Shown one piece after another: positions 1 through 64,000 of a stretch of 64,000 nt of DNA. The notes below the pieces were generated by a model. It was not told the DNA's origin, did not search any database, and worked only from the letters and a program-made list of their open reading frames with translations. Every line of letters starts with the position of its first letter. Within the stretch, counting starts at the first letter, position 1. The DNA is from Sphingomonas panacis (GTDB taxonomy: Bacteria; Pseudomonadota; Alphaproteobacteria; Sphingomonadales; Sphingomonadaceae), in the NCBI RefSeq assembly GCF_001717955.1, contig NZ_CP014168.1, forward strand, positions 4,123,501 to 4,187,500. Reading direction: 5' to 3'. The translations under genes were made by a program, and so were the position numbers.

Positions 1-1344
1 CCGCAGCGTAGCGAAGTCCGTATCCAGCGCCGAGATGATACCGTCACGATTGCTATCGAGCTGGCCCAGTTCAACGAAGCCATCGGTTCCCGATCGGCCG
101 CCATCATCGAGGCGCGATCGGCCTCCCAGGGAGTCCACGCTTCCTGTGCCGAAAAGTTCGCTGCCATTGTCGATCTGACCGTTTCCGTTGAGGTCGCGGA
201 CAAGGAAGCCATCACCCGAAAGCGACCAGGCGACACGTTCGCGGAAGCCGTCATTGTCGAGATCGAAATAGGCCGTGCTGTCGTACAGTTCGCGAACGAC
301 ATTCCGATCGCCGTCGAGGTCGATGATGAGCGGGTCGCGGGTACATTCGGCCTGCTGCTGGTCGGGGCGCTCCTCGCGAAGGCGGATTCCGCCATCGCCG
401 TTACGGAAGGCGTCGAGATAGATTTTTCCACTTCCGTAATCGATGGTAAGTGCACCGCCCGACAATATGTACTTGGTGCCATCAGCTCCAAGATATGTGA
501 GGCCATCTTCTTCCTCGTCCGATGGGCTGGGTGCGCACGGATTTTCTGGAGGGAGAGTCCTCTCCCCACCTATCAGCAGCTTGGCTTGCCCACCTTCTTC
601 CCCGCCGGCTGGCAGAGCGGCACGTGCCATGCTGCGAGGGGTTCCTTCCGCAGTATACAGCATTGAGCCGGAACCCGCCCTATCTGCAAGATGGTCCTGA
701 TTGCTGAAGTAGATTTTATCGGCGCCACCACCGCTGTAGATGACATCACGGACGCCATCGTCCGAATAGACTGAGCCGTCCTTATAGCCTCCGATGATGA
801 TGTCTGAACCGGTACTGCCGCGGAGCACGTCGGCACCACCCCGTCCTTCAATATAGCCGCCCGAGGAGTTAGCGGTAATGATGTCAGCGCCATTTCCACC
901 AACGGCGGCATAAGCGTTTCTGAAAGTGATCGTGCCGCCTGCTGCAGTGAGCGTTTGGCGGGCGACGTCGGATAAATTAATCGTGACGCTACCCGTCATA
1001 CCATAGACAGATACCGTATCGGCAAAGCCAGGGGAGGCGGATGACGAACTTAGGTTGAAGCTGTAACTGGCAAAGCTCGCTATCTCGGTCGAATCGGAAA
1101 TAAGCAGCGTGTCCGCGCGACCTGTGCCCATCCATTCTTCGACGGACGTCAGCTCCAACCGGCCATCATCGTTATACGCGGCGACCTTGCCTCCGCTACC
1201 CAATTGAATGGTAATTGCCTTGTCGGAGTTGCCGAGATCCGCCTTGTCGGTTCCTTCCCCACCATCGACCGAGACCGTGGATGGAACGTTCGCGAGAGAA
1301 CCTACCGACACCGTGTCATCATGTTCGGTCAGCTTGATTTTTTT
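1..1344 (-). pseudogene. C-terminal part of RTX-type calcium-binding protein, out of frame with its N-terminus
   Basis: The minus strand is open from an A7 run (1338-1344) to the left edge, about 445 codons, with no start of its own. The translation is rich in Gly and Asp: RTX-like stretches such as GGNGADIITA and GRGGADVLRG, and two EF-hand-like loops, DLNGNGQIDNGSELFG and DSNRDGIISALD, near the edge. These are typical of haemolysin-type proteins exported through type I systems, where the repeats fold on binding Ca2+ outside the cell. It continues the 1319-2365 gene if one A is removed from the run. The gene carries on beyond position 1, so the C-terminal secretion signal is not visible. Either the gene is broken, the A7 run slips, or this is a sequencing error. 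Confidence 0.75.
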
Positions 1345-2365
1345 CGATATCGTAGAGCGATGCACGCTTGAAATCGAAGAGACCGCCTGGATTGAATCCT
1401 CCGCCTTCCTCGAACACCAAGCCCGAAAAGGGAACCGCCGAGCTCTGGTCGGAGAAAACCAGCCGGAGGGCGTTCTGTGTCTTAAACTCTATTGAATCGA
1501 CACCGCTGCCACCGTCAATCAGCGCTGCATTTTTAAAAACCGTGATTGAGTCATTGCCATTGCCCGCATGAATAATGCCAACATCATCATTGAGCGAAAT
1601 GTTGCCATCGGCATTCTGTCTGGCAGCCCAGATGTCGCGTTGGTCCAAAGCCGCTATGACGTCACCAGAGAGGTATTGACCACCGTAGGCTTCAGATATG
1701 AAATGGTTGATCTCTAGAATAGCGGAAGCAGCCGTGAAAGGCATGCCTTCAATTCCCAATAGATCCCATAATTGGAAAAAGAGATCCGGGATTGAGTTTA
1801 TTGTGGGCAAAGCACGGGATGCGGCCTCTACCATTACGAAAAAGTCGTAAGAGTCTCTCGTGTTTTCTAGAATATTTTCTTTTAAAAAGGTGTCGTCGCC
1901 TAGCAATACAAATAACGGATTCCCTGACCAAATCGCGACGTCCTTGAGGGGCAAATCGCGAATTGATTGTTGAGCGTCCCGCTCACCAATCTGCCTCAGC
2001 GACGGAATGATGCCACCGCTGTTTTCAATGTCGCTGATAACGGCCAGTGCAATGCGATTGGATGCATCGTCCAGTTCGGATTGCTGCATGGTCCGGCCTT
2101 CACGAATCTGGACCTGTGCAGCAGTATAACTGCGAATGAAAGCGCTGAATTGTCCCTCGCTGCGGTTGACGCCCTCCGCGCCTCTCAGCCAGTTCCAAAC
2201 TGCAACGTCCGCGCCTTCGCCTGGAGCATCGCCGCCCAAAAAGCTGCGGATATAGTTATATGAATTTGCATATGGTTTTGAGGTATCAGAATATAAACCG
2301 CCGCCAGATCCGCCATTGGCGATGTCTTTCAGGATCGCTATCTGCTGCGCCGTCAAGGTGGTCAT
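1319..2365 (-). CDS. N-terminal part of RTX-type secreted protein, ends at frameshift
   Basis: This 348-residue frame starts at ATG 2365, overlapping the stop of the preceding gene by ATGA, so the two are probably translationally coupled. The first 270 residues match no family I can name. From about residue 270 the composition changes to Gly/Asp-rich repeats (HAGNGNDSITVF, DGGSGVDSIEF), the beginning of an RTX region. It ends with an unrelated tail, KNQADRT, immediately after an A7 run, while the frame one base away continues as an RTX protein to the window edge. The intact product would exceed 780 residues. It is the presumed substrate of the T1SS encoded at 3318-7812. No Sec signal is seen at the N-terminus, as expected for a T1SS substrate. 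Confidence 0.75.
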   Translation of the reverse strand: MTTLTAQQIAILKDIANGGSGGGLYSDTSKPYANSYNYIRSFLGGDAPGEGADVAVWNWLRGAEGVNRSEGQFSAFIRSYTAAQVQIREGRTMQQSELDDASNRIALAVISDIENSGGIIPSLRQIGERDAQQSIRDLPLKDVAIWSGNPLFVLLGDDTFLKENILENTRDSYDFFVMVEAASRALPTINSIPDLFFQLWDLLGIEGMPFTAASAILEINHFISEAYGGQYLSGDVIAALDQRDIWAARQNADGNISLNDDVGIIHAGNGNDSITVFKNAALIDGGSGVDSIEFKTQNALRLVFSDQSSAVPFSGLVFEEGGGFNPGGLFDFKRASLYDIEKNQADRT

Positions 2366-3081
2366 CTGGAGGTCCCTTTTGCTGTGAAAGATTCAACGCT
2401 CGCCAGTGCATGCAGAATGTCGTCGCCGATCGCATCTAAGCGGTCGTCCGGTGTTCCGCCGGTGGATATCTCAAGGAAATTGCCATGCGCTAATGGAAGG
2501 ATAGGCCGACAAGTGGCAATCCATCCTCCTCGCTTAAGTCTTCCAAAGGGCAGATCAGTCCATCCGCATTTGACGCTGAGGCTTTTGTCACGCCCACGAT
2601 TCAGAGTGAAGCCAACCGGAACTACAACTTCATTCTTGGGCCTGCCAACTATCTCCCCATAATAAATTTTACGTATATTATTGGAGTTTATATATGGCCA
2701 TGGCGGTTTAGCTGAAGAATTAAGGTGATTCGAATCAAATATTTGTATTAAAATTTCACGAATATTGCGGGATGCCTCTGTTCTTTTGCCTTCAATCTTC
2801 AAGCCGAAAGAATTGACATTTACTGATTTCTGCCCCTTTTTCTGACAATAACGAATAAAAATGCCGTCAGAATTCTTTCCCGAATGATTGATGAGCCCAG
2901 GAGGTGCTTCGGGCGAGGTGAACACTAAGTCTTCATTGCGGACCACATACGTGGCGTTGCCAACAGATATGCGGATGTCGTTCCCAGGTGCACAAACATC
3001 CCCGCGGGAAGGCGCGCAGCCGCTCCCGGCCGCTAGGGCTAAGAGCAGGAGATTTTTCTTGGAGAACAGTCCCAAGCGCAC
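2362..3081 (-). CDS. Exported hypothetical protein, possible lipoprotein
   Basis: A 239-residue protein starting at GTG 3081. Residues 1-22 form a basic and hydrophobic signal (LLLLALAAGSGC); the Cys could be a lipidation site, but the residues before it are a poor lipobox, so this may be an ordinary Sec signal. The rest contains several Cys residues (VCAPGND, RYCQKKG, VKCGWTD, TCRPILP) that could form disulfides. I do not recognise the family. It lies between the HlyD-like adaptor and the RTX gene and overlaps the latter by 4 bp, so it is probably coexpressed with the substrate. A role as an accessory or surface partner of the RTX protein is only inferred from position. Confidence 0.6.
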   Translation of the reverse strand: MRLGLFSKKNLLLLALAAGSGCAPSRGDVCAPGNDIRISVGNATYVVRNEDLVFTSPEAPPGLINHSGKNSDGIFIRYCQKKGQKSVNVNSFGLKIEGKRTEASRNIREILIQIFDSNHLNSSAKPPWPYINSNNIRKIYYGEIVGRPKNEVVVPVGFTLNRGRDKSLSVKCGWTDLPFGRLKRGGWIATCRPILPLAHGNFLEISTGGTPDDRLDAIGDDILHALASVESFTAKGTSR

Positions 3082-3317
3082 GTCTTTCAGAGGCTACGCT
3101 GGATGGAATGCGTGCGGCCTGTAACAACCACTCGGGGCAAAACTGCCGATTTCACTGGATCAAACATTAGCGAGGCCCCCGAACCCTGCAAGATTCGTGG
3201 CCAAGGATGCGCGATCCTTTTCTGCGAATCAATCTTAACTTGCTTTAAACTTTGAAATAAAAGTCCAGAATGGTTCAATCGATCTGGCAATGTTGCTGAA
3301 GTGTTTCCACCAGAATA

Positions 3318-4622
3318 TTACTCGTGGAATGCTTCATCCTGAAGTCGGGTAATTGGTGTCAGGATGTAGGAAAGAACAGTTCGTTTGTCGCCGATGAGAC
3401 TGACATCCGCGCCCATGCCGGAACCGATCGGCAGCTTGCGTCCAGCGCGATCGATAATGGCGTCGCCGTCAGTCCGGACCCTGACAAGATAGTGACTATC
3501 GCCCGTGCGCTCGTTGACGACGGCATCAGGGGAAACCGAAACCACGCGTCCCCACAGCGAGCCATAGACAGCGCTATCATAGGCCGAGATATTGACCCTG
3601 GCTTTCTGTCCCAGTTTAACCGAGGCAATGTCCTTGGGCAAAACCATGGCTTCGATGAGCAGGCTTTCGTCGCTGGGCACCATTTCCAGAAGGGGATCAC
3701 CTGGCCGGACACTTCCGCCCACCGTCGTCACCAGCACACGGTTTATGCGCCCCGCCAAGGGTGCGCGCACCGTCGTCCGCTGCACTTTGTCGGTGAGCGC
3801 TGGAAGCGCTGCGCTGCGACTGTTCAGTTCGGCACGCGCTACGGTCAGTTCGTCCGCAGCGCGTGCTTTCCAGTCCTGATGCTGTTGAGAGGCGCTGGCA
3901 CGGGCTTCCGCCAGCGAAGAACGGGCACGCGCCAGTGTCGCGGCCGCACCCGCGGCATCGCTCGCCGCGATTGCGGCGGCGTTCTCTGCCTGGACCAGCG
4001 TAAGTCTAGGTTCGATGCCCTCTCGCACTAGCGGCCGTATCATTTCCAGTTCGGTACGCGCGGCCTCGCGCGCCGAAAGACGCGAGGCCTGTGCCGCCTG
4101 TGCCTCCGCAATCGCCCGTTCGGCCTGGCTGACCCGCGCCTCGCTGGCGCGCAGAAGACTGGTGAGGTCGGCGATCCGCGATCGATGTAACAACTGCTCG
4201 GCCGCGAGTTGGTTGGCGAGCGCTGGATTGGATGTGGGAGGAAAGCGAGGCTCATGGCCGGCGATTTCCGCCTCCAGTCGCGCTATCTTGAGTAGCAGGG
4301 CGTCGTGCGTCGCCTGGCCGCTTTCGAGGTCCGCGCCGGACTGGATCGGATTGAGGCGAAGGAGCGGCGCGCCCAGCTTCACCACCTGTCCGGTTCGCAC
4401 CAATATGGCCTCGACCACACCGCCTTCGAGGTTGGAAATGATCTGGAGCTGCGAGCTGGGAATGACCTTGCCCTGCCCCCGCACGGTGCGGTCGATCTCG
4501 GTCAGCGCGGCCCAGGCGAACGCGATGGCGAGCAAGGCGAGGACAGTCCATAGCAGAAGATTGGAGGCCGCCTTCGGGCGGATACGAATGGCGCGATCCT
4601 CGATCAGTGCCCCGTCGCTCAC
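3318..4622 (-). CDS. HlyD-family periplasmic adaptor of type I secretion system
   Basis: 434 residues. One membrane helix near 22-42 follows a short cytoplasmic N-terminus, then a lipoyl-like segment (NLEGGVVEAILVRTGQVV), a long Ala/Glu/Arg-rich coiled coil at roughly 95-260, a second lipoyl half (RTTVRAPLAGRINRV) and a C-terminal beta-rich domain. This is the architecture and length of HlyD/LapC-type membrane fusion proteins, which bridge the inner-membrane ABC exporter and the TolC channel. Its ATG overlaps the stop of the exporter gene by 4 bp (ATGA). Third gene of the tolC-ABC-hlyD operon, followed after about 240 bp by the exported protein and RTX genes. Confidence 0.93.
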   Translation of the reverse strand: MSDGALIEDRAIRIRPKAASNLLLWTVLALLAIAFAWAALTEIDRTVRGQGKVIPSSQLQIISNLEGGVVEAILVRTGQVVKLGAPLLRLNPIQSGADLESGQATHDALLLKIARLEAEIAGHEPRFPPTSNPALANQLAAEQLLHRSRIADLTSLLRASEARVSQAERAIAEAQAAQASRLSAREAARTELEMIRPLVREGIEPRLTLVQAENAAAIAASDAAGAAATLARARSSLAEARASASQQHQDWKARAADELTVARAELNSRSAALPALTDKVQRTTVRAPLAGRINRVLVTTVGGSVRPGDPLLEMVPSDESLLIEAMVLPKDIASVKLGQKARVNISAYDSAVYGSLWGRVVSVSPDAVVNERTGDSHYLVRVRTDGDAIIDRAGRKLPIGSGMGADVSLIGDKRTVLSYILTPITRLQDEAFHE

Positions 4623-6346
4623 GCCGCCTTGCCTTTCGCCATCCGCTGCATCACATCTTCGCGCGGCCCGTCTGCAGCAATGCGCCCGCCCTCGACGACA
4701 AGGACGCGATCGACCAGTCGCAGGAGGCTGGGCCGATGCGTGATGAGGATGACGGTGCGCCCCTGCAGTTCGCCTTGCAGTCTTTCGATCAATGTCGCTT
4801 CGGTTTGCGCATCCATCGCGCTTGTGGGTTCATCGAACACCAGTATCTGCGGCTTGCCAGCCAAAGCGCGCGCCAAAGAGATGGACTGGCGCTGACCGCC
4901 CGAAAGCCCTTCTCCGCGATCCGTGAGCCTGAGATCATATCCGTTGGCGATCTGTCCCATGAAACGATGCGTGCCGGCAAGATCGGCGACACGGAGCATT
5001 TCTTCCTGATCGATGCCAGATCGCTCAAGGCAGATATTCTCGCGGACGGTTCCGGCGAACAGGATATTATCCTGCAAAGCCGCGCCCATCAGTGCCCGAA
5101 GCCTGGCGGTGTCGAATTGCCGGACATCGGTGCCGTCGATGAGCACGAGACCATCCTCCGGCTCATATAACCCGAGCAGGAGGCGTGCGATCGTGGATTT
5201 CCCGGACCCCACGCGCCCGATCAGCGCCACCCGTTCCCCCGCCTCGATCTTGAGATTGATGCCCTCCAGTGTTTTTTCGGGGGCACCGGGATAGCGGAAC
5301 GAGAGATTGCGCAATTCGACCCGACCCTGGAAGGCGGTCGGAACGAGCGCTTCTCCTGGCGGACCTTCGCTTGGCGAATCCATGAGGCCGTTGATCTGGC
5401 GATAGGCTGTGCGGGTTGCGGTCATCCTCGAAAGCAGGGTCGCTATCTGCCCCAAAGGCGCGACCGCGCGTCCCGACAGGATCGAACAGGCCATCAGGCC
5501 GCCCATGGTGATTTCGTTCGCCTGCAACAGCCCTACACCGACGATGACAACGCCCGCATAGGACATGGTGTTGGCGCTGGTGGCGGTTGTCACCGCGATG
5601 GTGGAGATCAGCCTTTGCCCGAGCGAGCTGTCGGCATGCTGATTGACAGCCTTGCGCCACCGGTTGGCCAGCATTCCCCCGGCGCCCGACGCCTTCACGG
5701 TTTCCAGGCTGCCGATGGTCTCGACCAGAACCGATTGCTTGAGCAGGCCGTCGCCCATGCTTCGCGCGGAAAGGCGATCCATGGCGGGATGCGTGAGGAC
5801 GCCGACCAGGACTACGAGAGGGACCATAGCGAGCGGAACCAGCACGACAGGTCCGCCGATCACGGCGATCAGCGCGAGCGTGATGACGATGAACGGGACA
5901 TCGACGATCGCCGTGATAGTCGCAGACGCGAAGAAATCGCGCAGCGTCTCCAACTCCCGCATGATGCCCGTCAGAGACCCGGTGGACCCTTTGCGCTTGT
6001 CGAGGCGGATGGCGAGCAGCTTGGCGAACAGCGTCTCGCCGACCTCGTGGTCGATCTGCGCGCCGGCGACATCGACGAAATAGGCGCGCAGCAGGCGCAG
6101 GATGAAATCGAATATGATCACGATGCCAAGGCCGATCGAAAGGCCGATCAGCGAGGAAGTGGCATTGTTCGGCACCACCCGGTCATAGACAGTCATCGTG
6201 AAGAGCGAACTGACGAGGCCCAACAGATTGATGGTCGTGGCGGCCAGCGCGACCTTGAGGTAAATCGCCTTGTTGCGCCGCATGGGCTCCAGCAGCCAGG
6301 GCGCGAAGCGCTGTTTGGGGGCGACTATCGGCACATCATAACTCAT
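4619..6346 (-). CDS. Type I secretion ABC transporter, permease-ATPase
   Basis: 575 residues. A membrane domain of about six helices occupies residues 25-310 and contains the TVYDRVVPNNA segment typical of RTX and adhesin exporters of the LapB/HlyB class. The C-terminal nucleotide-binding domain has Walker A GRVGSGKST, signature LSGGQRQ, Walker B ILVFDEPTSAMD and the switch His in LITHRPS. Length and N-terminus show that no C39 peptidase or C39-like domain is present; HlyB-type proteins are about 130 residues longer. It powers one-step export of the RTX substrate across both membranes. ATGA overlaps with both neighbours indicate one coupled operon. Confidence 0.93.
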   Translation of the reverse strand: MSYDVPIVAPKQRFAPWLLEPMRRNKAIYLKVALAATTINLLGLVSSLFTMTVYDRVVPNNATSSLIGLSIGLGIVIIFDFILRLLRAYFVDVAGAQIDHEVGETLFAKLLAIRLDKRKGSTGSLTGIMRELETLRDFFASATITAIVDVPFIVITLALIAVIGGPVVLVPLAMVPLVVLVGVLTHPAMDRLSARSMGDGLLKQSVLVETIGSLETVKASGAGGMLANRWRKAVNQHADSSLGQRLISTIAVTTATSANTMSYAGVVIVGVGLLQANEITMGGLMACSILSGRAVAPLGQIATLLSRMTATRTAYRQINGLMDSPSEGPPGEALVPTAFQGRVELRNLSFRYPGAPEKTLEGINLKIEAGERVALIGRVGSGKSTIARLLLGLYEPEDGLVLIDGTDVRQFDTARLRALMGAALQDNILFAGTVRENICLERSGIDQEEMLRVADLAGTHRFMGQIANGYDLRLTDRGEGLSGGQRQSISLARALAGKPQILVFDEPTSAMDAQTEATLIERLQGELQGRTVILITHRPSLLRLVDRVLVVEGGRIAADGPREDVMQRMAKGKAA

Positions 6347-7812
6347 GGCTGGCCCCCCGAGCCGTGTTCGTCTTCGATCGTGATGCCAAGATACGGGAGC
6401 AGTCGGCCCGTTCGCGAGAGAAGGGCGTATTTGGCGACATCCCTTTCAAGCAACGTCTGCACATAGCTTGCGGCAGCGCTGAAATAGCTGTCTTCTGCCG
6501 CCAGGACGTCGAACAGAGTGCCGCGCGCGATGCGGAACCGTTCGGCAAGGACATCCCTCGCGTCCCGGCTCGCGACATAGTTGGCAGCGACGGCGACAAA
6601 CTGATCTTCGAGCGCGCGAGTGTCGGAAAAGGCGATGGTCGCATCGCGTAGCGCTTCCTCTCTGATCCGTGCGGCCCGTGCTTCCGCCGCATGCGCGCGG
6701 GCGGAAGCCTGGTCTTCCCGTGCCGTGATTCCCGCCGAAAGTCGGGCGCGCAGGGTAATACGGCCGCGCACGTCATAATCCTGCCTGTTTTCGAAGAGAC
6801 CATAGCGCCCCGCATCGATCCCGGCGGACACGGTGGGGAGTTTCTCTGCGCGGGCCGCCCTTGCATCATGCCGCGCCGCTGCCGCTTGCGCCTCCGCCAT
6901 TTTCACCGCCGGAACGGCATCCACGAGGCCGGCGAAATCCTCCGAGCTGATCGAAGCGGGCGACACGTCGGGCGCGCGCATCAGTTCAACGGGGGCTGGG
7001 TGGCCCATGATTTGCGCATATTGCGCTTCCGCGCCTAGCCGCCCGCGTCGGTAGGATGCCAGTCGGATGTTGGCGCTCGCGATATAGCTATCGATCCGCG
7101 CCAGATCCCCCGGAGCGGAAACACCCTGTTCTATCCGCCGCTCGACGGCATGGCGCAGGCGCTGTTGGCTCAGGACGAAGGCGCTGGCGACTTTTTCGAG
7201 CACCCGCTGGGCATAGACCTCATACCAGATGCTGATCGCCCGCAATGCGATATCGTCGGCCGAGGCGCTGGTGCCTGCCTTCGCGGCCCGGACCCGCGCA
7301 TTGCCCGCGACAATCCGGCTCGAGGTCGCGCCGAAATCCAACACATTCTGTTGCAGGGTGAGGGTGGCATCGGTCCGACCCAATGCCCGCGAACGCTCGA
7401 CGACATTGTCCGGATCGTTGGAAAAATCACGCGCGATCGACCGGTTGCTGTTGAGCGTGATATCTACTGTGGGAAACAGCCCTGCCCTTGTTTGCCGTCG
7501 TGCAGCCGCCGCTTCGGCCTCGCCCGCGCGGGCTTCTTGCAGGGATGGATGATTGAGCACTGCGCTTTCGATTTCGGGACGGAACAGCGAGGCTGGAACA
7601 CTTCGCTCTGCAATCTCCAATATCGGATCGGCAAGGGTCGCCGAGCTTATCGGGCGGGGATTGGGTGGTGGAAGGGAAACAGACTGCGCGCGAACTGCAG
7701 CAGGGCTCATCGTGCAGAGGGCAAGGACAAAGGCTAAATTGCCTGAAATTCCGTTCTCGTCACCAGCTCGCTTTTCCTTGCCGCTACCGAAACTTATGCC
7801 GGAAAAATGCAC
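6343..7812 (-). CDS. TolC-family outer membrane efflux protein
   Basis: An outer-membrane channel for the adjacent T1SS. After a signal peptide (LAFVLALCTMSPAAVRAQ) come two repeats of the TolC coiled-coil/beta fold, with motifs such as RQTRAGLFPTVDITLNSNRS and RGTLFDVLAAEDSYFSAA. The frame is open to TTG 7836; GTG 7812 is preferred because a purine-rich GGGGGCGA lies upstream and it leaves about 490 residues, the usual size. Its stop overlaps the ABC transporter start by ATGA. First gene of the secretion operon; its promoter must lie in 7813-8088, shared with the divergent HU gene. Confidence 0.88.
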   Translation of the reverse strand: MHFSGISFGSGKEKRAGDENGISGNLAFVLALCTMSPAAVRAQSVSLPPPNPRPISSATLADPILEIAERSVPASLFRPEIESAVLNHPSLQEARAGEAEAAAARRQTRAGLFPTVDITLNSNRSIARDFSNDPDNVVERSRALGRTDATLTLQQNVLDFGATSSRIVAGNARVRAAKAGTSASADDIALRAISIWYEVYAQRVLEKVASAFVLSQQRLRHAVERRIEQGVSAPGDLARIDSYIASANIRLASYRRGRLGAEAQYAQIMGHPAPVELMRAPDVSPASISSEDFAGLVDAVPAVKMAEAQAAAARHDARAARAEKLPTVSAGIDAGRYGLFENRQDYDVRGRITLRARLSAGITAREDQASARAHAAEARAARIREEALRDATIAFSDTRALEDQFVAVAANYVASRDARDVLAERFRIARGTLFDVLAAEDSYFSAAASYVQTLLERDVAKYALLSRTGRLLPYLGITIEDEHGSGGQP

Positions 7813-8088
7813 ACCGTTCGCCCCCGAACACCCCAATGGCCTGCTACTCCCTGCACTAACCCAGGTAAACCTATTGATTGGCTAACGAATCCAATGAACC
7901 CATCAATTACGTCCATTATGGCTGAAGCATCGCGTGATGGGGAGCATGCCATGGCACCCGTGGCCAATTGATGATCGGCGGAAAGCTAGGTTCCCCGATT
8001 TGGCCGAAAACACCCATTCCCGCCTGTCGCACTTGTATCAGGGCCGATCATAAGTAGGGTTGACCTATTGTATGGGAGTATCGTCTGT
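7813..8088. promoter_or_regulatory. Divergent intergenic region between T1SS operon and HU gene
   Basis: About 275 bp without a coding frame that I can support, separating two divergent genes, so it should hold two promoters. On the plus strand a TTGACC at 8060-8065 lies too close to the HU start to pair with a -10 in a standard promoter, so it is not assigned. Nothing else is recognisable. Confidence 0.4.
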
Positions 8089-8358
8089 ATGAATATCGGT
8101 GAACTGGCAAAAGGTGCCGCTGCGGCGATGAGCACAAGCGAAGCGAACGCCAAGTCTGCGATAACGGCCGTGTTCGATCAGATTGCCGCTGCGGCCGCCA
8201 AGGGCGAAGAAATAGCGATCCCCGGCTTCGGCAAGTTTTCCGTCAGGGATCGACCCGAGCGTCAGGGCCGCAATCCGGCGACTGGTGAGGCGATGACCAT
8301 CGCGGCGTCGAAGAAGGTGTCGTTCGCCGCCGCAAAGGGGCTAAAAGACAAGCTCTGA
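8089..8358 (+). CDS. HU-family DNA-binding protein
   Basis: 89 residues from ATG 8089; GGGAG at 8074-8078 serves as ribosome-binding site. The frame extends upstream only to a TTG. The sequence follows the HU/IHF pattern: helical N-terminal dimerisation half, the conserved IAIPGFGKFSVRDRPERQGR turn and beta arm, the arm tip NPATGEAM, then the ASKKVSFAAAKGLKDKL end. Such proteins bend and compact DNA as dimers. It stands alone on the plus strand between the T1SS operon and the fecIR remnant. Its Ala-rich N-terminus differs from canonical HU, so it may be an accessory copy. Confidence 0.93.
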   Translation: MNIGELAKGAAAAMSTSEANAKSAITAVFDQIAAAAAKGEEIAIPGFGKFSVRDRPERQGRNPATGEAMTIAASKKVSFAAAKGLKDKL

Positions 8359-8401
8359 GAACGGAGCACCGGCAGGGCCACTCGTCGGCGCCGACGCTGT
8401 A

Positions 8402-8454
8402 ACAGCCACGACAGGCGACCAATACCTAATCGGGTCTGTCGTCGTGGCCGAGCC
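8402..8454. terminator. Imperfect inverted repeat downstream of HU gene
   Basis: GCCACGACAG is matched by CTGTCGTCGTGGC about 30 bases later, with three extra bases in one arm. It lies between convergent genes (HU plus, protease remnant minus), where a terminator is expected, but no T tract follows on either strand. Called terminator-like from position and structure only. Confidence 0.35.
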
Positions 8455-8485
8455 ATCGATCTGATTTGCCGTTGAGCCATATTGG

Positions 8486-8730
8486 CTAGACGTACGCCAG
8501 CACCGAAAGGCTCAACTGGTTCTCGATTCGATCGACGATCCGGCGCGCGGGAACGATGCCAGCGCGATCAACATCGCCACCCGTCAGGAGGCCCGCCCAA
8601 TGGAGCCCGGTGATCCCCCGTGCGATCAGCCATGAACCGGAATCGCCCCCGCGGCTGAGGTCCGGGCGAACATAAGGTCGATCCATCAGCTTGATCTGCA
8701 GACAGTCATGGATGCAGACTTGACTGCCGT
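8486..8730 (-). pseudogene. C-terminal remnant of trypsin-like serine protease
   Basis: The frame ending at 8486 encodes about 80 residues that include GGDSGSWLI, the active-site Ser region of chymotrypsin-fold proteases (GDSG), followed by the LHWAGLLTGGD strand that normally comes after it and a C-terminal helix VPARRIVDRIENQL. The His and Asp parts of the triad and everything N-terminal are missing. Upstream, the frame runs out-of-frame through the 3' end of fecR. This is the tail of a gene whose 5' portion has been lost at the junction near 8730-8770, so no function is expected. Confidence 0.6.
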
Positions 8731-9303
8731 CGAGCGAGCGGCAGGGCGTCGAGCACAAGGACGGGCCGAAACTCTAAAAGGCAGATTTTTGTCGTGCTTC
8801 ACCTCGAACCATGCGCGCCCCCGCAATAGTTCGACCTTGCGCTCACTTTCGGCATACCGAACCGCTATCGCCGCCCCGGCATCGAGAACGACACTAGAGC
8901 CGTCCGGAAGGGTCAGTCGCTCAATGGACGCGTGCGCGATTTGATCCGCACGGGCATGCAGTAGAAGCGATGGGGTCGCGAGGATTACCGCCAACCCTGC
9001 AGCGACCGCGAGACCGCTGACTCGCCATCTACGAACGCGTTTACGGGCGAGTTCAACTGGGGATGGGAGACAAATCGTACTCTCCAGGAAATCCCCGAGC
9101 TGACCGAGTTTCCGCCACGCCGTCATCTCGCGGCGGAGCACCCGCTCATGATCGCAATCAGCCACCCAGTTGCGAAATCGGGACATCTCAAATTCAGTCA
9201 TACCGCCCGAGGTCAGCCGGACAACCCAACGCCTCGCCTCGTCGGTCAGTTTCTGCTCGTACCTGTCCAAAGAAGCGGCCATCACGCAATCCGGTAGGGT
9301 CAA
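8686..9303 (-). pseudogene. FecR-family anti-sigma regulator, truncated C-terminus
   Basis: The first 175 or so residues are a typical FecR: an N-terminal cytoplasmic sigma-binding part (DEARRWVVRLTSGGMTEFE, FRNWVADCDHERV), one membrane helix (SGLAVAAGLAVILATPSLLL) and the start of the periplasmic FecR domain (LTLPDGSSVVLDAGAAIAV, VELLRGRAWFEVKHD). After NLPFRVSA the similarity stops and a Pro/Arg/Ser-rich tail follows, in DNA that reads as a serine protease in another frame. Normal FecR proteins run to about 320 residues, so the signal-receiving domain that contacts the TonB receptor is missing, and no receptor gene follows. Start is ATG 9303, or ATG 9282 seven codons later. Confidence 0.75.
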
Positions 9304-9372
9304 GGCGACTCCAGACCCTCAATCCTATGGCGAATGATGAAGCCTGTTGCCTAACCTTGGGTCCGGATTCTC

Positions 9373-9876
9373 CTAGCGTTCCGCGAGCGCATCGCCAAGT
9401 GTCGCGAGCGCCCGGCCCATATGCTTTTCGACCGTCGTTCGCGATACACCGAGCCTGACCGCGATATCACGCTGGGGAACATTCTCGATGCGATTGAGGA
9501 AGAAGATCGTCCGTGTCGGTTCGGGCATCGCTTCCGCGGCGGCAAGCACCCGGGCGAGTTCGTCTTTTGCGATCACCACCTCGTCGATGGGCGGTACATA
9601 GTCCGCGCCCCAGACGATGCTCTCAATCTCCGCGTTGAGGCGCTTGCGGCGGGCCTCCGCTCGGCCCTGGTCGAGTGCCACGTTGCGGGCGAGATAGTAG
9701 AGAAATGCCAGCTTGTCGTTGATCGGCGGATGGTCCTCGACCCGCTGGACCCGGAGCCACAGCATCTGCAGCGTGTCCTCCAGATTCTCGCGATCAACCA
9801 TGCGCGCGAACATCCGCCGCAGCGGGCGCTGTTCGGTGGCGATCAATCGCGACAAGACGGCAGCGTTCGAGGGCAT
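9373..9876 (-). CDS. ECF sigma factor, FecI type
   Basis: 167 residues. Region 2 (ENLEDTLQMLWLRVQ, YYLARNVALDQGR) and region 4 with its helix-turn-helix (RTIFFLNRIENVPQRDIAV, RLGVSRTTVEKHM) match FecI-like extracytoplasmic sigma factors, which direct transcription of iron-uptake or TonB-receptor genes. ATG 9876 has GGAAAGAG upstream. It precedes fecR by 70 bp. With fecR truncated and no receptor gene adjacent, its regulation is probably abnormal. Confidence 0.88.
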   Translation of the reverse strand: MPSNAAVLSRLIATEQRPLRRMFARMVDRENLEDTLQMLWLRVQRVEDHPPINDKLAFLYYLARNVALDQGRAEARRKRLNAEIESIVWGADYVPPIDEVVIAKDELARVLAAAEAMPEPTRTIFFLNRIENVPQRDIAVRLGVSRTTVEKHMGRALATLGDALAER

Positions 9877-10126
9877 GCTTCGCTCTTTCCAGCAACTCGG
9901 CCCCGATAATTGATTTGCGAATGATTTGCAATAACGAGAGAGCGCCGGTTGACCGGTTAAGGATCGTTCCCCGTTGGTGGCCGGAACGGGACCTAACGCG
10001 TCCTGGCCGGGCCATATTTAGCGCCATGCAAGGTTCAGTGCAACGAAAGTGCGTATTTGCAACGGGATGGCGCCCGTCTCGAGATGCCGGCCCACAATAG
10101 GTCGAGCGTTGGGCGGATCGCCGCCG

Positions 10127-10612
10127 TTACGGTCGATCCGACTCGGTGTCATCGATCTGCGTTCTATGGAGTTCCCCGCCGCCGCCAGATCGGCCGTCAC
10201 CCTCACTTTGGCTGGCGCTCGTTGCCCGGCTCGCATCCAGGAGTGTGCGAATGTAGGTCAGGTTTTCCTCCACCAGAAAATCGAGAAGCCTCGCCTCCAT
10301 ATGGCGGATATCTCCCACGAGCAGCTGGGGCGGGAAGAACCGCCCGCCAGCATTGAAGATCATCGGTATGAGGATGTAGCTCTGCGAAATATCGAGCGCT
10401 TCGAAGCAGCGCAGATGATCGTCGATGCGGACCTTCGGATTTCCCGACTCGATCTCACGCACCCAGCTCACGCTAAATCCAGCGCGCAGGGCGAGTCGCC
10501 GTTGGCTCACGCCAATCCGTCTCCGTTCGTCTTCGATGCGTCTTCCCGCCATTTGCTTCATCAAGCCGAGCGGAGACGCGCCGGATCCGGAGTCTACGCT
10601 TTGATGCGCCAT
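10127..10612 (-). CDS. XRE-family transcriptional regulator
   Basis: 161 residues starting at ATG 10612 with GGAG just upstream. Residues 22-75 form a lambda-repressor-like HTH (IEDERRRIGVSQRRLALRAG, FSVSWVREIESG) and a following helix. The C-terminal half is unlike known ligand domains and ends in a Ser/Gly-rich tail. It is divergent from the tra operon, separated by one unknown gene, and is the obvious candidate to bind the 20-bp-period repeats at 11291-11348. That link is inference. Confidence 0.85.
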   Translation of the reverse strand: MAHQSVDSGSGASPLGLMKQMAGRRIEDERRRIGVSQRRLALRAGFSVSWVREIESGNPKVRIDDHLRCFEALDISQSYILIPMIFNAGGRFFPPQLLVGDIRHMEARLLDFLVEENLTYIRTLLDASRATSASQSEGDGRSGGGGELHRTQIDDTESDRP

Positions 10613-10725
10613 CTCCTACTCCTGACTGCACTCTGAGCCCGCCACGGCCAGCACGACCATCAGAAAATGATGTATCACACACAGTTAGGTCAACTGAGAA
10701 ACGACCCATTCTTGCAACATTAATC

Positions 10726-11217
10726 TTACCGATCTTCTTGTCCTGGTTTGAAAATGTCGCGTTGCCCGCGTCCGCCTTTCGCGATCTTGAGATTGTCGCC
10801 GGCGTCGGAAAGCAACTGATCATAGGCTTCGAGAACGAGGTTCACCGGCGCCAACCGAAAGCGTTTCAGCGCAACCACGCAGATCCTTGTGCCGAGCGCC
10901 GCGAGTTTGGGCCGCGCCGGCACTGCCTCGACGCGGTCGGCAATTCTGGTCAGCACATCGGCGAGGCTCGCCGGAGCCCCGACAAAGCAGTCGCGATCTC
11001 CACTCAATCCTGATCGCGGCAATGTTTGAAGGTCATCCACGACAAACGTCACCTCGACCCGATCGAGATACAGCAGAGCGCAGTATAATGTCGTTCCGAA
11101 GGGAAGCATCTCGCTGACGAGGCAGCCGAGGCGATGGTGACAATCAAGGAACATCTCCACGCCAGCCGGTGAAAGCCTGAGCCTGAAGGTCCTCGAACTT
11201 CTCCCACCACGAATCAT
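10726..11217 (-). CDS. Hypothetical protein upstream of tra operon
   Basis: 163 residues from ATG 11217 with AGGAAG upstream. No signal peptide or membrane segment. The sequence has alternating hydrophobic beta-like stretches (GTTLYCALLYLDRVEVTFVV) and a basic C-terminus. I do not recognise a family. It is transcribed away from the tra operon and shares its upstream region with it, suggesting a regulatory or accessory role in transfer, which is inference. Confidence 0.6.
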   Translation of the reverse strand: MIRGGRSSRTFRLRLSPAGVEMFLDCHHRLGCLVSEMLPFGTTLYCALLYLDRVEVTFVVDDLQTLPRSGLSGDRDCFVGAPASLADVLTRIADRVEAVPARPKLAALGTRICVVALKRFRLAPVNLVLEAYDQLLSDAGDNLKIAKGGRGQRDIFKPGQEDR

Positions 11218-11290
11218 CGCTGCTTCCTGCTCCGCATATTGTGTGAACGCCGTCCGATCACCCGCGGCTCATCTCTGCGAGCGCCAAATC

Positions 11291-11348
11291 AGTGGCGATA
11301 ATCGCATTTCAGTGGCGCTTTGACGACTAGGGTGGCGCGATCGCCACT
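11291..11348. promoter_or_regulatory. Operator-like array: three GTGGCG repeats at 20-bp period plus inverted copy
   Basis: AGTGGCG at 11291-11297 and 11311-11317 and GGTGGCG at 11331-11337 lie exactly 20 bp apart, on one face of the helix. The inverted CGCCACT at 11342-11348 pairs with the third copy to give GTGGCG-CGAT-CGCCAC. They lie in the divergent region between the minus-strand gene at 11217 and the first tra gene. This is the form expected for cooperative binding of a regulator controlling transfer genes. The binding protein is unknown; the XRE protein at 10127-10612 is a candidate. Confidence 0.55.
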
Positions 11349-11500
11349 CCTTTAGCTCCTCGCTTGTGCGCGGCAAGTGAAACACATCATTCCAGCCCCA
11401 GACGCAGGACGGCCTGCCCACCATGCCTTGATCGAGGCATGGCGATGCCAAGAGCCGCCGGCAGTGCGCGCAAGCGCTTCATTCAGAAGGGGGAATCCCG

Positions 11501-11800
11501 GTGCGACAGGTTCGGACATCGATGGCGGTGCTGCTGCTTCCTCATCTTTGCATGGCGGACGCGTTGCCGGCCGAAACCCGGGCGATGCGAAAGTCAGCCG
11601 AACCGAAGGCTCCCGAAGTGGTGCTGCAGGCGATCGTCCAGACAGCCGCAGGATTCGTCATCGCGCAGGTCAAGCCGGCAGCTGAGACCCCGTCGCCGCG
11701 CCAGCCGTCGCTCATCCCCCTGGGCGGCGCGGTGAGGATCGACCGGGAGCTTCTCGAAAAGAAATCGAATGGAAAGGACAATGGCGATGCGCGCATCTAA
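11501..11800 (+). CDS. Small exported hypothetical protein, first gene of tra operon
   Basis: 99 residues from GTG 11501, with AAGGGGGAA upstream; an internal ATG lies at 11522. The N-terminus is a short hydrophobic stretch (MAVLLLPHLCMADALPA) resembling a signal peptide, followed by a VVLQAIVQTAAGFVIAQV segment and a charged tail. No family recognised. It overlaps the start of the dsbC-like gene by about 30 bp, so it is part of the same transcript. Confidence 0.5.
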   Translation: MRQVRTSMAVLLLPHLCMADALPAETRAMRKSAEPKAPEVVLQAIVQTAAGFVIAQVKPAAETPSPRQPSLIPLGGAVRIDRELLEKKSNGKDNGDARI

Positions 11801-12602
11801 CCGCCCCAAGGCGGCATTCACCGCCCTTTTATCGCTGGCCGCGCTGTTGGGATCCGCGCCCGCCGGGGCGCAAGCTGCAAGCACACAAACGGCGAGCGAA
11901 GGCGACGCCGAGGTCAGGATTCTGACCGCCGAAGCTGTGCAGGCCCAGAAGCAACTGCAGCAGACATTCACCAATCTTCAGTTCGAGGATTTTGGACCTG
12001 CTCCGGTCAAAGGGCCGATCTACCAGGCCGTCGCAGGCGGACGCGTCATCTATTTCGCGCCGGAAAGCGAGCACATCCTCTTCGCCGCCGTTTACGACAA
12101 GAATGGCGTCAACGTCACGGCGCTGACGCAAGACAAGAGCGCCCGCAAACGGCTGGCCGTGATCGATCCGGCGAAGGCCCTGGCGATCGGTCCCGAGGGC
12201 GCGCCGACCGTCATCGAGTTCACCGATCCGGATTGCCCCTATTGCCGGGCGCTTGAGAGGTTCTGGCTCGCGAAGGCGGCCGAGGGCAAGCCGGTCCGCC
12301 GCCTCGTCTATTTCGTCAGCGGCATCCATCCGCAGGCCGCTGCGAAGGCCGAGCATATCCTCTGTTCACCGGACAAGGCCGAGGCCTTCAAGGCGGTCTA
12401 TTCCGGCGCGGAGCCCAAGGAACTGCGCAAATGCACGCCCGGGCACGCCAAGGTCGAGGGTGACGCCGAGATTGTGCGCCAGGTTGGCATTGGCGGCACC
12501 CCCACCCTCTTTGTCGACGGGAAGCTGATTTCCGGTTTCCAGCAAGCCGAACTCGAGGAGTTCCTTGCCAGCAAGGTGGCCCCGTCCCGTGGCGACAAAT
12601 GA
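11769..12602 (+). CDS. dsbC: DsbC-like thiol:disulfide isomerase of conjugation system
   Basis: 277 residues, starting at ATG 11769 or more likely the internal ATG 11781 behind AAAGGAC. A signal peptide (FTALLSLAALLGSAPAGAQA) is followed by a small N-terminal dimerisation-type domain (GRVIYFAPESEHILF) and a thioredoxin fold with the active site DPDCPYCRALERF and the cis-Pro loop IGGTPTLFVDGK. This is the DsbC/DsbG pattern. In F-type transfer operons such periplasmic isomerases fold Cys-rich assembly proteins. Here the Cys-rich clients would be TraU and the two TraN pieces encoded downstream. Confidence 0.9.
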   Translation: MERTMAMRASNRPKAAFTALLSLAALLGSAPAGAQAASTQTASEGDAEVRILTAEAVQAQKQLQQTFTNLQFEDFGPAPVKGPIYQAVAGGRVIYFAPESEHILFAAVYDKNGVNVTALTQDKSARKRLAVIDPAKALAIGPEGAPTVIEFTDPDCPYCRALERFWLAKAAEGKPVRRLVYFVSGIHPQAAAKAEHILCSPDKAEAFKAVYSGAEPKELRKCTPGHAKVEGDAEIVRQVGIGGTPTLFVDGKLISGFQQAELEEFLASKVAPSRGDK

Positions 12603-12719
12603 ACAACCGGCGGGGCGCGATGTCCCGCTTTCCCATCTGGCGGACCTCGAACTGCCGGCGAGCGAGCGCTTCGCGCCCGCTCCCGCACGAGGACCGGAAT
12701 GCCGGCGGCGGCGGCTCGA

Positions 12720-12795
12720 GGGAGCCGTCCACCACTGCCGTCGGCCGCCAACGAGGTCCCTCGGGGTCGGCAGGCATCACTCGCGGACGGCTCCC
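12720..12795 (+). promoter_or_regulatory. Long stem-loop in leader of the pilin gene
   Basis: GGGAGCCGTCC (12720-12730) and GGACGGCTCCC (12785-12795) are perfect 11-bp complements, with a nested CTGCCG/CGGCAG pair inside. The structure ends six bases before the GGAG ribosome-binding site of the pilin gene. In RNA it would be a stable hairpin at the 5' side of the pilin reading frame, suited to protecting or processing the message. There is no T run, so it does not look like a simple terminator. The 12603-12719 part of the gap holds no supportable gene. Confidence 0.5.
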
Positions 12796-12813
12796 ATGCT
12801 TGGAGTGCAGCAT

Positions 12814-13128
12814 ATGTTGAAGAAAATCGGAAAAAATGTGGTCGGCATCGCGAATATCGGCGTCCCCCTGGCGCTTTTCGCGATGGCGAGCGGCGGCGCC
12901 CATGCGTTCACGGCACCCGCCGCTGGCGACCTTGGCTACGACATCTACGACATCGTGGTGAACAAGGGCGTCAAGGGTCCGCTCGGCTTCGTGGCCGGTG
13001 TCGCGGCCTTCCTGTTCGGCGTCTCGCGGCTCTTCTCGAACGTCATGATCGGCATCCCGACCATCGTCGCCGCGGTCTGCCTCATCAAAGCAGACACCAT
13101 CCTCCAGACCTTCGGAATGGTGATCTGA
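12814..13128 (+). CDS. traA: TraA-like pilin precursor
   Basis: 104 residues. The frame is open much further upstream, but ATG 12814 has GGAG eight bases before it and gives a proper leader: basic MLKKIGKN, then a hydrophobic stretch ending AHA. Removing about 31 residues leaves a pilin of about 73 residues, close to the 70 of F pilin, with two hydrophobic helices (GFVAGVAAFLFGVSRLF and IGIPTIVAAVCLIKA) around a short polar turn. Position directly before traL also fits. It would be extracted from the inner membrane and polymerised into the conjugative pilus; the S26 peptidase at 26268 is a possible processing enzyme. Confidence 0.8.
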   Translation: MLKKIGKNVVGIANIGVPLALFAMASGGAHAFTAPAAGDLGYDIYDIVVNKGVKGPLGFVAGVAAFLFGVSRLFSNVMIGIPTIVAAVCLIKADTILQTFGMVI

Positions 13129-13136
13129 CACCTATC

Positions 13137-13190
13137 GGCCGGCGCCGGCCCTTGCCGGCACCGGCCCCCGAGCCGGGGCGACCGCCCCGG
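13137..13190 (+). promoter_or_regulatory. Two tight hairpins between traA and traL
   Basis: GGCCGGCGCCGGCC (13137-13150) is a perfect 14-bp palindrome just after the pilin stop. CCGGGGC (13173-13179) and GCCCCGG (13184-13190) form a second stem with a GACC loop. Neither is followed by T residues. GC-rich hairpins in this place can stabilise the upstream pilin message or partially terminate, giving more pilin than assembly proteins. Confidence 0.5.
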
Positions 13191-13240
13191 AAATGACGCC
13201 CCCGCTTCGCGAGGACGTGAGCAGCAGGAGGAGAAGGGCA

Positions 13241-13507
13241 TTGGATGAGCGTCTGCCCCAGTATCTGCACGGCCCGGTTCAGATCCTCTGGTTCGGATCG
13301 GACGAGTTCATTCTGGTCGTGTCGACCGTCTTCGTCGCCGTGATCGTCGGCGGAGTGATCGGCTGGGCGCTCATCGGTGCTCTTCTCCTTTTCATCCCCT
13401 GGAAGCGGACCAAGGCGCGGGGCTTCATCCCGCATCTCGCCTGGCGCTGGGGCCTCGTGCGCTTCCGCCACTATCCGGGTCCCACGCAGACCCGGTTCTA
13501 CGAGTGA
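13241..13507 (+). CDS. traL: TraL-like pilus assembly protein
   Basis: 88 residues with the TraL pattern: ERLPQYLHGPVQILWFGSDE, two adjacent membrane helices (VSTVFVAVIVGGVIGWALI, GALLLFIPW) and a basic C-terminus. The frame begins at ATG 13193, but TTG 13241 stands behind a strong AGGAGGAGAAGG and matches where family members begin, so it is preferred. TraL corresponds to VirB3 and acts at the inner membrane in pilus assembly. It overlaps the traE frame by a few bases. Confidence 0.85.
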   Translation: MDERLPQYLHGPVQILWFGSDEFILVVSTVFVAVIVGGVIGWALIGALLLFIPWKRTKARGFIPHLAWRWGLVRFRHYPGPTQTRFYE

Positions 13508-13515
13508 GGTCGACG

Positions 13516-14154
13516 ATGTCCTTTCTCAAATCCTCGGGACGCCAACAGAGCGACCCCTTGCTCGGCAAGCCGGCAAGCTGGGGAATCCACCGCTATCTCC
13601 AGGGCTCGTCGAACCTGTTCGAGGAAAACCGCCTGCTGAAGTTCGCGATCGTCGGCCTGTTCGGCGTGACCGCGGTGCTAGGCATGGTGATCTACACCTC
13701 GAACCAGAATCAGCGCACGGTCATCGTGCCCTTCGGATCGAGCGGCGATCTCTACGTCACCGGCAATTCCCCCTCGGCCGGCTACATGCGGACCATGACC
13801 CGCAACGTCGTGTCGCTGGCGGGCACCTATTCCGCCTATTCGGCCGACCGGCAGTTCCAGGAGCTGCTGAGCATCGTCCACCCGTCCGCTTTCAACGGAA
13901 TTCGCGACAATCTGAACGCGATCCTGGACGAGTTGTCGAACAACCCGACGCTGTCGATCGCCACCTACATCCGGCCGGATCAGCCGGTCACCTATTCGGC
14001 TAGCGAGATCCTCGTCCCCGTCGAGAAGGTCCGCGTGATCGGCGGCGTGATCCGCAAATTCCGCGGCAATCTGCGCATCGGGTACGCGATCGAGAACGGC
14101 CGTTTCTGGCTCACCCGCCTTTCCGAGGAGAACTTCGATGCCGAGCTTCGGTAG
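13516..14154 (+). CDS. traE: TraE-like conjugal transfer protein
   Basis: 212 residues from ATG 13516 (GAGGT upstream; an in-frame GTG at 13504 overlaps traL). One membrane helix at about 45-65 (LLKFAIVGLFGVTAVLGMVIY) follows a cytoplasmic N-terminus; the periplasmic remainder resembles TraE/VirB5-8-type proteins (YMRTMTRNVVSLAGTYSAYS, VIGGVIRKFRGNLRIGYAI). Needed for pilus assembly in F-type systems. It overlaps traK by 17 bp. Confidence 0.87.
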   Translation: MSFLKSSGRQQSDPLLGKPASWGIHRYLQGSSNLFEENRLLKFAIVGLFGVTAVLGMVIYTSNQNQRTVIVPFGSSGDLYVTGNSPSAGYMRTMTRNVVSLAGTYSAYSADRQFQELLSIVHPSAFNGIRDNLNAILDELSNNPTLSIATYIRPDQPVTYSASEILVPVEKVRVIGGVIRKFRGNLRIGYAIENGRFWLTRLSEENFDAELR

Positions 14155-14923
14155 ACGAACCGCCGTGCGCGCCATGCCCGGCGCGATATTGGTGGCACTG
14201 GCGATCGCGCCGGCTGCCCCCGTGTCCGCTCAGCCGATCGTCGCGCTGCCCGACCAGACCAGCAGCATCCGTCTCTCCAATCACGACGTCAATCACATCA
14301 TCTGCGTCGGCGGCGAGATCGACGACGTCAAATTTTCCGCCGAGAAGGCCATCGCCGTCGAGCGCGCCGGTTCGGATGCCTGGATCAAGTTCCTGGTCAA
14401 GGAGGTCGAGGACGCCGGCATTTCGACGCGCACGTTCGTGACGACGCCCTCGGAGTTCTTCGTCAGCTGCAACGGCGCGGTCTATCCCCTTTACGCGGAA
14501 CCGTCGGATATCCCCGCGCAGACCGTGACACTGGTTCCCGGCTCGACGCAGCGCGCGCGGGCCAATGAAGAACTGCTGGGTCCGCTGGTGGAGGAGGAAC
14601 GCGCCGTCTCCATCACGCTCTCGCTGCTCCAGGACCGTGTTCCGGCGAGCTTCGCGGAAGTGGCACCGCGCATCGACAGCTTCGCCGTTGCCGCCCTGCC
14701 GAGCGCAAAGCTGACCGAGCGGCGGCGGGTCGAGATCGAGGGCGCCGGGCTCTCTGCTTCCGAATATCTCGTCAGCGCGGCGTCTGCCACGACGCTTGAG
14801 GAGCGTGCGTTCCTCGACCGGGCGCTGGGCGCCAACATCTTCGCGGTCACACTCGATCGCGTCTCGCTGCAACCCGGTGATACGGCGCGCCTGATCGTCA
14901 TTCGCCGCGGAGCGGTCCAATGA
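14138..14923 (+). CDS. traK: TraK-like outer membrane core protein
   Basis: 261 residues with a signal peptide (GAILVALAIAPAAPVSAQ) and the secretin/VirB9-like beta domain (RLSNHDVNHIICVGGEIDDV, YLYPLYAEPSD-type strands). TraK forms the outer-membrane ring of the F-type core complex with TraB and lipoprotein TraV. The start has GGAGA upstream and lies inside the end of traE; its stop overlaps traB by ATGA. Confidence 0.88.
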   Translation: MPSFGRRTAVRAMPGAILVALAIAPAAPVSAQPIVALPDQTSSIRLSNHDVNHIICVGGEIDDVKFSAEKAIAVERAGSDAWIKFLVKEVEDAGISTRTFVTTPSEFFVSCNGAVYPLYAEPSDIPAQTVTLVPGSTQRARANEELLGPLVEEERAVSITLSLLQDRVPASFAEVAPRIDSFAVAALPSAKLTERRRVEIEGAGLSASEYLVSAASATTLEERAFLDRALGANIFAVTLDRVSLQPGDTARLIVIRRGAVQ

Positions 14924-16239
14924 GCGGCGGGGATCAGGATCCGCCCGCCGTGCCGTTGGGGGCCGACGAACCGAGCGCTTATCAGGCACATCTGGCGGCG
15001 GCCGCGGATCAGGACGACGCAACAGAGCGTGGACCTGCGCTGCTCGACCTCAAGGCGCGCTGGGCAAGCCTGAGTTCCACCGGCAAGCTGAGAGCCAAGC
15101 GCGCGGCGCTGGCGGGCGGGATCGCGCTCTTGGGCTACGGGCTATACACCGCGAGCACGGGCGGCGGCGAACCCGTAGCGACCGCACCTTCCGCGTCCAA
15201 GCTGGACATGGGCGCCGGCCTGCGCGGCGACAGCCTCGAACTCAAACTCCGCGGCGATTTGAAGAAGATCCTCGACGGCCAATCCTTGCTCGGCGACCGG
15301 GTCACGGCGATCGAGGAAGGCAAGGTCATCCCCGGCAGCGGTGCGACGGGCGCAAGCAGAGAGGGTGATGGCGGTCCGCTTCCGCCCGCCCTGCCCGGCT
15401 CCGTCCCCGACTATCCACCTGCGCCCGACGGCTCTGACGGGGGCGGTCTTCCGCCGCCGCCCTCGGTTCCGACAGCGCCCCCCGCACCGCCCGCACCGCC
15501 GGTGGAAAAGGTCGTCGGCTCGATCGGCGCCGCCACTACGCCGATCGTGCCGCGCGGCGCTGACGGTGCGGCGGCCGACTCGAAAAAAAAGAACCGGACG
15601 ATCTATTTGCCGCCTGGTTTCATGAAAGCGCGTCTGCTGACGGGGATCGACGCGCTGGCGAGCCGGGACGCGACGAGCAATCCCGAGCCGTTGATCGCTC
15701 GCGTACAGGCACCCGCCGTGCTTCCCAATGACGTGAAGGCGAACCTCTCGGGCTGCTTCGTGATCGGCAATGCCACGGGAAGCCTGGCCAAGGAGCGCGT
15801 GGAGATCCAGCTGGTCTCGTTGTCCTGCGTCGACTTTGACGAGCGCTCGGTGGTCGATCAGCCGGTCAAGGGCTTCTTCGTCGACACCGACGGCAAGAAG
15901 GGATTGAGCGGCAAGGTTGTAACACGGGCGGGCGCCAGCCTGGCTCGCGCCTTCATAGCGGGAACGATCAGCGGGATCAGCCAGACTGTCGAGAACACCT
16001 TCGGGGAGACATCGACATCGGCCCTGGGCACCGTTCGCACGCTCGATGCGGGCGATGCCGCCAAGACCGGGATCGCCGGCGGCCTGTCGAAATCGTCCGA
16101 CAAGCTCACCGACTTCTATCTCGATCTTGCGCGTCAGGCGGGGCCCATCGTCGAGGTCGGCGCTGCCAAGGATGTGGTCGTCGTCATCCAGGAAGGTGTC
16201 ACGCTCGAGATCAAGCCGACAGCGGGGAGCAAGTTCTGA
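14920..16239 (+). CDS. traB: TraB-like (VirB10) core complex protein
   Basis: 439 residues: cytoplasmic N-terminus, a membrane helix near residues 60-75 (ALAGGIALLGYGLYTA), a Pro-rich periplasmic spacer at about 150-195 (PPPPSVPTAPPAPPAPP), then the VirB10/TraB beta-barrel (IYLPPGFMKARLLTGIDAL, VKANLSGCFVIGNATGSLA). It spans the envelope and passes energy signals from the ATPase to the outer ring. Start overlaps traK by ATGA; its stop overlaps the long frame of traV. Confidence 0.92.
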   Translation: MSGGDQDPPAVPLGADEPSAYQAHLAAAADQDDATERGPALLDLKARWASLSSTGKLRAKRAALAGGIALLGYGLYTASTGGGEPVATAPSASKLDMGAGLRGDSLELKLRGDLKKILDGQSLLGDRVTAIEEGKVIPGSGATGASREGDGGPLPPALPGSVPDYPPAPDGSDGGGLPPPPSVPTAPPAPPAPPVEKVVGSIGAATTPIVPRGADGAAADSKKKNRTIYLPPGFMKARLLTGIDALASRDATSNPEPLIARVQAPAVLPNDVKANLSGCFVIGNATGSLAKERVEIQLVSLSCVDFDERSVVDQPVKGFFVDTDGKKGLSGKVVTRAGASLARAFIAGTISGISQTVENTFGETSTSALGTVRTLDAGDAAKTGIAGGLSKSSDKLTDFYLDLARQAGPIVEVGAAKDVVVVIQEGVTLEIKPTAGSKF

Positions 16240-16274
16240 TGCGCTCGCTTCACCCACGCCCTGGAGAAACTGCC

Positions 16275-16910
16275 ATGCTTGAACCTGCCTCCTACCGGCG
16301 CGCGCTGCGCGCGTCCCTCGCCCCGCTGCTGTTGCTCGGCCTGTCAGGCTGCGCGACGGTCGGGTCGCTGATGTCGCCCTATTCCGAGAAGTTCTCATGC
16401 AAGAACAGCGATCACGGCCAGTGCATTCACCCCGACAAAGCCTATGACGACGCGGTCGCGGGCCGGGCCTCGCGGTCCGATCCAAGGGTCACGAACGACC
16501 GCAAGCTTCTGCGAGCCCAGGCAGGCGCAGACGGCGCCCCCGCTGGTTCCGCGCGTCGCGGCGCAAAGGCCGACGTTCCCTCCCCCTTCCTCGGTTATCG
16601 CGACAGCGTCTATCGGGAGCTGCAGGGCCTCATCGACCAGCCTGTCACGCCGATGCTCAAGCCATCGGTTACGGTCCGCACGCTGATCCTCCCCTATGCC
16701 GATCGGCAGCGGCCCGATCGCCTGTATATGCCGCGCTACGTCTATTCGATCGTCGACAAGCCGGTCTGGGTAGTTGGCGGCTATCTGGTCGAGCCGGTGT
16801 CCCCCGCCGCCCGCGCACCAGTCCTCGACCAGGTGCGCGAGCGTCCCGCCGATGCGGTCGATCCTCCGACCCCGCCTTCGCCTGAGCCTGGTCATGGAGA
16901 CCACCCATGA
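16275..16910 (+). CDS. traV: TraV-like outer membrane lipoprotein
   Basis: 211 residues from ATG 16275 with CTGGAG upstream; an alternative ATG at 16239 overlaps the traB stop. It has a clear lipobox, LLLLGLSGC, then YSEKFSCKNSDHGQCIHPDKAY, the Cys-containing segment typical of TraV. TraV anchors the TraK ring to the outer membrane. A C-terminal Pro-rich tail ends at the traC start. Confidence 0.85.
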   Translation: MLEPASYRRALRASLAPLLLLGLSGCATVGSLMSPYSEKFSCKNSDHGQCIHPDKAYDDAVAGRASRSDPRVTNDRKLLRAQAGADGAPAGSARRGAKADVPSPFLGYRDSVYRELQGLIDQPVTPMLKPSVTVRTLILPYADRQRPDRLYMPRYVYSIVDKPVWVVGGYLVEPVSPAARAPVLDQVRERPADAVDPPTPPSPEPGHGDHP

Positions 16911-19447
16911 GGGCGCCGGGAACAGGAACCGGCGGCGGTCTCTCCTTCGCAGCGTTGCGCCGCGGTGTCGCACGAGACTCCTTTTCGGATCATCTGCCGC
17001 TTGTCGCCTGGGTCGAGGAGGAGGAAGCCTTCCTCACCATTGACGATGGCTGGGGCTATGCGTGGGAGCTGGTGCCGACGGCCTATATGTTCGCGCATGT
17101 CCAGCAGGCGCTGCTCGGGCTGCTTAACATTCATTTCGATATTGGGACGGTGCTGCAGATCCACAGCTTTGCCGATCCGCTGATCGATGATGCACTCGAT
17201 GCCTATCTCGAACTCAAGACCCGCGATGATCCGCTCATCCAGGCCTCGGCCCGGCATACATGCGATTATCTGCGCGATGGCCGGCACGGACTGGATGCCC
17301 TTCACGGCATTCCCGTGCGTAACTTTCGCACGCTGCTCTCGGTCAAGACACGGGTGCCGATGGCGAGCGATCTCAAGCGACAGATCGAGGAGCAGCTGGC
17401 CAAGCTCGGTATCCGCCGCCTGCCGCCCGAGAAGATGGTCTCCTTCTATCGGCGCGTGTTCAACGGCGTCTTCGAGGATGCGCCCGGCAGCTTCGTCACA
17501 GGCGGAAGCGACAAATTTCCGGCCCCGCCTGTCCGCAAGCAGATCATCAATGCGGGTCCCGACCTGGCGTTCGAAGGACCTGAGCTTTTCCTCGGCAACC
17601 AGGTCGCGCGGTGTCTGACACCAAAATCACTGGCGCGGCGGATCGGTGCCGAACGGGCCAATCGGCTGACCGGCGGCATGCGCGGGTCCGCTGAGGACAG
17701 CGACCAGATCGGCGGCCCCTTCCTCTACACGTTGAACGTCCTCTTCGATCATTCTCAGTTCGAGATCCACAAGCGCGCGCAGATCCTCTCCGCGCAAAAG
17801 GCGGCGGGCAGCTTCGCCGTCGAGGTCGGAAAGCAGATCGAAGAGATCGGCTGGGTTCTCGATGAGGCGGGCAATTCCCGCTTCGTACGCGTCATTCCTA
17901 CGCTGTGGGTCTTCGGGCGCGACCGGGCCCAGGCGCGGGAAATGGCGGCGCGCGCCAAGCGGCTCTGGGAGAGTGAGCCCCTGCCCTTCATGATGCAGGA
18001 AGAAAGCTATCTGCTGCCCGTGTTGCTGCCGATGAGCCTCCCGTTCGGGCTCTATCCGGACAGTCGCACCATCCGGATGCTGGAGCGTGATTTCCGGATG
18101 CCGGTCAAGGCGGCGGTGCTGATGGCTCCGATCCAGACCGACTTTCGCGGCGGCGGCCGTCCGGCGCTGCTCTACACGGGGCGCAAAGGTCAGTTGATCA
18201 CGCTCGACCTCTTCGACCAGCGCATCAACAACTATAATTTCATCGTGTCCGCCGAGTCCGGCGCCGGCAAGAGCTTCCTGCTCAACAACCTGTGCCAGCA
18301 ATATTATGCGAGCGGCGCGCTCATTCGCATCATCGACATCGGTGGCAGCTACCGCAAGCTCTGCGCCTTGTGCTCCGGCCGGTATATCGATGTCGGCGAG
18401 GAAAAGCTGGTCCTCAACCCGTTCGACATGGGCTTTGCCTTGGATGGCGACGATCGCCAGTCGGCGATCAGCATGGCCGTTGCGATCGTCGCGGAGATGG
18501 CGAATGCCGCCACCCGTAAGGGCGTCTCCACGTCGGAATGGAACCTGTTGAAATCGGCCGTCCAATGGACGATCGATGCTGGCCGCGCCGAAGAAGGCAT
18601 CGATGCGGTTCGCGAATGGCTGGGCGCCTATCCCGCCAACACCGCGAGTGATCTGGACAAGGTCGAGCATCTCGTTCCCGCGGCGCGCGAACTCGCCTTC
18701 AACCTCCGGGATTTCGGCAGTGCGGGAGCCTATGGCCATTATTTCAACGGGCCGTCGACGTTCGACATCTCATCCGACGAATTCGTCGTGCTGGAGCTCG
18801 AACGGCTCAAAAACATGCCCGACCTCTTCAACGTGGTCGTCATGGTCGTCGTCAATGCGGTGACGCAGGAGCTCTACCTCTCCGCGCGCGATCGGCCCCG
18901 CTTTGTGCTGTGCGACGAGGCGGCCCAGTTCATGACGCGGACCGACGGGCAGGATCTGAGCCGGCTCGCCGAGGCCTTCGGCCAGGGCTATCGCCGCGCG
19001 CGCAAATATCAGGGTTCGTTCGGCATCGTCATGCAGTCGATGAACGATCTGCTGCTGTTCGGTGGGACCGGGCAGGTGATTCTGGAGAATGCCGCGACCC
19101 GCTTCCTATTGCAGGGTTCAACCTATGACAAGGCGGTCGAGAACAAGATACTCGATTATTCCGGCTTCGTCCTCGACCTGCTGAAATCGGTCCGGAACAA
19201 CAAGCCCAACTATTCCGAGGTCTTCATCGACTCCCCGCTTGGCCTCGGCATCGCGCGGCTCGTCGTCGATCCCTTCAGCTACTGGATCAACACCAGCGCG
19301 CCCCAGGAGGTCGCCGCTTTCGAAGCCCTGCTGCGGGCCGGTCGATCCCCGCTCGAGGCGGTCTGTGAACTGGCGGGCGTCGACCCCCGGGAGATCCTCG
19401 GGCCGAACGCGGCTCCTCCGCCCGCATATCTCAAGGAGACGGCGTGA
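16907..19447 (+). CDS. traC: TraC ATPase of type IV secretion
   Basis: 846 residues, the size of F TraC. The N-terminal half is the TraC/VirB4 membrane-associated region; the C-terminal half is a RecA-like ATPase with Walker A ESGAGKSFLLNN and Walker B PRFVLCDEAAQFM. It energises pilus extension and substrate passage at the inner membrane. ATGA overlaps tie it to traV before and to a small gene after. Confidence 0.95.
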   Translation: MRAPGTGTGGGLSFAALRRGVARDSFSDHLPLVAWVEEEEAFLTIDDGWGYAWELVPTAYMFAHVQQALLGLLNIHFDIGTVLQIHSFADPLIDDALDAYLELKTRDDPLIQASARHTCDYLRDGRHGLDALHGIPVRNFRTLLSVKTRVPMASDLKRQIEEQLAKLGIRRLPPEKMVSFYRRVFNGVFEDAPGSFVTGGSDKFPAPPVRKQIINAGPDLAFEGPELFLGNQVARCLTPKSLARRIGAERANRLTGGMRGSAEDSDQIGGPFLYTLNVLFDHSQFEIHKRAQILSAQKAAGSFAVEVGKQIEEIGWVLDEAGNSRFVRVIPTLWVFGRDRAQAREMAARAKRLWESEPLPFMMQEESYLLPVLLPMSLPFGLYPDSRTIRMLERDFRMPVKAAVLMAPIQTDFRGGGRPALLYTGRKGQLITLDLFDQRINNYNFIVSAESGAGKSFLLNNLCQQYYASGALIRIIDIGGSYRKLCALCSGRYIDVGEEKLVLNPFDMGFALDGDDRQSAISMAVAIVAEMANAATRKGVSTSEWNLLKSAVQWTIDAGRAEEGIDAVREWLGAYPANTASDLDKVEHLVPAARELAFNLRDFGSAGAYGHYFNGPSTFDISSDEFVVLELERLKNMPDLFNVVVMVVVNAVTQELYLSARDRPRFVLCDEAAQFMTRTDGQDLSRLAEAFGQGYRRARKYQGSFGIVMQSMNDLLLFGGTGQVILENAATRFLLQGSTYDKAVENKILDYSGFVLDLLKSVRNNKPNYSEVFIDSPLGLGIARLVVDPFSYWINTSAPQEVAAFEALLRAGRSPLEAVCELAGVDPREILGPNAAPPPAYLKETA

Positions 19448-19776
19448 TGTTCAAGCACAAGCCCCATCCCGATCAGATGACGCTGGAACTCGGCAAGGAC
19501 GCGGAGCTCGAGCGGATTATCGAGGTCCGCGCCGCGATCCGCGCCGAAAACGACGCAATGCGCTGGCGATTCCGCCTCATCGTCCTCGAGACGTTCATGA
19601 TGTCGGGACTAGTGCTGGCGGCCGGTCTTGCCCTCAATCAACCCACAGCGCTCGTCCTGCGCGGCGCGCTCATCGTGGGAGCAGCCTGCTTTGCAAGCGG
19701 CATCCTGCTGATCGGGCTGTCAGGTGCGACCGGCCTGCTCGTATCCCGGTATCGCCGGTGGCGGAGGGCGAAATGA
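19444..19776 (+). CDS. Small membrane protein between traC and traW
   Basis: 110 residues. A charged N-terminus of about 45 residues is followed by two membrane helices (LIVLETFMMSGLVLAAGLAL and ALIVGAACFASGILLIGL) and a basic end. Starts at ATG 19444 overlapping traC. F has trbI in this interval, but I see no convincing TrbI features. Translation is coupled to both neighbours. Confidence 0.65.
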   Translation: MMFKHKPHPDQMTLELGKDAELERIIEVRAAIRAENDAMRWRFRLIVLETFMMSGLVLAAGLALNQPTALVLRGALIVGAACFASGILLIGLSGATGLLVSRYRRWRRAK

Positions 19777-20165
19777 TCAGGGTTTCCCTCGCCCAGGATT
19801 CCGTGGAACGGCTTCGTCGTGACCCGGAGCCACGCCGGGCCGACGAGACCCTCTACGACTATCTGGTGCGCTCGCGCCACGAAATGGGCGTGGAGTTGGC
19901 CGCGTTGCGCGCACTTTCGGATGCGCAGGCCGACAGCCTGGGCGCATTGAGACGTCGCATGCACAATGTCCTGCTCGGGCAAGCCTATGTCCTGACGGCT
20001 GCCTGGGCGGGCGTGACCTCCGCGCTGCCGACCGCGCCCGCGCATCCTTTGCGTTGCAGTTTGATGGTGGGCCTTGTCGCTCTGCTGAGCGGCCACGCCC
20101 TCATCGCTGGTGCGCGTATCGCCGAACGCCTGGCCGGCGTCGTCACCGCATGGCGGCGCACATGA
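19773..20165 (+). CDS. Small membrane protein between traC and traW
   Basis: 130 residues from ATG 19773, overlapping the previous stop by ATGA and with GGAGGG upstream; the longer open frame from 19239 is only traC in another frame. The N-terminal 70 residues are charged and helical (LYDYLVRSRHEMGVELAAL), then come two hydrophobic segments (VLTAAWAGVTSALPTA, LMVGLVALLSGHALIAG). Size and topology are compatible with a TrbI analogue, but no sequence motif supports it. Confidence 0.6.
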   Translation: MIRVSLAQDSVERLRRDPEPRRADETLYDYLVRSRHEMGVELAALRALSDAQADSLGALRRRMHNVLLGQAYVLTAAWAGVTSALPTAPAHPLRCSLMVGLVALLSGHALIAGARIAERLAGVVTAWRRT

Positions 20166-20398
20166 GAGGCATCTTCTCCTCGCAACCCGGACAAGCGGCG
20201 ATCCGCCTTCTCGTCGGCACGCATCTCCTGCTTCTGGTGCAGGCCGCCCTTGTCATGTGGTCGGCGCCGGATCTGGGCGGGCTGCGCGCCCTGGTCGCGA
20301 TGATTTTCGCCCTCGCGCTCGCCGCCTTCATCTGCGCCGTTCGCGGTGAGAATGGCGACGATCGCCCCCATTGGCGGAGGCGGATCCGTGGCAAATAA
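20162..20398 (+). CDS. Small membrane protein between traC and traW
   Basis: 78 residues from ATG 20162 (ATGA overlap with the preceding gene). Two predicted membrane helices (AIRLLVGTHLLLLVQAALVM, ALVAMIFALALAAFICAV) and a basic tail. Function unknown. Its 3' end overlaps the GTG start of traW by 11 bp. Confidence 0.6.
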   Translation: MRGIFSSQPGQAAIRLLVGTHLLLLVQAALVMWSAPDLGGLRALVAMIFALALAAFICAVRGENGDDRPHWRRRIRGK

Positions 20399-21050
20399 CG
20401 ACCTCCACCCGCAGGGCTGGCGCATCGTCGTATTCCAGTCGACGCTCATCGCCGGCCTCATCGCAGGCGCAATATTGCTCGCTTCGGTCGCGCATGCCGA
20501 CACGGCAACGATCGGCCGGACCTGGCCGATCGTCGAACCTGACGCCATGGCCGAGATCGAGGCACGCGCGGCACGTCAGCCGGCGAACATGGCCGAGAAG
20601 TTCGGACCACGATCCGGGTGGAGCGCGCTCAAGGGCGCCACGCTCGGCACGGCAAACGCGGACAGGGTTCGTAGCGTCGTTCCCTTTTATACGCTCGATA
20701 CCGAAATCCGGCTTCCCGACGGCAAGCTGCTCTATCCCAAGGGCTTCACCTTCAATCCGCTCACCTATGTCACGCTCCCCCAGCGGCTCGTCATCGTCCA
20801 CCCGCGCGACCTTGGCTGGGCGACCAGGACGGCGGCACTTACCGACTGGATCATCCTGACGGGCGGCGATGCCTCCGGACAGGATGCCCTTTCGCTCAGC
20901 GAGAAGGTCGGCCGCCCGCTGTTCATCCTCGAAGAGCGGATGAAGGAGCGCCTTGGCCTCACGGTCGCGCCAGTGATGGTCCGGCAGGTCGGGCAGAAGC
21001 TCGAGCTGACCGAAGTGCGCATCGATCGAAAGGGAGGGCGTCCCCAATGA
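20388..21050 (+). CDS. traW: TraW-like pilus assembly protein
   Basis: About 220 residues from GTG 20388, preceded by GGCGGAGG; ATG 20346 is in frame but gives an unnatural leader. A signal-like helix (FQSTLIAGLIAGAILLASVAHA) precedes a periplasmic domain with the TraW features IGRTWPIVEPDAMAEIEARA and the long FNPLTYVTLPQRLVIVHPRD stretch. TraW cooperates with TrbC and TraU in pilus assembly. Confidence 0.88.
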   Translation: MANNDLHPQGWRIVVFQSTLIAGLIAGAILLASVAHADTATIGRTWPIVEPDAMAEIEARAARQPANMAEKFGPRSGWSALKGATLGTANADRVRSVVPFYTLDTEIRLPDGKLLYPKGFTFNPLTYVTLPQRLVIVHPRDLGWATRTAALTDWIILTGGDASGQDALSLSEKVGRPLFILEERMKERLGLTVAPVMVRQVGQKLELTEVRIDRKGGRPQ

Positions 21051-22063
21051 GCCGACTTGCCTCCACCTTGCGCGCCAGTGCCGCCGCGGTCCTCGTGGCC
21101 TTGCTGGCGCCGGCCAGCCCCGCCCACGCCTCCAAATGCGAGACGGGGACCATCTTCAATCCCGTGACCAAGGTCCGGTGGAACTGCATCTTCCCGATCA
21201 CCATCGGGGGCGTGCGGGTCGGCAGCTTCGACAAGCTCGACAAGGGACTCGATGCTCAGTCGGCATCAAAGCCGCTCTGCGCCTGCCGCAAGGGCGTCAC
21301 ATTCTGGTTCGGTGTCAAGGTCTCGTTCTGGAGTCCGAGCCGCATGGTCGACGTCGTGACCGAACCGGGCTGCATGATGGCCCTGGGCGTCGACCTTCTG
21401 CCCACCGGCGGCAAGCTCCAGGGCAGTCAGTCGTCCATCTCGGACGGGACCAACACGCGCAAGATGTTCGCCCAGGCGCACTATTACATCTCGCCGGTCT
21501 GGAAGATGCTCGACATGTTCACCGACCTGCCGTGCATCGAGGACGACGGCTTCGACGTCGCGATGATCACGGAGGTGCTGCCGACCTGGCAGTCGGGGAC
21601 GCTGGGTGCGATCATCCAGCCCGAAGGCATACTTTTCGGAAATCCCGCCGCTGGCCTCGCCTGCATGGCGGATAGCGCCGCGGCCGCCGCGGGGAAGGTC
21701 ATCGACCCCCTGTTCTGGTGCATGGGCAGCTGGGGCGCGACCTATCCCGTCGCCGGCGACATCCACTTCGACGACAGCGTCGAGGCCTGGGCGGGCCTTG
21801 CCGCACGCTCCACGTTCATGATGGGCCGCCTTGGCGCGCTCACCATATCCTCGTCCGACGGCTGCTCGTTCAAGCCGCAGCCGATCTGGACCAAGTCCCG
21901 CTACAAACTCCAGATCATGGAGCCCGTAAAGGGCGGGAAATGCGTCAACATCGGTCGTCCCGGCGCGCTCTGGTCCTCGGGCAAACATGCGCCCGGCAAG
22001 GACAACGCGCAGTTCATGCTTTTCGAAAAGGTCATTTGTTGTGCCGGTATATCCACGCCTTGA
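21047..22063 (+). CDS. traU: TraU-like transfer protein
   Basis: 338 residues, signal peptide ending PAHAS, then a Cys-rich periplasmic protein with the TraU features CETGTIFNPVTKVRWNCIFP, CACRKGVTFWFGVKVSFW, EPGCMMALG and WCMGSWGATYP. F TraU is 330 residues. It takes part in DNA transfer more than in pilus formation and needs disulfides, fitting the DsbC-like gene in the operon. Starts at ATG 21047 within the end of traW. Confidence 0.93.
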   Translation: MSRLASTLRASAAAVLVALLAPASPAHASKCETGTIFNPVTKVRWNCIFPITIGGVRVGSFDKLDKGLDAQSASKPLCACRKGVTFWFGVKVSFWSPSRMVDVVTEPGCMMALGVDLLPTGGKLQGSQSSISDGTNTRKMFAQAHYYISPVWKMLDMFTDLPCIEDDGFDVAMITEVLPTWQSGTLGAIIQPEGILFGNPAAGLACMADSAAAAAGKVIDPLFWCMGSWGATYPVAGDIHFDDSVEAWAGLAARSTFMMGRLGALTISSSDGCSFKPQPIWTKSRYKLQIMEPVKGGKCVNIGRPGALWSSGKHAPGKDNAQFMLFEKVICCAGISTP

Positions 22064-22406
22064 ATGCGGCGCGGCACCGGTATCCCCGGACCGTTCCGCA
22101 CATGCCGAGGGCCGGCCGCAGCCTGCCCGCCACAGCCTGCAAGGCTGCCCGGATCTGTGCGAGCGGGGGGCAGCGCTGCCAGCCCCATGCGGCGCTGCCC
22201 CAACCCCGGTCAGCACGGCCGGTCCAGCCTCGATGGATGCGGCTCCCCCCGCCGCGCTTGTCCGGGCAACGGCCGTGCTGACCACCTTCGAGGGACAGGC
22301 CGTGTTCCGGACACTGGCCTCGACCGCCGGGGCGCCGTCGCCAGGCGCAATCTTCCGCCTGCGCCGCGGATCGCGGACGCACATCGGCAGGCGAGACATC
22401 CCATGA
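22041..22406 (+). CDS. Possible small protein between traU and traN
   Basis: The 340-bp gap between traU and traN holds a frame from GTG 22041 (AAAGG upstream) to TGA 22406, whose stop overlaps the traN ATG as ATGA, the coupling seen throughout this operon. The 121-residue product is Ala/Pro-rich at the start and basic at the end and matches no family. The traN frame is also open through the gap, so coding potential is uncertain. Confidence 0.3.
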   Translation: MPVYPRLECGAAPVSPDRSAHAEGRPQPARHSLQGCPDLCERGAALPAPCGAAPTPVSTAGPASMDAAPPAALVRATAVLTTFEGQAVFRTLASTAGAPSPGAIFRLRRGSRTHIGRRDIP

Positions 22407-24337
22407 AGCCGGCATGGCTACTCCTTGCCGCAATCGCGCTTCTCGCGTCGATACCGGCAGCGGCTCAGACCGTGGAGGACCGTGCCCGCGCGGCAGCCGA
22501 GGCGGCACGGGCGAAGACGGGAGACAGCGACGCCCTGCAGCAGAATTACGTAACGCCGGGTCTGGCGGGGCAGCCCATCGCAACGATCGACAACAGCCGG
22601 ACTTTCAACCCCAACATCGCCTGCCAGAAGACGGCGACGGTTCTCGAACTGCTCGCGCAGCCTGTTTCGACCGGCGACATCGGAACCCTCCGGGTATCGC
22701 GAGACAAGGATCTGGATGGAAGCGTCGACCAGACGCTGAACCTGCCGATGTCGGTCTCGGGGATCTGCGCCAACGGTGTGATCTCCTGCCAGCCCGGCAG
22801 CTGGAACGGGTGCCACAGCTTCAAATGGGACGTGGCGCCATCCGGCGACCTCAAGCTCACGGAAGTCGATCTTACGCAGCTTGCCGGCTGCTATTGCGTC
22901 AACAACAGCTGCGGCACCAATCTGGTGTGGGGCAACATGGCTTCGGTCCTGAAGGACCTGGGCGGCGGCGTGATCGGAGCGCTGACGACCGCGGACCCTC
23001 GCATCGGTATCGCCCAGGCCGTGATTGACGGTCTGGTCATTCGATATGTCGGCGCGCAGACGACCGCGTGCGCCGCTAGCCCTTCGATCGGCCAGACCGC
23101 CTATCGCGCCAATCCCGCCGCAATCCAGGGCGACGCCGCCAGCGCCGCGGCGTCCAACAGCATCTTCCAGGCGCTGGTCGCCTCGCCGGCCGGCGTCGGC
23201 AAAGCCGAGACGGTGCGGGCCTGCACGATCGCACGCGAAGTGACGCTGAACGAGGTCAAGATCGAGGACGTGATCGAGCGGGCTTCGGGTGGGTATGGAA
23301 CCTATGCTTACGATCCCCAGACGGTCGCGTTCATGATGGGATCGCCAAGCGGCAGGAGCCTAAAGGGCGGCAAATGCGGCATTTTCGATTTTCGGATGAC
23401 ACTGCACGTGGCGGATCCTGCGCGACTTAGGGATGTCCGGCTCACTTCGTTTGCCGCCGATGACTGGGCACAGGTGCGCATCGATGGCCAACAGATTGGT
23501 TCAGGACCCCAGAACTGGACAGGCATGGGCTTGCCTCCGGGGAAATGCGAGAAGAACGGCACTTTTTACGCCTATCCCAATGTCGATTTGAAGCCGTGGC
23601 TTACCGCGGGGGATCACGAAATCTGGCTTCGCGTCGCCGTCGGCGACGAGGGGAACGCATTCGCCATGGTCCAGGCGACGGTCGACACGACCTGCGAAAC
23701 ATCCGAACGTCTGATCGACCTCTGCTCGGGCTATGCAGGGGACGCGAAATGTCGCCTCGACAATGAGACGGTCGATGGCGTCGTCACGTTCCGCAATGGC
23801 GTAGGCACCGGCCTCACGCCCATACGCCAGACGCGACTCTTTGAACGCGGCGCGTGCTCGCTTACTATTGCGCGCGACTATTTCCTGCGCGAACGCAGCT
23901 ATCGGTGCTCGATCGACACCGGCACCCTGCCGGAGCCCGACCTGAGTCGCGGCGCCTATATCATCGACCATTCGACCGAAACGCTTCTGGCCGACCGCGT
24001 GAAAACGGGTGACGGGAGCTATTCGACCTCGTCGCAGCCCTTTGCCCTTCCCGACCGTGGATCGGTGCCGGCGTGCGAGGCAATCTGCAAGACCCGCGCT
24101 CCCAAGGCGAACACGGAAGCGGCGGTGGATGGTGTCGTCGGCGCGAAGCAGAACAGTCCGACCGGATGGGACACCTTCTACCACGCCTGTTCGACCGACA
24201 ATGTTTGCCCGACCGGCCCCGGCGAGGAAGTGGTGTCGGCTTGTGGGTGTCTTGATGATTTTCCCGAAGCCGTGGTGATGATGCAGACCGTTCGCTTGGG
24301 CGGTGCCGATCTCATCTGCACCTCGGAGGCCCGGTGA
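22403..24337 (+). CDS. traN: TraN-like protein, N-terminal and middle part
   Basis: 644 residues from ATG 22403 with signal MKPAWLLLAAIALLASIPAAAQ; the frame is open upstream to 22064 but without a credible leader there. Many Cys residues occur in pairs (GCYCVNNSCGTNL, LIDLCSGYAGDAKC, CACEAICK-like, ACGCLDD), as in TraN, the outer-membrane mating-pair stabiliser. The conserved Cys-rich C-terminal module of TraN (CCFNTKL, IIQEQGRPQLKSF) is not here but in the next gene, 4 bp overlapped. The protein therefore looks like the first half of a split TraN. Confidence 0.8.
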   Translation: MKPAWLLLAAIALLASIPAAAQTVEDRARAAAEAARAKTGDSDALQQNYVTPGLAGQPIATIDNSRTFNPNIACQKTATVLELLAQPVSTGDIGTLRVSRDKDLDGSVDQTLNLPMSVSGICANGVISCQPGSWNGCHSFKWDVAPSGDLKLTEVDLTQLAGCYCVNNSCGTNLVWGNMASVLKDLGGGVIGALTTADPRIGIAQAVIDGLVIRYVGAQTTACAASPSIGQTAYRANPAAIQGDAASAAASNSIFQALVASPAGVGKAETVRACTIAREVTLNEVKIEDVIERASGGYGTYAYDPQTVAFMMGSPSGRSLKGGKCGIFDFRMTLHVADPARLRDVRLTSFAADDWAQVRIDGQQIGSGPQNWTGMGLPPGKCEKNGTFYAYPNVDLKPWLTAGDHEIWLRVAVGDEGNAFAMVQATVDTTCETSERLIDLCSGYAGDAKCRLDNETVDGVVTFRNGVGTGLTPIRQTRLFERGACSLTIARDYFLRERSYRCSIDTGTLPEPDLSRGAYIIDHSTETLLADRVKTGDGSYSTSSQPFALPDRGSVPACEAICKTRAPKANTEAAVDGVVGAKQNSPTGWDTFYHACSTDNVCPTGPGEEVVSACGCLDDFPEAVVMMQTVRLGGADLICTSEAR

Positions 24338-25443
24338 TGCGCTTCGTGCCCCTCCTCCCTTCCCCGCTCGCCATTGTCGCACTCGCCACGTTCGTCCTGG
24401 CCGCCGTGGCACCCGCGCCCGCGAGCGCGCAGCAGCTATGCGCCGCCGATCTGAACGGCAACGGCGACGCGGACGATCCTGGCGAGACGGCGAGCTGCAA
24501 TCTGACGGCCGACGGGGGTTGGCAGTGCCCGATCCAGGCTGTCGCTTGCACGCTCACGGCGCCTGATACTTATACGTGCCCGCTTGGACCGGACCATGGC
24601 TGCGCCGAACCGGCCAGTGGCGGCGCACCGACCTGTTCCCCCAACGCCTGCGTCGATACGTCCGTGACGCCGATCGTCGATGAGCCGGTCATCGACGATC
24701 CCGGAACACCTGCGGATGGAGCGGTCGATGCCGATGGCAATTGCCTTGGTTCGATCGAGATTTTCTCGGGACGTGCGGCTCGCTGCCGGCCCGCTGGCCT
24801 CAAGACGACATTCCAGAACTGCTGCAAGGACAAGGGCAAGATCGTCAAGGACGGCATGGGTGGCTCGATCTCGTCGATCGGCACCAAGATCGCCGTCGCC
24901 AAGGGCGTGTTCACTGGCATGAAGGCCGCCTATGCGGCGTTCAAGGCCGGGGCGACCGCCAGCCAGGCGGCCAGTGCCGGCGCCAATGCCATCATCGTGG
25001 GTATCGATCCGACCTCGATCGCGATCAGCCTCGCGATCAACTTCATGATGGATTTCCTGCTTTCGGGCTGCGACCAGCAGGACATGGAAGTGGGCATGCT
25101 GCGCGGGTCGGGCATGTGCCACGAAATCGGCACCTATTGCTCCTCGAAGATCCTCGGCATCTGCATCCAGAAGTCCACGGGGCATTGTTGCTTCAACACA
25201 AAGCTCGGCCGTATCATCCAGGAACAGGGCCGGCCGCAACTCAAGAGCTTCAACGGCATCGGCTGGGGCACCGCCAAGCAACCCTATTGCCGTGGCTTCA
25301 CGCCGGAAGAGTTTCAGTCCCTCGATTTCAGCAAGATGGACCTCTCCGAATATTATTCCGAGATCGAGGCCAAGGCCCAGGCCGACATTCAGATCGATAT
25401 GAAGGGTAAGATCGATGCCTACATGCAGGTCATCGGGCGCTAG
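24334..25443 (+). CDS. traN: TraN-like protein, C-terminal module as separate gene
   Basis: 369 residues with its own signal peptide ending APASAQQ and an N-terminal Asp/Cys-rich part (CAADLNGNGDADDPGE). From about residue 165 it matches the end of TraN: QNCCKDKGKI, CHEIGTYCSSKILGICIQKS, HCCFNTKLGRIIQEQGRPQL. In F these are the C-terminus of a single 602-residue TraN. Here it has its own leader and start, ATGA-coupled to the first piece, so the two exported products presumably assemble or have diverged in role. Confidence 0.82.
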   Translation: MMRFVPLLPSPLAIVALATFVLAAVAPAPASAQQLCAADLNGNGDADDPGETASCNLTADGGWQCPIQAVACTLTAPDTYTCPLGPDHGCAEPASGGAPTCSPNACVDTSVTPIVDEPVIDDPGTPADGAVDADGNCLGSIEIFSGRAARCRPAGLKTTFQNCCKDKGKIVKDGMGGSISSIGTKIAVAKGVFTGMKAAYAAFKAGATASQAASAGANAIIVGIDPTSIAISLAINFMMDFLLSGCDQQDMEVGMLRGSGMCHEIGTYCSSKILGICIQKSTGHCCFNTKLGRIIQEQGRPQLKSFNGIGWGTAKQPYCRGFTPEEFQSLDFSKMDLSEYYSEIEAKAQADIQIDMKGKIDAYMQVIGR

Positions 25444-26296
25444 CGCGCGTCGCGTGCTCGAGCTCGCCTTGTTGATGCTCCTCTCCACGTCTGCGCTAGC
25501 GCAGGACAGCCGTTCCGCGGGCAATGCGCGCGATCGGGCGGCCGATGAAGGCGACGCCGCCATGGAGCGGCTGCGCGGTGCCGTCGCTCGGCAAAAGCAG
25601 GCAGCGCCGGCAACCGGACCGGCCGCGCTCCCGGCGCTACCGGAAGAGACCAGGCGCCGCGCGTTCGACGGGTTACGCAAACGCGCGCCCTCGCCGGCAA
25701 TGGGCGCACGCGCTCGTGCTGCGCTCGAGAAGGGTAAGGACGCAATGGTCGCCGAGCGCGAAGCGATGGCAAGGCGGCTCGGCCAGGCCCTTGGGCTGGA
25801 ACCGCCCGACATGAAGGCGGTCGCCGGCATCGCCGCGCCGCCGGCCAGCAAGGGCTGGGTGCCGGTATTGTTTGTCTCATCGTCGATGCCGGTGACGACG
25901 CTTCGCACCTATGCTGCGCAGCTTGAGAAGGCGCACGGCGTCATCGCTTTTCGCGGAATGCCGGGTGGGCTGACCAAGGTCGGCCCGATGGCGAAACTGT
26001 CAGCCGAGATCCTCCGCCTTGATCCGGGCTGCCAGGGTCCTGCCTGCGCCATGCGCGACGTCCAGCTCATCGTCGATCCGCTCATCTTCCGTCAGCACGC
26101 CGTCGTGCGTGTACCGGCCCTTGCAATGGTGCCGGGTGATCCCGCCCAGTCCTATTGTGAGCGGGACGAAGAAAGTCCGCGCGCGACGCACGTCATTTAT
26201 GGCGACGCCGCCCTCTCCGGACTTCTGGAGGAATATTCCCGCCTCGGCGGCAAGCAGGAGGTTCGCGATGCTCAGTCTCGCCTTCGCTGCTGCTAA
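25415..26296 (+). CDS. trbC: TrbC-like pilin assembly protein, F type
   Basis: 293 residues; the ATG at 25415 overlaps the preceding gene and a GTG 13 codons later is an alternative. A signal peptide (LALLMLLSTSALAQ) and a charged helical region are followed by the TrbC domain: VPVLFVSSSMPVTTLRTYAA, GVIAFRGMPGG, LIVDPLIFRQHAVVRVPALA. F-type TrbC works with TraW in the periplasm. Ends with a Cys pair, RLRCC. Confidence 0.87.
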   Translation: MPTCRSSGASARRVLELALLMLLSTSALAQDSRSAGNARDRAADEGDAAMERLRGAVARQKQAAPATGPAALPALPEETRRRAFDGLRKRAPSPAMGARARAALEKGKDAMVAEREAMARRLGQALGLEPPDMKAVAGIAAPPASKGWVPVLFVSSSMPVTTLRTYAAQLEKAHGVIAFRGMPGGLTKVGPMAKLSAEILRLDPGCQGPACAMRDVQLIVDPLIFRQHAVVRVPALAMVPGDPAQSYCERDEESPRATHVIYGDAALSGLLEEYSRLGGKQEVRDAQSRLRCC

Positions 26297-26864
26297 AGCC
26301 TCCTGGTCGGAGCTGAAGCTCCTGCCGTTGAAGGCGGCGGTGGCACTCGGCAGCTCAGGCCTGGGCCAGCCGCTTCGCCCGGCACAATTGTGGAAGGCTT
26401 ATGGCATCGTCTTGCCAGTAGGCCTTCTGACCCTGTGGGCAATCCCTCAGGTGACGTTGGTGATGAGCCCCTCGATCGACGCCAGCCTCGTGCGCAACGC
26501 GCCTGGCCCGATTGCTCGGGGCGATCTCGTGTCGTTCAGCCTTTCGCATCCGCTCGCCGGACCCAAGCCGGTCATGGTCACCAAATATGCGCTATGCTTC
26601 CCCGGCGACCGGATCGACATGATCGAGAAGCCCTCGATGACAGCCGGGACCTGGGATGGCTGGTACTATTGCAACGGGCGGCTCCTGGGCGTGAGCAAGC
26701 CGGTCGGCCATAACGGGATGAAACTTGACCACTGGCTGCCGGCCTACGGGACCATACCCGCCGGCATGATCTATGTCGGGTCCAGCCATCCAAGCGGGTT
26801 CGACAGCCGTTATTATGGGCCGGTCGAGACCGGACGCCTCCGGCGTGTGGAGCAGGTGCTGTGA
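26268..26864 (+). CDS. S26-family signal peptidase-like protein (TraF peptidase type)
   Basis: 198 residues from ATG 26268, with a perfect AGGAGG six bases upstream, overlapping trbC. After a membrane helix (YGIVLPVGLLTLWAIPQVTL) comes a region with a candidate catalytic Ser in SPSIDASLVRNAPGPIARGD and a candidate Lys in MVTKYALCFPGD, then TIPAGMIYVGSSHPSGFDSR, the conserved terminal block of TraF/S26 peptidases. In RP4, TraF processes the pilin. Here it may mature or cyclise the TraA pilin. F itself has no such gene in this position, so the operon mixes features. Confidence 0.8.
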   Translation: MLSLAFAAAKASWSELKLLPLKAAVALGSSGLGQPLRPAQLWKAYGIVLPVGLLTLWAIPQVTLVMSPSIDASLVRNAPGPIARGDLVSFSLSHPLAGPKPVMVTKYALCFPGDRIDMIEKPSMTAGTWDGWYYCNGRLLGVSKPVGHNGMKLDHWLPAYGTIPAGMIYVGSSHPSGFDSRYYGPVETGRLRRVEQVL

Positions 26865-27748
26865 ACGGCGGCCGGTTCGCTCTGGGGCTGTCTCTTCTGC
26901 TTGCAGCCTCGGCTGCGGCCGCGCAGACCGCGCGCGCAGAACGCGAGGCGAGGACCGGCTATTGGTGGTATCAGGCACCGCCCAAGCCTGTGGAGAAAGC
27001 GGAAGATCCCGAAGCCCTTGTCAAGCCGGCGATCCCTCCGATGGCGGAACTGGCGACCTGGACGCCGCCGAAGATCAGGAAACTGATCGAGCAGCAGCGC
27101 GACTATGCCGCGACCGTTCTCACCGTCGATGCCGTCTCGGATTTCTGGCGCTTGCAGGATTTCGCACGGCGCAAGGCGCGCGCCTTCGCCGGCGTCACGC
27201 AGATCGCGATGCTCCAGCATCCGGAGCTAAACGCAAAGTCAGCAAATCCGATGGTGGGCGACGCGCGCGATCAGCTCTCCGCTTACAAGAACGACGTCCG
27301 CCGCCAGTACCTCAGGGGCCATGCCCAGGAATTCGCGCTCGTCATGTTCTCGCGTTCGACCTGCGGATACTGCCGCGTCCAATGGCCGATCGTTCAAAGA
27401 TTCCAGGAGGAGATGGGCTGGCAGGTGACGCTTATGGACATCGACCGCCGGCCTGAGCTGGCTCAGCGGTTTGGCGTCGAGATAACGCCCACGACCATGA
27501 TCATCCGCCGTGGCAGCCAGCAGCGCATGGTGATCGCCAGCGGTGTCGAGGCGTATCCCAATCTCATCCAGATGGCCTACCAGGCGGTCAGGCTGCTGGC
27601 CGGTGATATCCGGCCCGAACAGTTCATGACGGGTGCTGGCGAGGAGGACGGCTTCTTCGATGCGCTCGCCAATGGTCCGGTTTCGGCGACCGATCCCCGC
27701 GCGCTGGGGGGCGATCTGGTCGGCGCCAGCGTGGAGCCTCGGCCATGA
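26861..27748 (+). CDS. traF: TraF, F-type thioredoxin-fold assembly protein
   Basis: 295 residues from GTG 26861 overlapping the previous TGA. Signal peptide ASAAAAQ, the TraF N-terminal YWWYQAPPKP stretch, then a thioredoxin fold with CxxC in SRSTCGYCRVQWP and cis-Pro in FGVEITPTTMIIRRG. Required for pilus assembly and, with the CxxC intact, possibly active in disulfide exchange, unlike F TraF which lacks the motif. Confidence 0.9.
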   Translation: MNGGRFALGLSLLLAASAAAAQTARAEREARTGYWWYQAPPKPVEKAEDPEALVKPAIPPMAELATWTPPKIRKLIEQQRDYAATVLTVDAVSDFWRLQDFARRKARAFAGVTQIAMLQHPELNAKSANPMVGDARDQLSAYKNDVRRQYLRGHAQEFALVMFSRSTCGYCRVQWPIVQRFQEEMGWQVTLMDIDRRPELAQRFGVEITPTTMIIRRGSQQRMVIASGVEAYPNLIQMAYQAVRLLAGDIRPEQFMTGAGEEDGFFDALANGPVSATDPRALGGDLVGASVEPRP

Positions 27749-28329
27749 AGCTCCCTCTTGCGGCCGCACTGGCTGTCCTCCTCCTGCCGCCCGCGTCCGC
27801 CTCAGCACAGACAGTGTCCCGCGAACAGGCGATGCGTGCCGCGATTCATCCCGTCGCGACGGAGGCTGACATGCGTGCCTGGCTTGCGCGGGTACCCGTC
27901 ACGCACGAATGGCCTCCCGATTTTGCGGACACGCTGAAAGGCCCGGCACCGGCTTTCGTGATCGAGATGAGCACCGCTCCGGGCTGTCTGCCCTGTGCTG
28001 ACCTTTGGGGCAAGCTCGGCGCCCTCGGGCGAAGCTATGGCTGGCAGGTCCGAACGATCGGCTCTCAGGAAGCGATGGTGCGCTCGGGCAGGCTTGGCCT
28101 TCCCTGGGTTGGCCATCCTGTGGGCTGGGTCCGGCCCCTCGCCGACGCTAACCGTATCGTGCCCATCGCGATCGGAACGGACCAGGCGCCCAATCTTGCG
28201 CGCAATCTCTATCTCGCCGCCAAGATGCTGACGGGGGTCAGGCCGGCGGTTGGAGTGCGCGGCATGTCGAAGTTCACCGGGATCGTGGGTTCCGCCACGC
28301 CCCCACCCTCCGCACGGCCAAGGAACTGA
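27745..28329 (+). CDS. Exported thioredoxin-like protein with CLPC motif
   Basis: 194 residues with a signal peptide ending ASASAQ. The middle has TAPGCLPCADLWGKLGALGR, a CxxC where a thioredoxin active site would be, and FVIEMS before it as the preceding strand. The later part keeps a beta strand RIVPIAIG but no obvious cis-Pro. Located between traF and traH with short overlaps. Probably another periplasmic redox helper of the transfer system; the family is not certain. Confidence 0.65.
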   Translation: MKLPLAAALAVLLLPPASASAQTVSREQAMRAAIHPVATEADMRAWLARVPVTHEWPPDFADTLKGPAPAFVIEMSTAPGCLPCADLWGKLGALGRSYGWQVRTIGSQEAMVRSGRLGLPWVGHPVGWVRPLADANRIVPIAIGTDQAPNLARNLYLAAKMLTGVRPAVGVRGMSKFTGIVGSATPPPSARPRN

Positions 28330-28375
28330 GCATGGCGGGCCAGCTCCTTGTCCACTTCCTCGAAGGACTCCCGCC

Positions 28376-29794
28376 ATGGCTTCCCTGCGTGCCCGCCTGA
28401 CTCTGACCGTCTGGCCCCTTCTCCTCGCCTGCACTCCCGCGCCCGCTGCGGCGCAGAGTTGGGCGGAGAGCTGGTTCGACAATGTGACCTATACGAGCCC
28501 GGGCAGCTTCCAGGATCAGACCCGGGGCTATGTGACCGCAGGTGGGATGTCAGGCCGCGTCGATGTCCACAACGACTATCTGATGAGCCTTACGCTGCCC
28601 AAGGTGAAGGCGGGCTGCGGTGGGATCGATATGTTCCTCGGCGGCATGTCCTTCCTCGACCCGGACTATCTCGTGCAGAAGCTGGAATCGATCCTCCAGG
28701 CCGCACCGGCCGTGGCTTTTCAATATCTTCTCGAGACTCTTGACGAGAAGATGGGAAATATAATCTCGAAGATGGAGGCGGCGACCAATTTCCTTAATTC
28801 CATCCAGGTCAACGACTGTCGCCTTGCCAATCGGATGGTCCAGATCGCCAAGGGCGACGACAATATGAGCGGGATCATCGAGGAGATGACCGGCTACAAA
28901 TCGGTCAAGGAAGGCTTCGCGAAGAGCTACCAGAACTCGCGTGAGAAAATCCAGGCGAATCAGAATAATCCCACCGAGGATCTGAAAGAGGCTCTCGCCA
29001 ACTGCCCCGCCGAAGTCACCGACATCTTCAAGAGCGGCTCTCTTCTCTCCCACGCCGCGACGCGCGTGGGTGCGGGCGACTGGGCCAGTGTCATGCGGGC
29101 CCGCGTTGGCGACGTGTATATGCGCTGGGACACAACGGACAAGGTTCCGATCTTTTCGGCGATCCCCGCCTGCCCTCATCAGGACACCGAATCTCCGGAC
29201 GATTTCCTGACCGGGAAGGTTCAGCGCCGTGCGCTGAACATCCCGCCCAGCGGGGCGGACTGCACGCCCGACACAGGCAAGGGCGCGCTGGAGCTTGCGC
29301 GCGACCGGATGCAATCGATCGCGACGAAAATCCGCACGCGCTCGGCGCTTTCCGCCGATGAGCGTCAATTCGTCGCCAATGTCCGGACGCTGCCGGTCTA
29401 CCGGATTCTGGAATGGGGCGTCCGGCAAGGTGTGCCGGACTCGGTGATCGCGGACACGGACGAGCTGGTTGCGCTCACCCTCGCCTATCAGATGCTCAAC
29501 GACCTGACGCGGTCGATCGATTTTGCGGTCAACAACGCAGAGCGCGGCGCCAACACGGCCGGTGCAGCGGACGCCGGCAACGCCAATGTCTGCCAGACCC
29601 GTATCCTGACAAAGGGCATCGAACAGCTTCGCGACTTGCGGGAGGAGGTCCTGCGCCAGCGTGCGCAGATGCGGCAGGCCTATGTGGCAGCACTGGGCGC
29701 CGCCAATCTGTCCGCGAATTACGCTGGATTGCTCCGCCAGCGCGATCGCGATGCACGCGATGCCGCTGGCGCCGCTGCCAACCGCAACCGCTAA
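28376..29794 (+). CDS. traH: TraH-like pilus assembly protein
   Basis: 472 residues from ATG 28376 with AAGGA upstream; the frame is open to 28250 but a signal peptide starts here (LTLTVWPLLLACTPAPAAAQ). TraH features: NVTYTSPGSFQDQTRGYVTA, the GGIDMFLGGMSFLDPDYLV block and a C-terminal coiled coil (LRDLREEVLRQRAQMRQA). F TraH is 458 residues. Exported, involved in pilus extension together with TraF, TraU and TraW. Confidence 0.93.
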   Translation: MASLRARLTLTVWPLLLACTPAPAAAQSWAESWFDNVTYTSPGSFQDQTRGYVTAGGMSGRVDVHNDYLMSLTLPKVKAGCGGIDMFLGGMSFLDPDYLVQKLESILQAAPAVAFQYLLETLDEKMGNIISKMEAATNFLNSIQVNDCRLANRMVQIAKGDDNMSGIIEEMTGYKSVKEGFAKSYQNSREKIQANQNNPTEDLKEALANCPAEVTDIFKSGSLLSHAATRVGAGDWASVMRARVGDVYMRWDTTDKVPIFSAIPACPHQDTESPDDFLTGKVQRRALNIPPSGADCTPDTGKGALELARDRMQSIATKIRTRSALSADERQFVANVRTLPVYRILEWGVRQGVPDSVIADTDELVALTLAYQMLNDLTRSIDFAVNNAERGANTAGAADAGNANVCQTRILTKGIEQLRDLREEVLRQRAQMRQAYVAALGAANLSANYAGLLRQRDRDARDAAGAAANRNR

Positions 29795-29808
29795 GCAGGA
29801 AAGCCCCC

Positions 29809-32800
29809 ATGCGCCGCCTTCGCCATGCAGCCACAGCCATCCTCCTTTCGCTCTTCGCTACGCCCGCGCTGGCGATCGACACGAGCTTCCACACCTATGA
29901 CGGCTTCCAGGAGACGGTGGACGCCTTCCGCCTGGTCTCGATGATCTTCGCTGACGCCCGCTACGAGACGCTGGTGCTGATCGTCGCCGTGGTCGGGATC
30001 GCGCTCGGCGCCATCATCGCAAGCGTTCGCGGCCAGGGCTTGGGCCTGGTCGCTTTCGGCTTCCAGATGCTGATCGGGATAGGACTGTTCGTTGGCCTCG
30101 TCTCGACCACCGGCACGGTTCATGTCTACGACCGTGTCCGGAACGCCTATCAGCCTGTCGGCGACGTTCCTAACCTGCTCGTGCTGATCGCCGGGGTCAC
30201 CAATCTCATGGAGCGATCGCTCGCCGAGACGATCGACGACAATACGCTCGATCCCAATGCCAAGCTCGAGTTCGGCGCGGGCGGCCATAGCTTCGATCTC
30301 TTCCTGAACGCGGTCAGCCCGCGCGGCCCGATGACGGACACATTCCTCGACGCCACGATCAAGGACTATGTGCGGCAATGCTATCCCGTGGCCCGCGTTT
30401 CGCCTGCCTATGGCGTCGACGATGATCAGCTGTTCCGCACGACGACGGATCTGCCGGCAGCGTTCGCGGCGATGGCTGGCCCGGCTACGTTTTCCACGGT
30501 GTACACGGCAGCGGACAAAGGCGGCACGACGGTCAGTTGCACCGAGGCCTGGGATCATATCCAGTCCCGCCTCAGCGACCCGACGCTGTTTGATGACTAT
30601 GCGACGCAGGTCTGCCAGCGCACCGGTTATGACGTAAGCAACGCCGCGCAACTCGCACGCTGTCGTTCCCGCCTGGGCGAGATGGGGCAGATGATGATGG
30701 GTACGCCACTTTCGCTTCAGGCGTTCATGACCGATGTCTTGCTGGGCAATAGCGTCGGCGACGTTCTGTTTGAGGACAGCCCAGCAACAGCTGCGCGGGT
30801 GATGGCCAACCGTGCCATGATTTCGAACGGCCTTGCGACCATGTCGGTCGCAAATGAGTGGATGCCGACGATCCGCGCAGTCGTTTTCGGCATCATGCTG
30901 TTCATGGTCCCGATCGCGCTGCTGTTCATCCTGACGCCGATCAACCTGCGTGTGGCGAATTTCGCGCTGGGCCTGTTCGTGTTCGTGGCGCTCTGGGGCG
31001 TGATCGATGCCGGTATCTATCAGTTGACGCTTGGCCGAGCGATGGATGTGCTTTCCGATATGCGGTCGAATCACGTCGGCGCAAATGCGTGGATGCTCGC
31101 GCCCTCGTCCGCAATGAAGGCCCTGGCCATCTTCGGCAGCTTCCGGACCGCTGCGGCCGGGCTCGCAGGCGCGTTCGTGTTTACGGTCTTCCGCTTCTCC
31201 GGCAATGTGTTCACGGCATTCACCAGCGGCGCTCTGCAGGCGCAGGGCCAAGGCACCATGGCCGCCGCACCGATGGCGACGCGCGAGGGCTATGCCTCCG
31301 CGCTTGAGACCCAGGCCTCCGCGACAGGCACCATGGCCCGGCGGAACGCATCCTCCAGCTTCGGAGATTTTGGCGAGCGCTCTACCTTCTCCGCCAACAG
31401 GAGCTTTGGCGCCGCGGGCGCGGTGATGGGCGAACATGGCGGCGGTGCGTCGGGTACGGCGGCCTTCGGGCTGGGTGGTCTCGACGCCGCTAGGGAATTG
31501 GGCGGGATATCGCCGGCACTCAATGGCCGCGATCTCAGCGATCCCGCAACGGTGCGCGCGGTCCGCGCCAACGCCACAACCGCGGCGATCCACAATTTTG
31601 CGGAAAAGGACGCGCTGCGGACACTTGGTACAACCTATTTTGGCGGAGGCCAGACAGGCGAGCGAGCGTTCGCCGCCTTCTTTCAGAACATGGTGCAGTG
31701 GAAGGCCTTCGGCGATACGCGCGCCTACGACATGATGATGCAGGGCGCGTCGCGTCATTTCGAGCGGGCGGGCTACTCGCGCCAGGATGCTGAACTCAAG
31801 GCGTCCGGAGTCGTCGCGCAGGCGTCGGCCGACCCGACCTTCGCCAAGCTCATCGCCAATAGCTTCGAGCAGGAAGCGATGCTTCGGAATGATCTTACCG
31901 GAGCTCAGATCCAGGTCGGCGCGATGGAAGGCAGGCGGGATTTCGCTGGCGACAACGTAGCCCGGATCGAACGAGGGAATGTGGCGACCGAGCAGGCTCA
32001 CCGCACCGGCAGCAACGATGGCCAGCGCAACGCGGCATCTATGCTCGGCTTGTCGGTCCAGGAGACCTCACGCCGCATCGCCTTCATCAACGCTCTCTCC
32101 GGCGAGGCGCGCTCCTCCGCCATCACGCAACTCTCCCGCGCTACGGGTCGGAACGAGGCTCAGGTGATGCATGCGCTCGAGACCTATAACGCCTCCGTTC
32201 AATTGGGCACGGCCGATGGAGCCACAGCGGAAACCGCCCGCGAGGGAACGAGCGTTTATGGCCGTACGCGTGAGGCAGCCGGATATGACGTTGCCGAGCG
32301 CGCGGGCAAGCTCGATGCGCAGCGCGAGGTCGGCCATGATGGCACCCGTTCGTCCGCGAGGATCGGGGAGCAACGCCGTCAAGCCGAAAATGCGGGCTTT
32401 GCCAAGGGCGCTGGAGCTGCAGGCATGTCGGTGCGCCAGGCAGCCCAACTCGACAGCTTCATCAGAACCCTCAGCCAGGGCGCAGGCAATCAGGTCGATA
32501 TGGCCGAGGGAGGCGCGGAAGGGATTGCGGACCGCGCCCGCAACGATCGGCTGACCCGGATCGTCGATAATGAGCGCCTCACCCGCATGCAGCAATTGCT
32601 CGGAGAACACGGCGTCAAAATGTCGAAGCGCCAGATCGCGATGGATCAGAACGGCGATCTCAGTCTCAATCTCACGCCGGACACCGCTGCGCAGCTCTGG
32701 CGGGGTGGGCTCATCAACGAAAGCCAGCTCGGCGCGATCGCAAACGGAGGACGAGCCCGGTTCAGCTTCGCGCATAACGACGTGCTGGTCTCAAGCTCGG

Positions 32801-33579
32801 TAGGTTTTCAGCAATCCGCACGCAGCGACACCAGCACCCGGTTCGAGGCAGGCAAACAGGCCGGGCCAGATACCGTCGAGCATTTCCTCGGCGGTGGCGA
32901 ACAGGGCCAGGCCATGATGCAGAACTGGCTCAAGGGCGGGTTCGAGATGGATCGGCACGGCAATTGGCGCCTCAAACCACAGGTAGCTGACACGCTCACA
33001 CGCGATGTCTCAGCCATAGTTGCCCAGACCGGCTGGCAACGTGGCATTGCCCGGTCCGCCCAGGACCAAGTCAGCATGGGGACGAAGGTTGGGGCGGAGA
33101 TTGGTGGTGCAGTTGGTATCTCGGACTCGGAAGCGATCGGAGGACGCGGAGCGGCGCCTCAGAGTAATCCATCGGCTGGCCGCAGCCAGTCGCCGCAGAA
33201 AGTCAGTTCGTCATCCGGGCGGCTTGGTGCGCAGCTCGGCTTCTCCAGTTCGGACATGGGAACGGCAAATGAAACTGCTCAATCGACGCTGGACATAGTA
33301 AATTACGACGTCCGAGAGGTGATTGCCGCGTCTGAGCGAGCCGCTGCTCGTTCCAGCAACCCAGAGGCAACCTTATCACGCGAACTGTCAGAACGGATCT
33401 TGGGCCAAAATGGAATGCGAAATCGTTATCTAGAGCAAGCGGACTCGGATCGAGCGACGTTTGATATTACAGGTCCGCTTACGTCGATTGAGCAGCATTC
33501 CATATTGGAACGTGGGAGCTTTTCTACAGACGTCGTTGGAAGCCCGATCGACGGAGATAGCAGCTTTAAGAAACGCTAG
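29809..33579 (+). CDS. traG: TraG-like mating-pair stabilisation protein
   Basis: 1256 residues from ATG 29809, with AGGAAAG upstream; the long frame before it is traH read out of frame. Signal-like N-terminus, then several membrane helices (ETLVLIVAVVGIALGAIIA, FGFQMLIGIGLFVGLVSTTG, AVVFGIMLFMVPIALLF) in the first 460 residues and a very long hydrophilic C-terminal part rich in Ala, Gly and Arg. F TraG is 938 residues and shares this layout; its C-terminal domain acts in entry exclusion. The last 100 codons use rarer codons and read as low-complexity. The stop overlaps that of a convergent gene at a shared CTAG. Confidence 0.9.
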   Translation: MRRLRHAATAILLSLFATPALAIDTSFHTYDGFQETVDAFRLVSMIFADARYETLVLIVAVVGIALGAIIASVRGQGLGLVAFGFQMLIGIGLFVGLVSTTGTVHVYDRVRNAYQPVGDVPNLLVLIAGVTNLMERSLAETIDDNTLDPNAKLEFGAGGHSFDLFLNAVSPRGPMTDTFLDATIKDYVRQCYPVARVSPAYGVDDDQLFRTTTDLPAAFAAMAGPATFSTVYTAADKGGTTVSCTEAWDHIQSRLSDPTLFDDYATQVCQRTGYDVSNAAQLARCRSRLGEMGQMMMGTPLSLQAFMTDVLLGNSVGDVLFEDSPATAARVMANRAMISNGLATMSVANEWMPTIRAVVFGIMLFMVPIALLFILTPINLRVANFALGLFVFVALWGVIDAGIYQLTLGRAMDVLSDMRSNHVGANAWMLAPSSAMKALAIFGSFRTAAAGLAGAFVFTVFRFSGNVFTAFTSGALQAQGQGTMAAAPMATREGYASALETQASATGTMARRNASSSFGDFGERSTFSANRSFGAAGAVMGEHGGGASGTAAFGLGGLDAARELGGISPALNGRDLSDPATVRAVRANATTAAIHNFAEKDALRTLGTTYFGGGQTGERAFAAFFQNMVQWKAFGDTRAYDMMMQGASRHFERAGYSRQDAELKASGVVAQASADPTFAKLIANSFEQEAMLRNDLTGAQIQVGAMEGRRDFAGDNVARIERGNVATEQAHRTGSNDGQRNAASMLGLSVQETSRRIAFINALSGEARSSAITQLSRATGRNEAQVMHALETYNASVQLGTADGATAETAREGTSVYGRTREAAGYDVAERAGKLDAQREVGHDGTRSSARIGEQRRQAENAGFAKGAGAAGMSVRQAAQLDSFIRTLSQGAGNQVDMAEGGAEGIADRARNDRLTRIVDNERLTRMQQLLGEHGVKMSKRQIAMDQNGDLSLNLTPDTAAQLWRGGLINESQLGAIANGGRARFSFAHNDVLVSSSVGFQQSARSDTSTRFEAGKQAGPDTVEHFLGGGEQGQAMMQNWLKGGFEMDRHGNWRLKPQVADTLTRDVSAIVAQTGWQRGIARSAQDQVSMGTKVGAEIGGAVGISDSEAIGGRGAAPQSNPSAGRSQSPQKVSSSSGRLGAQLGFSSSDMGTANETAQSTLDIVNYDVREVIAASERAAARSSNPEATLSRELSERILGQNGMRNRYLEQADSDRATFDITGPLTSIEQHSILERGSFSTDVVGSPIDGDSSFKKR

Positions 33580-34025
33580 AGGCGCCGGTTCGGATACTGA
33601 AAACTCAACGGATTTCCGATCCAGAGACTGCCAGATCGCGGGTCATTGATGTCGGTGATCGCGTTGAGTTCCTCGAACGCCCGAGCGTGTTGTTCCTCCA
33701 ACTTGGACACCATCGCCGTACCTTGAGCCGGGAAAGGACTACCGCCCGCTGCAGAGGAAAAGCCTTCCAGCCAAGTCTGCACATAGCCCACCCCCAGCAC
33801 CATAAGCGCCGTCATCGGGAAAAACAGCACGTTGAGAAATCCCGCCAGAGCGCTGGAATAGAAATCCGCCAACACAGGAAGCGTGGACGACGTCGCCATG
33901 CCCAGCCAATAGATCAGGATCGTGGTCCACCAGAGCTTCGCATACCATGGACGCCACAGCCAATCGGCTACTCTCAGCCGTGGCGTTGCGGAGGCGATTT
34001 CTCGCGTATCGAGTGCGGTACTCAT
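33576..34025 (-). CDS. Membrane protein convergent to traG
   Basis: 149 residues from ATG 34025 with GAGGAA upstream (a longer frame starts at 34172). Two membrane helices (LWWTTILIYWLGMATSS and ALAGFLNVLFFPMTALMVLG) and a hydrophilic C-terminus. No family recognised. Its position beside traG suggests an exclusion or accessory transfer protein, which is inference only. Confidence 0.65.
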   Translation of the reverse strand: MSTALDTREIASATPRLRVADWLWRPWYAKLWWTTILIYWLGMATSSTLPVLADFYSSALAGFLNVLFFPMTALMVLGVGYVQTWLEGFSSAAGGSPFPAQGTAMVSKLEEQHARAFEELNAITDINDPRSGSLWIGNPLSFQYPNRRL

Positions 34026-34193
34026 CGGGAATTCCTCGCAAACGACTATAGCAGAAATCTTTTCGATATTCCATCGTTCGTGATCCGGCATGTGGCAGAA
34101 ATTGCCCCCAAGCAGATTTGAACCCGTTGATTTTGTTCCCGCTTTGCGAGCTTCTGCAGTCCATGTCCTCAATCTTATGGAGTTCGCACGATA

Positions 34194-34697
34194 TCAAGGC
34201 GCTGTGCTCACGACGGAGCGCAAGTCCTTCAAGAGAAGGAAAAAGTGCATCGGGTCACTCGGGGATTCGATGAAGTCGAAATGTCGGTAAAACGACTGCG
34301 CCTCCTCATCCTTGGCGTGAACCGCAAGGGCTCGAAGGCCCGCGATATCAGCGGCCGCCAGCGTGCGGGTCATCGCGTCCTTGAGCAGACCGGAGCCGAT
34401 CCCTTTGCCCGCCCAGGTCGCCGATACGGCCAGCCTGGCCAGCACCATCAGGGGTATGGGATGACGCGCGAGGCCCTTACGCAAACGCTCCGGCGCGTCC
34501 TCGAAGCTGACGTCGCCGAACACCAGCGTATAATATCCAATGATCTCCTCGCTCGAAAAAGCGATGTAGGTTTGCGAGCTACCAGAAAGCTGCGCCTGAT
34601 ATGCAAACCGGATCAGAAATCTATTCAGAGGCTCTTTGCCGCAATCGAAAGCATCGACCTTATGATCGCGGCGCAACTTCTCAATCAGAAACGCCAT
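34194..34697 (-). CDS. GNAT acetyltransferase toxin (TacT-like)
   Basis: 167 residues from ATG 34697, four bases after the antitoxin stop; a longer frame to 34742 is unlikely. GNAT features include VLARLAVSATWAGKGIGSGL, the acetyl-CoA loop, and AVHAKDEEAQSFYRHFDF. N-terminal DAFDCGKEPLNRFL is typical of toxins paired with DUF1778 antitoxins, which acetylate aminoacyl-tRNA and stop translation. The preceding DUF1778 gene completes the pair. Confidence 0.88.
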   Translation of the reverse strand: MAFLIEKLRRDHKVDAFDCGKEPLNRFLIRFAYQAQLSGSSQTYIAFSSEEIIGYYTLVFGDVSFEDAPERLRKGLARHPIPLMVLARLAVSATWAGKGIGSGLLKDAMTRTLAAADIAGLRALAVHAKDEEAQSFYRHFDFIESPSDPMHFFLLLKDLRSVVSTAP

Positions 34698-34701
34698 GAA
34701 G

Positions 34702-34992
34702 CTATCGAGTCTGCTCTGCCTCGAATACGCTCGGCGTCTCAAACAGGCGCTTCACGCGCGGGATCGGTCGCGATGGAGCGTCCATCGCCTCCAGGAAGAG
34801 CTGCCAGCGTTCCGCATCCAGCCCGAAATGCTGCCGATCGGGCAACGCCTCCTGCGCGCGCGCCAGCGCGCTCTCGAGAACAAACTCGCTCACCGACCGG
34901 TGGGTTGCTTTCGCGGCGGCGCTGAGTGTCCGTTTCGCGTCTGCGGTCAACCGCAGGTCCAGCTTTTCAGATCGGACTGTTGCTACTGCCAT
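34702..34992 (-). CDS. DUF1778 antitoxin
   Basis: 96 residues: KLDLRLTADAKRTLSAAAKA and HRSVSEFVLESALARAQE form a ribbon-helix-helix DNA-binding domain, followed by a toxin-neutralising tail (FLEAMDAPSRPIPRVKRLFE). First gene of a type II module with the GNAT toxin; such antitoxins repress their own promoter. Likely maintains the mobile region. Confidence 0.9.
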   Translation of the reverse strand: MAVATVRSEKLDLRLTADAKRTLSAAAKATHRSVSEFVLESALARAQEALPDRQHFGLDAERWQLFLEAMDAPSRPIPRVKRLFETPSVFEAEQTR

Positions 34993-35348
34993 CGTTCAAT
35001 CTCCAGTTTCAACCTCCATAGCAGACCGCATCCGCTTTGTCACGACATTGTCGGGCATGAATGGGGCGGCGAGGTGTAAGTCGCAAATTTTTCCGGCCTG
35101 TTCCTGACGATCTCCGACTGCCTCATGCACGAGGTCCCGCCTACGGGAGGGCGGCGTGAATCTATCGGTCGCAAGCTCAGCCAGGCGCCCTACCGCTAGG
35201 GCCACTAAACAATCCTTGTCGAGAAAGGCTTCACCCACCGCCCGCTCATCCGCGCCGCTGCCCAGCCAACTTCATTGGCAAAACCTCACCCGCAACGGAC
35301 GGTGATCAATGAATAAAGGGCACGCCCGTGATTGGTTCTCGAACCGAA
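34993..35348. other. Gap without a supportable gene
   Basis: 356 bp between the antitoxin start and the XRE stop. It must hold the toxin-antitoxin promoter. A minus-strand frame (34996-35238, GTG start, 80 residues) is open but resembles no protein I know. No clear repeats. Confidence 0.4.
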
Positions 35349-35633
35349 TTACCCCTCGGGTACAGGGACAGAAATTCCCTCTGGATCTTCCCCGCTCTCG
35401 ATCAATAAGCTATCGGCACTTATTCCCAGACCATTCGCGATACGCTCGATATTATCTATCGGAACATTCCGTTCGCCTCGTTCGATACCGCCGAAATAGG
35501 TCCGATCCATTTCGATATCATAAGCGAAATCTTGTTGGCTGACACCGCGCTCCTTGCGGTAACGGCGGATATTTGCGGCCAGGATCGGGACGACTGCCCG
35601 GCGTGGACGGCAAGGCGAAGATGAGTAAGTCAC
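35349..35633 (-). CDS. XRE-family HTH protein with altered N-terminus
   Basis: 94 residues. From about residue 17 it is a compact HTH of the Cro/CI type: [56 protein letters not shown]. The first 16 codons ([16 protein letters not shown]) lie antisense to the KMSKS region of the trpS fragment on the other strand, so the natural start was probably lost at a recombination junction near 35580-35596 and a chance ATG is used. May still be produced. Confidence 0.75.
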
Positions 35634-36031
35634 AGGGCAACACTATCCCACTATCGGCCAGTGATACCGAAATCGCGGCAGCGGTGCAGCGCATGTATAC
35701 TGACCCAAACCATCTCCGCGCCTCCGATCCGGGGCGCGTGGAAGGCAACGTTGTGTTCACCTACCTTGATGCTTTCGATCCGGACGTGGAGGCGATTGGT
35801 GAGTTGAAGGCGGACTATCAACGCGGCGGCTTGGGCGACATGGTTCTAAAGCGCCGTCTCACCGGCATTCTTCAAGGGATTGTGGCCCCAATTCGGGAAT
35901 GGCGCGCGGAGCTAAGCGCCCGTCCCGACATGATGATGGACATCCTACGTGCTGGTGCGAAGACGGGCCGGCAAGTAACGGAACAGACCAAAGTGGAGAT
36001 CATAGAAGGGCTGGACCTATTCCGGTTATAG
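35596..36031 (+). pseudogene. trpS: Tryptophanyl-tRNA synthetase, C-terminal fragment
   Basis: About 145 residues that begin abruptly at [20 protein letters not shown], the KMSKS ATP-binding loop of class Ic synthetases, and continue through the C-terminal helical domain to a natural stop (KVEIIEGLDLFRL). A full TrpRS is about 335-345 residues with KMSKS near 195, so the N-terminal Rossmann fold with the HIGH motif and the Trp pocket is missing. It cannot charge tRNA. The breakpoint coincides with the altered 5' end of the XRE gene. Confidence 0.85.
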
Positions 36032-36062
36032 CCATCGCGCTTTAAAGGTCGTTCTCGGATGT

Positions 36063-36644
36063 CGGCAAACACATGCCAGACGGCGGCACTCGCCTGTTTG
36101 TCGGAAACGCTACGGCCATGACACTGGACCAGATCCATCATGAGCACTAATAAAAAGCTCATGTGCAAAGCATCCACGAACCAGTCTAACATTTCCGGCT
36201 CCTGTCTTTGCGGAACCGTTCGCTTCAAGATCAACGGCTCCTTCGACAGCTTCTTTCTATGCCATTGCTCGCGGTGCCGAAAGGGAAGCGGCACGGCCCA
36301 TGGCGCCAGTCTCTTCGCGTCTGATGCATCAATCCATTGGGAAGCGGGGGAGGATGAAGTCAAAATTTTTCGGCTACCCGGCACCCGACATCAGCGCAGC
36401 TTCTGTCGTGGGTGTGGGGCAGCGCTTCCTGATGTTCAGATGGACGGCGCAATGCTCAAGGTTCCCGCTGGCTGCCTTGATGGTCCCATCCAGATTCGGC
36501 CGACGGCACATATTTGTTGCGCCAGCCGTGCAGACTGGGATGTCGATCTGGATGAGATTGCCATGATGAGTGGCCTGCCCGGTTGATCGCCCCAGATGCC
36601 TGGATATCGACAATCAGAATCCCGCCTAGATGTCGGCAACCGCC
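36063..36644 (+). repeat. 582-bp repeat, copy 1 (carries GFA gene)
   Basis: From CGGCAAACACATGCC at 36063 to CGGCAACCGCC ending 36644, this segment is matched in inverted orientation by 58860-59441; the encoded GFA protein is identical and the stretches I compared showed no difference. A 10-bp direct repeat ATGTCGGCAA lies at each end of copy 1 (36059-36068 and 36630-36639). Confidence 0.88.
36140..36586 (+). CDS. GFA-family zinc-binding protein, copy 1
   Basis: 148 residues with the GFA (CENP-V/GFA) zinc-site pattern: GSCLCGTVRFKI, LCHCSRCRKGSG and SFCRGCGAALPD, seven Cys that bind two zinc ions. Family members were linked to glutathione-formaldehyde adducts but most have no proven substrate. 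The whole gene lies within a duplicated 582-bp segment and is identical to 58918-59364. Confidence 0.88.
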   Translation: MSTNKKLMCKASTNQSNISGSCLCGTVRFKINGSFDSFFLCHCSRCRKGSGTAHGASLFASDASIHWEAGEDEVKIFRLPGTRHQRSFCRGCGAALPDVQMDGAMLKVPAGCLDGPIQIRPTAHICCASRADWDVDLDEIAMMSGLPG

Positions 36645-36764
36645 TGATTTTTGGTCGTCGAATGTCTCAAAGGGCAGGATTTGTGAAAGCGCGATCGCTA
36701 CTTTTCGGAGCGTCCGTTGCAAAGGTGGCCGCTACCTATCCAGTTTTTCAGGATGGCTTGGCGG

Positions 36765-37703
36765 CTAGGCCAGAATTTCCCGGGCCAGCAAGTCGGCAAG
36801 CCAATCAGCGAATACCTGCAATCGCCGCGACAGATGCTGGCGGTGCGGATAGAGCAATGTCATCGGCATTGGTTCGGCACGATGATCCGGCATCACTTCG
36901 ATCAGTTCGCTAGCGGCGATATGGGCCTTCACGTCATAGGCCGGTGTCTGGATGAGGCCGAGCCCCGCCAGGCAGCAGGCGATATAGGCTTCGGCGCTGT
37001 TGACGGTCACCGAACCCGACATGGCCATCGTCCTCATGATCTCGCCATCCATCCATTCCCAGTTCTCGACCCGGCCGCTCGATGGCGAAGCGTAGCGCAC
37101 CGCCCGGTGGGAATGGAGGTCTGCCGGTCCCGCCGGAGTACCATGACGAGAGAGATAGTCAGGGCTGGCGACATTGATTAGCGGGAGTTCGCCGATGGAT
37201 CGTGCGATCATTCCTGAGTCTGCCAATGGCCCGACGCGCAGAACACAGTCGATGCTCTCCTCGACCAGATTGACCGCGCGATCGGAAACGCCCAGGCCGA
37301 TCTCTATATCGGGGTATCGCGCGAAGAAATCCGGCAGTGCGGGCGCGATGATGAGCCGCCCGATCCGCCCCGGCACATCGATCCGCAACATGCCGCTCGG
37401 TCCCACCGACGTCTGCCGGAACAGGCCTTCGGCCTCCTCGACATCGGCGATCAGGCGCAGGCAGCGGTCGTAGAGGGCGACGCCGTCCTGCGTCGGTGTG
37501 ACCCGGCGAGTCGTGCGATGCAGCAGGCGTGCGCCAACGCGCCCCTCCAGAGCCTGGATCGCGGCCGATACCGAGGATCGCGGTATCCCCAGCATGTCGG
37601 CGGCACGGGTGAAGCTCGCGCATTCGACGACCCGTACGAAGGTCCTGAAAAGATCGATCCGATCCACTGCCCCATCCATTGTTCGCCTGTTCTGACATGT
37701 CAT
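36765..37703 (-). CDS. LysR-family transcriptional regulator
   Basis: 312 residues: N-terminal winged HTH (LFRTFVRVVECASFTRAADM, GIPRSSVSAAIQALEGRVGA, RLLHRTTRRVTPTQDG) and a LysR effector domain (GMLRIDVPGRIGRLIIAPAL). Divergent from the SDR gene at 37797 across a 93-bp interval, the usual layout for a LysR protein and its target. The gap holds TGACATGTCATGTCA-like dyads close to the LysR start. Confidence 0.92.
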   Translation of the reverse strand: MTCQNRRTMDGAVDRIDLFRTFVRVVECASFTRAADMLGIPRSSVSAAIQALEGRVGARLLHRTTRRVTPTQDGVALYDRCLRLIADVEEAEGLFRQTSVGPSGMLRIDVPGRIGRLIIAPALPDFFARYPDIEIGLGVSDRAVNLVEESIDCVLRVGPLADSGMIARSIGELPLINVASPDYLSRHGTPAGPADLHSHRAVRYASPSSGRVENWEWMDGEIMRTMAMSGSVTVNSAEAYIACCLAGLGLIQTPAYDVKAHIAASELIEVMPDHRAEPMPMTLLYPHRQHLSRRLQVFADWLADLLAREILA

Positions 37704-37710
37704 GTCAGAA
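37681..37710. promoter_or_regulatory. Palindromic site between LysR and SDR genes
   Basis: Around 37693-37709 the sequence TCTGACATGTCATGTCAGA is a near-perfect dyad (TGACATG/CATGTCA) overlapping the LysR start region. LysR regulators bind interrupted dyads in the shared promoter, so this is a candidate operator for autorepression. Confidence 0.5.
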
Positions 37711-37796
37711 TGATCGGCTTTATGGCAACAATCTAGATTGTAGGTTCGTCTCCGACGGGATCACCGCGACTCCCGCAACCGGCAGGAGACAGGCAC

Positions 37797-38570
37797 ATGG
37801 CCGATCACGGCATCAAGGGTAAGACAGTCCTCATCGCCGGCGGCGCGAAGAATCTGGGCGGGCTGCTCGCCCGCGACCTTGCCGAACAAGGTGCGAAAGC
37901 GGTCGCCATCCATTATAACAGCTCGGCCACGAAAGACGCAGCAGATGAAACCGTTGCCGCCATCCAGGCTGCGGGCGCGCAGGCTGCCGCCTTTCAGGGC
38001 GACCTGACCTCGGCGGGCGCGATCGAAAAGCTGTTTGCCGACAGCATCGCCGCTGTCGGCAGGCCGGACATCGCGATCAACACGGTCGGCAAGGTGCTCA
38101 AGAAGCCCTTCGTCGAGATCAGCGAGGCCGAATATGACGAGATGACGGCGGTCAATTCCAAGTCAGCCTTCTTCTTCCTGAAAGAGGCCGGCCGTCATGT
38201 GAACGACAATGGCAAGATCGTTACCCTGGTCACGTCGCTGCTTGGCGCGTTCACGCCCTTTTACGCGGCCTATGCCGGCACCAAGGCGCCAGTGGAGCAT
38301 TTCACCCGCGCCGCGTCGAAGGAGTTTGGCGAGCGCGGCATCTCGGTGACGGCGATCGGACCGGGACCGATGGATACGCCGTTCTTTTATCCCGCCGAGG
38401 GCGCCGATGCGGTGGCGTACCATAAGACTGCGGCCGCGCTATCAAACTTCTCTAAGACCGGCCTTACCGATATCGAGGACATCGTGCCGTTCATCCGGTT
38501 CCTCGTCTCGGACGGCTGGTGGATGACGGGGCAGACCATCCTCGTGAATGGCGGCTACACGACCAAGTGA
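37797..38570 (+). CDS. Short-chain dehydrogenase/reductase
   Basis: 257 residues. The Rossmann entry is VLIAGGAKNLGGLLARDLAE; NTVGK, a Ser in TLVTSLLGAFTPFYAAYAGTK and the YxxxK (YAGTK) form the active site. C-terminal WMTGQTILVNGGY is typical of SDRs of the 3-oxoacyl-ACP reductase type. Substrate unknown. GGCAGGAG precedes ATG 37797. Probably controlled by the divergent LysR. Confidence 0.92.
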   Translation: MADHGIKGKTVLIAGGAKNLGGLLARDLAEQGAKAVAIHYNSSATKDAADETVAAIQAAGAQAAAFQGDLTSAGAIEKLFADSIAAVGRPDIAINTVGKVLKKPFVEISEAEYDEMTAVNSKSAFFFLKEAGRHVNDNGKIVTLVTSLLGAFTPFYAAYAGTKAPVEHFTRAASKEFGERGISVTAIGPGPMDTPFFYPAEGADAVAYHKTAAALSNFSKTGLTDIEDIVPFIRFLVSDGWWMTGQTILVNGGYTTK

Positions 38571-38676
38571 AGGATCGGCCTTTATGTGATGGACGTTCAT
38601 CACCATGACCGTAGGGCGGCACATCGCTGTTCGTGGCGGTAAAAGCCTGATTGTCGTACAGGCTGGGTCACCCGAG

Positions 38677-39267
38677 CTAGTTCTCGTGCCAATCAACGAT
38701 CGTCAGTGCGGGCCAGCAGCTTTGCCAGCGAGCGACTTTTGCCTCATAGATAACTTGGGTAATCTGCGCCTTGTTAGGCCGAACCGTGTAGCTCAGCAGA
38801 TCATCCAGACCGAAGGGAGCAAAAATCGAGAGGCCGGCAGTACCGGGCCGGATCGCGACTGCGCCTGCTGTCGTCGGGAAAGTGGAAATGGCATGTTCGC
38901 TCGATCGGTAGGGCGTGATCGGGTAGCCGAACTTCGCCTCATACCAGAGATGGACCCGTGCCTCGTTCTTGGCATCAATCCATAGCGGTAGATCAGGAAA
39001 CAGACCACGAATGCGCGCTACCTGGCGCGCCTCGCCTTCTTCCGACAGATCGGCATCATCGAAATAGACCAGATCGATGTCGGCGAGGCCATATTCGGGC
39101 GACAGGCCGAATGCGGCATTCCATGCCGTTTGCGCGATGGCGCTACCCGACAGCCAGCAATCCGGTAGGTCGATGGAAGTCCAGCGATCCAGGATGGTGC
39201 AGAGGATTGGGCTTGCCGCCACGATAGTGCGCAGACTGGTAGCTGCGCCGGCCTTACGTTCGATCAT
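38677..39267 (-). CDS. Nucleotidyltransferase-like protein (DUF925 type)
   Basis: 196 residues. CWLSGSAIAQTAWNAAFGLS and YGLADIDLVYFDDADLSEEG match the nucleotidyltransferase-fold family that pairs with small-molecule or stress functions; WIDAKNEARVHLWYEAKFG and a C-terminal helical part follow. Third gene of an operon with the histidine phosphatase and epimerase (4-bp overlaps). Substrate unknown. Confidence 0.78.
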   Translation of the reverse strand: MIERKAGAATSLRTIVAASPILCTILDRWTSIDLPDCWLSGSAIAQTAWNAAFGLSPEYGLADIDLVYFDDADLSEEGEARQVARIRGLFPDLPLWIDAKNEARVHLWYEAKFGYPITPYRSSEHAISTFPTTAGAVAIRPGTAGLSIFAPFGLDDLLSYTVRPNKAQITQVIYEAKVARWQSCWPALTIVDWHEN

Positions 39268-39854
39268 TCGGCCTCCACCGTCAGGGCATCAATCTTGCCG
39301 GAGTGTAGATGCCAGATAACATCCTGTGGGACGGGCAATTGAAGCGCCTGTGCCTTCGGCAAGCCGAGGTGAACACCCCTGATGATCCGGCCCAATAGCC
39401 CATGCGAGACGGCGATCACGGTCCCAACCAAGCCCGCTAGCCAGTCCCGAACTCGCTCAACTGCGGCGTCGTAGGATTCGCCATCTGGCGACCTGAAAAA
39501 CCAATCGAAGGGAGAGGTGCCATCGAGCAGACCAGGCCAGCAGGCATCGATGTCAAAATGCGTCAAACCGTCCCACGAACCGACCGATACCTCTTGTAGT
39601 CGGTCGTCCCATTGAACGGGTGGGTAAGTCGCCAGTGAGCATAGAATATCGGCCGTCTGCCGCGCGCGACCAAGCGGGCTTGAGAACATTGCATCAATTG
39701 TCGGGGCGACATGGGCCAGTCGTCGGGCAGCAGCTTCTGCCTGCGCGATCCCCTTGGATGTGAGCGCAGAATCCAAGCGACCTTGGAAGCGGCCAGCAGT
39801 ATTCCATTCCGTTTCGCCATGCCGGAGCAGATAAATTTGCGCCGTTGGCGTCAT
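39264..39854 (-). CDS. Histidine phosphatase (phosphoglycerate mutase superfamily)
   Basis: 196 residues beginning with the catalytic LLRHGETEWNTAGRFQGRLD motif (RHG), with FSSPLGRARQTADIL and the second His in VIAVSHGLLGRII. Such enzymes remove phosphate from sugars or nucleotides. Coupled by ATGA to genes on both sides. Confidence 0.9.
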   Translation of the reverse strand: MTPTAQIYLLRHGETEWNTAGRFQGRLDSALTSKGIAQAEAAARRLAHVAPTIDAMFSSPLGRARQTADILCSLATYPPVQWDDRLQEVSVGSWDGLTHFDIDACWPGLLDGTSPFDWFFRSPDGESYDAAVERVRDWLAGLVGTVIAVSHGLLGRIIRGVHLGLPKAQALQLPVPQDVIWHLHSGKIDALTVEAE

Positions 39855-40897
39855 ACGGCGAACGCAGAGGAGGGGCGCTCGAAGAAGGCATCTTCCGCGC
39901 TATAATCGAACAGATCGTAAGGGTAGCTGGCGAGGATCGGGAAGCGGGCTTGCCAGCCCTCGCTGGCCCCCACATTGGCAAGATCATCACATATTGCACC
40001 AACCGCCTCCGGGTAGGTCGTGACCGGAACAAAACCCAGCGCCAGCGCGGCGCTGTTGTCGAGCACGAACGGACGCGGCACGGACCACGGCGTGCGGCCG
40101 ATCTTCGCTGGAAAAGTGTTGCTGGTCACTGGCACGAACCTGCCCGCATAGCCTATGTGTCGCGCGATTGCGGAGCCAACCTCGGCGACGCTCAGCGCCA
40201 CAGGGTCGGCGATGTTCAGGATGCGGGTGCTCGACCGATCTAAGGCGACGCGGACCAATTCGGCGATGTTGAGAACAGATGAGGTGTGGAAGCGACTTCT
40301 CCCCTCGTAGGCCAACGGTATAGCCTGACGACCATCCAATATGCGTTTAACGAACCACCATTCGCGGGGATGTATGGAGCCGGGGCCGTGGATCGCAGGG
40401 GGGCGCAGGACCGTGACGGGGATCGTGGCCTTGTCGAGCAGCAGATGTTCCAGGGCGACTTTGCGCGTCGAATAGGTCGCATCACCAGGCGCGACCGTTG
40501 GCTGCGTTTCGGCGATCGGTTCGGGGAGTTCGGGAAAGCCGTTCTGTGCGGCCTCATCGAGCGTCCGCCCTTCAGTATCCCGGTAAACGCTGGACGACGA
40601 TACGACCACCAGTGCGCCGACGTTGCTCTGCACATCGAGAAGCTGTCGGCCTTCGGCGGGGCTATAGGCCGTCACGTCTATCAGCGCGTCGGCACCATCA
40701 CCGAGGGATCGGGCCAGTTCGCCTGGGCGTTCCCGATCAAGCGCCACGAACTTTGCCCCCAAGGCAGTGAGTTCCGCCGGCGGCGAGTGCCGTTGGCGAG
40801 AGGCAATCGACACGGCCCATCCGGCAGCGAGCAGATTGCTGACTACTGCACGGCCAATCTGGCCTGTTCCACCGAGGATGAAGGCATGGCGTGGCAA
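39851..40897 (-). CDS. NAD-dependent epimerase/dehydratase family protein
   Basis: 348 residues with the Rossmann motif ILGGTGQIGRAVVSNLLAAG, a middle VVVSSSSVYRDTEG strand and YSTRKVALEHLLL with the YxxxK. Extended SDR of the sugar-nucleotide epimerase or reductase kind. First gene of the epimerase-phosphatase-nucleotidyltransferase operon, which together looks like a small nucleotide-sugar or modified-nucleotide pathway. Confidence 0.88.
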   Translation of the reverse strand: MPRHAFILGGTGQIGRAVVSNLLAAGWAVSIASRQRHSPPAELTALGAKFVALDRERPGELARSLGDGADALIDVTAYSPAEGRQLLDVQSNVGALVVVSSSSVYRDTEGRTLDEAAQNGFPELPEPIAETQPTVAPGDATYSTRKVALEHLLLDKATIPVTVLRPPAIHGPGSIHPREWWFVKRILDGRQAIPLAYEGRSRFHTSSVLNIAELVRVALDRSSTRILNIADPVALSVAEVGSAIARHIGYAGRFVPVTSNTFPAKIGRTPWSVPRPFVLDNSAALALGFVPVTTYPEAVGAICDDLANVGASEGWQARFPILASYPYDLFDYSAEDAFFERPSSAFAV

Positions 40898-41334
40898 GCG
40901 GGTCTCCCTATCGAATTGACGCTTGTCAGACTTTCAGCCCACGATCCCCGACGACATGAACATAGACTTCCTCCAGGTTGGGCCGGGAGCAGAATGGAGG
41001 AGGATCGCCATTGATGGCAACGTCAGCAGCGGAATGACGAGGATCAGCAACAGATCCTCTATATTATGGCGCGTCAACGCCAGTAGCAATCTTAACGTTA
41101 ATGCACAGCTTCCCCCCAATAGGCTGCACAGTTAGTTCCAGTCACCGCTTTCCATCAAATTGCTATTTCCCGCCCAACTATGACGCTTTCTCACCAATCG
41201 GGTGAGAAAGCGCACAGGCTGCGTCAGAGGATCGCCTAAAGGCGCTGAACCGAAAATCAAAAGTTTTGCACGAATATGGAAATGGCGGTTTCCGCACCCT
41301 TCTGCGATGTAAAAATCTGATGCCGGCGAGGCCA
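40898..41334. other. Intergenic stretch with a strong hairpin
   Basis: 437 bp between the epimerase start and the stop of the MFS gene. It contains a TTAACGTTAA palindrome near 41093-41102 and the hairpin at 41184-41212 described separately. It should hold the epimerase promoter. No credible gene. Confidence 0.5.
41184..41212. terminator. 12-bp perfect hairpin
   Basis: CGCTTTCTCACC (41184-41195) and GGTGAGAAAGCG (41201-41212) are exact complements around an AATCG loop. Placed downstream of the minus-strand MFS gene, it could end that transcript, but neither strand shows a T run after it, so a protein-binding site is also possible. Confidence 0.5.
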
Positions 41335-42573
41335 TTAACGCATCAAATGAAACAGGCCCCATCCGGCGAGGCCAGCGATGACCCCCAAAAGACCACCGAC
41401 GATATAGGCGGTAAATGCACTGGCAGGGACGAACAGGCCGCCAGCGAGAAAGCCCGCTATCGTCGCGCTGCGCGTTGCGGTGACATAGACCGCCGCCACC
41501 TTGCCATGCGCGTCGGGCGGAGCCTCCTTTTGCAGCATAGTCCGGACCGCGACATTGTGGACGCTATTGGCCGCGCCTCCCACGACAAAGGCGACGGCGA
41601 CGCCGGCGAGGCTGGGAACGACGATGACGGGCATGACGCCGATCGCGAGCATGGACGCGCCCATGAGGGCGGCCGTGGCGAACGCCCATTTGGCGGGATA
41701 GCGCTCGGCGATTGCACCCGCGAGCGCTGCGCCCAGCAGCATCCCGCCTGCCCAGAAGGCCGTCAAGACGCCAAGCGCGGTAGCGCCTGCACTGAGCGAA
41801 ATGGTTATGAGAAAGATGAAGGCGACATCGGCGATGGCGGTGGCGAATACCTCCAGGGTCAGCGCCGCGACCATGATGACGATGCGTCGATTGCGCAGCA
41901 GCGGCAGATATTCCGCGAGCAATGTCGGTGCGGCCTGCTCCTCCCCATCTGCGGGCTGCGTCCGCCGCCTGATGCCGCTGCCCCAGACTACGAGCGCCAG
42001 CAGGGCGAAGCTGCCGGCGTCGATCAGGAGGGCGTTGCGGGTGCCGCCCGAGGACACGAGAATGCCCCCGACGACCGGCCCCGCCAGCATCCCGGCGCTG
42101 CGAACGAACTCCAGACCGGCATTGGCCCGCGCCAGCGTCATGCCGAGGCCCTGGGCGAGGACCGGGATCAGGGCGAATGTTGCCGTGCCGCTGATTGCGA
42201 ACAGCAGGCCGAGGATCGACGCGCCGACGATCGTGGCCAGGAGCGAGGCGCTGAAGGCGAGCCAGGCCACAATCGCGGCTTGCGCCAGCGATGCGAAGAT
42301 CAGGATCAGCCCAGCGTCGCGCCGGTCGGTCAGGCGGCCGATATAGGGTGCGGCAAGCAACCCGGGGACGAGCTGCGCGATGAGCAGCAGGGGAATGGCC
42401 AGCGCCGCATGATCGCCAGCGGTGCGGAACATCAGGGTGATGAGCGTGATTTCGTCACCGATGGTGGAGAGCGTCAGCGTCGCCAGCAGCAGCCACCCCC
42501 ATCCCCGTCGAAATCCGAATGTCATCATGGAGCTTTCATGGCGGGTCAGCGCCGGAGGCGAAACTTCAATCAC
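41335..42573 (-). CDS. MFS transporter
   Basis: 412 residues with about twelve membrane helices, MFS-type loop PYIGRLTDRRDAGLILIF between helices 2 and 3, and an internal repeat loop AIAERYPAKWAFATAALMG. Resembles the large group of drug or siderophore exporters of the EntS/Bcr kind. Substrate unknown. Preceded by about 200 bp of noncoding DNA. Confidence 0.88.
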   Translation of the reverse strand: MIEVSPPALTRHESSMMTFGFRRGWGWLLLATLTLSTIGDEITLITLMFRTAGDHAALAIPLLLIAQLVPGLLAAPYIGRLTDRRDAGLILIFASLAQAAIVAWLAFSASLLATIVGASILGLLFAISGTATFALIPVLAQGLGMTLARANAGLEFVRSAGMLAGPVVGGILVSSGGTRNALLIDAGSFALLALVVWGSGIRRRTQPADGEEQAAPTLLAEYLPLLRNRRIVIMVAALTLEVFATAIADVAFIFLITISLSAGATALGVLTAFWAGGMLLGAALAGAIAERYPAKWAFATAALMGASMLAIGVMPVIVVPSLAGVAVAFVVGGAANSVHNVAVRTMLQKEAPPDAHGKVAAVYVTATRSATIAGFLAGGLFVPASAFTAYIVGGLLGVIAGLAGWGLFHLMR

Positions 42574-42774
42574 GCCCTGCGGGATTCACGGCCCGCTCTA
42601 TATGTGATAATGATCGGGAACGCGAATGCCAGACTTCTCGATTTCCGCCTGCAACGCATCCGAAAAACACAGCAAAATGTTAGTGAATCTCTGCTCCCGC
42701 CACAGATTCGCATTTCCAAAATTTTCTCCAGACAGCGCTAGTCCAGAAATGCCCTTATTCGATTCTTTATAGGA

Positions 42775-43335
42775 TTAAGCATTCGGATATTCTGGACCGT
42801 AGCCGTTCCACGAATCCCCCTGACTGTTCTCTGGCAAAAAGCTGTCAACAAATTGACCGATGACCATTGTGTAATATTGTCCGGGATAAATTTGACCGCG
42901 CGGCATGCAAATCTCAATCGGGAAAAACTGATGGATTCCCGGTTCAAGTCGCTCGATTATTGTTTTCAGGGCCTCGTCCACTGCCACGACGCCATCGTTT
43001 AACTCAATCAAAGATCCGAGCGTTTTATAGCTCTTTTCGGTTGCAAACGATCGCGGTGCCTCGTGGGGTTCAACCGGCCTGAAAGGCGGATAGTCCGGAC
43101 TGCCCGGCCTCACCGTTCCCCGCTCTCTCGTAAATTTCCCAACAACAAAATTGCCGTAGTTTCCGGCTCCATAACCGACGTGATTGTCGCCATAGTCGAA
43201 CAGCCTCCGCTGCTCCTCAGGAGTCTGCGCCAAGTAGTGAAGGCGAAGACGCTCGCTCCATCGACCATCCCGCACCTTGGCATCGAACTCAAAATCTGCG
43301 TCCGGCCAAAATTCACCGAAGTTCGAAGGTAAACT
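42775..43335 (-). CDS. Hypothetical protein, DUF1629/Imm11-like
   Basis: About 186 residues from ATG 43335 (the frame is open to 43416). Features GSLIELNDGVVAVDEALKTI and LEPGIHQFFPIEI recall the DUF1629/immunity-protein family found beside polymorphic toxins. The C-terminus (SWNGYGPEYPNA) looks short, so it may be truncated. No toxin gene lies next to it, so it may be an orphan immunity gene. Confidence 0.5.
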   Translation of the reverse strand, partial: SLPSNFGEFWPDADFEFDAKVRDGRWSERLRLHYLAQTPEEQRRLFDYGDNHVGYGAGNYGNFVVGKFTRERGTVRPGSPDYPPFRPVEPHEAPRSFATEKSYKTLGSLIELNDGVVAVDEALKTIIERLEPGIHQFFPIEICMPRGQIYPGQYYTMVIGQFVDSFLPENSQGDSWNGYGPEYPNA

Positions 43336-43595
43336 CATTCCCCAAACCATCACGCTGCCTCCTGCGCGCCGAACAGGCTCGCGAAATCTCCCATATCTGG
43401 AAACTGATACTGGCAAGGCGTTAAGGTCTGCCTGTCATTGAAACGCCTGACGCCAATCACATGGCGGGCGGCGGCTTTCGCCTGATTGTCGTACATCTTA
43501 GGCATGAAGTAGGCCCACAATCAGCGCGAAAGGAAAGGGGGAGCCGAAATCTTACGCTCGAGCACGGGAAGCGCCACTGAATCATCAACAGCAAT

Positions 43596-44543
43596 CTATT
43601 CTGCTGCCGTCAACTCGATTGTGTCGATAACCCGTGCGACAATATGTTTGATGTGCGGGTACTCAAGCAGTCCACGATGGCTTGTATCATAAAAAGCGAG
43701 TTCGAGCGCAGGCGCGTCAACATTGATGGCTTCACGAAGGACAAAGTGCTTATCGGACGCATCCGAGAACAAAAGTATTTTGCTATTAGAGCGGTTCCCC
43801 TGAAAGCGATAGTGTCTCGACGCATCCAGCAATTCGTCTATAAAGTCGAATTGCCAAGTCGGATTTACAAGGTCACGCTTTATATGGCTGCGGTCGGGAT
43901 GGCCGTCGCGAGCCTTATAAACACGTTCAACGCGCCCAACCTTGTCCGCTTTTAAGAAGTCTGAACTGGCGAATAGCTCGTCAATGAACTCTGGACCCGC
44001 CATTATTTTTGTGAAAAATCGCCAGACGTCTTCACTGCCTTTTTCGCGGCATTGCTGCATAACCTTCCGCACTGAAAAGTCCAAATTAGCGTCGAGCCCA
44101 AACGCCACCGCGACAGGGATACCCCGCCGATCGAGCTTATCCTGTAAGTTGAGCGCCAGATCAGCTCCAACGCACCATCCACCCAAAACAAGAGGATATA
44201 CGGGCTGTAGAGCCTCGATCAACCCAACATAGTAGCTCGCAAGGGCTTCAATGCCGGCATGCTGCTGGATCGTTTCGGGATTTCTTGGCGACTCCACCCC
44301 ATACAGAGCGAAACCGGCCGGAACCTCGCGGAACAAACTCCCGTAGGACGAGATCATTCCGCCGATGGCATGAAAGCAAACGACGGTGCCGAGACCATTC
44401 CCTTCCCGAATGCGGACCAAATTGGGAAAGTGCTTTAGCGGTCTAGATATCAAATCACCCTCCACGCCGACAAGTCGATAGGATAGATACCTCCGATACG
44501 CAGTCGTTGGCAATAATCGAATTTGTCTCCGGGTTACATCCAA
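43596..44543 (-). CDS. Free-standing thioesterase with Cys nucleophile
   Basis: 315 residues of the alpha/beta-hydrolase fold used by the thioesterase domains of peptide and polyketide synthetases: VCFHAIGGMISSYGSLF (oxyanion loop), GYGVESP-like strand, the elbow LGGWCVGADLA, an acid at LDANLD (D151) and the His in TSHRGLLEYP (H289). The nucleophile is Cys124 where family members have Ser (GWSxG). Cys thioesterases are known from ObiF-type enzymes that form beta-lactones and from a few macrocyclases, so it may catalyse cyclisation or transfer, not simple hydrolysis. Divergent from the operon at 44670. No carrier or adenylation domain is fused to it. Confidence 0.8.
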   Translation of the reverse strand: MDVTRRQIRLLPTTAYRRYLSYRLVGVEGDLISRPLKHFPNLVRIREGNGLGTVVCFHAIGGMISSYGSLFREVPAGFALYGVESPRNPETIQQHAGIEALASYYVGLIEALQPVYPLVLGGWCVGADLALNLQDKLDRRGIPVAVAFGLDANLDFSVRKVMQQCREKGSEDVWRFFTKIMAGPEFIDELFASSDFLKADKVGRVERVYKARDGHPDRSHIKRDLVNPTWQFDFIDELLDASRHYRFQGNRSNSKILLFSDASDKHFVLREAINVDAPALELAFYDTSHRGLLEYPHIKHIVARVIDTIELTAAE

Positions 44544-44669
44544 AATGAATGCATTGATTGGCTTTAATTGCTTATGAGTTTATCTCTCTAATTGTTTTAG
44601 AAATCTCATTACGGTCATGGCGTTGCCGGTGCCATCATAGTTGAAGATGTATCTAGGGCGCCTTCAAGT
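44544..44669. promoter_or_regulatory. Divergent promoter region of the biosynthetic cluster
   Basis: 126 AT-rich bases between the thioesterase gene and the BKACE operon, the only interval long enough to drive the eight-gene operon. No confident -35/-10 pair or operator could be assigned. Confidence 0.4.
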
Positions 44670-45581
44670 ATGAATAATTTTTCAAGTTCACTAAGGCTAG
44701 AGGAGCGGGAAAATGACAAGGGAAATTCGGGCTTTATAGTCAATCTTTGCCCCACCGGGATGATTCCGGTTCGAGCCCAGGTTCCCGCTGTCCCGATCAC
44801 GCCGAAGGAGATCGGTCTGGATGTTGGCCGCTGCTACGATGCCGGGGCGGCGATGGTGCACCTCCATGCGCGCGAGGATGACGAGAGCCCAACATGGCGG
44901 GGTGAGCGGTTCGAAGAGATCATCACCGAGGTCCTCTTGAGGGCACCCGAAATTATAGTCTGTGTGACAAGTAGCGGGCGAAACTGGAGCGATCTGCCTC
45001 GTCGAACCGAAGCGCTATCAATCCCAGACCCACACAAGCCGGAATTAGCGTCCTTAACTCTGGGGTCGATGAACTTTCCCAAGAGTGCATCCGTTAACGC
45101 ACCTGACACGATCATCGGCCTTATAGATGCAATGCAGGCGGCTAACATCGTGCCTGAGCTTGAGGTCTTTGACGTCGGTATGGCGAACTACGCCCGCTCT
45201 TTGGCGAAGGCGGGACGTCTAAAGCCGCCTTACTATTTTAACATCCTTCTGGGTTCCTTAGGTACCGCGGATTTCAACGCTACGAATATAGCTGCGATAG
45301 TAGGGTCCCTGCCCGAGGGATCGACCTGGGCGCTTGCCGGCATCGGAAGATATCAGCTTTCCGCCAACGTAACGTCGCTGACCCTTGGCGGACATGTCCG
45401 CGTTGGTCTTGAGGATAATCCATATTTTGACTGGCGAACGCGAGAACCGGCAACAAATCCTCGGCTAGTTGAGCGCTTGGTGCGTTTAGGAAGGGAACTC
45501 GGGCGGGAGCCCGTTACACCTCGAATCGCACGGGAAATTATCGGAATCCGACAGAAGGAAGAGGTGATTTCCGCATGCTGA
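44670..45581 (+). CDS. Beta-keto acid cleavage enzyme (BKACE/DUF849 family)
   Basis: 303 residues. The TIM-barrel family motifs are present: LPITP-like AVPITPKEIGLD, the metal-binding AMVHLHARED (H64, H66), ELEVFDVGM, and GGHVRVGLEDNPYF with the third ligand E248. Kce-type members exchange an acetyl-CoA with a beta-keto acid to give acetoacetate or acetoacetyl-CoA plus a new acyl-CoA. Substrate range is broad and cannot be read from the sequence. First gene of the cluster operon; its end overlaps ribA by 7 bp. Confidence 0.88.
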   Translation: MNNFSSSLRLEERENDKGNSGFIVNLCPTGMIPVRAQVPAVPITPKEIGLDVGRCYDAGAAMVHLHAREDDESPTWRGERFEEIITEVLLRAPEIIVCVTSSGRNWSDLPRRTEALSIPDPHKPELASLTLGSMNFPKSASVNAPDTIIGLIDAMQAANIVPELEVFDVGMANYARSLAKAGRLKPPYYFNILLGSLGTADFNATNIAAIVGSLPEGSTWALAGIGRYQLSANVTSLTLGGHVRVGLEDNPYFDWRTREPATNPRLVERLVRLGRELGREPVTPRIAREIIGIRQKEEVISAC

Positions 45582-46162
45582 CGCGAGCTGCTTCGGCCAA
45601 GCTTCCTGTGACTGTCGAAGGCGAGATCTACTCGTTCGACGTTACTGGCTATGTCCATAATTCCGATGAGATCCTGGCGATTGCATATGGTCAGTGGAAG
45701 GCTCCCCCCGCCTTGGTGCGGGTGCATAGCGCCTGCCTCACAGGCGATGCCTTGGGCTCAGCGCGTTGCGACTGTCAGGCTCAGCTTCATGGTGCCTTTG
45801 AGGCGATCGTTGATCGAGGCGCCGGCATATTGATCTACATGTGCGACCATGAAGGCCGGGGCATCGGCTTGATGAATAAGTTGCGTGCTTATTCACTTCA
45901 GGACGGTGGGGCGGACACCGTAGATGCCAACACATCTCTTGGCCTGCCAATAGACAGTCGGGATTTTACTGGAGCCGCCAAAGTTCTTGATGATCTTGGC
46001 GTTAATGTGATCGAGTTGATGACAAATAACCCAGATAAGGTCGAAGCACTCACCGCCCTTGGCGTGACGGTCATAAGGCGTGTTCCTATCCTGGCCGAGG
46101 TACACACTCACAACACAAATTACCTGAGCGCAAAACGAGCCAGGTTGCGCCATTTGTTATAG
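45575..46162 (+). CDS. ribA: GTP cyclohydrolase II
   Basis: 195 residues, close to E. coli RibA in length. Zinc ligands C54, C65 and C67 fall in VRVHSACLTGDALGSARCDC at the same numbers as in E. coli. HEGRGIGLMNKLRAYSLQD with the catalytic Arg, DANTSLGLPIDSRDF and LMTNNPDKVEAL are all conserved. It opens GTP to 2,5-diamino-6-ribosylamino-pyrimidinone phosphate, formate and pyrophosphate, the first step of riboflavin synthesis. It is not fused to RibB. In this operon it sits with riboflavin synthase but without RibB, RibD or RibH. Confidence 0.93.
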   Translation: MLTRAASAKLPVTVEGEIYSFDVTGYVHNSDEILAIAYGQWKAPPALVRVHSACLTGDALGSARCDCQAQLHGAFEAIVDRGAGILIYMCDHEGRGIGLMNKLRAYSLQDGGADTVDANTSLGLPIDSRDFTGAAKVLDDLGVNVIELMTNNPDKVEALTALGVTVIRRVPILAEVHTHNTNYLSAKRARLRHLL

Positions 46163-46172
46163 GGGATAGATC

Positions 46173-46943
46173 ATGGAAAACCGTTGGACTGCGGCTGCGG
46201 ATTATGATCAATTCGCGGCACGCTTGCAGAAACGCAATGCGGCAATCTTAGCTAACGCCATTCCGAACGGCCCAGTCTATAGTCATGTGCTCGATGCTGG
46301 CTGTGGTACTGGGTTTGCGACGGCCGCCTTGCTGGAAGCGCGTCCCGTGCGAACCGTGACAGCCGTGGACGTGTCGCGGGAGATGCTTACTCAGGCTGAG
46401 CGGAACTTGCTGAGGTTCCGCGAACACGAAATTCTGTATGTTAATCAGTCCATTACAGACTTAGGCGGATCTCAACCCTATGATCTGATCATATCAAATG
46501 CTGCACTGCATTGGACCTATCCGGACATCGGAGGCGCCATCGATCATCTCGCGGGACTTCTTCGCCCTGGCGGATGCATCGCGTTCACAACAGCGGGCCG
46601 ATCGGTAGCTTCGGAAGAGTTCGACGAGAAAATTTCGAACGCCATCGTAGCGGTTGGTGGAACGATCGATCGCCATCCATTCCGTCAACGGCGGATCAGC
46701 CCGGACGAGGCCACCCGTTTTTGCGAGGCGGCCGGGTTGGACGTCATCGAAGCGTTTATCATCGAGCGGGCTACGAACGTGGCCCCTGCTGAATATGTTG
46801 CCTGGGCTTCATCGAGCGGGCGCGCTTGGACGGAGCTTCCGGGCGGAGAGGCGTCCTTAGCCGCTGAGCTTCTGGCAGATCAAGAGGAGTTCCGTGTCGG
46901 CCACTGGTCTACCCTGATCGTCGCTCGATCCGTTCAGAATTGA
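46173..46943 (+). CDS. SAM-dependent methyltransferase, BioC-like
   Basis: 256 residues. The N-terminus (WTAAADYDQFAARLQKRNA) and SAM site VLDAGCGTGFATAALLEA with the later SNAALHWTYPDIGGAIDHL match BioC, the malonyl-ACP O-methyltransferase of biotin synthesis. With an ACP encoded three genes downstream, an O-methylation of a carrier-bound carboxylate is plausible, but other small-molecule methyltransferases share these motifs. Confidence 0.8.
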   Translation: MENRWTAAADYDQFAARLQKRNAAILANAIPNGPVYSHVLDAGCGTGFATAALLEARPVRTVTAVDVSREMLTQAERNLLRFREHEILYVNQSITDLGGSQPYDLIISNAALHWTYPDIGGAIDHLAGLLRPGGCIAFTTAGRSVASEEFDEKISNAIVAVGGTIDRHPFRQRRISPDEATRFCEAAGLDVIEAFIIERATNVAPAEYVAWASSSGRAWTELPGGEASLAAELLADQEEFRVGHWSTLIVARSVQN

Positions 46944-46971
46944 CGGCCTCGCAGGTGTCGAGGATGCTATC

Positions 46972-48555
46972 ATGAACTTGGCTTCGTCGGCGGTTGTGGA
47001 TTCGAGCTGCCCCTACGCAAGTCAGGTGGCATTGGACGTTATGCAGGCCGGAGGGACCGCAGCCGATGCAGCGATAGCTGCGAGCGCGGTTCTGTTCGTC
47101 ACGTTGCCAATGTGTTGTGGGCCTGGCGGTGACCTGGCGGCGATTTGTTTCGATGCAGCGTCAAGAAAGGTTCTTTCCCATACCGCCTTTGGTCGTACCC
47201 CTCAAAGGGCAACGCGGGAGTTTCTAGCCAGTTTAGGGCATAAGGCCGTCCCGCGTATCGGCATAATGTCAGCTACCATACCCGCTGCAGCAGAGGGGCT
47301 GGTGTCAATGCACCATCGTATGGGTACGAGACCGCTCGAAGAGCTGTTCGAACCGGCGATCACGGCGGCCCGCGATGGCGTGGTCGTTACCGGTCAAATG
47401 CACAAATGGATTAAGAACAATATCACGGTTATCAAAGACGATGAAACATGCTCTGCGATATTCCTGCCTGGTGGCAAGGCTATCCAGACTGGATCTATAC
47501 TTAGGCAACCCCAATTGGGAGCATTCCTAGACAAAGTTGCGCGTGGTTCTGCCAGCTATCTACAAAGCGATGAATATCGTAACGCGGTGTTACAGTTCAC
47601 AGAAAAACAAGGTGGATTGTTTTCACTTTCCGACTTTGAACAATCACAGGTTGATATTCACGAGCCGATCACATTGCGTTTAGGCGAACATACGGTTCAC
47701 ACGAACCCAGCGCCGAGTCAAGGAGCGATCCTTCTGCGTAATCTCGCCATGTATGATTTTGCAGTTCAAAATTCGTTACATACTGGCACAAACCGTATTC
47801 ATGTCTGGAGAGAGATATTCAACCAGACCTACAACTGGCGACTTCGCGCGCTAGGTGATCTAGACGCATATTGCACCGATTTCTGGCTCGAAGACCTTCC
47901 GGGAGACTGCTCCGCAATCAAAGCCCGTCACCGATCGCAGTGCCTTTACAAGGGCCACTACAGCGAGGGTGACACTACCCAGTTCGTCGTAGGCGATAAG
48001 GTTGGTAATTCGGTCTCGATGATACTTAGTTTGTCGCTCGGCTTCGGATCAGGCGTGGCGGAACCGAGCACTGGCATCATATTCAACAGTCGATTGGGCA
48101 GAAGCATGCCCCTCAAAGCCGGTCTGGCAAATTCCCTCAAACCGGGAAAGCGGCCTGTCAACACTATCCACGCCTACGCCGTGACAACGGAGCATGGACT
48201 ATCATTCTCTGGAGGGACACCTGGTGGGGATGGGCAGGTGCAGTGGAATGCAGCCACCTTGGCGGCTGCACTCGTCGATGGAATGCGATTAGAGCAGGCC
48301 GCCCACGCCCCTAGGTTCACCTGTTTCCCCGGCGCCGATCTCATCGAGGCCGGAGAGGAAGGGCGCATCGAGTTAGAAAGCGGCCTCACGGCGGAACGCG
48401 AGGAACTGGAGTCGCTCGGCCATACCGTCAAGATCAGGGATCGTGTTCAAGGAAGCATACGCATCGCCGAGAGGGTCGATGGTGGTTGGATAGCCCACCA
48501 CGATGGGCATGACGACGGGTCCTCAATTGGTACCGCACAAGGCTGGGAGCGATAA
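46972..48555 (+). CDS. Gamma-glutamyltransferase-like Ntn hydrolase, cytoplasmic
   Basis: 527 residues with the GGT pattern: GGTAADAAIAASAVLFVT, CCGPGGDLAAICFDAA, and the autocleavage site SEGDTTQFVVGDKVGNSVS in which T335 would become the N-terminal nucleophile, followed by SLGFGSGVAEPSTGII and SGGTPGGDGQVQWNA. No signal peptide, whereas ordinary bacterial GGTs are periplasmic. It could attach or remove a gamma-glutamyl group on an intermediate, a known protection device in some pathways. The role here is inference. Confidence 0.88.
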   Translation: MNLASSAVVDSSCPYASQVALDVMQAGGTAADAAIAASAVLFVTLPMCCGPGGDLAAICFDAASRKVLSHTAFGRTPQRATREFLASLGHKAVPRIGIMSATIPAAAEGLVSMHHRMGTRPLEELFEPAITAARDGVVVTGQMHKWIKNNITVIKDDETCSAIFLPGGKAIQTGSILRQPQLGAFLDKVARGSASYLQSDEYRNAVLQFTEKQGGLFSLSDFEQSQVDIHEPITLRLGEHTVHTNPAPSQGAILLRNLAMYDFAVQNSLHTGTNRIHVWREIFNQTYNWRLRALGDLDAYCTDFWLEDLPGDCSAIKARHRSQCLYKGHYSEGDTTQFVVGDKVGNSVSMILSLSLGFGSGVAEPSTGIIFNSRLGRSMPLKAGLANSLKPGKRPVNTIHAYAVTTEHGLSFSGGTPGGDGQVQWNAATLAAALVDGMRLEQAAHAPRFTCFPGADLIEAGEEGRIELESGLTAEREELESLGHTVKIRDRVQGSIRIAERVDGGWIAHHDGHDDGSSIGTAQGWER

Positions 48556-49182
48556 ATGTATAGTGGAATCGTACAGACCCGCGCCAGGGTCGTAGGTGTA
48601 GATGAGCACGATGGAGCCCTAAACGTAACCGTCCAAGTCGGTCCCGATCATCTAAAGGACGTCAAAATCGGGGCGAGCATCGCATTAGACGGTGTCTGCA
48701 TGACGGTGGTGGACCACAGCGAAAACACCGTGACCTTCAACGCGGTGCAGGCCACGATCGATGCAACTAATATTGGCGATAGACGCGTTGGTGACCTCCT
48801 GAACTTCGAGCGTTCATTACGCTTCGGCGACGAGAATGGCGGTCATGCGGTCTCCGGCCACATCTACGGCGTTGGCCGGATTGCTAGTATGACAAAAGTT
48901 GGCCGTGGTGCGCTCGTATTTGTAGAAGCGCCGTCCGATCTCATGCCATTCATATTCACCAAGGGTTTTATCACCGTCGATGGCGCAAGTCTAACGGTCG
49001 GACGGATCGGGACGAACGGAGCCGGTTTCGAACTCAATCTGATACCCGAAACGCTCAGGCAAACTGTATTTGAGCTTCGGGGGACAAACGCACGCGTCAA
49101 TCTCGAAGTAGACTACCAAACCGTTGTGATCGTTCAGTCCATAAACGCGGCTATTAAACGGCAAGGGCAGTCCATCGAATAA
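48556..49182 (+). CDS. ribE: Riboflavin synthase, alpha subunit
   Basis: 208 residues with two lumazine-binding repeats: MYSGIVQTRARV, ASIALDGVCMTVVD, NIGDRRVGDLLNFERSL, GGHAVSGHIYGVG in the first and FITVDGASLTVG, LIPETLRQTV, ARVNLEVDYQTVV in the second. Key residues look intact. It converts two 6,7-dimethyl-8-ribityllumazine into riboflavin and a pyrimidine. The ATG follows the previous stop with no gap. Its occurrence beside ACP and exporter genes is unusual. Confidence 0.92.
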   Translation: MYSGIVQTRARVVGVDEHDGALNVTVQVGPDHLKDVKIGASIALDGVCMTVVDHSENTVTFNAVQATIDATNIGDRRVGDLLNFERSLRFGDENGGHAVSGHIYGVGRIASMTKVGRGALVFVEAPSDLMPFIFTKGFITVDGASLTVGRIGTNGAGFELNLIPETLRQTVFELRGTNARVNLEVDYQTVVIVQSINAAIKRQGQSIE

Positions 49183-49206
49183 ATCCGGCGGATCGAGGAA
49201 AGCATC

Positions 49207-49452
49207 ATGACATCTCTAAACCACATAAGCGACATACTTTACGAAATGCTCAAAATAGATAAAGATAGTGTCACCCCAGAATCAAATATCAGAACCGATC
49301 TAAATATAGATAGTCTTGAAATGGTGGAAATAGTTGTTGAACTAGAGGACATATTGGAGATTAAGCTACCAGAAGATAATTTTAATTCTATTATAAATAT
49401 TGGAGATCTAGTGAATCTGGTCGATGTGGCTTCCAAAAATAAGGGTGGATAA
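49207..49452 (+). CDS. Acyl carrier protein
   Basis: 81 residues, acidic, four-helix pattern, with the phosphopantetheine site DLNIDSLEMVEIV (S36). It is visibly richer in A and T than its neighbours, suggesting separate origin. As a discrete ACP without ketosynthase or adenylation genes nearby, it probably carries an acyl group for the methyltransferase, BKACE product or thioesterase. No phosphopantetheinyl transferase is in the window. Confidence 0.92.
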   Translation: MTSLNHISDILYEMLKIDKDSVTPESNIRTDLNIDSLEMVEIVVELEDILEIKLPEDNFNSIINIGDLVNLVDVASKNKGG

Positions 49453-49457
49453 TAAGA

Positions 49458-49757
49458 ATGTTTGTTTCTTCATTCAAGCTTATACCTAAAGCAGGTTTGG
49501 AACTGAAGGCGATCGAGGCAGCTAAAAATATGTCGTTGCTGTTAAAGCTTCACTGCGGCAGCAACGGCTCAAGTCTATATCGTGGTTTAGACGGAGGACT
49601 CTATGCCCACGCAAAATGGCCGAGCCTCACGATATGGGAACAGCGGGAGCGTGATATCGTCGCACTCCACGATGCTAAAGCGGACATGGACAAATTTGTG
49701 TCCGATATACGACCGATATTTTCCAGCACAGAATTAATATTCAGCAGCATCGAATAG
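49458..49757 (+). CDS. ABM-fold (antibiotic biosynthesis monooxygenase-like) protein
   Basis: 99 residues. The pattern of two beta-alpha-beta units with LYAHAKWPSLTIWEQRERD is like the dimeric ferredoxin-like ABM domain. Such proteins act as cofactor-free oxygenases or as cyclases in secondary metabolism. Starts five bases after the ACP stop. Assignment rests on weak motifs. Confidence 0.55.
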   Translation: MFVSSFKLIPKAGLELKAIEAAKNMSLLLKLHCGSNGSSLYRGLDGGLYAHAKWPSLTIWEQRERDIVALHDAKADMDKFVSDIRPIFSSTELIFSSIE

Positions 49758-49794
49758 ATTCATTTTGTATAATTTACAAATGTGGTGAGGAATA

Positions 49795-50973
49795 ATGAAA
49801 TCATCTAGCGGCCTTCCTATCCTTGCTGTGGCCTTTCCGGCATTTTTAAGCCTCTTGGGTTCAGGCGTAGTTGTGCCGCTTCTACCGCTCTATGGAAGGT
49901 CATTTGGATCAGAGCCGTGGTTAATTGCTGTCTTGTTTTCAGCATACGCTATTGGGGCAATATTCGGAGAGCCATATTGGGGGCGCTTATCTGATCAAAT
50001 CGGGCGAAAACGGGTTTTAATTTTGACACTTTCCATGAGTGCAGTTTGCTGGCTTGCGCTCTCATTTAGCGGGAGCGTGCTTCTATCCGTGTTTATAAGA
50101 GTGGTTACTGGATTCGTCGCAGGCAATAATTCTGTTTTGCAAGGATATGTATCCGATCGCACTTCAGGAGAGCAGCGCTTAAAAGCTATAAGCATTTTAA
50201 GTGCGACTTCTCATTTTGGTTTCATGGCTGGCCCGGTACTCGGGGGGCTTTTGGTTGGAGATCCACATAGCCCACTTGGATACAAAACGGTGTTCCTAAC
50301 TTGCACCGTTCTAGCTATCCTTGCCGCCTTTCTAATGGCCATTATTCTCCCAAATGAGAATAATATATCTCAAAGTAAAAGTAAGAAAATGATCTGGCGG
50401 GCAATCCCGAAGGAGACGCAATCATTGATTGGCCTGACATTTCTATATGGTACGATAGCTTCATCCATAGAGGTCCTATTTTCTCTATGGGCTAACCACG
50501 AATTTGGATGGGGAGCAAAAGAAATAGGCCTATTTTTCGCATTTTCCGCCCTAGTTGCCGCGATTACACAATTAATTATTATCCCACTGTGGATGTCGCG
50601 CATTTCTTTCAAGACTGGTATTATAATTGGTTTTGCCGGGGTGGCATTTTCAACATTGGGTCAGTTGATCGCAAATGACGTAGCGCTAGCAGTTTCTCTA
50701 ATGGCATTCACAAGTCTCGCTAGAGCCATTTCATGGGCGTTTATATCAACGAGAATTGCGACTATTACTGAAAACTCTGATCGTGGTGCTGTCCTTGGTC
50801 AAAATGCGTCCGCGTTCGCAATCGCACGGGTAATTGGCCCTATCCTTGCCGGCCTTCTTGCGACGGCTACTGGGAGCCTAAATCCGTTTATCCTGCCTAC
50901 AATCCTATTAGCGGCGGCTGCAATGGTTGTTGGCCGCGTTGTTCGGATGAAGCCAGATGGCGATACGCGGTAA
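49795..50973 (+). CDS. MFS exporter, last gene of the cluster
   Basis: 392 residues with twelve predicted helices and the drug-efflux MFS loop GEPYWGRLSDQIGRKRVLIL between helices 2 and 3, resembling TetA-like antiporters. Low in GC compared with most of the window. As the final gene of the operon it is the likely exporter of the product and may give self-resistance. Confidence 0.9.
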   Translation: MKSSSGLPILAVAFPAFLSLLGSGVVVPLLPLYGRSFGSEPWLIAVLFSAYAIGAIFGEPYWGRLSDQIGRKRVLILTLSMSAVCWLALSFSGSVLLSVFIRVVTGFVAGNNSVLQGYVSDRTSGEQRLKAISILSATSHFGFMAGPVLGGLLVGDPHSPLGYKTVFLTCTVLAILAAFLMAIILPNENNISQSKSKKMIWRAIPKETQSLIGLTFLYGTIASSIEVLFSLWANHEFGWGAKEIGLFFAFSALVAAITQLIIIPLWMSRISFKTGIIIGFAGVAFSTLGQLIANDVALAVSLMAFTSLARAISWAFISTRIATITENSDRGAVLGQNASAFAIARVIGPILAGLLATATGSLNPFILPTILLAAAAMVVGRVVRMKPDGDTR

Positions 50974-51121
50974 AGGGTCCGCGCGAAAGCCGATTGCGAC
51001 CGGAAATCACATGAAATCCGGCGGGTTCGGGCTGCTTACGCACGGAACTGCGTGAACCCCAGCGATCTCGTGCGTATCGATAATCCTATGGTGTCCGGAA
51101 ATCCCTGTCGGAAAGAAGCCC

Positions 51122-51155
51122 TGTCCGATAACATGCTATCAGGGGTTATCCGACA
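51122..51155. promoter_or_regulatory. res-like recombination site of resolvase
   Basis: TGTCCGATAAC and GTTATCCGACA face each other over 34 bp directly before the resolvase start, the half-site pattern (TGTC...TA) of Tn3-family res sites. A further GTGTCCGGAAATCCCTGTCGG just upstream may be another subsite. Placement beside the resolvase gene supports the call. Confidence 0.6.
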
Positions 51156-51302
51156 TGCTCATTGGCTACATGCGTGTTTCTTCTACCGACGACCGGCAAC
51201 CGGTCGATCTTCAGCGCGATGCGTTGATCGCAGCCGGGGTCGATTCCCGGCACCTCTTTTCCGACAAGGCCTCGGGCGCCCGCGAGGATCGCACTAGCCT
51301 TA
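51155..51302 (+). pseudogene. Serine resolvase, N-terminal part (interrupted)
   Basis: From ATG 51155 the frame reads LIGYMRVSSTDDRQPVDLQR and LFSDKASGAREDRTSL, the catalytic N-terminus of a Tn3-type resolvase with the active Ser in RVSS. After 49 residues it meets an IS at the target TA (51301-51302). Joined to 53330 the reading frame is restored exactly (RTSL-RACLDYLQAG). Confidence 0.88.
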
Positions 51303-52145
51303 GGTGCTGTCTGCATTTATCGTAGCCAGATCATGGTGCAGGCGAGATGGACGAAGCCCATGAATGCGGGGAGAGTTTTCTCGCAGCGCAGGGCGATCCG
51401 GCGGAAGCGCTTGAGCTTGTTGAAGAAGCATTCGACCTGATGGCGTTCCTTGTAGAGCTGCCAGTCGATCGGTGGCTTTCTGGTCCGGCTGGGATTGGCC
51501 TTGATCTGCGCGGTTGCGCCGAGATCATCGGCAATGAAGGCGCGTAGCGGATCGGCATCGTAGGCGGCATCGGCGATGACATGGCCGATGCCGTGCAGGC
51601 CGGTCAGGAGGCTCTTCGCTTGCGGGGCGTCCCCACGCTGCCCCGGTGTCGGATGGATACGGATCGGCAGGCCGATCGCATCGACAGCGGCGTGCAGTTT
51701 GGTCGTCAGCCCGCCCCGCGAACGGCCGATCGCGGCAGCTTCAGCCCCCCTTTTGCGCCGCTTGCATCGGCGTGAACCTTCGAGATGGTGCTGTCGATCA
51801 GGACATATTCGAAGTCCGGCGTGTCGGCCATCGTGTGGAAGAGCTTCTCCCAGACGCCTGCGTGCGACCAGCGCCGGAACCGCGCATGGACGCCGCTCCA
51901 CTTGCCGAACACTGCCGGTAGATCACGCCAGCGCGCCGCATTGCCGGCCATCCACAAAATGGCATCCACGAACAGCCGGTTATCAACACCGCTGCGGCCC
52001 CGTGTCCCGTCGCGCCCAGGAAGATATCCCTTGATGCGATCCCATTGCTCGTCCGTCAGCATGCGTCTGCTCATGGCTTGGCTCCTTCGCCAGCCTTGAA
52101 TCAGAACTCTTCGCCCAAGGAAATCCTACAAATGCAGACAGCACC
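51303..52145 (-). mobile_element. IS5-family element (IS427-like)
   Basis: 843 bp bounded by inverted repeats whose first 16 bases are identical (GGTGCTGTCTGCATTT) and flanked by TA on both sides, matching the TA target duplication of the IS427 group. Carries one transposase in two overlapping frames. It lies directly against the IS630 element. Confidence 0.88.
51317..52074 (-). CDS. IS5-family transposase, two frames joined by -1 frameshift
   Basis: OrfA (52074 to 51706) holds the N-terminal DUF4096 part MLTDEQWDRIKGYLPGRDG and the first DDE Asp in YVLIDSTISKVH. OrfB (to 51317) holds GGLTTKLHAAVDAIGLPI, the second Asp in IADAAYDAD and the Glu in ERHQVECFFNKLKRFRRI. They meet at AAAAGGGGGG (51745-51754, minus strand), a classic slippery run; a -1 shift continues OrfA into OrfB. 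The fused product is about 252 residues. Confidence 0.88.
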
Positions 52146-52147
52146 TA

Positions 52148-53327
52148 GTCATGTGAATCTAAAGTTCGCCACATAAGGTTTGCTCGGTTTTCTGGCAGAA
52201 GCGCTTGACCGAGGCGAGGATTTCGTCGGCGGATTTGGTCGATCTGTAGGGCTTCGGGCTTTCGTTGTGCCGGTCGATGAACGTGAGGATGTCGGCTTCG
52301 AGCTGACCGGTCGAACGATGGACGCCGCGCTGGAGTTGCTTTCTGGTCAACTCGGCGAACCAGCGCTCGACCTGATTGATCCATGACGCCGATGTCGGCG
52401 TGAAGTGCACGTGATAGTGCGGACGGCGGGCGAGCCAGGCCCTTACTTTGGCGGTTTTGTGGGTCGCGTAATTGTCCATGACGATGTGTACGTCGAGCCC
52501 GTCAGGTGCCGCCCGGTCGATCTGCTTGAGAAAGTCGAGAAACTCTGTGGCGCGGTGCCTTTTGTAGCATTTGCCGATGACGAAACCCGATGCGATGTCG
52601 AGCGCTGCGAACAGCGAGGTGGTGCCGTGCCGCACATAGCTGTGGGTCCGGCGCTCGGGAATGCCCGGCATCATGGGCAGCACCGGCTGCTCGCGGTCGA
52701 GCGCCTGAATCTGGCTCTTCTCATCGACGCTAAGGACGATCGCGCGGGTTGGAGGCGACAAATAAAGCCCGACGATATCGCGCACCTTGTCGACGAACAG
52801 CGGGTCGCTCGATAGCTTGAACGTCTGGCTACGATGCGGCTGCAACCCAAAGGCGTTCCACATCCGGCGGATCGTCGTATGCGAAAAGCCCGTCTCTGCC
52901 GCCATCGACCGGATCGACCAGTGGGTCGCATCGGCAGGCGTCGTGCGCAGTGTCCGCTCGATCACGGCGGCGACCTGATCGTCATCGATCGAGCGCGGCC
53001 TGCCGGGGCGAGCTTCGTCCAGAAGCCCGTCGATACGATCAGCCAAGAAGCGCCGACGCCACTTGCCCACCGTGTGCTCGTGAATGCCAAGCTCGGTCGC
53101 CACAACCTTGTTCTGCAAACCACCGGCGCAGCGCAGAATAATCCGACATCGTTCTGACAGCGAGCGCGATACCCGGTGCCGACGCACCTGTCGCTCCAGA
53201 TACGCGCGTTCCTCCGCCGTCACCACCAACGGCTCAATCGGACGACCCTTCGCAAACGCGTTCGCCATCAACGCCTCCCTCTCGGACGACGTTATATACA
53301 ATGTGACTTACTTCAGTTCCAGATGAC
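52148..53327 (-). mobile_element. IS630-family element
   Basis: 1180 bp with imperfect terminal inverted repeats (GTCATGTGAATCTAAAG and GTCATCTGGAACTGAAG at the two ends) and TA on each side, as IS630/Tc1 elements produce. It shares the middle TA (52146-52147) with the IS5-family element. Confidence 0.85.
52159..53268 (-). CDS. IS630-family transposase
   Basis: 369 residues from ATG 53268 (frame open to 53301). N-terminal HTH part (LSERCRIILRCAGGLQNKVV, TELGIHEHTVGKWRRRF) and DDE catalytic core: VLSVDEKSQIQALDR, VHIVMDNYATHKTAKV and FTPTSASWINQVERWFAELT carry the D, D, E. Full length, probably active. Confidence 0.92.
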   Translation of the reverse strand: MANAFAKGRPIEPLVVTAEERAYLERQVRRHRVSRSLSERCRIILRCAGGLQNKVVATELGIHEHTVGKWRRRFLADRIDGLLDEARPGRPRSIDDDQVAAVIERTLRTTPADATHWSIRSMAAETGFSHTTIRRMWNAFGLQPHRSQTFKLSSDPLFVDKVRDIVGLYLSPPTRAIVLSVDEKSQIQALDREQPVLPMMPGIPERRTHSYVRHGTTSLFAALDIASGFVIGKCYKRHRATEFLDFLKQIDRAAPDGLDVHIVMDNYATHKTAKVRAWLARRPHYHVHFTPTSASWINQVERWFAELTRKQLQRGVHRSTGQLEADILTFIDRHNESPKPYRSTKSADEILASVKRFCQKTEQTLCGEL

Positions 53328-53329
53328 TA

Positions 53330-53772
53330 GGGCCTGTCTGGACTATCTGCAGGCGGGCGATACGCTGGTAGTCTGGAAGCTGGACCGCCTCGGACGCTCT
53401 TTGCCGCATTTGCTGGCGATCCTTACCGATCTTAGGGAGCGTGGGGTCTCATTCCGGTCGCTCACCGAGCAGATGGATACGGGCACCCCGCATGGCGAGC
53501 TTCTATTCTCGCTCTTTGGTGCCCTCGCTCAATACGAACGGGCGCTTACACGCGAGCGGATTATGGCGGGGCTGGCGGCAGCGAAGCGGCGTGATCGACA
53601 TGGCGGTCGCCCTAAAACGATCGACGCGGAGAAGATTGAGCTGATAACCGCGGCCCTTGCCGCTGGTGCCATCAAGTCGTCCGTCTGCCGCACATTCAAT
53701 GTGCCTCGTTCAACGCTCGCGGATGCACTGGAGCGTATCGGATGGTCAGCGCCGGAAGCAACCGGCCCTTAA
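53330..53772 (+). pseudogene. Serine resolvase, C-terminal part (interrupted)
   Basis: Continues the resolvase after the IS pair: ACLDYLQAGDTLVVWKLDRL, the rest of the catalytic domain (FSLFGALAQYERALTRERI) and a C-terminal HTH (GAIKSSVCRTFNVPRSTLAD). It can be translated from ATG 53323 as a 149-residue protein, but without the active Ser it would be inactive. Precise removal of both IS would give a 196-residue resolvase. Confidence 0.88.
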
Positions 53773-53795
53773 CCCTGGGCCGCTATCCAAGTCCA

Positions 53796-54173
53796 ATGCG
53801 TCGCCGTTCCTCTTTCGATCAAACTTCGTCCAAAAGGCAACGCCGGTTCTATCCGCGGCAAACGCGGTCGAAGCCCGTTCCTGTGGAAGCCAGGCTACTT
53901 GGCGCAGCGGCGGCGCTTGGAGCTGTTGTGGGCTTGGGATCGATCGCGGCAAGCGGGGGCGGCCCCCAGCGCATTGCGTCAGCGGCACATTCCCTGGCTG
54001 TCACTGCCGGCGTGAGTCGAGCTCGCGCACCTCAGAGTGGAGACTACTGGTCTGGGTGCGATGCTGCTCGAGCGGCGGGTACCGCGCCGATCTACCGCGG
54101 AGAGCCAGGTTATCGAACTGAAATGGACGGGGACGATGACGGAATTGCCTGCGAGCCTTATCGAGGCAACTGA
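53796..54173 (+). CDS. Excalibur-domain protein
   Basis: 125 residues from ATG 53796. A basic N-terminus precedes a membrane segment (ARLLGAAAALGAVVGLGSIA), then a C-terminal Excalibur calcium-binding motif: GCDAARAAGTAPIYRGEPGY and MDGDDDGIACEPY with the DxDxDGxxCE loop. Such domains are extracellular and often accompany surface nucleases. Function unknown. Confidence 0.78.
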   Translation: MRRRSSFDQTSSKRQRRFYPRQTRSKPVPVEARLLGAAAALGAVVGLGSIAASGGGPQRIASAAHSLAVTAGVSRARAPQSGDYWSGCDAARAAGTAPIYRGEPGYRTEMDGDDDGIACEPYRGN

Positions 54174-54326
54174 GGTTTCCAACTCACGCGGACGTGGCTG
54201 GCGCCCATCATGTGCTTCCCGTCGTGGGCAAAGCTGCGCGACTGTAGGCGACCGTCTCAAGACATTCATGCAAGAAGTGAAACGCGCTAAAACCAGTCGT
54301 TCACCTATTCAGCGTATGACTGAGCT

Positions 54327-55115
54327 ATGACTGTGCTCAAAATCATCCTCTATATTTTTCTGCTTCTCCTTTTTATACCCAAGCGAGGATATCCGTGGGC
54401 GATAGGTGTAACGGTTCCCACCTATGCATGGTTATTCTGGATCATCAGCAGGCCTTTGCCAATAAGTGACGATTGGGGTGAGTTTGATCGATTTATAATT
54501 TCAATCGCATTGTTCTTAGGGATAGTCCCTGCATTTTTCCGCCTGCTACTGGGTCTACGGAAAGTCGAAAATTTACCTGAAAAAATCGATTGGAAACCCG
54601 CTCAGGCAAGCTGTCTATTCGTTCTAATTTGGGGCGTAGCGTGGTTGCTTACGCCCATCGTTCCCTCGTTTGTCGGAGCCGCGCCATGCGTTGCGGCCGC
54701 TATTCTTCTATCAGCACTGATGCTTGGCATAGCGAGGCTTATGCCGCACCATCGCGTGTTATTCATCACTTCCGGAACGGCGCTGATCACCGGAGCTATC
54801 GCAATTTTGATTTGGCCATTCGCTATTATAGAAGCGGCGGAGAAAAAGGCGGGGGGACGGCCATACTGCGTAGTGGTTGCAGACGGCAGTGACTATCGAA
54901 CAGCAAAAAATCTGCTCGATCTTACACCGCTCATAATGCGAGGTCGCGAGACTGGAAAATCAGCAGCGAATTTTCATGGTCAATTATTGACATCGGGTGA
55001 CATTAGCCGAAATTGGTCCTACGAACGTAGAGACTTTTTAGATAAATCAAGCGACCATAAACCGCCACACTGCCGAGCTGTGACTGGATTTGCACGGAAT
55101 CTTGCATGGTTTTGA
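54327..55115 (+). CDS. Membrane protein of unknown function
   Basis: 262 residues with about five hydrophobic segments (ILYIFLLLLFIP, VTVPTYAWLFWIIS, FIISIALFLGIVPAFFRLLL, PCVAAAILLSALMLGIARLM, ITGAIAILIWPFAIIEAA) and a soluble C-terminal part. No family recognised. Less GC-rich than the transfer genes, as expected for an acquired gene. Confidence 0.65.
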   Translation: MTVLKIILYIFLLLLFIPKRGYPWAIGVTVPTYAWLFWIISRPLPISDDWGEFDRFIISIALFLGIVPAFFRLLLGLRKVENLPEKIDWKPAQASCLFVLIWGVAWLLTPIVPSFVGAAPCVAAAILLSALMLGIARLMPHHRVLFITSGTALITGAIAILIWPFAIIEAAEKKAGGRPYCVVVADGSDYRTAKNLLDLTPLIMRGRETGKSAANFHGQLLTSGDISRNWSYERRDFLDKSSDHKPPHCRAVTGFARNLAWF

Positions 55116-55330
55116 TGTTCACTTTTGCCAAGGATATATCCGTAACCTTACGGTCCGTAATCTACCCAAGTCAGCCTATCCCGGATGCGCGAAAATTAGG
55201 CGACAGCCGCCGTCGGCCATGCGTTTTCTGTCGCGAGATGAGACACGGGCATCAGGGCGAGCGCTGCTTGTCCATCCTGCCCCCTCATGCCTAAAGTCTG
55301 TTCAAACAAGGCACTTGAGAGAGGTGCACG

Positions 55331-55729
55331 ATGCCAGTTCCTCAACCAACACATTTTTCTCTGATGGGTGCGGATGTTTCGATTATTTTGGTGAATTTCG
55401 GCATCTGCCTAATAATATTCCCGAGCGTAGCTGGTTATATCGTTCAAAAGCACGCATTTATTTCAATACTGCTCATACTGACAGAAGCGTTGTTCCTTGT
55501 CGTGCTCGGACAAACGCAGGCTGCGCAGGTGACCGATGTCTGTTTGGATCAAATTCGGCTGGCCCAGAAACAAGGATACGAGATATTGGGTGGGAACATT
55601 CGATGCGTAGCATTCGAATTCTCAACCGCAAATTTCTTAAAATGGTGGGGTTATCTATTGCCCGGCTTTCTTGCTGGAATGGCAGTGTCGCTAATTAAGC
55701 AGAAGATTGCCGAGAAGAAAATGCGATAA
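55331..55729 (+). CDS. Small membrane protein
   Basis: 132 residues with three hydrophobic segments (SIILVNFGICLIIFPSVAGY, ISILLILTEALFLVVLG, WGYLLPGFLAGMAVSLI) and a basic end KQKIAEKKMR. ATG 55331 is preceded by GAGAGAGG. Function unknown. A frame from another ATG overlapping this region is not credible. Confidence 0.65.
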   Translation: MPVPQPTHFSLMGADVSIILVNFGICLIIFPSVAGYIVQKHAFISILLILTEALFLVVLGQTQAAQVTDVCLDQIRLAQKQGYEILGGNIRCVAFEFSTANFLKWWGYLLPGFLAGMAVSLIKQKIAEKKMR

Positions 55730-55774
55730 CAGGTCATCGTGCGCTAGCGAATTGCCGCTTTAACCTGTTTGCAA
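55727..55774. promoter_or_regulatory. AACAGGT inverted repeat
   Basis: AACAGGT just after the stop at 55729 and ACCTGTT at about 55767-55773 are perfect 7-bp complements around a 33-base spacer, ahead of the gene at 55798. Could be a weak terminator for the upstream gene or an operator. No T run. Confidence 0.3.
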
Positions 55775-55797
55775 AGCTGATAGGTTATGATCGCATC

Positions 55798-56172
55798 ATG
55801 AAGGCAATTTCAAACATGCTGTTGAGCGCCGCTGCATTAGCGGCAATGCTTGTAGCGATCCCGGCCCATGCATGCCGGATTTCGAGAGGGCCATTCAATC
55901 CGACGCTGGCGCGTTCGGACGTCATCATTGTGGGCCGGGTCGCAGGAATTCGACAAGACGTGCCCATTGTCGGCAAATGGTTCCGCGTCCGCGTGCAGGC
56001 CGTTCTGGCGGGTCAGTTCACCGAGGCGATATATGAAACTGGCTGGCCCATTAGCCCCGGCACTTGCGGTCCGCGTGGGCCGGATGTCGCCGAAGGCGAG
56101 CAGGTTGCCATTTATTTCGAGTACCGCGACGGACGCCCGATCGAGCAAGGCTGGATCAAGATACCTTCATAA
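55798..56172 (+). CDS. Exported hypothetical protein
   Basis: 124 residues. Signal peptide MKAISNMLLSAAALAAMLVA with a cut near AHA, then a small domain with two further Cys (ACRISRGP, GTCGPRGP) and beta-like strands SDVIIVGRVAGI and EGEQVAIYFEYRDG. Probably periplasmic and disulfide-bonded. Family not recognised. Confidence 0.65.
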   Translation: MKAISNMLLSAAALAAMLVAIPAHACRISRGPFNPTLARSDVIIVGRVAGIRQDVPIVGKWFRVRVQAVLAGQFTEAIYETGWPISPGTCGPRGPDVAEGEQVAIYFEYRDGRPIEQGWIKIPS

Positions 56173-56215
56173 ATATTGTTGAACGACAATCAGGCCATAG
56201 CCGCCATGTCGACGG

Positions 56216-56509
56216 CTATGGATAGCCCGCCTCCTTTTGGCGGCGGACAGCCAGGATCGCTACCGTCTCGTCATCAAGGCGATAGAGGGCGACATAGCCG
56301 CTGTTGCCGAAGTCGATCAGCTTTTTCCGATACTCGGGGTCCATATCTTCCACCGGACGGCCTATGCCCGGTGATGCCGCCAGAATCCTGACCCCGGCCC
56401 GGATCGTCGCAACCGCGTGCGTTGCGGCGTCGGCATCCTTGGGCAAGAGCCAGCGATAGAGTCGCTGAACATTGGCTAACGCATTCGGCGTCCAGATCAG
56501 ACGTGGCAC
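56216..56509 (-). CDS. parE: ParE/RelE-family toxin
   Basis: 97 residues: IWTPNALANVQRLYRWLLPK, SPGIGRPVEDMDPEYRKKLI and YVALYRLDDETVAILAVRRQ follow the ParE pattern; family members poison DNA gyrase. Overlaps its antitoxin gene by 13 bp. Confidence 0.9.
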   Translation of the reverse strand: MPRLIWTPNALANVQRLYRWLLPKDADAATHAVATIRAGVRILAASPGIGRPVEDMDPEYRKKLIDFGNSGYVALYRLDDETVAILAVRRQKEAGYP

Positions 56510-56775
56510 TTAGGCGGCTCCGCATCCTCGCCCGCTTCGAGCTTCGCCAACCAAGCATCGGCTTCCTCAAGCGTCAGATGCAAGCCCGTCTGCTGATATT
56601 CGTGCCATGCCCGTATAGCGTCCTGTCGGAACGTCTCGCGTTTTTCCTCGCGTTCGACATACTGTGCGATAGCTTCGCGCATGATCCAATGCGAGCTGCG
56701 CCGCCGCACATCGGCAAGGTGCTGGACACGCCCCTTACGGGCATCATCGAGCTTTATTGATGTTGCCGCTGCCAC
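56497..56775 (-). CDS. parD: ParD/CopG-type antitoxin
   Basis: 92 residues: ATSIKLDDARKGRVQHLADV and SSHWIMREAIAQYVEREEKR make a ribbon-helix-helix, followed by an acidic toxin-binding tail. Antitoxin and autorepressor of the ParE gene that follows. Confidence 0.9.
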   Translation of the reverse strand: MAAATSIKLDDARKGRVQHLADVRRRSSHWIMREAIAQYVEREEKRETFRQDAIRAWHEYQQTGLHLTLEEADAWLAKLEAGEDAEPPKCHV

Positions 56776-57038
56776 AATGCGACCTCCGTAGCAAAAGGTA
56801 TTACCTTGCGCTCAGGTGGCCTCTCTGGGCTGCGCCGTCCATCCCCAGCGCCAACAGTCTCGCCGAGATTAATGTGATTTCCGACACCCCGGATTTCCCG
56901 GTTCTCCATGTTCAAGGAACATTTCGAGAACTAACAATCGGGAACAGGCTTTGGGAAAGTGGTTTCCGCACCTGCGCGTCAAGGCAATCATCGTCCGCGA
57001 TTTCTCGCTACGCGCTCCCAATCAGGAAGGCACAATGC

Positions 57039-58055
57039 CTAGCTGGTTCGGAGGCCCAGCCTCCACCCCAAGAGCCGTGTGAACTGCTCAGGATCGTCCA
57101 AGCGGAACGCGACACGCACGAAGGGCGCGCGCTTCTTCAGGAGCGAGCGACGATGCAGCGGGCGGCCCAACCGCAGCATGACGTTCGGCCAAGCGAGCAG
57201 CGCCGCGTTGAGGGTGGCCGGATCGCGGACATCGTCGCCGATGAACGCTCCGTCGATTGCGACGATCGCGTCGAACGGTACGAATTGGTCGATCAGGAAG
57301 CCGGCCCGTACCCGAATGCCTTCGGGCGTCAACAATACCGGCTTAAACCGGAAAGACTTGATGAGGCCGACCAGATACACGAACCCCACGTCGCTCAGGA
57401 TGAACATGACGATCATACCGGTGCGACTCCAATGCCCAAGCAGCAGATGATAAACCGCGATCTCGATCGCCGACAGGATCAGCAGCGTCGCGCACATCGG
57501 GGTCAGGTGCTTATGGTAGGCAAAGGCTCGGGCGTTTGCCGGCACGTCGGCCGGGCCGCCCCAGCGGAACAACGCCATGTGGAGCACCGTCATTTCCGCC
57601 ACGGCCAGTCGAACGAGTGCGGGCGGAAAGAACTCCGATGCGGCAGCCACCCATCGCTCCTCACGATCAATACCCTCTTGGTTCACGAGCCGCCTAGCTC
57701 GGGCCGTTGCCCAAGCGACATGACCCAGAACGACGGTCGCCATCGCCAACACCAAGATCGGCATTTCGAGTAGCGTGTCCCGTATTGCCGGGGGTGAACC
57801 CAGCCAGACGGTAAAGCTTGCCGCGGCCAGCACCGCCAGAATGGCGCTGCGCTCCGGCTTCCGCGATGATCGGGCAATGAGCGACAGCATCAGCGTGTCT
57901 GCGACGATCCAGAGGAACAGGAGTAGCGCCGGGAGAGGACGTGTCGTCGCTAGCGGCGTTCGCACCGCCATTCCGGCCAGCGCAACAATGACGAAGGGCG
58001 CTACTTTCGCGGCGATCTGCCGCCGATCGACGCCGTTACCAACTTGGGCTGTCAT
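57039..58055 (-). CDS. Membrane protein of unknown function
   Basis: 338 residues from ATG 58055 with GAGGGAG upstream; the frame is open to 58289 but nothing supports the extension. About six hydrophobic helices in the first 230 residues (FVIVALAGMAVRTPLA, MPILVLAMATVVLGHVAWAT, IVMFILSDVGFVYLVGLI) and a C-terminal soluble domain (GIRVRAGFLIDQFVPFDAIV) that resembles a PH-like beta module. No family assigned. Confidence 0.65.
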   Translation of the reverse strand: MTAQVGNGVDRRQIAAKVAPFVIVALAGMAVRTPLATTRPLPALLLFLWIVADTLMLSLIARSSRKPERSAILAVLAAASFTVWLGSPPAIRDTLLEMPILVLAMATVVLGHVAWATARARRLVNQEGIDREERWVAAASEFFPPALVRLAVAEMTVLHMALFRWGGPADVPANARAFAYHKHLTPMCATLLILSAIEIAVYHLLLGHWSRTGMIVMFILSDVGFVYLVGLIKSFRFKPVLLTPEGIRVRAGFLIDQFVPFDAIVAIDGAFIGDDVRDPATLNAALLAWPNVMLRLGRPLHRRSLLKKRAPFVRVAFRLDDPEQFTRLLGWRLGLRTS

Positions 58056-58359
58056 AACTCCCTCATTCGCTGGCTCGAATGACCGGATGCTGGTCTGGCG
58101 CAGCGTCAGAGCCGCATATAGGCTGCTGTTCGACCCGCTGCCAGCCTCCGTATCTTTTTGAAACATCGTTGTGGATGCATTTCGAGGATGCTTCTGCCGT
58201 TCCCGAAACTCGATCCTTTCCGGGAAAGAGGCGGTGTGACGGAAATCAGGACATTTCGGGTACCCAATACCGGAAATCCCTGTTGGCAACGCCGACCATT
58301 CGCCGCCATGCGGTTTCCGTCACAGCCATGTCCATTGAACATTCGTTTCGGGAAGCTGG
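58056..58359. other. Intergenic stretch with long inverted repeat
   Basis: 304 bp between the membrane-protein start and the NUDIX frame. TGTGACGGAAA (58235-58245) and TTTCCGTCACA (58314-58324) are exact 11-bp complements. They may be ends of a degraded element or a regulatory structure. No gene seen. Confidence 0.4.
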
Positions 58360-58803
58360 TTGAGCTTGAGATCGCAACTGCTAGCATGGTGGCATGAGCA
58401 ACGAGCCCCCCGCGCGATCCAGATAGCAGCCGCTTTAATCGACGACGATGCAGGCCGTTTGCTGTTGGTCCGCAAGGCAGGGACCGAGTGGTTCATGCAG
58501 GCCGGCGGTAAGATAGAGAACGGCGAGAGCCCTTTGAGTGCCCTCCGTCGCGAACTAAGCGAGGAGATCGGGCTGGTATTGGCCGATGACGATGCACGCT
58601 ATCTCGGTCGCTATTCCGCACCCGCTGCCAACGAACCCGGGCATACCGTCGAGGCCGAGGTCTTTCATGTGCGGATGCAGCATGACCCGGCTACGCGGTC
58701 GGAAATTGAGGAGGCCGTATGGGTCGATCGCGTCACCGCTACGACGATGCCCTTGGCACCTTTGACCCGCAACTACATCCTGCCACTGTCCCGCACGCTC
58801 TGA
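58360..58803 (+). CDS. NUDIX hydrolase, start disturbed by frame shift
   Basis: The NUDIX box GGKIENGESPLSALRRELSEEIGL is intact (GX5EX7REUXEEXGU, shown here in full only as residue positions 49-71 of the frame), so the protein should hydrolyse a nucleoside diphosphate derivative. The frame begins at TTG 58360. A natural start ATG 58394 (SNEPP) reads out of frame within a C6 run; one more C would join it to RAIQIAAALIDDDAG. Either the TTG is used, the run slips, or a base is missing. Confidence 0.75.
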   Translation: MSLRSQLLAWWHEQRAPRAIQIAAALIDDDAGRLLLVRKAGTEWFMQAGGKIENGESPLSALRRELSEEIGLVLADDDARYLGRYSAPAANEPGHTVEAEVFHVRMQHDPATRSEIEEAVWVDRVTATTMPLAPLTRNYILPLSRTL

Positions 58804-58859
58804 TCCGTCCTTCCCAATTCTCGATCCCATCGGGACAACTCGCGAGTGTCCAACAAACG

Positions 58860-59441
58860 GGCGGTTGCCGACATCTAGGCGGGATTCTGATTGTCGATAT
58901 CCAGGCATCTGGGGCGATCAACCGGGCAGGCCACTCATCATGGCAATCTCATCCAGATCGACATCCCAGTCTGCACGGCTGGCGCAACAAATATGTGCCG
59001 TCGGCCGAATCTGGATGGGACCATCAAGGCAGCCAGCGGGAACCTTGAGCATTGCGCCGTCCATCTGAACATCAGGAAGCGCTGCCCCACACCCACGACA
59101 GAAGCTGCGCTGATGTCGGGTGCCGGGTAGCCGAAAAATTTTGACTTCATCCTCCCCCGCTTCCCAATGGATTGATGCATCAGACGCGAAGAGACTGGCG
59201 CCATGGGCCGTGCCGCTTCCCTTTCGGCACCGCGAGCAATGGCATAGAAAGAAGCTGTCGAAGGAGCCGTTGATCTTGAAGCGAACGGTTCCGCAAAGAC
59301 AGGAGCCGGAAATGTTAGACTGGTTCGTGGATGCTTTGCACATGAGCTTTTTATTAGTGCTCATGATGGATCTGGTCCAGTGTCATGGCCGTAGCGTTTC
59401 CGACAAACAGGCGAGTGCCGCCGTCTGGCATGTGTTTGCCG
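58860..59441 (-). repeat. 582-bp repeat, copy 2 (carries GFA gene), inverted
   Basis: Reverse complement of 36063-36644, with no difference seen in the parts compared. Boundaries are sharp: flanks diverge at 58859 and 59442. The two copies frame a 22-kb stretch that includes the biosynthetic cluster. Confidence 0.88.
58918..59364 (-). CDS. GFA-family zinc-binding protein, copy 2
   Basis: 148 residues, identical to the protein at 36140-36586, with all zinc-ligand Cys (CLCG, CHCSRC, CRGCG). Lies on the opposite strand within the inverted 582-bp repeat, between the NUDIX and GNAT genes. Identity of a full gene points to recent duplication or gene conversion. Confidence 0.88.
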   Translation of the reverse strand: MSTNKKLMCKASTNQSNISGSCLCGTVRFKINGSFDSFFLCHCSRCRKGSGTAHGASLFASDASIHWEAGEDEVKIFRLPGTRHQRSFCRGCGAALPDVQMDGAMLKVPAGCLDGPIQIRPTAHICCASRADWDVDLDEIAMMSGLPG

Positions 59442-59482
59442 TCGGGAATGCTCCCGATCCGGATGCGCCCAGGTTGCGGTCG

Positions 59483-59947
59483 TTAGAGGCTGCTGATCGC
59501 GCTATCCGAAGCTGCCGTAGCCGCCCACCGCTTCAACATCCACCGTCGCTCGGCGGTCTCAGATTCGACCTCGAAGCCTTCTCGTCGGTAGAAAGCATCG
59601 GCGGGATTTGTGGTAAGAACGCTCAGCTTGATAGGGATGCCTTTTGCGCATGCTTCCTTCGACTTCATTTCCAAGACAACAGCACCAATGCTCTGCCTCT
59701 GAAATGGAGCGTCGACATAGAGCTTGCCGATAAAAACATGATCGGGCTGCCAGATTTCGGCGATGCAGCCAACGGCAACACCATCGCGTTCTATTATATA
59801 ATGGTTTGCGGGATCAAACGCCTCAATTGTCGCGCTTGGTCTCCAGCATCCCCAAAGCGCCTCTGCGTAAACACGCATACAAGTCTCCTCCAATCGAAGG
59901 AGATATCCGGCATCTGAGTTTGTAGCAGGCCGCAGGACGATACGCAT
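59483..59947 (-). CDS. GNAT-family N-acetyltransferase
   Basis: 154 residues from ATG 59947 with GGAGC upstream (frame open to 59998). IVLRPATNSDAGYLLRLEE, VGCIAEIWQPDHVFIGKLYV, the acetyl-CoA loop region FQRQSIGAVVLEMKSKEA and ADAFYRREGFEVESETAERR are GNAT motifs. Substrate unknown. Confidence 0.88.
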   Translation of the reverse strand: MRIVLRPATNSDAGYLLRLEETCMRVYAEALWGCWRPSATIEAFDPANHYIIERDGVAVGCIAEIWQPDHVFIGKLYVDAPFQRQSIGAVVLEMKSKEACAKGIPIKLSVLTTNPADAFYRREGFEVESETAERRWMLKRWAATAASDSAISSL

Positions 59948-60382
59948 CTTTAGCTCCGGCGGTTCAAATGGTCCGCCTTCAACGAAGGTGGGTAGCACAT
60001 CCTCTCGCTTCCGAAACCAGATGGTCGCCTTTCCACGCGAAGCTCGCCATTCCCAGCCTCATGCACGACAATCAGGTGTTTCCGCCATCTTGCCAGTCGT
60101 GGGGACCAATGCGTTAGGTGGAATGCCGATGCCTTGATCTCTAGATCCACTTGCCTATGAAATGACGCCGTCCGCCGATGAATTCCGCGCGTGCAATGGT
60201 GTTAGCTTGCAGCCATGCTGCATTCGCCTCTCAATTGGAGTCGATCAATGAGTGGAGATAATACGCCCGTCGGCTTGGGTCGCTCGACACTGCACTTTAT
60301 CTGAGGGAACGCGCCTCACTATGTTGGTGGCGTTGGAGCAACCTGTCGCCGCCATTTTCTATGGGACACGATAGAAGCGGCG
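59948..60382. other. Gap without a supportable gene
   Basis: 435 bp between divergent genes. Should hold the promoters of the GNAT and SNase-like genes. No clear repeats, RNA gene or frame with protein-like features. Confidence 0.4.
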
Positions 60383-60751
60383 ATGAATACTCAGTCCGAG
60401 CTGATGGTTGCCGGTCCGTGCCAGAGAACCATAACGCAACTTGGCGAGACCGTCTTCGGCGTGGTTCGCTACATCGGCGACGGAAACAGTCTGTGCGTCG
60501 GTCCTGCCGGTCGACCGGCTCGCTGGATCGAAATCCGACTGGCGGACTTCAACGCGTCCGAACCGTGCGATCGCGGCGGGCGCGAGGCGAAGCGGCTGCC
60601 GGAAAGTCGCGTCATGAATCGCGTTCTGTTTTGCCGCGCCGGACGTCAGAGCTATGACCGGGTCGTCGCCGCCTGCCGCCTGGACGGACGACCGCTCAGC
60701 AACGCGCTGCGTGCCAGAGGCGGACAGGAGGACGGACGATGGGCGAAGTGA
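60383..60751 (+). CDS. Thermonuclease-like (SNase fold) protein
   Basis: 122 residues. The SNase pattern is visible: FGVVRYIGDGNSLCVG, IEIRLADFNASEP (R52 and E60 in the places of the catalytic Arg and Glu) and QSYDRVVAACRLDGRPLSN with R93. A signal peptide is not evident and the fold is short, so it may be cytoplasmic or act as a nuclease-like binding protein. The metal-ligand Asp of the first motif is replaced (DGN for DGD). Confidence 0.65.
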   Translation: MNTQSELMVAGPCQRTITQLGETVFGVVRYIGDGNSLCVGPAGRPARWIEIRLADFNASEPCDRGGREAKRLPESRVMNRVLFCRAGRQSYDRVVAACRLDGRPLSNALRARGGQEDGRWAK

Positions 60752-60924
60752 GGTTGAGCGCGACACCCAAGGGCAATGGCTATCAGGCCGCCGTCACCCT
60801 CCCGGACGGGGTTTCCATGAGTTCGGCCGAAACCTATCCGTCGATCGCCGAAGCCATCACCGCAGCGGCGACGGAGCTGCTGTCGATGCCTGAGCGGGTC
60901 ACGGCGATTGAGAACGCGCCGTAG
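60739..60924 (+). CDS. Small hypothetical protein
   Basis: 61 residues from ATG 60739, overlapping the SNase-like gene by 13 bp. KGNGYQAAVTLPDGVSMSSA and SIAEAITAAATELLSM suggest a small alpha/beta protein. Coexpressed with the preceding gene. Function unknown. Confidence 0.5.
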   Translation: MGEVRLSATPKGNGYQAAVTLPDGVSMSSAETYPSIAEAITAAATELLSMPERVTAIENAP

Positions 60925-61445
60925 CCGCGAGCGATACGAGGGCCGCCAGAAGGGCGAGCGCGGTCAGCACCGCTCGCCGGGACCGGCCGCCGAGGACGCT
61001 TCCGCATGGAACGGCACAACCATCTAGTCGTGGCTGAAGCCGATCACGAGCGTCGGCGCCCGGATACGGTGGATTCCGTCGCTGATGTCGATCGTCAGAT
61101 CAAGCTCGACCTGACGCGCCATGTCCCAGTCCATGTTCCGCAGCACGTCCTCGACCGCCGGATCGATGCCGTTCGTACCGAACGCGTTGTCCAACTCTCG
61201 GTTTAGCCCGCGGCACGTTTGACTTCTTTACCGAACGCAGCCTTATATTGCGAGACCAGCCGACGAGCCTCGCTCGTGGGTTGGGCAAAGAAGGTTGCGA
61301 ACCGTATCCACTGTAGGGAGCCACACTACAAGATCAGAGCCGATCACGGCTGCGCACAGTCCTTGCTTCGGCAAGGAAAACGAGCAGTTTAGACGATCAT
61401 GGCCGATCACAGCAGAACACGACAGCGCGAGAATTTGGGGAAACC
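60925..61445. other. Stretch with possible gene remnants before integrase
   Basis: 521 bp. On the minus strand a frame ending at 61206 reads RFATFFAQPTSEARRLVSQY and a second one (61024-61194, TTG start) reads IRAPTLVIGFSHD near its end, like the tail of an alpha/beta hydrolase. Both are short and may be debris. A CCTTGC-TTCG-GCAAGG hairpin lies at 61361-61376. Integrases of this class often have their attachment site here, but none could be defined. Confidence 0.35.
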
Positions 61446-62753
61446 GTGGGGACACCGGCGGATTTCCCCATGCTGACCGATTTGGCATGCCGGACGGCCA
61501 AGGGCGCAGCCAAGGCATACCAGTTAAGCGACGCGCGCGGGCTCTACCTTTACGTGCTGCCCTCGGGCTCGCGATCGTGGCGCATGAAGTATCGCTTCGC
61601 CAACAAGGAGAAGCGGCTGGCGTTCGGCCTATACCCGGAGATTTCGCTGAAGGAAGCGCGGGAGCGCTGCGACGACGCGCGCAGACTGCTTCGCGACGGG
61701 ATCGATCCGGACGTGGACAAGAAGCAACGCGCCGCGATTCGGGTGGCCGAGGTGGTGAACACGCTCGAGACGGTGACGCGACGCTGGCACACGATGCAGG
61801 CGAAGCATTGGGCGCCACGCTACGGTCGGCAGGTACTCGAGCGATTCGAGAACGACGTTTTTCCGGCGCTCGGTTCCCTGCCGATTTCGCAGGTCACGGT
61901 ACCGCTGGTGCTTGGGGTGCTGAAGACGGTTCAGGATCGCGGCGCGGTCGAGCTCGCACATCGGCTGCGACAGCACCTGTCGGACGTTTTCGCGATGGCG
62001 ATCGCGAACGGCATCGCGACGACCGATCCCGCGGCGGGCGTCCGCAAGTCGCTCGAGAAGGTCGTGAAAGGTCGGCGCCCTGCTGTGCTCGAGGTTCCGG
62101 CCGCCCGGATCGTGCTGCGCCGCGTGGAGGACGAACAGTCCTACCCCTCGACAAAGCTGGCCTCGCGCCTGCTGGCGCTGACGGCGGCACGTCCGGGCGT
62201 TGTCCGGCTGGCCGAGCCACGCGAGTTCGAGGGGCTCGACGGACCGGAGCCGATCTGGCGCGTGCCATCCGCCAAAATGAAGCTGACCGCCGTCCAGAAG
62301 CGCGATGTGACCTACGAGTTCATCGTGCCGCTGTCGCGGCAGGCGGTCGACGTGGTGAAGGTCGCACTGGCGGTTTGCGGGGATCGGACGGTGCTGTTCC
62401 CCAGCACGACCGGAACGCCGATCAGCGATTCGACGCTGAGCAAGGTCTACCGACAGGCTGGCTATGCGGGTCGACACGTCCCGCATGGTTGGCGCTCGAC
62501 ATTCTCGACGGTGATGAACGCGCTCGCCGCAATCCACAATCGCGTCGGCGATCGCGAGATCATCGACCTGATGCTCGCGCATATGGCTGCCGGCGTCGAG
62601 CCCATTTACAACCGCTATGCGTATCTGCCGCGCCGGCGCGAGCTCGCGCAGGAGTGGGCAGATCTGCTGATGGAGGGGGCGGCGCCGGCGATCACCCTCT
62701 TCGATGGGGAGCGGGGCACCTCGGAGCGCAATTTGCGGCGTCGACGCGCGTAA
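61446..62753 (+). CDS. int: Tyrosine recombinase, P4-type integrase
   Basis: 435 residues from GTG 61446 (ATG 61470 is an alternative). N-terminal DUF4102-like part (LTDLACRTAKGAAKAYQLSD, LYLYVLPSGSRSWRMKYRF), a core-binding helical region, and the catalytic domain: Arg in LTAARPGVVRLAE, the HGWRSTFSTVMN box (H-x-x-R), LAHMAAGVEP, and the Tyr in YNRYAYLPRR. Complete. Such integrases insert genomic islands, often at tRNA genes. Confidence 0.92.
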   Translation: MGTPADFPMLTDLACRTAKGAAKAYQLSDARGLYLYVLPSGSRSWRMKYRFANKEKRLAFGLYPEISLKEARERCDDARRLLRDGIDPDVDKKQRAAIRVAEVVNTLETVTRRWHTMQAKHWAPRYGRQVLERFENDVFPALGSLPISQVTVPLVLGVLKTVQDRGAVELAHRLRQHLSDVFAMAIANGIATTDPAAGVRKSLEKVVKGRRPAVLEVPAARIVLRRVEDEQSYPSTKLASRLLALTAARPGVVRLAEPREFEGLDGPEPIWRVPSAKMKLTAVQKRDVTYEFIVPLSRQAVDVVKVALAVCGDRTVLFPSTTGTPISDSTLSKVYRQAGYAGRHVPHGWRSTFSTVMNALAAIHNRVGDREIIDLMLAHMAAGVEPIYNRYAYLPRRRELAQEWADLLMEGAAPAITLFDGERGTSERNLRRRRA

Positions 62754-62766
62754 GCGGCGGTGCGCG

Positions 62767-63510
62767 ATGAGCGCATCGGACCCGACCACGGCGCGTCAGG
62801 CGCGCCAGTTGACCAAAAAGCTCGCAGCCGAGCTCTCGGGCAAACAGCGTGGCCCCGATCGCGAGGTGCGGCGCCATAGCTTTGACGAGGAAAAGCCAGA
62901 GGCGAAGCCCTGGCGGCCGATCGGCGATGGAACACGCGATGGCGCGCTCGGCTGGATCGACTGCATGCTCGAGGTCGCGCGCGACTTCGACGACCTGGAG
63001 CGGCGCAAGGGCGGTGGGCGGCCGCTTGGCGCGAACGGCTTGGCCGTGCTCGAGATCCTGCTTGGCCGACGCGGCCGCAAGCGGATCCCCATCGACTTCA
63101 AGACAGGGCGGCTCTTCCCCGCGATCGACACGATCGCCGAGGCGGCGAACCTGTGCCGCGTTACCGTGGTGCGTGCCCTGGCACGCCTGCGCGCTCACGG
63201 CTTCCTGCGTTGGGTACGTCGCTCGCGGAAGACCGGCAAGGATGGCGAATTCGGCCCGCAGCGCGAGCAGACGAGCAACGCCTATTATTTCGACCCGGGC
63301 GCGCTCCCGAAGACGGTGCGGCAGCGGCTGCTGCAGCTATGGGATCGCAAGCTGGCGGCGATCGGAAAAAGGTACGGCGCCCCGCCCCCTACGCCTGACA
63401 GCCCTCCCCAGCCCGCCTATTCGCCTCTTCGCAAAGCACTGTCGGAGATGCGTTCTTCTTTCGACAACGCGAGTTTACCAAGTTCACCCGCTATCCCGGC
63501 TCAGGGGTAA
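62767..63510 (+). CDS. Replication-initiator-like winged-helix protein
   Basis: 247 residues from ATG 62767, eleven bases after the integrase stop. The centre, TGRLFPAIDTIAEAANLCRV and TVVRALARLRAHGFLRWVRR, is a winged HTH of the kind found in small plasmid or island replication proteins of alphaproteobacteria. The rest is charged and of low similarity to anything I know. It may act in excision or replication of the element. Confidence 0.65.
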   Translation: MSASDPTTARQARQLTKKLAAELSGKQRGPDREVRRHSFDEEKPEAKPWRPIGDGTRDGALGWIDCMLEVARDFDDLERRKGGGRPLGANGLAVLEILLGRRGRKRIPIDFKTGRLFPAIDTIAEAANLCRVTVVRALARLRAHGFLRWVRRSRKTGKDGEFGPQREQTSNAYYFDPGALPKTVRQRLLQLWDRKLAAIGKRYGAPPPTPDSPPQPAYSPLRKALSEMRSSFDNASLPSSPAIPAQG

Positions 63511-63519
63511 GGATGAGGA

Positions 63520-63545
63520 ATGAGATCGCCTTTTAGCGATCTCAT
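63520..63545. terminator. Hairpin after winged-helix gene
   Basis: ATGAGATCGC (63520-63529) and GCGATCTCAT (63536-63545) are perfect 10-bp complements with a CTTTTA loop, ten bases after the stop at 63510. No T run follows, so a terminator is inferred from place and stability only. Confidence 0.55.
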
Positions 63546-63710
63546 GCGCCAGTTTGATGCTCCCCCAGGCCGTGACGGCCCGCCCCACTCACCCGACCGC
63601 CAAGACCCGGCTGTCGGAGCGAGGCGGCTTGCGCCGCCCCGGGCTTGGCGTGGGGGAGGATCACGATCCGTGCCAAACGGGTTCGGCCGATCGTCCAGCC
63701 GCGCCGTCGA

Positions 63711-64000
63711 TCAGGCGGCGATCAGATCCGCGGCCCAGCGCTCGAGGACCGCGCGGCGCGGCCCCAACTGCACGCTACGGTTGTATGCCGCCTCCACCTT
63801 CGCCTCGTGGCCGTCGTCGCGCTTCAGCGTGTGGCCGAGCGCCCGGTCAATCACCTCGCGTTCCGCCGGCATCGCTTCGTTCATCACCGTCGAGAACGTC
63901 GCGCGCCAGCCGTGCGGGACATGCCGCCCGGCGTAGCCGGCGCGATCGTACAGGTCGCCGATCGCGCCCTCGGCGAATGGCAAATCGCCGCGCGCGCCGG
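63711..64000 (-). CDS. P4-type integrase, C-terminal part, runs off right edge
   Basis: The minus strand is open from the window end to 63711. It encodes AGYAGRHVPHGWRATFSTVM, the HxxR catalytic box, ALGHTLKRDDGHEAKVEAAY and the catalytic-Tyr region AAYNRSVQLGPRRAVLERWA, a tyrosine-recombinase C-terminus similar to that of the complete integrase at 61446. The N-terminal part lies beyond position 64000, so completeness is unknown. Confidence 0.85.
   Translation of the reverse strand, partial: GARGDLPFAEGAIGDLYDRAGYAGRHVPHGWRATFSTVMNEAMPAEREVIDRALGHTLKRDDGHEAKVEAAYNRSVQLGPRRAVLERWAADLIAA

Follow-up and report, generated by a model that had tools for sequence, protein, structure and literature searches.

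The operon described here lies in a 64,000-nucleotide stretch of the Sphingomonas panacis genome (the window). With about even confidence we read it as a specialised-metabolite operon that was gained by horizontal transfer and represents a family so far undescribed; its pathway would be begun by a variant GTP cyclohydrolase II (RibA*), proceed through C-C chemistry and methylation and end in export, with riboflavin synthase as an accessory. Gene content, synteny, residue changes and rarity in the samples were observed directly, and no description of this gene set was found in the papers searched.

Gene content and genomic setting of the operon

All nine ORFs of the initial annotation were found at the coordinates of Table 1, and the families it had named were borne out by Pfam and NCBIfam (Thioesterase, BKACE, GTP_cyclohydro2, SAM methyltransferase, G_glu_transpept, two Lum_binding domains, PP-binding and MFS), the 99-aa protein excepted. 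Eight plus-strand genes form an operon in the order BKACE, RibA, methyltransferase, γ-glutamyltransferase (GGT)-like enzyme, riboflavin synthase, ACP, 99-aa protein and MFS, with 7-base overlaps or 0 to 37 bases between neighbours, and the Cys-thioesterase gene is divergent from them; the true start of BKACE may lie downstream of its ORF start.

Table 1. Features of the operon and its right flank, in window positions
Feature	Position	Strand	Basis
Thioesterase, Cys nucleophile Cys124 in GGWCVG, divergent from the operon	43596..44543	-	PF00975, 61.8 bits
BKACE/DUF849-family enzyme	44670..45581	+	PF05853, 261.8 bits
Variant GTP cyclohydrolase II (RibA*), HSAC and YMCDHEGRG	45575..46162	+	PF00925, 185.3 bits; residue comparison
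SAM-dependent methyltransferase, BioC/trans-aconitate-methyltransferase-like	46173..46943	+	Pfam, NCBIfam
RosG-family GGT-like Ntn hydrolase, predicted nucleophile Thr335	46972..48555	+	PF01019, 299 bits; alignment; tree
Riboflavin synthase, eubacterial type, two Lum_binding domains	48556..49182	+	PF00677, 128.2 bits; NF009566, 215.8 vs cut-off 180
Acyl carrier protein (ACP), Ser36 in DSLE	49207..49452	+	PF00550
99-aa protein, possibly ABM-like	49458..49757	+	one relative, 69%, in protein search
MFS transporter, likely exporter	49795..50973	+	PF07690, 169.4 bits
IS element, DDE_Tnp_1 transposase in two overlapping frames	51301..52147	.	18-nt perfect terminal inverted repeats (I5)
IS630-type insertion element, DDE_3 transposase	52135..53340	-	40-nt imperfect inverted repeats (I1)

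The GC content was 0.541 from the thioesterase to the riboflavin synthase gene (RibE) and 0.442 from the ACP to the MFS gene, against 0.614 in the rest of the window, and the low-GC stretch is bordered by the two insertion elements; this GC drop and the flanking elements are consistent with horizontal acquisition of the operon. Promoter-like sites showed no excess (8 versus 7.9 in shuffles). FMN riboswitch control was rejected, as the window had no Rfam match at gathering thresholds. Pfam showed neither an adenylation nor a ketosynthase enzyme in the operon that could load the ACP, which weighs against the pathway proposed below.

The best NCBIfam match of the methyltransferase was BioC, far below the cut-off (86.5 versus 184.95 bits); it is 35% identical to S. 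camelliae MT2 and matched 31 PDB sequences, none of them labelled RosA. When plasmids were searched by tblastn, the thioesterase query hit 23 records, in each of which the match fell short of 80% of its length, and the 99-aa protein hit none. For the latter, ‘ABM-fold’ is a guess: it matched neither Pfam, even at E ≤ 5, nor any PDB sequence at E ≤ 10, similarity to the ABM proteins of the actinobacterial loci was undetectable, and its own genome was the sole match in a comparison with 199 relatives.

The core enzymes recur together in actinobacteria and adjoin rosB in S. camelliae

RibA, BKACE, methyltransferase and GGT were found together in six actinobacterial loci, i.e. L006 of Streptomyces camelliae and L007-L011, the latter being five of the 66 loci returned by the BKACE scan, and all six also hold an ABM-type and an MFS gene. 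Their joint recurrence at six loci besides the window puts the association above chance, and the set thus proves to be clustered instead of only scattered in relatives. This recurrence sustains the view of the initial annotation that the operon is of a biosynthesis type and not a housekeeping copy. The 149 pattern matches on viral contigs included no relative.

On the S. camelliae HUAS 2-6 plasmid (L006) the set adjoins rosB, which belongs to the biosynthesis of roseoflavin, an antibiotic resembling vitamin B2, and the GGT of the set is RosG, so that the window operon probably makes a small molecule. The link to the roseoflavin locus was missing from the initial annotation and came from the present comparison. 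BKACE-GGT pairs without RibA occurred at L012, L014 and L131, and hence BKACE-GGT chemistry need not involve a purine. Other versions of the cluster had a glycosyltransferase or ATP-grasp gene nearby, in place of the ACP and thioesterase.

Cluster RibAs share two substitutions near active-site motifs

The alignment of the seven cluster RibAs revealed that all retain the three zinc-binding Cys and the equivalents of Tyr105 and Arg128. In all seven, HSAC is present and the Y-x-R stretch before EGR is without its Arg, both substitutions lying near conserved active-site motifs; among other RibAs, HSEC was found in 15/17 and the Arg in 14 of the 15 having the Y-x-R stretch. For these counts five loci repeating cluster copies were dropped, as were the two weak matches L124 and L126; L119 and L123 were likewise left out of the RibA trees. 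The two changes would be compatible with altered catalysis and equally with inhibitor insensitivity.

With all columns, the tree placed the cluster RibAs in one group (87/85), and with the two diagnostic positions masked the grouping was lost (2% of 200 bootstrap trees); the grouping therefore depends on these two positions, and a single RibA* clade was rejected.

That the operon merely raises riboflavin supply through duplicated housekeeping functions appears very improbable. RibA and riboflavin synthase are indeed both riboflavin enzymes, and PMC11039241 credits ribE2 of the rosB locus with raising riboflavin levels, but Pfam found no RibB, RibD or RibH (lumazine synthase) gene in the operon, RibA is constantly accompanied by BKACE, methyltransferase and GGT and is altered at two positions, and both riboflavin genes are strongly diverged from their host counterparts. 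The separate RibA of the host is 53% identical to the cluster copy and its separate riboflavin synthase 35% over 158 aligned positions, and a tree pairing the window and host RibAs as sisters was disfavoured (p-AU 0.022), so a housekeeping duplicate was rejected.

Riboflavin synthase is an inconstant partner

The window riboflavin synthase exceeded the cut-offs of all three models matched (NF009566, NF006767 and TIGR00187). Such a gene was found in only three of the seven RibA-bearing loci: at L009 and L011, which have the full core with flanks, neither type was found nearby, and the L010 genome yielded no archaeal-type copy. The riboflavin synthase of L006 is of the archaeal type, non-homologous to the eubacterial type of the window. 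Because the set adjoins rosB where a non-homologous riboflavin synthase was recruited, the flavin link proposed in the initial annotation is strengthened, and it stays at the level of the plausible, still unproven.

The fuller form of that proposal, a flavin or lumazine product with the riboflavin synthase copy acting on a modified lumazine, is in our view rather unlikely. The operon enzyme keeps the fold-defining double domain, and RosB, next to which the same set lies in S. camelliae, acts on FMN (PMC11039241); yet L009 and L011 show the core with no such enzyme nearby, and the L010 result and the lack of lumazine synthase, RibD and RibB genes in the operon weigh on the same side. We give similarly low probability to an explanation by target duplication, in which the product would block riboflavin biosynthesis, with RibA* and riboflavin synthase serving as insensitive or additional copies of its targets, and the warhead would arise from BKACE, GGT and methyltransferase chemistry with no purine-derived ring required. 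Flavophos, as described in PMC12871164, sets the precedent of a lumazine synthase inhibitor with an in-cluster immunity copy, two non-homologous riboflavin synthases have been recruited, and in L006 and L007 a DHBP synthase gene lies near an FMN riboswitch, accompanied by genes of the RibX and substrate-binding types. Against this, the constant partner is RibA and not riboflavin synthase, the operon has no phosphonate gene, and altered catalysis explains the two RibA changes as well as insensitivity does.

BKACE and the RosG-family hydrolase

The window BKACE, which shares 64% identity with its S. camelliae counterpart, keeps the Zn ligands H64, H66 and E248 (His, His, Glu), and F167 replaces the catalytic Tyr of characterised cleavage BKACEs. 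It belongs to a subfamily with the Phe of the flavophos synthase BsfD; the solved, uncharacterised DUF849 proteins 3no5, 3chv and 3fa5 have Phe at this position as well. As a specific sign of BsfD chemistry the Tyr-to-Phe change was rejected, since every aligned BKACE row but Kce has Phe, the aligned loci coming from a motif-biased scan. In the BKACE tree, from which two in three of L016-L072 were left out, the RibA-associated BKACEs did not resolve as a single group.

Thr335 of the window GGT aligns with the small-subunit start, the catalytic Thr of canonical γ-glutamyltransferase. At the columns of R114, N411, Q430, D433, S462 and S463, which we take to be the glutamyl-binding residues of the E. 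coli enzyme, the profile alignment read by eye gave F73, S355, R374, R377, N397 and T398, the R114 column being the least certain. The glutamyl-binding residues are thus not kept in the window GGT, and the γ-glutamyl protection suggested in the initial annotation is not supported. Other distant GGT-like proteins have the same loss, so it was rejected as a clade-specific mark; R[LF]GRS alone separates the chosen clade members (17/17) from the others (0/23). In a 52-row tree, leaving out every second class locus and every second of P0138-P0160, the cluster GGTs formed one family, with the window GGT and the L006 RosG in one clade (SH-aLRT 100). This GGT type was found in one of 396 genomes sampled from the host's order, its own (E ≤ 1e-90). 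Relatives of the GGT were also seen in Rhodopila, Novosphingobium and Phenylobacterium (P0126, P0128, P0129).

The window GGT and LmbA2991 (6j3a) share PGGDxQxQW and a GDT where autocleavage is predicted, although it and LmbA/Ant6 of the lincomycin and anthramycin pathways (PMC5519988) are separate families. The motifs are not specific to LmbA-type C-C hydrolases, GG.GQ.QW occurring in 15 of 23 other GGT-like proteins.

Proposed pathway and its meaning

From the gene set we infer the reactions, their order and the product class as follows. RibA* would convert GTP, or another purine like it, into a diaminopyrimidine by ring opening; a C-C bond would be formed or broken by the BKACE-family enzyme on a β-keto acid with an acyl thioester; and the RosG-family Ntn hydrolase would trim the BKACE-made unit by C-C or amide cleavage, not γ-glutamyl transfer. 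The methyltransferase may cap the molecule at a carboxylate or at a position of the ring, oxidation or remodelling of the scaffold may fall to the small ABM-like protein, and the MFS protein would export the product. In the window version the Cys thioesterase could release or transfer an ACP-bound acyl group, and the accessory riboflavin synthase might maintain riboflavin supply against the product or raise the flavin pool.

A bolder extension, which we consider rather unlikely, is that the core set (variant RibA, ABM, BKACE, methyltransferase and RosG-family Ntn hydrolase) represents a rare cross-phylum pathway to a new class of riboflavin-pathway antimetabolites, formed by condensing a GTP-derived pyrimidine with a BKACE-made dicarbonyl, in which RosG acts instead of serving as a glutamate supplier to RosB. 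Since at least one rosB-bearing Streptomyces has the core set beside rosB, two antagonists of vitamin B2 that act in concert may be released by strains of this kind.

These results indicate an undescribed biosynthetic module common to distant phyla and lying beside rosB in S. camelliae. It opens a direct test of the function of RosG, at present guessed to be glutamate supply (PMC11039241). Because phosphonothrixin and flavophos are the only natural products that PMC12871164 lists as targeting riboflavin biosynthesis, a further family tied to this pathway would be useful for antibacterial research.

Comparison with known systems

The roseoflavin rosB locus (rosG-ribE2-ribX-ribY-rosB; L006) resembles the window cluster in its GGT (RosG), the extra riboflavin synthase, and the adjacent RibA, BKACE and methyltransferase homologues; in contrast, the window riboflavin synthase is eubacterial rather than archaeal, and the window cluster adds an ACP, a Cys thioesterase and the 99-aa protein and has no RibXY in the operon. 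The S. camelliae RosB (8-demethyl-8-aminoriboflavin-5′-phosphate synthase) as query had no match in the host genome at E ≤ 0.001, and across nine genomes it gave five matches, 31-42% identical and ending by residue 228 of 258. The operon was therefore rejected as a roseoflavin cluster.

Toxoflavin-type clusters, named in the initial annotation, combine a RibA homologue with a methyltransferase, as the operon does. To our knowledge, toxoflavin loci have no BKACE, GGT, riboflavin synthase or ACP, and none of the remaining tox-type genes was seen among the nine window proteins scanned.

With the flavophos cluster (bsf) of Burkholderia (PMC12871164) the window cluster has in common that a Phe-bearing DUF849/BKACE enzyme is encoded together with a transporter and a copy of a riboflavin-pathway enzyme. 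BsfD is a C-acetylating BKACE that transfers acetyl to a β-keto acid without cleavage. According to PMC12871164, this BKACE homologue makes a diketone phosphonate inhibiting lumazine synthase, and the lumazine synthase gene of the cluster confers immunity. The nine window proteins include no PEP mutase or other phosphonate gene, and the bsf descriptions in the passages of PMC12871164 consulted mention no RibA, methyltransferase, GGT or ACP; the riboflavin gene of bsf is lumazine synthase, whereas those of the window are RibA and riboflavin synthase.

Gene content and setting of the cluster

All nine open reading frames that the initial annotation had claimed were found, each exactly at its claimed position, and Pfam agreed with the families named for eight of them; the 99-aa 'ABM-fold' protein had no Pfam match. 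Neighbours among the eight plus-strand genes either share 7 bases or are separated by 0 to 37, a close packing that makes a single transcript likely. The GC content was determined to be 0.541 from the thioesterase (TE) to the riboflavin synthase (RibE) gene, 0.442 from the ACP to the MFS gene and 0.614 in the remaining window, and on its right the cluster is bounded by two insertion elements. An Imm11-like immunity gene lies left of the thioesterase gene, where the low-GC stretch begins. Neither tRNAs nor Rfam families were found by scans of the window. Plasmid records nearly identical to this region were mostly alphaproteobacterial, with Sphingobium the commonest (12 of 61), and a second riboflavin synthase and a second RibA are present elsewhere in the host genome.

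Coordinates of features in the window and in the actinobacterial loci
Feature	Sequence	Positions	Setting	Source
Cluster of nine ORFs	window	43596..50973		
Imm11-like immunity gene	window	42775-43416	left of thioesterase gene	PF07791, 30.9 bits
MFS-type ORF	L006 (S. camelliae)	11039-12301		
FMN riboswitch	L006	28100-28228	near DHBP synthase gene	Rfam
FMN riboswitch	L007 (Streptantibioticus)	20657-20787	near DHBP synthase gene	Rfam
PEP-mutase-family, NRPS, AMP-binding and ACP-thioesterase genes	L139; L007	7857-8705, 11013-14264; 974-3582	near Streptantibioticus locus	

The cluster appears rare. At E<=1e-90 the window GGT matched only its own genome among 396 sampled from the host order; with the family alignment at E<=1e-80, some GGT was detected in 171 of 385 genomes sampled from the host class, the own copy scoring 757 bits and the next best 400. 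Two of 345 genomes of the Streptantibioticus family matched at E<=1e-110, both being previously found loci, and two of 249 of the Saccharothrix family matched, namely the sampling-centre genome and genome G1155. Among 5.8 billion proteins the 99-aa protein had one relative (69% identity), and the nearest GGT relative in the protein search shared 79% identity; the longest contig is 5,612 bases for both, suggesting that they may lie on one contig. Five GGT and five BKACE matches also pair by longest contig (5,538; 8,019; 8,364; 11,358; 46,610 bases).

Recurrence of the gene set in actinobacteria

The initial annotation had proposed looking for the same gene order in other genomes. RibA, BKACE, methyltransferase and GGT co-occur in Streptomyces camelliae and in five of the 66 loci returned by scanning genome contigs with the BKACE alignment, i.e. 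in Streptantibioticus rubrisoli, Actinocrinis puniceicyclus (contig stopping within the GGT gene), Saccharothrix algeriensis, 'Saccharothrix' ST-888 and Lentzea. The ST-888 genome came up as a Streptantibioticus family member, so its Saccharothrix label may be wrong. An additional small gene is common to all six RibA-bearing actinobacterial loci; against Pfam ABM (cut-off 23.1 bits) the Lentzea copy passes with 26.3 bits, the Saccharothrix copy falls just under with 23.0 and that of ST-888 reaches 17. The four enzymes and this recurring gene therefore define an actinobacterial core of RibA, ABM, BKACE, methyltransferase and GGT. Each of the six loci also has an MFS gene, and the extras vary: glycosyltransferase genes in L006, L008, L009 and L011, ATP-grasp genes in L007 and L010 (ST-888), and the ACP and Cys thioesterase in the window cluster. 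The ABM gene may have its counterpart in the window gene for the 99-aa protein; a profile comparison with the actinobacterial ABM proteins detected no similarity. A search of open-access papers found no description of the gene set.

Near the Streptantibioticus locus lie PEP-mutase-family, NRPS, AMP-binding and ACP-thioesterase genes, the first containing an EDSTFPKVNS stretch. The BKACE-GGT pair alone, lacking RibA and methyltransferase, occurs in two further scan loci (L012, L014) and in L131, with an alanine-racemase-like gene nearby in all three, which looks like a second pathway employing the pair. The L131 neighbours include aminotransferase, TauD-type dioxygenase and octopine-dehydrogenase-type genes.

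Among the 654 plasmid records that the window GGT matched by tblastn, S. camelliae HUAS 2-6 was the top (290 bits), the runners-up among the best 20 reaching at most 166 bits. One strand of its neighbourhood encodes methyltransferase, BKACE and RibA; divergent from these are genes for GGT, an archaeal-type riboflavin synthase (TIGR01506), RibX, a substrate-binding protein and RosB. The identities to the window proteins were 64% (BKACE), 45% (RibA), 36% (GGT) and 35% (methyltransferase), and the two riboflavin synthases gave no match. In the available text of PMC11039241 this GGT (WP_270086806) is RosG, guessed to supply glutamate for RosB, and its neighbours are named RibE2, RibY and RosB; the adjacent RibA, BKACE and methyltransferase are not among the entries of the ros cluster table in that text. 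The roseoflavin producer S. cinnabarinus possesses a BKACE (P0029) that shares 89% identity with the S. camelliae enzyme. The MFS-type ORF of S. camelliae, absent from the distributed gene table, is matched by its relatives piecewise only and is possibly decayed.

A variant RibA and a probably accessory riboflavin synthase

All seven cluster RibAs carry HSAC, and HSEC was found in 15 of 17 other copies (among them the E. coli sequence), the two exceptions being divergent paralogues. In the Y-x-R stretch before EGR, the seven carry C, L, T or P as third residue; of the 15 other RibAs having the stretch, 14 carry R there and a Nocardiopsis copy carries G. The Zn cysteines and the equivalents of Tyr105 and Arg128 are preserved. 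The seven copies group in the RibA tree with 87/85 support, and once the two diagnostic positions were masked this group was lost, appearing in 2% of 200 bootstrap trees; thus the HSAC and Y-x-R changes may be convergent or inherited by common descent. A sister position of the window RibA to the host RibA was disfavoured (p-AU 0.022), and the former is no close copy of the latter.

Riboflavin synthase occurs in three of the seven RibA-bearing loci, of eubacterial type in the window and archaeal type in L006 and L007 (L008 is truncated downstream), and is therefore unlikely to be an obligatory pathway step, hence 'accessory'. L006 and L007 also contain RibX-type, substrate-binding-type and DHBP synthase genes, and of the six actinobacterial loci searched with Rfam these two gave FMN riboswitch matches, close to the DHBP synthase genes. 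The best-supported reading is that the cluster would make a GTP-derived small molecule that is C-C-modified, methylated and exported, with riboflavin synthase serving for supply or protection.

The GGT-like and BKACE enzymes compared with known systems

The initial annotation had suggested possible gamma-glutamyl protection. The window GGT preserves the catalytic Thr335 and the Gly-Gly pair, and in an alignment read by eye every aligned residue was changed at the glutamyl-binding positions of E. coli GGT, so that, judged from sequence, it is probably not a gamma-glutamyl enzyme. A quick tree of 52 GGT rows placed 24 of 25 chosen RosG-family proteins plus one other, P0138, in one clade (SH-aLRT 100), the chosen P0137 falling outside. 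GGT-like proteins beyond this clade mostly carry the GDT and QxQW motifs and likewise lack the glutamyl set; these traits are thus not clade-specific, and the enzyme is read as 'probably not gamma-glutamyl' rather than 'proven C-C hydrolase'. According to the available text of PMC5519988, the GGT homologue LmbA2991 has C-C bond hydrolase activity and a small subunit starting with TCHLDVVDRW, a stretch contained in PDB chain 6j3a; LmbA2991 and the window GGT have in common a cleavage-site GDT as well as PGGDxQxQW.

In the window BKACE the Zn ligands are preserved and Phe167 occupies the canonical Tyr position. Phe was present in every BKACE row sampled by the motif-biased scan, and also in three solved, uncharacterised BKACE-family structures. 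Wider BKACE loci have a neighbour from a family with a hexapeptide-type transferase in 32 of 57 cases and a DegT-type aminotransferase in 14 of 57, labels that rest on one scanned member per family; with such differing neighbours, the subfamily therefore serves more than one pathway. Genes of glycosyltransferase type often adjoin wider-subfamily BKACEs as well (L016-L072, representatives scanned), and a role of the wider subfamily in sugar or polysaccharide pathways is suggested. In the flavophos system, where BsfD makes the product and the Tyr-to-Phe change is proposed to matter for C-acetylation in place of cleavage (available text of PMC12871164), BsfD has Phe at the canonical Tyr position, as does the window BKACE.
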